Virus record (IMG/VR): IMGVR_UViG_3300027747_000094
Span: 1-21,990 of that record
DNA length: 21,990 nucleotides
Source of the DNA: a virus
Reading direction: 5' to 3' (one strand)
Shown here: in pieces, positions 1-21,990 of the stretch
Position numbering within the stretch: the stretch's first letter is position 1
How the letters are laid out: each line of letters opens with the position of its first letter
The notes under the pieces: generated by a model
The model's database searches: none
What the model was told of the DNA's origin: nothing
Seen by the model: only the letters and a program-made list of their open reading frames with translations
Translations under genes and position numbers: made by a program

Positions 1-926
1 GGCAAAGTCTGGTCGTCGGCGACCTCTCGCAAATTGAACCGCGAGTACTTGCGTGGCTTTCGGATTACGAAGAGATGCTTGACATCTTTCGGTCAGGTGC
101 TGACCCTTATGCCGCGTTCGGTGCGCAGATGTTTAACATACCCGGACTTAGTAAAGAGTCGCATCCCGATTTACGGCAGTCTGCGAAGAGTGCGTTACTG
201 GGTTGCGGTTACGGCCTCGGATGGGCGTCATTTGCCTCGCAACTTTTGGTGGGGTTCCTTGGTGCTCCGCCAGTCAGGTATGAAAGGAAGTTTGCGAAAG
301 CACTAGGCGTAAGCAAAGACTTCTGCGATCAGTTTGTGGAATGGAAAGACACCGAAATCAAACTTAGGGATATCCCTCACACTTGTACACTACGAGAACT
401 TGTAGAGCACGCTATAGCTTCCAAAAGAATCATAGACATTTACCGCAAAACAGCATACCAAGTCGTGTCATTTTGGGAAACATGCGCCACGCTCATGGAG
501 AAGTGTTTGTACGAGGGCGAAGAGCGCCAATATAAGTGCTTGACATTTCGCAAGGAAGAAATAGAATTACCCAACGGCATGAAATTGCTGTACCCAAATT
601 TAAGAATCATCAAAGATGAAAAAGGTAGGAGCCAGTATGTATACGGGCCAGACGCTACCAAGTTATACGCAGGAAAGATAACAAACAATGTCACGCAGGC
701 GTTAGCTCGCATTGTAATGACGGACGGAATGCTCAGAGTATCCAAAAGATACTTCATAGCAGGCACAGTACACGACGAGCTAATCGCTGTCGTGCCTGAG
801 TCGGAAGTGGAAGAAGCTAAGACTTGGGTCTTGGCTCAAATGACTATGGAGCCAAGCTATATGCAAGGCATACCATTAGAGGCAGATGTCGGCGCTCACA
901 AGCGCTATGGGTTAGCTAAAAATTAA
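1..926 (+). CDS. polA: Family A DNA polymerase, C-terminal part (partial at 5' end)
   Basis: Replicative or repair DNA polymerase of the Pol I family; only the palm and fingers are in the window. The frame is open from base 3, and the first in-frame ATG (75) is internal, because motif A (GDLSQIEPR, the DYSQIELR box) is encoded upstream of it at about 21-47. Motif B follows as R-3-K-7-YG (174-215), with the catalytic R (174-176) and K (186-188). The residue matching E. coli Phe762 is Leu (CTG, 198-200). A conserved palm segment KLYAGKITNNVTQALAR comes next, and motif C is HDE (771-779) in VHDELI. About 307 residues are visible. Exonuclease and N-terminal parts, if present, lie outside the window. 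The gene leads a closely packed replication operon. Seen: the motifs. Known: their roles in nucleotide binding and metal-dependent catalysis. Confidence 0.93.
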   Translation, partial: QSLVVGDLSQIEPRVLAWLSDYEEMLDIFRSGADPYAAFGAQMFNIPGLSKESHPDLRQSAKSALLGCGYGLGWASFASQLLVGFLGAPPVRYERKFAKALGVSKDFCDQFVEWKDTEIKLRDIPHTCTLRELVEHAIASKRIIDIYRKTAYQVVSFWETCATLMEKCLYEGEERQYKCLTFRKEEIELPNGMKLLYPNLRIIKDEKGRSQYVYGPDATKLYAGKITNNVTQALARIVMTDGMLRVSKRYFIAGTVHDELIAVVPESEVEEAKTWVLAQMTMEPSYMQGIPLEADVGAHKRYGLAKN

Positions 927-935
927 AGGAGAAAT

Positions 936-1253
936 ATGCCAATAAACAAAATGCCAATACCAAAAACAATTAGAGTTGGCAAAAAAAGATATTCCATCGA
1001 AGTTGTTGAAGCGTTGCTTCAGCGTCGAGTAATGGGTACGATAGACCATGACAAACAACTTATTCAGATTGGGCGTAGGAGTAACTATACAGGTAGGGCT
1101 TACACCAAAGCAATGATGACCGATACCTTTTGGCACGAGTTGGTTCACGCCATACTCAATGACATGGGTGAAGATTTATTGAACAACAATGAGAAGTTTG
1201 TTACAGGATTTGCAAACCGCTTAACCAAAGCAATTCAATCAGCGAGATTCTAA
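936..1253 (+). CDS. Small HExxH zinc metallopeptidase-like protein
   Basis: A 105-residue protein with a zincin signature, HELVH at residues 67-71, in a hydrophobic helix (FWHELVHAILNDM). A downstream acidic residue, E86 or nearby, could be the third zinc ligand. Small proteins of this kind are common in phage replication operons and resemble the ImmA/IrrE or SprT-like minimal metallopeptidases. The substrate is unknown, and roles in cleaving a repressor or a DNA-protein crosslink are speculation. The start is supported by the AAAGGAGA ribosome binding site at 925-932, just before the ATG and overlapping the polymerase stop. The last base of its stop codon is the first base of the next start (TAATG at 1251-1255), which suggests translational coupling with the nuclease gene. 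No signal peptide or membrane segment is seen, so it is likely cytoplasmic. Confidence 0.75.
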   Translation: MPINKMPIPKTIRVGKKRYSIEVVEALLQRRVMGTIDHDKQLIQIGRRSNYTGRAYTKAMMTDTFWHELVHAILNDMGEDLLNNNEKFVTGFANRLTKAIQSARF

Positions 1254-1912
1254 TGAAAGTAACATGGTCACACAGTTCCCTCAAAGATTATGAGGGATGC
1301 CCACGCCGATACCACGAGGTCAAAGTATTAAAGAACTTCCCGTTCAAAGATAATCAAGCCACGTTGTATGGTAAAGAGTTTCATAAAGCAGCAGAGGACT
1401 ACATCAAGGAAGACAAAGAACTTCCACCACAATTTGAATACAGTAGAGCCACTCTTGATGCCTTAAAGAAAAAGGAAGGGCGAAAATTGTGTGAGTATCA
1501 GATGGCGCTTAATATTCAGTTGCAACCAACTGGATGGTTTTCAGAAGATGTGTGGGTCAGGGGTGTTGCTGACTTGCTTATAGTTGACGACGATAACTTA
1601 ACCGCTTGGGTCGTGGACTATAAGACAGGCAACAACAAATACCCTGATAGGGAACAACTTAAACTCATGTCACTCATGGTTTTTGCGCACATGCCACACA
1701 TCAGAAAGATTAACTCAGCGCTGTTGTTTGTAGTTAAAGAAGACTTTGTAAAGCACAACATGACATTTGAGCAAGCAGAGCCCGAATGGTGGCAGTACAG
1801 AGAGCGAGTTGCTAGAATTGAACAGGCACATGCTACAGGTATTTGGAATCCAAGATCGTCTGGTCTTTGTCCGTGGTGCCCAGTAGTAACGTGTGAATAC
1901 CATCCCAAATAA
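1253..1912 (+). CDS. PD-(D/E)XK nuclease of RecB/Cas4 type, putative Fe-S cluster
   Basis: A 219-residue exonuclease-like protein. It opens with WSHSSLKDYEGCPRRY, the usual start of PDDEXK_1/RecB-family nucleases. The core follows: GKEFHKAAED, then RGVADLLIVD supplying the first metal-binding Asp, then VVDYKTG with the D-x-K pair, and a downstream EQLKLMSLM helix that fits the Gln/Tyr motif. Cys16 plus the C-terminal C206-x2-C209-x4-C214 form the four-cysteine arrangement that ligates an iron-sulfur cluster in Cas4 and AddB nucleases. Such phage proteins are thought to process DNA ends in recombination or replication. There is no CRISPR locus, so this is a stand-alone phage nuclease rather than a cas gene. 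It overlaps the preceding gene by one base and precedes an HNH gene. The family call is firm; the Fe-S cluster is inferred from cysteine spacing. Confidence 0.88.
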   Translation: MKVTWSHSSLKDYEGCPRRYHEVKVLKNFPFKDNQATLYGKEFHKAAEDYIKEDKELPPQFEYSRATLDALKKKEGRKLCEYQMALNIQLQPTGWFSEDVWVRGVADLLIVDDDNLTAWVVDYKTGNNKYPDREQLKLMSLMVFAHMPHIRKINSALLFVVKEDFVKHNMTFEQAEPEWWQYRERVARIEQAHATGIWNPRSSGLCPWCPVVTCEYHPK

Positions 1913-1924
1913 AAGGAGTGAAAG

Positions 1925-2161
1925 ATGACACAGACCAACGGCAAGCGTGACTACAAACACGCATACAAATTGCAAAAGAAAACAGGTGAAACACAAGACC
2001 AACTTGAACGCCAAAAGGCCAGACGCGAGTACGACAAGAAAGGTATTGATCGCAAAGGCAAAGACATCGATCACATCACGCCCTTGCGTAAAGGTGGTAA
2101 GACCGAGCCGGGCAATCTAAGACTAAGAAATAAAAGCGCCAATCAAGGCGACAATAAATAA
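1925..2161 (+). CDS. Small HNH endonuclease
   Basis: A 78-residue, strongly basic protein whose C-terminal half carries a compact HNH motif: DIDHITPLRKGG (D49-H50), GNLRL (N64) and a final N73 in KSAN. The N-terminal 45 residues are lysine- and arginine-rich and probably helical, suited to DNA contact. HNH proteins of this size in phages nick or cut double-stranded DNA; some are free-standing homing endonucleases and others act in packaging or recombination. Position between a PD-(D/E)XK nuclease and a helicase points to DNA metabolism, although a homing role cannot be excluded. An AAAAGGAGTG ribosome binding site at 1912-1921 decides the start at 1925. No zinc-binding cysteines are present. 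Confidence 0.85.
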   Translation: MTQTNGKRDYKHAYKLQKKTGETQDQLERQKARREYDKKGIDRKGKDIDHITPLRKGGKTEPGNLRLRNKSANQGDNK

Positions 2162-2173
2162 AGAGAGAAGTAA

Positions 2174-3730
2174 ATGGAAATTGTTGAAGACAGAGCTTTG
2201 GTGTTCCGAACGCGGAACCCCGAAAAGTACAGCATCATTCCGAAGCACAAAGTATTTGAAGTCGATGACGGCTACGAAGTAGCAGTGTATTGGGGTTTGG
2301 AAGAAGCTAAGATTTTAAAAAATCTTGGTGTAAAAAATGTTCCTTCCCCAATTACCAAACGCTACAACTGGCCGGGTCGGTTCATACCTATGGAACATCA
2401 GATCGAAACATCTTCGTTTCTTACTTTGCACAAAAAAGCCTTTGTGTTCTCGGAGCCCGGCACAGGCAAGACGCTATCAGCGTTGTGGTCAGCAGACTAT
2501 TTAATGACAAGGGGGGATGTTAGGCGCTGCTTAATTCTTTGCCCTTTGTCCATCATGCAGTCAGCATGGCTATCAGACTTGAACAACAGCATCATCCATC
2601 GTTCTGCCGTAGTCGCACACCACTCGCAGGCTACCCGCAGAATAGAAATGATCCAACAGAACTACGAGTTTGTCATTGCCAACTATGACGGGTTGAACTT
2701 AATTGCAAACGAGATCATCAATGATGGCCGCTTTGATCTTGTGATAGTTGATGAAGCCAACGCATACAAAACAGTTTCTACTAAAAGATGGAAAGCCTTG
2801 AAGTCCATACTACGTCCAGACACACACTTGTGGATGATGACGGGAACTCCTGCATCGCAGTCCCCTGTTGATGCGTATGGCTTGGCTAAGCTCGTGAACC
2901 CTAGCGGTGTGCCGATGTTCTTTACTGGATGGCGAGACAAAGTAATGAACAAGATGACGATGTACAAGTGGGCGCCCAAGCCTGAAGCAAAAGCCTTGGT
3001 ACATGAAGCCTTGCAACCCGCCATCAGGTTCACCAAAGATCAATGCTTGGATCTACCGCCTGTGCTGACCATGACTCGGGAAGTACCGCTGACCCCACAA
3101 CAAGCCAAGTATTACAACTTGCTCAAAGAAAAGATGATGGTCGAGGCATCAGGTGAAACAATTAGCGCAGTCAATGCGGCGGCTAGTGTATCCAAGTTAT
3201 TACAGATCAGTTGTGGTGCAGCCTACACCGATGACCATGAGGTTGTGGAGTTTGATTCAGCACCAAGGTTAAATGTCTTGGAAGAAATACTAGAGGAGAC
3301 AACACGCAAAGTTATCATATTTGCTATGTTTCGTTCCACAATCGACACCATCCACACCCATTTACTTAAACGCAATATCACCGCGGAGTTCATCAACGGC
3401 ACGGTTAACCCATCAAAACGCTCGGATATTATTCGTAGGTTTCAGAATGAAGATACGCCTAGAGTACTCGTCATGCAACCCCAAGCAACAGCGCATGGCA
3501 TCACCTTGACAAGAGCCGACACTGTGATATTCTATGGCCCCCTGATGAGCGTTGAGCAGTACACGCAAGCGATTGCAAGGGCTGATCGCAAGGGACAAGA
3601 CTCAGAGAAAGTAACAGTCATCCACATCCAAGGCTCACCCATCGAGAAGAAAATGTTCAAGGCATTGGAGTCCAAGGTTAGTGATAACTTACTAATTACT
3701 CAAATGTTTGAGAATGAAATTAAATATTAA
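2174..3730 (+). CDS. SNF2-family DNA helicase/translocase
   Basis: A 518-residue superfamily 2 ATPase with both RecA lobes. Visible motifs are the Q-like motif near H75-Q76 (PMEHQIE), Walker A SEPGTGKT (93-100), motif Ia around ILCPLSIMQSAW (121-132), the DEAN box (193-196), motif III TGTPAS (223-228), and in lobe 2 ATAHGITLTRAD followed by motif VI QAIARADRKGQ (465-475). The Q-A-x-x-R-x-x-R-x-G-Q form of motif VI is typical of SNF2-type translocases rather than UvsW or RecG. Phage SNF2 proteins are usually 450-550 residues and lie in replication clusters; they probably translocate on double-stranded DNA during replication or recombination. The ribosome binding site is weak (AGAGAGAAG upstream of 2174), 12 bases after the HNH stop. 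There is no extra nuclease or zinc domain. Confidence 0.93.
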   Translation: MEIVEDRALVFRTRNPEKYSIIPKHKVFEVDDGYEVAVYWGLEEAKILKNLGVKNVPSPITKRYNWPGRFIPMEHQIETSSFLTLHKKAFVFSEPGTGKTLSALWSADYLMTRGDVRRCLILCPLSIMQSAWLSDLNNSIIHRSAVVAHHSQATRRIEMIQQNYEFVIANYDGLNLIANEIINDGRFDLVIVDEANAYKTVSTKRWKALKSILRPDTHLWMMTGTPASQSPVDAYGLAKLVNPSGVPMFFTGWRDKVMNKMTMYKWAPKPEAKALVHEALQPAIRFTKDQCLDLPPVLTMTREVPLTPQQAKYYNLLKEKMMVEASGETISAVNAAASVSKLLQISCGAAYTDDHEVVEFDSAPRLNVLEEILEETTRKVIIFAMFRSTIDTIHTHLLKRNITAEFINGTVNPSKRSDIIRRFQNEDTPRVLVMQPQATAHGITLTRADTVIFYGPLMSVEQYTQAIARADRKGQDSEKVTVIHIQGSPIEKKMFKALESKVSDNLLITQMFENEIKY

Positions 3731-3750
3731 AAAGGAGTTGCAATGAACTA
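3731..3750 (+). other. Strong ribosome binding site followed by a two-codon ORF
   Basis: AAAGGAG (3731-3737) sits five bases before ATG AAC TAA (3743-3751), a start codon followed by one sense codon and a stop, right after the helicase gene. It is either the remnant of a gene lost by deletion or a minimal upstream ORF that captures ribosomes. The following bases, up to the next real gene at 3811, are AT-rich and contain only the candidate promoter and the next ribosome binding site. Confidence 0.35.
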
Positions 3751-3765
3751 AAATCCATGTACAAT
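3738..3765 (+). promoter_or_regulatory. Possible sigma70-type promoter
   Basis: TTGCAA (3738-3743) and TACAAT (3760-3765) are spaced by 16 bases and match the -35 and -10 consensus at four and five of six positions. The TG just before the -10 is adjacent rather than one base away, so it is not a proper extended -10. A start near 3772 would place the Gp157-like gene first on its transcript. This lies in one of only two sizeable gaps on the + strand. The call is weak and made by eye. Confidence 0.25.
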
Positions 3766-3810
3766 GTCTAACGCTTGACAAGAAATCTAAATTAAACAAG
3801 GAGAAAAGTA

Positions 3811-4224
3811 ATGACAGTCGAAGCAGAAACAGAGCATATACCGCTCGACCAACTGGCCAAAATCTATCGCAAAATAAAAACGCGTATGGATCTTGTGCAA
3901 AAAGAATTTGATACTCAACTCGAAACTTTAGCCGCACAACTGGATGAAGTTAAGACAGAGATCAAAGATCAGATGAAAGCGCAGGGCGCTAAATCTGTTA
4001 AGACGGACTTTGGTACGCTTAGCTTGGTAACCAAGACACGGTATTCCACAAATGATTGGGACTCGTTCAAGACCTTTGTTGTCCAGAATGATGTCGTTGA
4101 TCTATTGGAAAAACGTATCGCCCAACTAAACATGTCAAAGTTTTTGGAAGAGAACCCCGGCCTCGTGCCACCCGGCCTCAACTCTAATACAGAGTTTGAG
4201 ATCAAACTTTATAAAGCAAGTTAA
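3811..4224 (+). CDS. Gp157-like coiled-coil phage protein
   Basis: A 137-residue protein. The first 60 residues form a charged heptad-like helix (LAKIYRKIKTRMDLVQKEFD onward). The second half is a compact domain with the sequence style VKTDFGTLSLVTKTRY, a short DW-x-S-F-x-x-F segment, LLEKRIAQLNM and a terminal FLEENPGLVPPGLN. This two-part pattern, coiled coil then a KT-x-x-GT strand region, is shared by the widespread Gp157-type family encoded in phage replication clusters; its biochemical role is not established. It is preceded by a good ribosome binding site (AAGGAG, 3799-3804). The next gene starts five bases after its stop, so the two are likely co-translated. Association with the putative ssDNA-binding protein downstream suggests a role in replication or recombination, which is an inference from position. 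Confidence 0.6.
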   Translation: MTVEAETEHIPLDQLAKIYRKIKTRMDLVQKEFDTQLETLAAQLDEVKTEIKDQMKAQGAKSVKTDFGTLSLVTKTRYSTNDWDSFKTFVVQNDVVDLLEKRIAQLNMSKFLEENPGLVPPGLNSNTEFEIKLYKAS

Positions 4225-4229
4225 TCATC

Positions 4230-5186
4230 ATGTCAAATTTATCAATCTTTAATCCCGCACAAGTACCCGCATTCGCCCAAGGTGGTGAGTTATCCGACAC
4301 AGCTAAAGCCCTTATGGGTGGCTCAATCAGCACGAGCAGACGCATCTCTATCAAAGGTGGTGTGTTCCGTATCGTGGCTGGTGGCAAAGAGATCGCATCT
4401 ATTGAAGAGCGCCATCTTGATGTCATCGTGGTAAAAGCTGCACCCAAAGTCAGCCGTATCTTCTATGCAAAGTCATACGATGGCGATAACATCACAGGCC
4501 CCGATTGTTGGTCTAATGATGGCGACAAACCCGATGCGTCTATCAAGGCTCCTCAGTCTGCGACTTGCATGACTTGCTCACAAAACATTGCGGGTTCAGG
4601 TCAGGGCAATAGCCGTGCTTGCCGTTATCAACAGCGCATGGCAGTCATGTTAGCGGATAACCCCGATGACATTTTGCAACTCACGTTGCCTGCAACGTCT
4701 GTGTTTGGTAAGGAAGAAGGCGACAAGCGCCCACTCCAAGCCTATGTGCGTCACCTCGCATTAGCGTCCCCTCCTGTGGATGTTGAGAAGATCGTCACTC
4801 GCATGAAGTTTGATACCAAAGCTGAGAGCCCCAAGTTGTTCTTCTCTCCTGTACGTTGGTTGACAACGGTAGAGTTTGAGTTGAGCAAAGCCAAAGGACA
4901 CACGCAAGAAGCATTGGATGCTGTGCGTATGACGGCCTCTCAGTCTGATGGTGTAAAACCTAGAGCCCCTTTGAAGCTAGAAGGCACACGCCCTATGGGT
5001 GAGTTGACCAAGGAAGAAGACGCTCCAGTATACGAGCCTATTGCGGCCAAGGCAAAAGCCAAAGCCGAGCCTGTAGCTGAAGTTGACGATGAGCCCGAAG
5101 TCCGCAAGGAAACGGCAAAGCCTAGCGCTGTACCCGCAAAGAAAGGCAAACTTGCTGACATCGTAGCTGATTGGGATGACGAGTAA
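4230..5186 (+). CDS. Candidate ssDNA-binding protein with four-cysteine motif and acidic tail
   Basis: A 318-residue protein I cannot place in a named family with certainty. The N-terminal 230 residues are a mixed alpha/beta domain. It holds four cysteines, C93, C113-x2-C116 and C131, in a stretch rich in aromatic residues, Ser, Gly and basic residues (YAKSYDG, CMTCSQN, ACRYQQR). This pattern suits a zinc ribbon, as in the T4 gp32-type core. From about residue 230 the chain is low-complexity and Ala/Lys/Glu-rich, and it ends in the acidic ADIVADWDDE. An acidic C-terminal tip is characteristic of phage and bacterial ssDNA-binding proteins, where it recruits partners. Location among polymerase, helicase, nuclease and primase genes supports this. 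The start lacks a clear ribosome binding site, and the gap to the upstream stop is only five bases, so coupling is likely. The role is inferred, not shown. Confidence 0.5.
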   Translation: MSNLSIFNPAQVPAFAQGGELSDTAKALMGGSISTSRRISIKGGVFRIVAGGKEIASIEERHLDVIVVKAAPKVSRIFYAKSYDGDNITGPDCWSNDGDKPDASIKAPQSATCMTCSQNIAGSGQGNSRACRYQQRMAVMLADNPDDILQLTLPATSVFGKEEGDKRPLQAYVRHLALASPPVDVEKIVTRMKFDTKAESPKLFFSPVRWLTTVEFELSKAKGHTQEALDAVRMTASQSDGVKPRAPLKLEGTRPMGELTKEEDAPVYEPIAAKAKAKAEPVAEVDDEPEVRKETAKPSAVPAKKGKLADIVADWDDE

Positions 5187-5190
5187 ATAA

Positions 5191-5336
5191 GGTTTAGGGG
5201 GTAGCAAGAGCGGTCGCAACGTGTAGGTCGGGGTTGGTTTGTTGAACCTTTCTGTCCTCGTTAGATAGGAACATACCTACGGTTGCGTTTCCTCTGATGG
5301 AAAAGCATCACGCTACCCCCACCCTTAAATTAAACC
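5191..5336 (+). ncRNA. Candidate multi-helix structured RNA
   Basis: The longest gap on the + strand folds by eye into a closed, branched structure. P0 is GGTTTA 5191-5196 with TAAACC 5331-5336. P1 is GGGGGTAGC 5197-5205 with GCTACCCCC 5312-5320, nine perfect pairs more than 100 bases apart. P2 is CGCAAC 5215-5220 with GTTGCG 5282-5287, stacked through a small internal loop on GTAGGT 5223-5228 with ACCTAC 5275-5280. Inside are hairpins GGTT/AACC (5236-5248) and TGTCCT/AGGAACA (5253-5273, one bulged A). On the 3' side is TGATG/CATCA (5295-5310), or alternatively TTTCC/GGAAA (5288-5303). No ORF, tRNA or T-tract terminator explains it. It ends four bases before the start of a helix-turn-helix gene, so it may be a cis-regulatory leader, a stand-alone phage RNA, or a DNA-level replication element. 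I do not recognise a named class. Confidence 0.55.
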
Positions 5337-5339
5337 ACT

Positions 5340-5633
5340 ATGCCATACTCAGACAAAATTGTAGATTTAGTAGCCCGTTCGCCAAAAACATTAGGGAGTA
5401 CCCTAGGTCGGTGGGCGATACATTTGGACTTTCCTGTAACTAAAATAGCATATGCGCTGGGGGTCACCCGACAAACCGTGTACAACTGGTTTGAAGGTAA
5501 AGACGTCTTTGTTGCGTATCAAAACAGGGTAGAACTTTTAACAAAAATAATGTCATCCTCTAAAACGGCTGACGAAGCATGGAGAAGAATATGCAAGGAA
5601 TACAACCTAGATCCCTCAGTAACTCGGAACTGA
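5340..5633 (+). CDS. Small helix-turn-helix DNA-binding protein
   Basis: A 97-residue protein with a clear helix-turn-helix at about residues 31-54: FPVTKIAYALGVTRQTVYNW, where the GVTRQTVYNW part is the turn plus recognition helix of Cro/XRE- or YdaS-like regulators. The C-terminal 40 residues are helical and charged and could dimerise. The ATG at 5340 is the first possible start, because TAA at 5331-5333 closes the frame just upstream. It has no recognisable ribosome binding site and directly follows the structured RNA described at 5191-5336, so expression may depend on that RNA or be leaderless. It overlaps the next gene. Target operators are not identifiable here. Whether it controls the replication operon, the late genes or a host promoter cannot be told. 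No integrase or partner repressor is in the window. Confidence 0.75.
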   Translation: MPYSDKIVDLVARSPKTLGSTLGRWAIHLDFPVTKIAYALGVTRQTVYNWFEGKDVFVAYQNRVELLTKIMSSSKTADEAWRRICKEYNLDPSVTRN

Positions 5634-5776
5634 TTATTTACTCAGATATGTTGGTAAACGCACCTGATGGAATGCCCCTTGAATGGCAAAAAGAATTGCT
5701 GCGCAGATATACAGAGCTTGCCCCAACAGAGACACACCTTTATCCCCAAGAAGGTCAAGCAGACTTATTCAAATAA
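5591..5776 (+). CDS. Small hypothetical protein (61 aa)
   Basis: Not recognised. A 61-residue acidic, partly helical protein overlapping the end of the helix-turn-helix gene by 43 bases in another frame. I choose the ATG at 5591 rather than the one at 5579 because GGAGAAG (5581-5587) lies at proper distance from the former. The centre reads LEWQKELLRRYTELA, an amphipathic helix, and the C-terminus ends in EGQADLFK, a QADLF-like stretch. That stretch resembles the Q-x-x-[DSL]-[LF] clamp-binding peptide of proteins that dock on the bacterial sliding clamp; the resemblance is short and could be chance. It sits 14 bases before the primase-helicase gene and probably shares its transcript. Confidence 0.6.
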   Translation: MQGIQPRSLSNSELIIYSDMLVNAPDGMPLEWQKELLRRYTELAPTETHLYPQEGQADLFK

Positions 5777-5790
5777 CCCGAAGGAACTAG

Positions 5791-8739
5791 ATGGAACCGC
5801 TTGAGTTTCTAGCGGCGGTTTTACCGCCACCGGGTCACGGACGCTATTGCGTAGCCGAACTCACGAAGAAGAAGGAGCACTACTATGTGGAGACACTTGA
5901 AGAAGCGCAAACGAAAATAGACTCGTGGAAAAAAAGCAACTATGACATTTACTTTGCATTGGGTACGTTTGGCAATGAGTTGAATGACAAGAAAAACAAC
6001 TACTCCCGAACCGCTACCAATGTGCAGATGGTCAAATGTATCGCCGTTGATATTGACTGCAACCATCCCAAAGACATCCCTGATAGCACAGGCGCTGTAA
6101 AGTCCAAGGCGTACGCTTCTGCGCAGTCCGCAGTATCGGCGTTGATGACGTTTTGTGATGAGATAGGACTGAGCGACTTGGGTCGCCCTTGGTTGGTCGC
6201 ATCTGGCGGTGGCGTACACGCTTACTGGCCGTTCAAAGAAGCCGTTGAGAAAGATGAGTGGTTGCCTGTGGCTGAAGGGTTTAAGCGCCTATGCTTTCAA
6301 AAGAAGCTGGCCATCGATCCAACAATCACAAGCGATGCCTCTCGGGTATTACGCGTGCCAGACACCATCAACACAGGTGTTAAAGCCAACAAGAGGGTTA
6401 GGGAAGCAACCAATGTTCGTTTCAAGAATGAAGGGGACTTCTTTGAGCTTACAGACATCCGCGCTTTAGTTGAGAAACATCTTACAGGCACAGCCTACGA
6501 GAAGATTACAAAGCCGTCCAATACCCTCATACTACCCGGCACGGCTCCGGTGGGAGCGACCAGTGTCTCTTTGTTCCAAAACTCGGTGACTCGGTTCAAA
6601 AAAATTATCATGCTCACCAAGCAAGGGAATGGGTGCGGTCAGCTTGACTACTACGTTAACAACGCAAGTGATGACGGCATGGAACCTCTTTGGCGTGGGC
6701 TCTTGAGCATTACGCAGAAATGCGTGGATGGAGAGAAGGCAGCAGTCTGGCTCTCAGATATGCACCCATACCCGCATGAGCGTATGCACCAAAAGTTAGC
6801 GGAGATTAAAGGGCCCTATCCATGCACCAAGTTTGATAGTGAAAACCCCGGTGTGTGTATTTCATGTAAGCATTGGGGCAAGATTACAAACCCGTTAGCG
6901 TTGGGCAGAGAAACAGCCGTGACGCGCTTAGAAAAAACAATCATTACAAAGGAGAATGAAACAGTCCATAGACCAGAAACACCCAGAGGATATGCTTATG
7001 GTGAGCACGGCGGTGTCTTTATCGAGAAAGAAGATGAGGACGCCAACGGCAACAAAATCAAACGAATGGTCATGCTACTTTCTTACGATTTGTTTCCTGT
7101 GCACATATTAAGCAACAAAGGTTCTCACACACTACACATGATGGCTTTGCGTCCGCAAGGCATAAAGACCATTACATTACCAACCAAAATGATCGGGAGC
7201 CCCGTTGAAGTTACAAAAGCGTTAGTTGATCAAAACGTCTTAAGTTCTTTTGGATCGGGAAACGATAAAAATTTGTACGATTACGTACGAGCGAGTTATG
7301 AAAAAATGAGTACAGAAAAAAACACAATTGAAATACCCACAAGCTATGGATGGCAAGCCAATGAAGATTTTGTCTTTGCAGGATGCATCTATTCAGCAAA
7401 CAAAAAACCAGTTGAAATTCCTATGGAGGGACTAGAAAACATTGTCGATAACACCCAGCCAACTGGGACGCTAGATGCGTGGCGCAATTTTATTAACTTA
7501 CTTATTAGAAAGAAAATGTATGACCATTTGGCAATCATTCTGGCGGGTATTGGAGCGCCCCTTATGCGTTTTACTGGTATTTACGGTATTACTTTCCATT
7601 GTGGTAGCACTGAGTCAGGGACAGGAAAATCTCTTGCGTTGGAAGGCGCGGCGTCTGTGTGGGGACACCCCGTACACTATCGTACGGGAAAGGGAACTTC
7701 TCCTGTTGCAATGCAACAAAGACTTGGACTCCTTAATAGTTGTCCTTTAATTACGGACGAGATCACATCTAAAAACCGGAATAACTTTGAATGGTTTCCG
7801 GAATTTTTACTGGACATGACCGAGGGTCGTGGCAAGGAGCGTATGGAGTCAGGCTCCAACAAAGAGCGTGTCAATCTGTCTACATGGATGACCAACGCGA
7901 TCATGTCGTCCAATACCCACGTGGTTGACATCTTAACGGGTGAAAGAAAGCACGCCGCCGAAGGTGAACTCAGACGCTTGATTGAGTTTGTGATGGACGA
8001 AGAACTGTCATGGGAAGCTGACGAGATCGAGATCATTAAATCCTTGGCGCAGAACTATGCGGTTGCTGGACACATCCTTGCCCAGTACTTTGTAGACCAC
8101 ACTGAAGAGCTTGCTAAGTTAGTGCCCACTTGCGTCAGACAAATGTATATAGATTTTGAAGCAACGAACGATGAGCGGTTTTGGATGGCGGGTATAGGCG
8201 CTACGATTGCAAGCGGGGTTATTTGTAATAGCAAACACGCCGATGTGGTTGAGTTTCCCATGCAAGAGATCATTAACGCATTCAAGCGCCGTATTGATTA
8301 TATGCGCGTCAATATCCGAAGCGGAAAGCGTGTGGCCGAGGATGTCCTCAACGGATTCATCCGTGACCATTGGGGGCACTTTGTCATTGTCAACTACGGA
8401 GAGCGTGGGGGATTGGCGGCAGCAATGGGGGACGGCTCTATGATTGATAAGGCCACAACCAAGTCCAACGTCATGGGGCGAGTCGAGAACGGCGTGACTG
8501 CGGGATGCAAAGATTTCTTTATCGAAGAGCGCTTACTGAAATCTTATTGTTCTTCCATGAGCTTTGGCTATACCGACTTCAAGCGTCAGATGGAGAAGGC
8601 TTATATGGTCTCCTACATCCCTAAGAAAGATTTGATGGCCAAGACCAACGGCCCACAGATGCGAGTAGCAGTAATGAAAATATCCAGACGAGAAGAGGAA
8701 GCCAATGAAATCATTGCGCTACCCGTGGATAAAACTTGA
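5791..8739 (+). CDS. Primase-helicase (AEP-like primase, DUF927-like region, P-loop ATPase)
   Basis: A 982-residue replication protein. The N-terminal domain carries archaeo-eukaryotic-type primase signatures: D87-I-D89 in IAVDIDCNHP as metal ligands, then SGGGVHAYW (138-146) with the sxH histidine H143. A small cysteine motif, GVCISCKHWG near residue 355, resembles a zinc-binding linker. It is followed by a DUF927-like region (YGEHGGVFIEKED onward). The helicase part has Walker A GSTESGTGKS (605-614), a Walker B-like PLITDEI (652-658) and the DUF927-type stretch around EFLLDMTEGRGKERM. Such fused proteins prime and unwind at phage and plasmid origins. An AAGGAA site at 5780-5785 supports the start. 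Its 3' end overlaps the next gene by 35 bases. It is likely the main replication initiator or fork helicase with the family A polymerase. Separate DnaG- or DnaB-like genes are not seen. Confidence 0.88.
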   Translation: MEPLEFLAAVLPPPGHGRYCVAELTKKKEHYYVETLEEAQTKIDSWKKSNYDIYFALGTFGNELNDKKNNYSRTATNVQMVKCIAVDIDCNHPKDIPDSTGAVKSKAYASAQSAVSALMTFCDEIGLSDLGRPWLVASGGGVHAYWPFKEAVEKDEWLPVAEGFKRLCFQKKLAIDPTITSDASRVLRVPDTINTGVKANKRVREATNVRFKNEGDFFELTDIRALVEKHLTGTAYEKITKPSNTLILPGTAPVGATSVSLFQNSVTRFKKIIMLTKQGNGCGQLDYYVNNASDDGMEPLWRGLLSITQKCVDGEKAAVWLSDMHPYPHERMHQKLAEIKGPYPCTKFDSENPGVCISCKHWGKITNPLALGRETAVTRLEKTIITKENETVHRPETPRGYAYGEHGGVFIEKEDEDANGNKIKRMVMLLSYDLFPVHILSNKGSHTLHMMALRPQGIKTITLPTKMIGSPVEVTKALVDQNVLSSFGSGNDKNLYDYVRASYEKMSTEKNTIEIPTSYGWQANEDFVFAGCIYSANKKPVEIPMEGLENIVDNTQPTGTLDAWRNFINLLIRKKMYDHLAIILAGIGAPLMRFTGIYGITFHCGSTESGTGKSLALEGAASVWGHPVHYRTGKGTSPVAMQQRLGLLNSCPLITDEITSKNRNNFEWFPEFLLDMTEGRGKERMESGSNKERVNLSTWMTNAIMSSNTHVVDILTGERKHAAEGELRRLIEFVMDEELSWEADEIEIIKSLAQNYAVAGHILAQYFVDHTEELAKLVPTCVRQMYIDFEATNDERFWMAGIGATIASGVICNSKHADVVEFPMQEIINAFKRRIDYMRVNIRSGKRVAEDVLNGFIRDHWGHFVIVNYGERGGLAAAMGDGSMIDKATTKSNVMGRVENGVTAGCKDFFIEERLLKSYCSSMSFGYTDFKRQMEKAYMVSYIPKKDLMAKTNGPQMRVAVMKISRREEEANEIIALPVDKT

Positions 8740-8899
8740 CAAAGGGCAGGGGTTTTTCATCCCCTGCCTAGACCCCGAAACTGTCCGAGTTGAAGGACTC
8801 AAGGCTTCTGTTCGTTATAGAGTATTTGACGCTAAAGCTAAAATTGGAATTAAGAACGGTCTGTTGGGTGTTCAGTTCTATCGAAGACCCCGCGCATAG
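8705..8899 (+). CDS. Small hypothetical protein (64 aa), last gene of the + operon
   Basis: Not assigned to a named family. A 64-residue basic protein with the pattern KLDKGQGFFIPCLDPE, then a beta-rich, Lys/Arg-rich tail ending in YRRPRA. The form 'Gly-Gln/Lys-Gly-Phe-Phe-x-Pro' is familiar from short phage proteins and looks genuine. GAGGAA (8695-8700) precedes the ATG at 8705. The gene overlaps the primase-helicase by 35 bases and, at its 3' end, the giant minus-strand gene by 50 bases. Its codons for GQGFFIPC also form a GC-rich hairpin (8745-8768). Coding on both strands across 8850-8899 constrains the sequence there. Confidence 0.6.
   Translation: MKSLRYPWIKLDKGQGFFIPCLDPETVRVEGLKASVRYRVFDAKAKIGIKNGLLGVQFYRRPRA
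8745..8768. terminator. GC-rich hairpin at the junction of convergent operons
   Basis: GGCAGGGG (8745-8752) pairs perfectly with CCCCTGCC (8761-8768) around the loop TTTTTCAT, with a further G-T wobble outside. It lies six bases after the primase-helicase stop on the + strand and about 80 bases beyond the giant gene's stop on the - strand. Neither side is followed by a proper T-run, so classical intrinsic termination is doubtful. On the - strand a short broken T-rich stretch follows (CTTTGTCAAGTTTTATCC). It may be a weak terminator, a processing or stability element, or chance within codons. Confidence 0.35.
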
Positions 8900-11800
8900 T
8901 ATTTGCAATTTTAATTTTTAGTTGGCGCATCTCGTCCAGCTTTGCCCGCTTTTCTTGTGGCGTCATAGTAGATGCTTTGATAGCATTCTCAGCTCGCGTG
9001 ATGGTGGCCAGTTGCTTTGTCACATTACCCACAACAGAAGCCGAGGCAAGCTCGTTGATATGGTCTTGCAAATATGCGTTGGCTTCGGAGCGCTTGCCTT
9101 CTTGGAGTAAATCTTTAAAGGTGTTTTGTACTTGTGTTAGCTCGTGCATATGGTCATACACAGCACTGATGCGACCTCCTGCATCCGCAGGCTGGAACAA
9201 AGAACCAATAACCGCTGTATCAGACAAACGCTTAACCGCTTGCTCTGGCGTATCAGACGTAGGCGCTGCTACATTCAATGCTTGGAGCAATGCCACACCC
9301 ATAGAACCCGTATACCCGCGTACCAAGTTTTCAATTTTAATAGGCGAGATATCAAACGCTTTGCCCAAACCTTTGGCTACTTCAGACGTATTGTCACGAT
9401 AGCGTTGGCCAGCTTGCAAGTTCTGTTCTTTAAGAGATTCTAATGAACGCCCAGTATAGAACGAATAGTTGGCTACGTTTTCAATAAAAGGTTTAATTGC
9501 TTCGGGCAAGAACATGGATGAACCGCCGGGTATGGTTTGGATTGCAATGGTCTTGAACGCCTTGTACGCATCTTCACCACCCTCAGAACTGCGCATTGAA
9601 TTGATGAGCGCTTCTGGAATTCCTTTAAAGATATATCCAATCTCAAATGGTACGGGCACACGAACTGCTTCTGAAATGCCGGGGATGTGTACAAAGAAGT
9701 TGCCATACTTTTCATCAGGGTTGGCGTTCTTATACGTGTCATCGTCTTGCATCAACAACGTGTAAGCCACAGCAGTTAAAGCCAATAAAGCACCACGTTG
9801 GAACAGCTTGTTTTGGATTTGCAAACGCTCATTCATGGGCATCTTACCTGTAAAGGCACGGTATAGAACATCCAAACTTTGTAGCTGGGCATTGAAGAAA
9901 GGTATCAATTTAGATGCCAATCCAACGCTAGGAGACACGCCACGACGGTTAAAGTTCATGGCTTCAAGAGACATGAGCGTGGCTTCCATTTCAGACAAAC
10001 CTTGGGCAATGTAACTGTTGTACTGAGCACGGCGGGTGGCTGCATCCGCTTCCATTGTGAGACCTTCAGCTTTGCTGATTAGTTGTGTCCAATCGGCTCT
10101 ACCCGCTTGGATGTCTCGCAATATCTTGGACAAGTCTTCGTTGGTTCCAGTAAAGATTTGACCGCCTGTGATACCGCGTCTTTCTAATTTTTCTTTGGTG
10201 GCAGACTTGCCCAACTCTTTGATAGCGCCCATCACAGGAGTAAAGTCAGCACCTGATAACAGCGGAGCTGCAACCGAGTCGCGTACTAGCTGACGAAACG
10301 CGTAGATAGGAGAAATGGTCACAGCTTTGCGTAAGAATGTAGCAGGCAAAGACATGGCCTTAACAACAGCGCTGTTGTTTAATGGAATACCTTCCAAACC
10401 TTTTACAAGTAAGTCGGCAGGAATACCCAGCGTCTTGGTATCAACCACCACAAACTTATCTTCGCCCTTGTCCCTAAAGCGCACAATATCTGGGCCTGAT
10501 GTAGACTTGGCTACAGTATGCGCTAGCTTCATGCCAATTAGCTCGTACATTGCGTTCTTGGTTGCCAAGTTACGCAAGCCCATATCCACAAGCATAGATG
10601 TGTTTTGTACTGAACTTGTCAAGAAGTCCAGTATCTTTTCTTCACCACCAATCAACTCATGCAGATAAGGCTGCTCACGCAAGTTGCCCACTTTAATAGG
10701 ATTCTCAGCGCCAATCATTAACTCTGCATTGCCGTTGCGCTCTCGGTAGTAGGGTATGTAGTCATTAGAATCGGCCAAGGCTTTGGCTTCGTCTGGACTC
10801 AAGGCGCCTGTGTCTGCCAAAAACTTCATCAAATCTTTGTTGTATTTGTTGTACTCATTACGAGCTTGAGTAAATACAGAGTGCAGTTTTTGATTGCCCT
10901 CAATTTGTTTGACGGCATCACGTAGATCAGCTTCTTTAACTTTGTAGTTAAGTTTGGCGTAACCTACGCGCTCTGCACGTTTACCCAACAAATAAAGACT
11001 GAACAAACGGTTGGCGGCTTCAGCGTTCATATTGGGAGCTTCTTTAAGGATGCTCACAACTCTAGCCAAGTTAGCACCGGGCACGCTCTCAATCACATAC
11101 TCGGTACGCCCGTCTTTACGGGTATAAGCCACGCGTTGTGGGACGCCTATGCCGACTGCTTGCTGGGTAAAAGACATACGTTGATCGTACATACGCAGGT
11201 AATACATCATCTGCATACCCTTGAATGCGTCTTTCATTTCACCCGCAATCTTCTCAAGCGGAGCAAAGCGGTCAAGCACTTGGGTTCTGAATGCCAAACC
11301 AAGGTTGGCTTCCACACGCTGACGGATAGACTTAGGACTTGCAATTACTTTGTCGGCTGTTGCCAAAACCTTTTCAAAGCCCGGTGCTTGAGCCTTGGGA
11401 GCATAGCGCTCCTCTTCAGGCTCTTCGGTCATAGCCTGTACGGGTGGTGAGTCGGCAATTTTGTTTGGTGCGTCTACTTTTCCGTATTCGGTAAACAGCG
11501 CTCTATCTTTAGTTTCTGGCGTATTAAAAAACTCTTTGTTTATTTTTTTATTTATTTCCAAAATTTCTTTTGGTGCTAGATTTGGTTCTACATAAAGTTT
11601 ATTAGTGGCAGTTTCTAACCAATCAGAAAAACTACTGTCATCTGTCATTGCCCTATCAACAGCATAAACAAACTGTTTATTAAACGCATTTTCAAATTGT
11701 TTTTTAATAGAGTCTACAAGACGTTTAAACCCTGCGTCTTTTAAAGCAGAGGTCAACGGGTTAGATAGTTCTGCCGTATCAACTAAACCACTTCTGGCTT

Positions 11801-14800
11801 TTTGACGTAGCATTGCGCGTATAGAACCAACAACACTATTCGCCATGTCTTTAGCATCAAATTTTTGCTCGTTAACATATAGCGCATCAGGTAATTTTAA
11901 ATTCAAACTAACTGTTGAACTGTAATTTAAAACTAAATCTTTGACAGTTTGAACGCCATAAATAGTCGCATCAACGCTTTGTGAAGCTGGGCGTATTTTG
12001 TTAATTACAGCCCCGACAGGCGTGTATATTGTGCTGTCTTTAAAAAGGATGAGTTCATCTATAGGACTGGTTAAACTGGGTAATTTTAAAACTTTTTTAA
12101 AGTTACTAATATCATTCACAATCTCTAAACTTGGAAAGGTGTCTTCAGTATATGTTTCGTACACATTTAAGTGGTTTAAACCCTTAATAGTTTTAGCATC
12201 TGCTGAGTATGTTTTTCCTTTGAATTCAAATTCAAAAACGACGGGAGAGCTAGAACTAAAAGTCAAATGTTGCCCCGGAAAATAATTTGAAGCAAAAGCT
12301 TTTTCTGTGGCGTCTTCTAAAATGTTTGTAATTTCTTTAACGACTTTAGCTGAAGGGTCTGGTCTGTTAGAGTACCCGTCAACAACTCTAAACGCCAATA
12401 ATTTTTCAACTGCGTAGTCGTAAACAGCCAAACCTTTATTGGGGGTATCTCTTAAATAGTCACCCATACTAAAAAGCATAGGTGTGGTAAGTTCTTTATC
12501 GCCTTTAAGAACCCCTATCAAAAATTGTTTACGATCAAATTCTTCTACGTATCTAGACGTGTTTGCAAAATTATTTTTGGCCAAAAAATCTTTGGCTATT
12601 TTTTGTTGCGCATCACTAAGCGCTTGATTAGGGCTATTACCTCTAATCTCACCAACATCGTTTGTTCCGTTCATGCGTACAGCAACTTCGGGTCTGCCGT
12701 TACTATAGTAAATATAAAAATCGCCGTTTGTAATTTGGGTTTGTGCCGTAGAAACACCTGAACCTGTACACCAAGGCGTATTTGCAGCGCCTGCATTTAA
12801 TGCAACAGCGGCATCGTATTCATCAGACTGGTCAAACTTTTGCCAACCTTCTTTGCGTTGATTGTTTTTAGCATTCTTATCTGCAACTTTTTGCATACCA
12901 TCTAAGAATGCTTCTTTGAGCGGTTTGCCTGCACGCAGTTCTTCAATCACGGCGTGCGCATCATCAATACTAACTACCGCTACTGAATGCCGATTATTGG
13001 GTTCAATGGTCGCAATTTTTAAACGACCATCTTTGCCTGATAGAATTGCGTATTTAGCGGCAGCTTTAGCAACCAAGGCTTGTTCTACAAACGTATAACC
13101 GCCGTGATCCATCATATTTTTGATAAGACTTCTAAGACTTTTTCTGCGCTCAGCATTGATTGACTGTGCTTCCCTGTCTCTTAAAAGACTATCATTTTGT
13201 GCTTTTAAATTGGCAAATGTAGCGGGTTCCGCTTCAACATAATGCAACGCACTATTAGGATCGTAGTTTTTACCGTCAGACATGACGGTGCTGTAATCCA
13301 GTTTATTTGGATCCGCAAACTTGATATATTTACCAGAACTAAAATCTAGCTTTCCTTGAGGTGTTGCCACTTCGTTGTACATGTCATCCAAGTAGTCACG
13401 ACCAATGCGGTTGGCGTCCTCGGGTGTACGGTCTTTTTGTTTGATGTCTCCACCAAACTGATCCGCAAACTGCTTCATTGAGTTACTACCCGTATGGAGC
13501 GCGGCTATGTCTTTTGCTGACAACCGTTGGTTTACAGCCTTTTCTTTGCCACCAAGTTTGGTGCTGGAAGGAATGAACAACGCATCAACAGACTGGAGCG
13601 CTGCGCCCAACATGGTCTGGGCTTCTGCATCAAAGCCCAACATACGCAAGATAATGCTCTTAAATCCGTTCCATGCGTCTTGTAATTTCCAACGCTTACC
13701 CTTGAGTTGTTCTTGCAAATTGCGGTTGGACATAACCTCTGCCACAAACTCAGACAGACTGCTCTTGGCGTTGACGCTAGTAAAGCGTGGGTCATTCTTG
13801 ACGACATTGTGTAACAACATCAACTCTTTAACAGCAACCCTTTGCATCTCTGTGAGCTTGCTTGGGTCTTTCTCGTACTGAACAATTACACGTTCAGCGC
13901 CTGCATGAGTTCCTTCGTGCAATAAAATTTCTTCAGACAGACCACCATTCCGATTAAGTGTGACCTTTGTACTGATGGCAGAACCCAAAACTTCATTGCC
14001 ATTCTTGTCAGTCATGCTGTTGACCAACTTAACATCTGTGTTGTCCAGCAAAGCCGCGAGGCGTGCGGCAACTACCTTGGCAATCTTAGATGTACCCTTG
14101 GCGTTAGCCAAATCTGTAAGCGCTGCTTGGATGTCGTTGTTCTCAAGATGTTTGATTTGTGTCTCAGTCAGGTCAGGCGTTTGGGTCTCTACGCCACGAG
14201 CCAATCGTTCGCCTTCTTTCTCAGACTGGATACCTTCTTCAAAATCTCTTTGGATACCTTTGAGTCGGTTGTAGCGTTGGGTACGTTGCGCAGTTTCTGT
14301 TTTGCTTTCAGCAGAAGAAGTTCTGAATTGTCCGGGAGCACCCGAAGCATTGCGTGTTTCTTGCGGTGTGCGTTTAGAAGGCACTTGCTGTGTGCCAGTA
14401 GTAGCCAAGGCTTCTTGAAGTTTTTTAACTTGTTCAGCAAGGGCTTGCTTGTACTCAGGTGTTTTCTTACCCAACTCCAAGGCTTTTTCAACACGCTCAT
14501 TACCGATTGCAATACGGTAGTCGTTTACAGCTTTGTCGTTAGCACCATGTTTTTTGCGCAGGTTATCCAAGCGTTTGACTTGATCGTCTATCATTGCTTG
14601 GTATTCAGGAGACTCCATGCCTTTTTGTTTGGCAAGGTCTTTTAAAGCTGTGGTCTGTTCAGCTTCTTTGCTTACATCTCCGGCATTGATGCGTTTGGCT
14701 GTTGCTGCCGCACGAGACACAGGAACTTTACCCGTCTTGGTACGTTCTTTTGAACGACGCAATTCTTCAGCGCGTTGCTCGGCTTTAATGTCGCTGGCTT

Positions 14801-17240
14801 TAGCCGCAGGCTTGACTTCGTATAAAGACCTGTGCAACTCTTCAATCTTTTTGCGGGTAGGCGCAATTTCTTTAGCCACCAAAGCATCGTAGCGCCTTTG
14901 CAAAGTTTGCATTTTGCGTTTGACTTGAAACTTTTCTGACGCATCCATTTGCCGTTCTGCGGGGGCTTCTCCTTTGCCTAATTTGGCTTGGAGGGCAGCG
15001 GCTTTTTCACGCATGTTTGGGCGTGCGATACCTGTCTCTAGTCTTTTCTCAAGATCGTCGTACTCATTGGCCATCATCTCCAATTGTTGATAGTACGAAA
15101 ACTTGTTGTTCTTTTGTCGGGTTAGCACATGGCGCATCAAACCCTGAATTTGGTTGGTCACCGAATCGTAAGTGTCTTCATCCGCCGTGCGTGTAAGTTT
15201 AGTACCCGCCAAGTTAAGACGCTCGTCCAAAGATTTAATCAACGCTTCTTTATCGGCAGCCGCCTTATCTTTCTCAGTTTCTCTTTTAACGCGTTGCTCT
15301 TCGCGGTAAGGCACAGACAAGTTCAACACCTCTTGCATATTGCCTTCGTTGATGGCGTTACGCATTTTATTGGTGGTACTAAAAATATCCGTGATCTGAC
15401 GACTGGGTTTGTTGGACGCCAGCAAACGCTTGATTTCAGCTTCTGTCTTGTTGATCTCGTCTGTCTTGGCGTTGATGGCCAGTTGGTCACCGCCTTTTAC
15501 AAGTGCTGGCAATTCTTTGTTAGCACGATCAAGTTTCTTTTCGGCTTCTTGAATTCTTTTATTTACTTCCGTTTGACGCTTTGTCACATCAGCCAAAGAA
15601 TAAGACAACGCTTCTTTAGGTGTCTTAGCCATCCCGGGTTCTTCGGGAGCTGCCTCTTGTTTTATAGGAGGTAAAGGCGCTTCTTCTCGCGTAAATAATT
15701 CACGGGTCTGCCCACGTTGTTGGACGTTGGCTTGTTGTTCTTCGTAGGCAGCGCGTTGACGGGCGTGTTCTTTTTCTAAATCAGTTAGTTCTTTTTTGTG
15801 TTGCTCCAAGGCAGCAGCGTGTTTGGCTACCGCTTCAAAGTCGCCTACAGACTGGGCGGTATCTAGTTTCTTTTCTGTAGAAGCAATCTTACTTTGCTTG
15901 ATTTTAAGATCGGCAGCCGCTTGCGTTTCAAACTCGCCTTGAGGCTGAGTGACGCCACCCATTTGTTGAATAGTAGAACTCAAAGCACCAATACGATCTT
16001 GGAGTTTTTTATGCTGATCGGTCAGTTGGGCAATAGCGCCTGTGTCTCGGGCTTTAACAGCATCGTTAATTTGTGCTTCCAACTGCCTTGCTTGGCGTTG
16101 CATAGCATCGTGTTCATCTACCAAACGTTGCGCATTGGGGGCAGGCTCATTGGCCAGTCTTGCAGGCGGTGCCACATTTGTTTCAGTAATTCCTGTAGGC
16201 AACGGTGCGGGTGCAGGGCCAGTAGGTGCGGGCAACGCTAATAATTGTTCAGGTGCGGGTAGTGCAAGTTGAGGTTCCGCAGGAGGTGCGGGTGGTATTG
16301 GCTGTTCTTCTTCAGCCCCTGCAAGTTTAGCTTGTGCTTTTGCACGCCCACGTTCCACAGCACGACCGGGGACAGATAAAACACCACCAAGGACAGCACC
16401 GCCAAGGAAGTTGTCTAAGTATTCTTGACGAGCTTCAGGATCAGTAAGGGATAACCCTGCTTGTAAACGCTCAAAGACTTGTTGCCCAGCTTCTGTCAAA
16501 CCTTCAGCACCAGCAACTTTACCACCTGTTAAAGCGTAATCACCGAGGGTTCTAGTAAGTCCTTGTTCTGCAATCTTTTTAGCTTCTGCGTTGGTCAAAG
16601 CAATACCGGCTTCACCAAACAATCCCTTAACGCCGGGTATCATGCGTAAACCAAAGGTATCCAAAGCCGCCTGTGGCACGGCGGCTAGGGCAGCGGCACC
16701 AAGACTAGTATCCGCTAAGCGTTTGCCTTCTTCCATTTGACGAGCTAAATTGGTCGCAGTAAATTGCCCAGTACCCGCACCAAACGCGGCCAAAGTACCC
16801 GCACCTAATCCAGCAATAGCCAACTCAGGTGCGGCAATTGCAGCTCCCACACCCGCAACAGCAGGAGCAACCATATAAGGTAGAGACCCACCAACAAGCT
16901 CACCAAATTTAGTTAAAGGTGCTTCTAAAAAACTTTTTTCTGTAGGTTGGAAAGCTTGCCTAGACTTTTCTTGCTGGGCTCTAAAATACGCTTCCGCTTG
17001 TTGCGGATCAGTAATGCCCAGTTTGCCAGCTAAAGCACCAAGGCCACCTTTAAGAGATTCATAACTTGACTCAAGGGCTGGCATAAAGCCGTGTTTGGGT
17101 TCTGCTTTAGGCGTAGGTATTTCTTCAGGGGTCTCTTCCTGCATGAAATCTTTTGCCAATTGTGCAAGACGTCTAGCTGCTTCGACGTCTCCTGCGGCAT
17201 CTGCATTGTGCAAAGCCGTCAGAACCTCGTTAAGTCTCAT
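8850..17240 (-). CDS. Giant polyvalent virion-type protein (2796 aa) with HEGTH zincin-like motif and LPD38-like C-terminal region
   Basis: A single uninterrupted 2796-codon frame, last of the minus-strand operon. In order: N-terminal helices; hydrophobic Ala/Gly-rich segments (about 117-160 and 180-195) that could insert in membrane; a Pro-rich linker (about 305-365); a long Lys/Glu/Gln-rich coiled-coil stretch to about 1010; a zincin-like motif, H1108-E-G-T-H1112, with E1164 or E1168 as possible third ligand; an AT-rich central part (about 1250-1925) with PWCTG at W1490; a helical region; and an LPD38-like domain from about N2431 (NRRGVSPS, IPFFNAQLQ) with a hydrophobic helix near 2485-2500. 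Polyvalent proteins of phages are thought to be injected with DNA and to carry several effector or protective domains. Start: TAGGG overlaps the upstream stop, 9 bases away. Roles of individual domains are inferred. Confidence 0.8.
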   Translation of the reverse strand: MRLNEVLTALHNADAAGDVEAARRLAQLAKDFMQEETPEEIPTPKAEPKHGFMPALESSYESLKGGLGALAGKLGITDPQQAEAYFRAQQEKSRQAFQPTEKSFLEAPLTKFGELVGGSLPYMVAPAVAGVGAAIAAPELAIAGLGAGTLAAFGAGTGQFTATNLARQMEEGKRLADTSLGAAALAAVPQAALDTFGLRMIPGVKGLFGEAGIALTNAEAKKIAEQGLTRTLGDYALTGGKVAGAEGLTEAGQQVFERLQAGLSLTDPEARQEYLDNFLGGAVLGGVLSVPGRAVERGRAKAQAKLAGAEEEQPIPPAPPAEPQLALPAPEQLLALPAPTGPAPAPLPTGITETNVAPPARLANEPAPNAQRLVDEHDAMQRQARQLEAQINDAVKARDTGAIAQLTDQHKKLQDRIGALSSTIQQMGGVTQPQGEFETQAAADLKIKQSKIASTEKKLDTAQSVGDFEAVAKHAAALEQHKKELTDLEKEHARQRAAYEEQQANVQQRGQTRELFTREEAPLPPIKQEAAPEEPGMAKTPKEALSYSLADVTKRQTEVNKRIQEAEKKLDRANKELPALVKGGDQLAINAKTDEINKTEAEIKRLLASNKPSRQITDIFSTTNKMRNAINEGNMQEVLNLSVPYREEQRVKRETEKDKAAADKEALIKSLDERLNLAGTKLTRTADEDTYDSVTNQIQGLMRHVLTRQKNNKFSYYQQLEMMANEYDDLEKRLETGIARPNMREKAAALQAKLGKGEAPAERQMDASEKFQVKRKMQTLQRRYDALVAKEIAPTRKKIEELHRSLYEVKPAAKASDIKAEQRAEELRRSKERTKTGKVPVSRAAATAKRINAGDVSKEAEQTTALKDLAKQKGMESPEYQAMIDDQVKRLDNLRKKHGANDKAVNDYRIAIGNERVEKALELGKKTPEYKQALAEQVKKLQEALATTGTQQVPSKRTPQETRNASGAPGQFRTSSAESKTETAQRTQRYNRLKGIQRDFEEGIQSEKEGERLARGVETQTPDLTETQIKHLENNDIQAALTDLANAKGTSKIAKVVAARLAALLDNTDVKLVNSMTDKNGNEVLGSAISTKVTLNRNGGLSEEILLHEGTHAGAERVIVQYEKDPSKLTEMQRVAVKELMLLHNVVKNDPRFTSVNAKSSLSEFVAEVMSNRNLQEQLKGKRWKLQDAWNGFKSIILRMLGFDAEAQTMLGAALQSVDALFIPSSTKLGGKEKAVNQRLSAKDIAALHTGSNSMKQFADQFGGDIKQKDRTPEDANRIGRDYLDDMYNEVATPQGKLDFSSGKYIKFADPNKLDYSTVMSDGKNYDPNSALHYVEAEPATFANLKAQNDSLLRDREAQSINAERRKSLRSLIKNMMDHGGYTFVEQALVAKAAAKYAILSGKDGRLKIATIEPNNRHSVAVVSIDDAHAVIEELRAGKPLKEAFLDGMQKVADKNAKNNQRKEGWQKFDQSDEYDAAVALNAGAANTPWCTGSGVSTAQTQITNGDFYIYYSNGRPEVAVRMNGTNDVGEIRGNSPNQALSDAQQKIAKDFLAKNNFANTSRYVEEFDRKQFLIGVLKGDKELTTPMLFSMGDYLRDTPNKGLAVYDYAVEKLLAFRVVDGYSNRPDPSAKVVKEITNILEDATEKAFASNYFPGQHLTFSSSSPVVFEFEFKGKTYSADAKTIKGLNHLNVYETYTEDTFPSLEIVNDISNFKKVLKLPSLTSPIDELILFKDSTIYTPVGAVINKIRPASQSVDATIYGVQTVKDLVLNYSSTVSLNLKLPDALYVNEQKFDAKDMANSVVGSIRAMLRQKARSGLVDTAELSNPLTSALKDAGFKRLVDSIKKQFENAFNKQFVYAVDRAMTDDSSFSDWLETATNKLYVEPNLAPKEILEINKKINKEFFNTPETKDRALFTEYGKVDAPNKIADSPPVQAMTEEPEEERYAPKAQAPGFEKVLATADKVIASPKSIRQRVEANLGLAFRTQVLDRFAPLEKIAGEMKDAFKGMQMMYYLRMYDQRMSFTQQAVGIGVPQRVAYTRKDGRTEYVIESVPGANLARVVSILKEAPNMNAEAANRLFSLYLLGKRAERVGYAKLNYKVKEADLRDAVKQIEGNQKLHSVFTQARNEYNKYNKDLMKFLADTGALSPDEAKALADSNDYIPYYRERNGNAELMIGAENPIKVGNLREQPYLHELIGGEEKILDFLTSSVQNTSMLVDMGLRNLATKNAMYELIGMKLAHTVAKSTSGPDIVRFRDKGEDKFVVVDTKTLGIPADLLVKGLEGIPLNNSAVVKAMSLPATFLRKAVTISPIYAFRQLVRDSVAAPLLSGADFTPVMGAIKELGKSATKEKLERRGITGGQIFTGTNEDLSKILRDIQAGRADWTQLISKAEGLTMEADAATRRAQYNSYIAQGLSEMEATLMSLEAMNFNRRGVSPSVGLASKLIPFFNAQLQSLDVLYRAFTGKMPMNERLQIQNKLFQRGALLALTAVAYTLLMQDDDTYKNANPDEKYGNFFVHIPGISEAVRVPVPFEIGYIFKGIPEALINSMRSSEGGEDAYKAFKTIAIQTIPGGSSMFLPEAIKPFIENVANYSFYTGRSLESLKEQNLQAGQRYRDNTSEVAKGLGKAFDISPIKIENLVRGYTGSMGVALLQALNVAAPTSDTPEQAVKRLSDTAVIGSLFQPADAGGRISAVYDHMHELTQVQNTFKDLLQEGKRSEANAYLQDHINELASASVVGNVTKQLATITRAENAIKASTMTPQEKRAKLDEMRQLKIKIANTMRGVFDRTEHPTDRS
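11465..13370 (-). other. AT-rich central segment within the giant gene
   Basis: From roughly 13370 down to 11465 the giant gene changes base composition. A hand count gives 12 G+C in 60 (11521-11580) and 19 in 60 (12181-12240), against 27 in 60 in the flank (10321-10380). Codons ending in A or T and Lys/Asn/Phe-rich stretches dominate. The protein part includes NTPWCTGSG, a strand-rich segment GDFYIYYSNGRPEVAVR and GEIRGNSPN, then Leu- and Ser-rich repeats of strand character. The frame stays open, so it is an in-frame insertion or domain replacement rather than damage. Boundaries are by eye. Confidence 0.5.
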
Positions 17241-17249
17241 AGGAATACC

Positions 17250-19541
17250 CTATTGTGAATAATATTTAGAAAAATCCGCTTTTGCTTGTTCTGATATACG
17301 ACTTGGATGAATTATACCCAAATTCTTGTATGCGTCTTGGATAAAAGTTTGGTACGCCATACGTGCTTGTTCAGGTGTTGCATTGAGATGCAATGGGTTC
17401 TTTTGCCATTCGGCAAAGTTTCTATCAGCAGAAGCAAGCGCTGCTTGTGGCCCACGTATATCTTCGTAGTATCCGGCTTGAGCGCCGTATAGTTGACCTT
17501 GTTGTTTTTGTAATGCTTCCAAAGCGTTTTGCTTGCGTTCTTCAAGCATCGCACGTTTCTTTTCTTGCTCGTTTCTTAAAGCGCCAAGTCCAGCATTACC
17601 CAAATTTTGTAGCGCATAAGGCGACTGACCAGCCATCAAACCAAGACCCAAGTTCAACAACAGATCATTCCAATCACGGCTGGGTTTGAGTCCTTCGCCT
17701 GTGGGTTTGTTGGGTTGCAATCCTTGTCCTGTTTCTCCAGATGGGGGTGGCATATAAAGCCGATCTTCTGGGCCGTTCTCGTTAGGGTACTGGGGCTCAA
17801 TACCCGCAGCGTTGGTGGTCGCCGCAATTTGCGGAACCACTCCCAAAGTAGAAGCAACCCCTTGCATACGCGCTGCCTCACCGCGATTTTCTGCGCTAAC
17901 TTCTCTAGCGGCTTCTACATTTTTGGCTGTTTGATTAGCTTTTTTCCACGCTTCAACTTCAGCCGCATTTGCAGGCATACCTTGTTCGTCATTGATTGCG
18001 TTAATCATATTTTGACGACGCGAAGCAGGCATAGCGTTGCCTTGTGAATCTACAACAATAGGCTCTCCGGGGCGTGACATTTCAAGCCTTGGTTGTGTCG
18101 TACCTTCTGGCGTCAAAGTCTTGCGCTTACCGCGTTCAATAGCTTGTTGCATTGCGGCTTCTGTTTCAGCAATACCGCCTGAAGGACGCTTAATAGATTC
18201 ACCAAGACCAATATGCGCAAGATAAGGAGGTATTTTTAAATCTTCTAAGTTTTTACCAAAAGCTTGAGAAACCGCTTTACCGCCTTCAGTACGGGGGGCG
18301 TATGTGACTTGACTTGACAAACGCTTGAATGTGTCTTCCATTGGAACGCCATTAAAAACCTTATTGCCAAGCGCTGCAATTCCTGCCGTAGGAATTGACA
18401 ATAACCCAGTACCGTACTGCAAAGCTGTTTCGCCTGCACCAATTAAGCCTTGGTTACCTGTAATGGCCTGCGGTGTTGCCGCTGCTTTAGCTGCTTGTTC
18501 TTTTGCAATAGCAGGATTAACGCCGGGTATTAAATCCGCAGGTGCTCTTCCGGGTACGGTTTCTGCTTGTGCAGAAGGGATAAAACTAGTAACTGCCGTT
18601 CCCAACTTTTTAAGATAGTTGTTGGCTTCTGGTTTGTTTAGTTTTTCAGGAACAAGCGCACCCTCATTTTGTTTTAAGTGCTTGTTTAAAAACTTTTCAC
18701 CTTGGTTGTAGGCCACGGCTATTTTTTGTGGGTCGTTGTTGTACTTGCTTTGTAGGTCTTTAATGAACGCCAAAGAAGCATCAATATTTTTAAAACCATC
18801 AGTACGTTCTTCAGGTTTAACGCCGTAATGTAGACCTGTTTTTTTAGTCAATTGCCCAATACCTACTGGGCCTGTAGGAGACTTAGCGTATGGTTTGTAT
18901 CCTGATTCAATACTAAAAATGCGATCGGCAAGTTCTGGAGACACGCCCATTTCTCTTGCTTTTTGTAGTGCATAGCGACGGTATACATCAGGAGAGTAAT
19001 CAGGGGAACCACCTGTGGCATAACCCGTAATCCCACCACCAGCCATGTTTCTTGAAGTCACGCCACTATCGGGGCGCAAATCTACAGCGGGGGCCATTTG
19101 AGCATAGTTAAACATACCTGGTTGCTGGCCACCATCGGCATATCCAGCAATACCTCCGTCAGCCATGTTCTGTAAGTTAGGGGCGTTCAATGCACCAATG
19201 CCTTGATCTTCTGGCAAAACATTGATGGCTTGTCCATGACCGCCTGTAATTGTTTGTCCTGCACCACCTGTTAAAGGAGTAGGTGTCATTTGCGCCAGAT
19301 CTTGATCCACTACAGGAGGTGGTTTTTGACCTGCCATTTGCGCAGCTTGCCCAGCACGCATTTGCTGGCGTGTTTGACTTTCTTGAAACGCTAATGGAAA
19401 CACAAATGGATCGCTCTTGTGCATTGCCGCATATTGCTGTAGCTGTTGGTCAGACATACCTCTAAGTGTAGAGGTAATTTGCATGACGTTGCCTGTAGAG
19501 GGCGCTACGCCGCCCATTGGAAACATTGGATTCATTGCCAT
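17250..19541 (-). CDS. Virion protein with lytic transglycosylase (SLT) domain
   Basis: A 763-residue protein. Residues about 180-290 are an SLT-type lytic transglycosylase: RIFSIESGY with catalytic E212, PTGPVGIGQLT (222-232) and AYNQG (277-281), which cleaves peptidoglycan glycan strands. Upstream are two copies of a Gly-rich motif, MADGGIAGYADGG (126-138) and MAGGGITGYATGG (166-178). After the enzyme domain comes a segment with GAGETALQYGTG and VTYAPRTEGG that I have the impression recurs in phage polyvalent proteins, then a disordered Pro/Asn-rich part and a C-terminal helical region (about 640-763). As in T7 gp16, such an enzyme in a virion protein would locally open the cell wall during DNA ejection. 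GGGAG lies seven bases before the start. It begins one base past the stop of the Gln-rich gene and ends nine bases before the giant gene. No signal peptide is seen, consistent with virion delivery. Confidence 0.88.
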   Translation of the reverse strand: MAMNPMFPMGGVAPSTGNVMQITSTLRGMSDQQLQQYAAMHKSDPFVFPLAFQESQTRQQMRAGQAAQMAGQKPPPVVDQDLAQMTPTPLTGGAGQTITGGHGQAINVLPEDQGIGALNAPNLQNMADGGIAGYADGGQQPGMFNYAQMAPAVDLRPDSGVTSRNMAGGGITGYATGGSPDYSPDVYRRYALQKAREMGVSPELADRIFSIESGYKPYAKSPTGPVGIGQLTKKTGLHYGVKPEERTDGFKNIDASLAFIKDLQSKYNNDPQKIAVAYNQGEKFLNKHLKQNEGALVPEKLNKPEANNYLKKLGTAVTSFIPSAQAETVPGRAPADLIPGVNPAIAKEQAAKAAATPQAITGNQGLIGAGETALQYGTGLLSIPTAGIAALGNKVFNGVPMEDTFKRLSSQVTYAPRTEGGKAVSQAFGKNLEDLKIPPYLAHIGLGESIKRPSGGIAETEAAMQQAIERGKRKTLTPEGTTQPRLEMSRPGEPIVVDSQGNAMPASRRQNMINAINDEQGMPANAAEVEAWKKANQTAKNVEAAREVSAENRGEAARMQGVASTLGVVPQIAATTNAAGIEPQYPNENGPEDRLYMPPPSGETGQGLQPNKPTGEGLKPSRDWNDLLLNLGLGLMAGQSPYALQNLGNAGLGALRNEQEKKRAMLEERKQNALEALQKQQGQLYGAQAGYYEDIRGPQAALASADRNFAEWQKNPLHLNATPEQARMAYQTFIQDAYKNLGIIHPSRISEQAKADFSKYYSQ

Positions 19542-19542
19542 C

Positions 19543-20562
19543 TTATGCTCCCATCTGTGCTAATGCAAGGTCTTGTATACCGTGCGATTCTTTAATTGCT
19601 CCACCCTTGGCTTTCAAAAGCGATGCGGCAGTAAGTCCTAAACCCCCAATTTGAGATAACGCGGAAGGTGGTGCTTGATACATGGTCTGACCTTGTGCAG
19701 ACATGGGTAGTTTGTTGATAATATCGGATAAGAAACCCATTTGTTTATATGGATAATTTTGAGCGTTAAGAAAGTTTTGGTACTGATTATTAAGTACGTT
19801 TTGCATTTGTTGCTGTTGCTGGCCACCATACTGGTTTTGCAACTGATTGATTCCCATTTGCTGACCGTACTGAGTCTGACCCAAATTGCCCAAAGTGTTG
19901 GCGCCTTGTAGTGCTGTGTTCAATCCCTGAAGGCCAAGGTTGGCTCCAAACTGTGCGTTTTGTGCGCCAAGTTGTTGTTGTGTATTGAATTGATTTTGAG
20001 CGTTTTGAAATGCGTTGGCTTGATTCATACCCAACTGACGTTGCAAATCTGCGTTGCCTTGGGCACGCATCAGGTAGTCGCCACTACCACCAAAGGCTCC
20101 GTGTTGTGCGGCTTGGGCTTGTTGTTGCTGTTGAGCTATTGCCGCATTTCTTCTAGTTGCTTGATCCATGACATCCGTGTAGGGACTCATGTATTGCTTG
20201 GCAATATCAGATGTAAAGCTTTGTGGTTGATATGAATAGTTTGTACCTAAAGCACCAAGCCCTGCCATGCCCGCAATCTGTGAAGCACCCGCCAATTGGG
20301 GAGCCGCTTGCATGTTCTGTGCCCCAGCGTATGATTGCTGTTGTAAGGGGCTAAACTGGGCTGTTTGATCGCCTGTGTATGCTTGATAAGGCTGGAAACC
20401 TGTGATCTTAGGCATTCCTGTTACGGGATCTATTTGAGAAGTATCGTACTTATAAGTTGTAGCCGCGGCTTGACCCAAAAGCCCTTGTGCATAAGGCGCA
20501 ATCTCAGGCGCGTACCCTTGTTGATACTGCGTTATTTGTGTAGGTGTTGAGGTATCTGCCAT
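19543..20562 (-). CDS. Gln/Asn-rich virion-associated protein, possible ejection protein
   Basis: A 339-residue protein with about one residue in five Gln, especially in residues 140-270 (QQQQQAQAAQ, QQLGAQNAQFGANLGLQ, GGQQQQQMQN). A helical Ala/Gly stretch with LAGASQIAGMAGLGALG lies at about 90-110, and a GFLSDIINKLP segment follows the Gln-rich part. The C-terminus reads LLKAKGGAIKESHG and LALAQMGA. No enzyme motif is present. Gln-rich proteins of this type, next to a transglycosylase protein and a giant protein, are found in podovirus-like genomes and may line or fill the ejection channel as T7 gp14 does. AAGGAT precedes the ATG at 20562. The family is not named with certainty. Confidence 0.7.
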   Translation of the reverse strand: MADTSTPTQITQYQQGYAPEIAPYAQGLLGQAAATTYKYDTSQIDPVTGMPKITGFQPYQAYTGDQTAQFSPLQQQSYAGAQNMQAAPQLAGASQIAGMAGLGALGTNYSYQPQSFTSDIAKQYMSPYTDVMDQATRRNAAIAQQQQQAQAAQHGAFGGSGDYLMRAQGNADLQRQLGMNQANAFQNAQNQFNTQQQLGAQNAQFGANLGLQGLNTALQGANTLGNLGQTQYGQQMGINQLQNQYGGQQQQQMQNVLNNQYQNFLNAQNYPYKQMGFLSDIINKLPMSAQGQTMYQAPPSALSQIGGLGLTAASLLKAKGGAIKESHGIQDLALAQMGA

Positions 20563-20571
20563 GATCTATCC

Positions 20572-21990
20572 TTATGCGGGTAAGTATTGTTCAGCGCGGG
20601 GATTGGCCGCCACTTGGTTTTTGCCCGTGGTTTTTTTACGAGCACTTTGAATGCGATCCATCATTTTGTAAAGTTGACGAGCGCCTGCCTCAGTTGATCC
20701 ATTCCCAAGTTCAGAAACGATCCGAGCAGGAACCACAAACTCGCCATCAGCAAGACGAGCAGGCTGACGGTTTCCAATAGATGCAGGGATAGAATCAGAG
20801 ACACCATCGCCCGGGCCACGAAGTAAACGCCCCCCATCTGAGTAGCCTCCTAAATGCCCCATCATTGGCATACCGCCAGCAGCATAACGGTACAAAAGTT
20901 TTGCAATACCTGTCAACCCGCCTTTGGCATCTTCTTCAGCATGACCACCAAAATTATTGTGTCCACCACCGCCACCACCAGAATTGTCAACAAAATGCCC
21001 AGACGAGTCTATCGTACCCACAGCTGATACTGGATGACTGTCTACACCATTTGTTGTATCAAATGTTGTAAACGATACAGTATTATTATCAGTTGTAGGG
21101 ATAGCGTTTGGATCTTGTACATTAGTTAAAAATGCCGTTGCCGTGGTTGCATCAACTCCCATAGCACCTGCTGCATCCTTAATAGAAATATGATTATTAG
21201 TTAAAAATGCGTTTGCGGCATCTTTTTGTTGTTGTGTTGTTAAGCTGCTATCGGTAAGAATGTTTGCAAGTGTATTTGATATGTCTTCGGTAGATAATTT
21301 TCCACTATCTTTAGTACCGGCAGCACCAGTACCTTCAATAGTTCCAGAACCTCCACCATTAGTTCCAGAACCTCCACCATTAGTTCCAGAACCTCCACCA
21401 TTAGTACTATCATTCACAGGCGTGACTAAAGTAGGAATACCACCGCCAGTTGTACTTGTATTATTATCAGTTGTAGGCGTGACTAAAGTAGGAATACCAC
21501 CGCCAGTTGTATTTGTATTATTATTATTATTAGTTGTGGGCGTAACTAAAGTAGTGATACCGCTACCCGTTGTATTTGTATTATTATCAGTTGTGAGCGT
21601 AAATCCCATATCAATTACATCTTGTATTGTTAACGTGCCATTTTGTAAACCCGTTAATATTTGACCTGGGGTGAGAGAAGTTGTCGTAGGTGTTACTGGC
21701 GTCACAGGTGTTACTGGCGTCACAGGCGTCACAGGTGTTACTGGCGTTACTGGCGTCACAGGTGTTACTGGCGTCACAGGTGTTACTGGCGTCACAGGCG
21801 TCACAGGCGTCACAGGCGTCACAGGTGTTACTGGCTTTACTGGCGTCACAGGCGTCACAGGTGTTACTGGCGTCACAGGTGTTACTGGCGTCACAGGTGT
21901 TACTGGCGTCACAGGCGTGATGGGTGTGATGGGTGTGATGGGTGTGATGGGTGTGATGGGTGTGATGGGTGTGATGGGTGTGATGGGTGT
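20572..21990 (-). CDS. Thr-Pro repeat protein with conserved phage C-terminal motif (partial, 5' end outside window)
   Basis: At least 473 residues; the frame is open to the right edge, and the apparent start at 21912 is an internal GTG inside a repeat, so the true start is outside. The visible N-terminal part is Thr-Pro-Val/Ile repeated more than 30 times, an extended proline-rich stalk or linker. Next come three copies of a 19-21 residue unit ([12 protein letters not shown] with Asn-rich ends), three GGGSGTN units, and a helical segment around [15 protein letters not shown]. The C-terminal 100 residues hold [18 protein letters not shown], then [14 protein letters not shown] and [20 protein letters not shown], a motif recurrent at the C-termini of phage structural proteins. 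It could be a tail or fibre-associated or ejected protein. The C-terminal motif supports a virion role; the repeat's function is unknown. Confidence 0.7.
21340..21402. repeat. Three perfect tandem copies of a 21-base unit
   Basis: Three identical 21-base units at 21340-21360, 21361-21381 and 21382-21402 encode GGGSGTN three times on the minus strand. They form a flexible Gly/Ser linker inside the Thr-Pro repeat protein. Identity down to the third codon position suggests recent expansion. Confidence 0.9.
21419..21595. repeat. Three imperfect tandem copies of a 57-63 base unit
   Basis: Copies at 21419-21475, 21476-21538 and 21539-21595 share ACTAAAGTAG, then ATACC, GTTGTA and TTGTATTATTAT blocks. 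The middle copy is longer by two ATT-type codons (more Asn on the coding strand). They encode the Gly-Gly-Ile-Pro-Thr-Leu-Val-Thr-Pro units with Asn/Thr-rich spacers. The third copy is the most diverged. Confidence 0.85.
21690..21916. repeat. Tandem 9-base repeats encoding Val-Thr-Pro
   Basis: About 25 tandem 9-base units in two spellings, GGCGTCACA and GGTGTTACT, often alternating as an 18-base higher-order unit. They encode Val-Thr-Pro on the minus strand. One unit carries a single change giving Val-Lys-Pro (near 21830). Unit length is a multiple of three, so gain or loss of copies keeps the frame. Confidence 0.92.
21917..21990. repeat. Eight perfect 9-base repeats running to the window edge
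   Basis: GTGATGGGT is repeated eight times without a mismatch (21917-21988) and continues to the edge. It encodes Thr-Pro-Ile on the minus strand, a variant of the neighbouring Val-Thr-Pro tract. The window stops inside the repeat, so its full length is unknown; an assembly break in the repeat is possible. Confidence 0.92.

Follow-up and report, generated by a model that had tools for sequence, protein, structure and literature searches.

Do the 153 bases that separate a gene for an SSB-like protein from a helix-turn-helix (HTH) gene in an uncultured virus of bacteria encode an RNA, on which strand, and what might this RNA do? The window, which is the whole stretch of DNA that was analysed, is the linear virus record IMGVR_UViG_3300027747_000094 (21,990 bases). 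Its + strand contains a run of replication genes encoding a DNA polymerase A, a PD-(D/E)XK exonuclease, an HNH protein, an SNF2-type helicase, the SSB-like protein, the HTH protein, and a primase/helicase-like DUF927 protein. The SSB-like gene (4230–5186, + strand; stop codon at 5184–5186) encodes an acidic-tailed protein that matches PHROG 27714, for which the PHROG function entry is "unknown", and gave no match in Pfam at E 0.1. Judging from the acidic WDDE tail and the position of its gene, this protein may represent an undescribed family of single-stranded DNA-binding proteins. The HTH gene occupies positions 5340–5633 (+ strand). No Shine-Dalgarno-like sequence was seen ahead of this gene (window 5321–5342).

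An earlier note, made from the letters of the DNA, had proposed that an undescribed structured RNA lies at positions 5191–5336, in the gap upstream from the HTH gene. This location was borne out, as was the statement that neither a tRNA nor a terminator provides an explanation. ARAGORN detected no tRNA or tmRNA gene in the window or in 26 relatives. No promoter-like or terminator-like site was found on the + strand between positions 4900 and 5500, and the outer stem of the RNA, P1, is directly followed by ACCC and not by the T run that comes after the GC hairpin of an intrinsic terminator. P1 may hold the stop and start codons of the flanking genes near each other in space, leading to translational coupling. 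Neither the window nor 20 relatives (114,225 bases) contained a match to any Rfam 15 family at the gathering threshold. A permissive Rfam search of positions 5100–5420 only returned a weak match to mir-3613 (18.4 bits versus a gathering score of 91). No published description of this RNA, designated class A, was found in literature titles and the opening lines of abstracts.

Folding energy and parts of the class A RNA

The predicted folding energy of positions 5191–5336 (+ strand) was −55.3 kcal/mol versus a mean of −40.96 kcal/mol for shuffled sequences (z −3.21), and none of the 200 shuffles folded as well. The trimmed element at 5197–5324 (+ strand) had a z of −3.90, again with 0 of 200 shuffles as good. 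Thus, the shuffled control and the covariation detected in relatives (see below) both support the structured RNA proposed earlier. The minus strand also folds strongly (z −3.60), so that energy alone cannot assign the strand, which was deduced from wobble pairs.

The whole class A element, from P1 to the R-C-C tail, comprises about 127 nt (5197–5323, + strand, as for all parts described below) and was delineated by fold z and a covariance model. The model matched positions 5204–5299 (75 bits, E 4.7e-20), a match obtained by construction since an identical core (L001) sits in the model. P1 is formed by GGGGGTAGC (5197–5205) and GCTACCCCC (5312–5320). The perfect 9-bp helix noticed earlier is present in the window and is kept as a stem in relatives, which replace its sequence, and the conserved unit is the core located at positions 5207–5295. 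P1 is immediately followed by an A-C-C tail (5321–5323) resembling the R73-C74-C75 sequence of precursor tRNAs, and R-C-C was counted at the same offset in other elements (see below). The more distal helix P0 (5191–5196/5331–5336) does exist in the window sequence but is not conserved in relatives and was rejected as a part of the RNA.

The core begins with a lower helix, AGAG/CTCT (5207–5210/5292–5295), in which core pairs 5-91 and 6-90 covary and provide two of the five significant pairs. The following bulged C (5211) was present in 49 of 49 cores, partly by construction because it lies within the extraction anchor, and was also invariant in an 18-sequence alignment of the site. The strand GGUCGCA (5212–5218) faces positions 5284–5291 (UGCGUUUC), with G-C and G.U pairs at 5212–5213/5290–5291, a U x UU internal loop in which U 5214 faces UU 5288–5289, and a CGCA/UGCG helix (5215–5218/5284–5287). 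A variable mismatch (5219 x 5283), the pair 5220-5282, and a bulged G (5221; G in 45 and A in 4 of the 49 cores) lead to P2 (5222–5228/5275–5281), which is the most strongly covarying helix, with significant covariation for columns 22-85, 23-84, and 25-82. Next comes the P3 hairpin, CGGGG/CCTCG (5229–5233/5256–5260), which has a G.U pair shared by all 49 cores (within the anchors) and a loop that varies in length and letters. P3 (CGGGG/CCUCG) is absent from the single-sequence minimum-energy fold of the window. In the core alignment, a single strand, UUA...ACAU (5261–5274), leads back to P2. A 3' hairpin, GATG/CATC (5296–5309; strands 5296–5299/5306–5309), is optional. Of the internal features listed in the earlier note, the split inner helix is present in the window sequence, but only one inner hairpin (P3) is conserved and the inner pairing was in part not retained; the 3' hairpin is present in the window but only in some of the other members. 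Inspection by eye for a pseudoknot linking the P3 loop to the UUA...ACAU strand showed complementarity in single sequences but no consistent pattern, and this pairing was rejected.

Covariation and strand assignment

IMG/VR was scanned with the two flanking proteins and the best 80 loci per scan were retained, which provided 154 loci containing both genes in order and 71 distinct gaps. Extraction with a regular expression from all of the sequences collected, including those of the DNA-pattern scans mentioned below, yielded 49 distinct cores in 132 loci, some of which overlap on one contig. The anchor letters of this expression include two G.U pairs, the invariance of which is therefore built in; the same letters were invariant or nearly so in 18 class A gaps chosen by eye from the 71 distinct gaps. 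DNA-pattern scans for class A elsewhere returned 104 and 90 stretches, with chance matches among them.

When the structure described above was applied to the 49 cores, 97.5% of the cells were able to pair, and 12 of the 23 pairs displayed double changes (142 cells). Pairing fell to 37–58% if the partner strand was slid by 1 to 3 columns, and the covariation score of the alignment was reached by none of 500 shuffles. RNAalifold recovered 22 of the 23 pairs without being supplied with a structure, 11 of them with compensatory changes. In a phylogeny-aware test, substitutions inferred by parsimony were re-dealt on a FastTree tree using an R-scape-like script and 60 null alignments. Five column pairs were obtained at E ≤ 0.05 and all five were consensus base pairs. 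These results indicate that related phages keep the pairing of the gap through compensatory changes, an outcome that the earlier note had named as supporting evidence.

Unconstrained folds of the 49 cores contained at least 18 of the pairs in 31 cases and fewer in the remaining 18. For seven elements located outside the main family, unconstrained folding recovered all 23 core pairs for L172, L243, L176, L165, and L207, 22 pairs for L266, and 16 pairs for L264. The fold z was unexceptional for five of these seven elements (−0.57 to −1.91). Since energy is weak in the outside elements, the case for a common RNA rests on covariation.

On the + strand, paired columns contained 132 G.U versus 2 A.C cells, with 98 of the 132 originating from the two anchor-fixed pairs; omitting these two pairs left 34 G.U versus 2 A.C cells. 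The excess of G.U over A.C indicates that the molecule is an RNA read in the direction of the genes. Class A is thus a conserved, discrete structured RNA, and its structure and strand are secure. We infer its processing and its function from the observations described below.

Gene context of class A

Most of the class A loci found sit between SSB-like and HTH genes, the upstream SSB-like gene being the recurrent neighbour, a point that the earlier note had missed along with the exchange of RNAs at the site and their common R-C-C tail. In L163, L166, and L189, the RNA stands between an SSB-like gene (49% identical) and a primase-like gene, and a search of these loci for the HTH gene gave no match better than E 0.4. 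The element of L207 is flanked by distant homologues of both the SSB-like gene and the HTH gene. In L165, one small gene follows a Gp2.5-like SSB gene and the next gene matches RusA-like resolvase and processivity-factor families. The RNA follows a gene without assigned function in L172/L234, and the flanking genes of L266 are likewise without assignment. Genes for a RecE-like exonuclease and an endolysin, one on each side, are each about 2 kb away from the element of L239/L243, genes for the small and large terminase subunits flank that of L264/L278, and the element of L176 is at a contig edge. The outer stems of the seven outside elements are unlike in sequence.

A cis-acting leader had been one of the roles considered in the earlier note. 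A leader or riboswitch controlling the HTH gene, for example in an autoregulatory manner, would fit the location of the class A element in the window, where it ends 16 nt upstream from the HTH start codon, as well as the prevalence of the SSB-like/HTH arrangement. We regard this role as very improbable because the downstream genes are unrelated in other phages, because no HTH gene was detectable in L163, L166, and L189 despite the presence of the RNA, and because HTH orthologues that are 93–98% identical occur without class A RNA, which is swapped or replaced at the site. A DNA-level structure of the replication region, such as an origin or a cruciform, had also been envisaged and would account for the replication genes that flank the element in the window. 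This possibility is extremely improbable in view of the strand-specific excess of G.U over A.C outside the anchor columns, and of the elements found between terminase genes (L264) and between RecE-like exonuclease and endolysin genes (L243).

Class A was present as a single copy in 20 of 20 viral records. It was not found in any of 59 additional loci from the same protein family. The gap was read and had other content in 55 of these loci, and the remaining 4 end or are unread at this position. In bacterial and archaeal genomes (84,980), a strict pattern gave no match and a relaxed pattern gave 70 stretches, with a single strong model match (L339, 83.4 bits) in a 4.3-kb contig of a lake MAG. 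The next-best genome stretches (23.8 bits, E 0.00056 and 20.6 bits, E 0.0054) were taken as chance. Comparison of three class A elements with INPHARED by blastn gave no match for one element and short partial matches for the others (best E of 0.1 and 0.03). A partial match to Aeromonas phage phiA014S was not supported by the covariance model.

Exchange of the gap following the SSB-like gene

Among relatives, the gap located after the SSB-like gene contained class A, a second RNA designated class B, a few other folds, many GC hairpins in gaps of 30–34 nt, and one 7-nt spacer, the class labels being assigned by regular expressions. The gaps containing a plain hairpin or a spacer were only 7–34 nt in length. 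Five further distinct cores were found in the gap after the SSB-like gene of L073, L079, L137, L141, and L144, with a G-C stem followed by ACC.

Gap types were mapped by parsimony on a quick IQ-TREE tree of 119 SSB-like proteins, with recombination disregarded. This required 32 changes, and 19 for class A alone, at least 14 of which were forced by starred branches, although gene-gap recombination or chimeric contigs could raise the number of switches. Tree neighbours differed in gap type, as shown by L164 (class A) and L068 (class B), and by L245 (class A) and L140 (class B). L191 (class A) also adjoins L005 (hairpin) on the tree, this pair not being starred. The site is evidently often exchanged and no single RNA is indispensable there.

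Class B RNA

Class B, which is unrelated to class A and much commoner, was defined by the pattern GAAAGCGGATGC...CGCAGCGAGTA, with a GAA/AGUA closing motif that resembles loop E, and an ACC tail. The exact pattern occurs in at least 120 stretches of IMG/VR, examples being L359:2057–2116 and L065 (about 3985–4063), and a class B element is also present in a gap of the GenBank phage MW202879. No Rfam match was obtained for class B in the relatives scanned. The possibility that class A is a divergent class B was discarded since none of the class B gaps was detected with the class A model.

In total, 112 distinct class B elements found by pattern were analyzed, 8 of which were stemless by rule and were dropped before the tail count. 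Class B cores mostly begin 9–16 nt past a stop codon, and a stop codon in at least one of the frames was present within the 20 nt preceding P1 in 98 of 103 elements. Acidic tails of SSB type, such as DDDIPF and WDDE, which span different SSB families, terminated 40 of 97 genes directly upstream of class B versus 12 of 1815 background open reading frames (at least 100 amino acids, same loci), a contrast that is overstated because the rule was made after the tails had been seen and because the background holds spurious frames. The PHROG scan took 87 of the 97 usable upstream proteins and returned 15 matches to PHROG 7364 and 15 to PHROG 18154 (both SSB, with a possible overlap of the two lists), 11 to PHROG 27714, 4 to PHROG 112 and 2 to PHROG 7011 (Gp2.5-like), 1 RecT-like match, and 1 match to PHROG 44 (SSB). 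As a side observation, the gap of L055 (about 3973–4362) contains a GGGGGTTGG/CCAACCCCC element with two hairpins resembling tRNA T arms (loops TTCGATT and TTCGATC), followed by a small open reading frame and by a class B-like RNA. ARAGORN called no tRNA in this locus.

The chief alternative to the reading that we prefer (see below) is a gene-agnostic element acting in cis, i.e. a folded 3' UTR of the SSB mRNA involved in protection of the transcript, in pausing or antitermination of RNA polymerase, or in the ratio of expression of the flanking genes, for which the plain hairpin would be the minimal form. The GC hairpins that close relatives carry in the 30–34 nt gap, the acidic tails upstream of class B (with the reservations made above), the place of SSB and annealing families among the most frequent PHROG matches, and the absence of a terminator-like site on the + strand are all consistent with this explanation. 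We nonetheless consider it somewhat unlikely, since a stabilizer has no need of an invariant unpaired core, since class A is also found behind non-SSB genes (L243 and L264), and since the R-C-C tail is missing from plain hairpins.

The R-C-C tail and putative processing by RNase P

According to an excerpt of PMC11143913, the R73-C74-C75 sequence of precursor tRNAs pairs with GGU in the P15 loop of bacterial RNase P RNA. An excerpt of PMC12710915 reports that a pseudoknot aptamer is cleaved by RNase P RNA in a manner dependent upon a 3' RCCA motif, and that a C at position −1 induces RNase P cleavage one base upstream. Titles cited in PMC12710915 and PMC11143913 present the C4 RNA of P1/P7 and the phi80-induced RNA as RNase P substrates.

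R-C-C was located directly after P1 in 78 of the 104 class B elements with a stem, versus a maximum of 6 of 104 for offsets 1–24. For class A, the corresponding figures were 21 of 32 distinct flanks (derived from the 49 cores) and a maximum of 4 of 32 for offsets 1–19. P1 was trimmed to begin with G, implying that G+1 and the G-C closing pair are partly obtained by construction, but not the tail. At the hotspot, R-C-C was detected in 29 of the 33 gaps labelled class B, two of which (L055 and L145) show another core first, in 5 of 5 other cores with a stem, and in 0 of 20 plain hairpins. For class A at the hotspot (n = 40), an automatic stem finder that misplaces many P1 stems returned 13 elements with R-C-C, 24 without, and 3 without a stem. 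The finder also misplaces P1 in the flank set (L165, L177, L130, and L172). Since it is unreliable for class A at the hotspot, we relied on the flank count.

Class A elements without R-C-C carried ACA (L170 group), GCT (L041 and L130), GAC (L028), ATC (L266), TTC (L172), TCC (L207), or CCC (L264). In members with G-C-C, C at position −1 is able to pair with G73, thereby lengthening P1. A C at position −1 was present in 59 of 103 class B elements. Besides the R-C-C tail, a GUUY sequence immediately preceding P1 was also recurrent in unrelated contexts (L172, L243, L264, and L266).

A new self-cleaving ribozyme cutting the polycistronic mRNA between genes would fit several properties of class A, the core of which is compact (about 87 model positions) and has several unpaired bases that are invariant, the outer stems and loops being indifferent and no particular gene being attached. 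Small phage ribozymes, such as hammerhead, pistol, twister, and hatchet, have the same compact core, free choice of neighbours, and variable outer stems. Unlike these ribozymes, class A has no Rfam match. In addition, the only conserved bases present outside P1 at an obvious cleavage point are the R-C-C tail and GUUY, and the tail is common to unrelated cores, which makes self-cleavage quite improbable.

Our preferred reading, to which we give a little less than an even chance, is that phages carry class A within the SSB transcript as an exchangeable RNA cassette that has an accessory function and that host RNase P probably sets free. The RNA would be transcribed within the mRNA running from the SSB-like gene onward. 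As in a precursor tRNA, the stem closed by G-C and the R-C-C tail would guide host RNase P to cut before the first G of P1, and this cut would free a stable RNA. The core, with its bulged C, G.U pairs, U x UU loop, bulged G, P3, and UUA...ACAU strand, would be the part that binds a partner. The job of the RNA would be accessory (host takeover, regulation, or counter-defence) and would not be a DNA-replication step, as suggested by the gain, loss, and swapping of the cassette among close relatives. Strong early expression is likely for SSB genes. Together with the accessory and exchangeable character of the RNA, it leads us to prefer a regulator or counter-defence RNA acting in trans to a replication element. 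The replacement of the RNA by plain hairpins at the site argues against release of a cassette by RNase P, since this is expected for a simple stabilizer of the mRNA acting in cis. The class A groups devoid of R-C-C, the potential pairing of C at position −1 with G73, and the ordinary fold energies of five of the seven outside elements also speak against our reading.

Relation to known systems

The C4 antisense RNA of P1/P7 and the phi80-induced RNA, judging from the titles mentioned above, are phage RNAs that the RNase P of the host cuts out of a longer transcript. The C4 antisense RNA has an Rfam entry. In contrast to C4, class A has no Rfam match, and we infer its processing. RNA antiterminators encoded by the put sites of HK022 are gene-agnostic structured RNAs located at the start of early phage operons. 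Class A, compared here with a description of put, is also a gene-agnostic operon RNA but has a mid-operon location. RNA anti-CRISPRs (Racrs) may be analogous to class A in the role proposed above, as accessory small RNAs encoded by phages and acting on the host. They mimic CRISPR repeats, according to an excerpt of PMC10651486, whereas class A is a longer covarying fold.

A published survey of viruses and phages has reportedly catalogued more than ten thousand candidate structured RNAs, and class A may be one of its unnamed entries. Accessory genes swapped at fixed phage sites have often proved to encode counter-defence proteins. At the SSB hotspot, the swapped items are folded RNAs, one of which, class B, occurs in at least 120 stretches of IMG/VR as a whole. 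This swapping suggests that viruses possess a class of RNA genes that is still unexplored. A broader proposal, which we consider unlikely, is that folded RNAs unrelated to one another, among them class A, class B, and at least five further cores, make up a large repertoire in phages that has gone unrecognised. These RNAs would be interchangeable cassettes, often located behind SSB genes, that host RNase P would free via the common R-C-C tail and that phages would turn against the host as weapons or regulators. If true, this repertoire would be the RNA counterpart of the hotspots of anti-defence genes. The common R-C-C tail makes release by RNase P cheaply and decisively checkable, and the hotspot lets more such RNAs be found by position rather than by sequence.

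Other features of the window

Three additional features were noted away from the gap. In a gene of PVT-type repeats (20572–21990, minus strand), a perfect 9-base repeat (GTGATGGGT) comes after the array, right where the record ends; the contig may therefore end in an unresolved repeat. A single 2796-amino acid frame occupies positions 8850–17240 (minus strand) and contains an LPD38 domain near its C-terminus. The gene that comes next (17250–19541) encodes an SLT transglycosylase domain.
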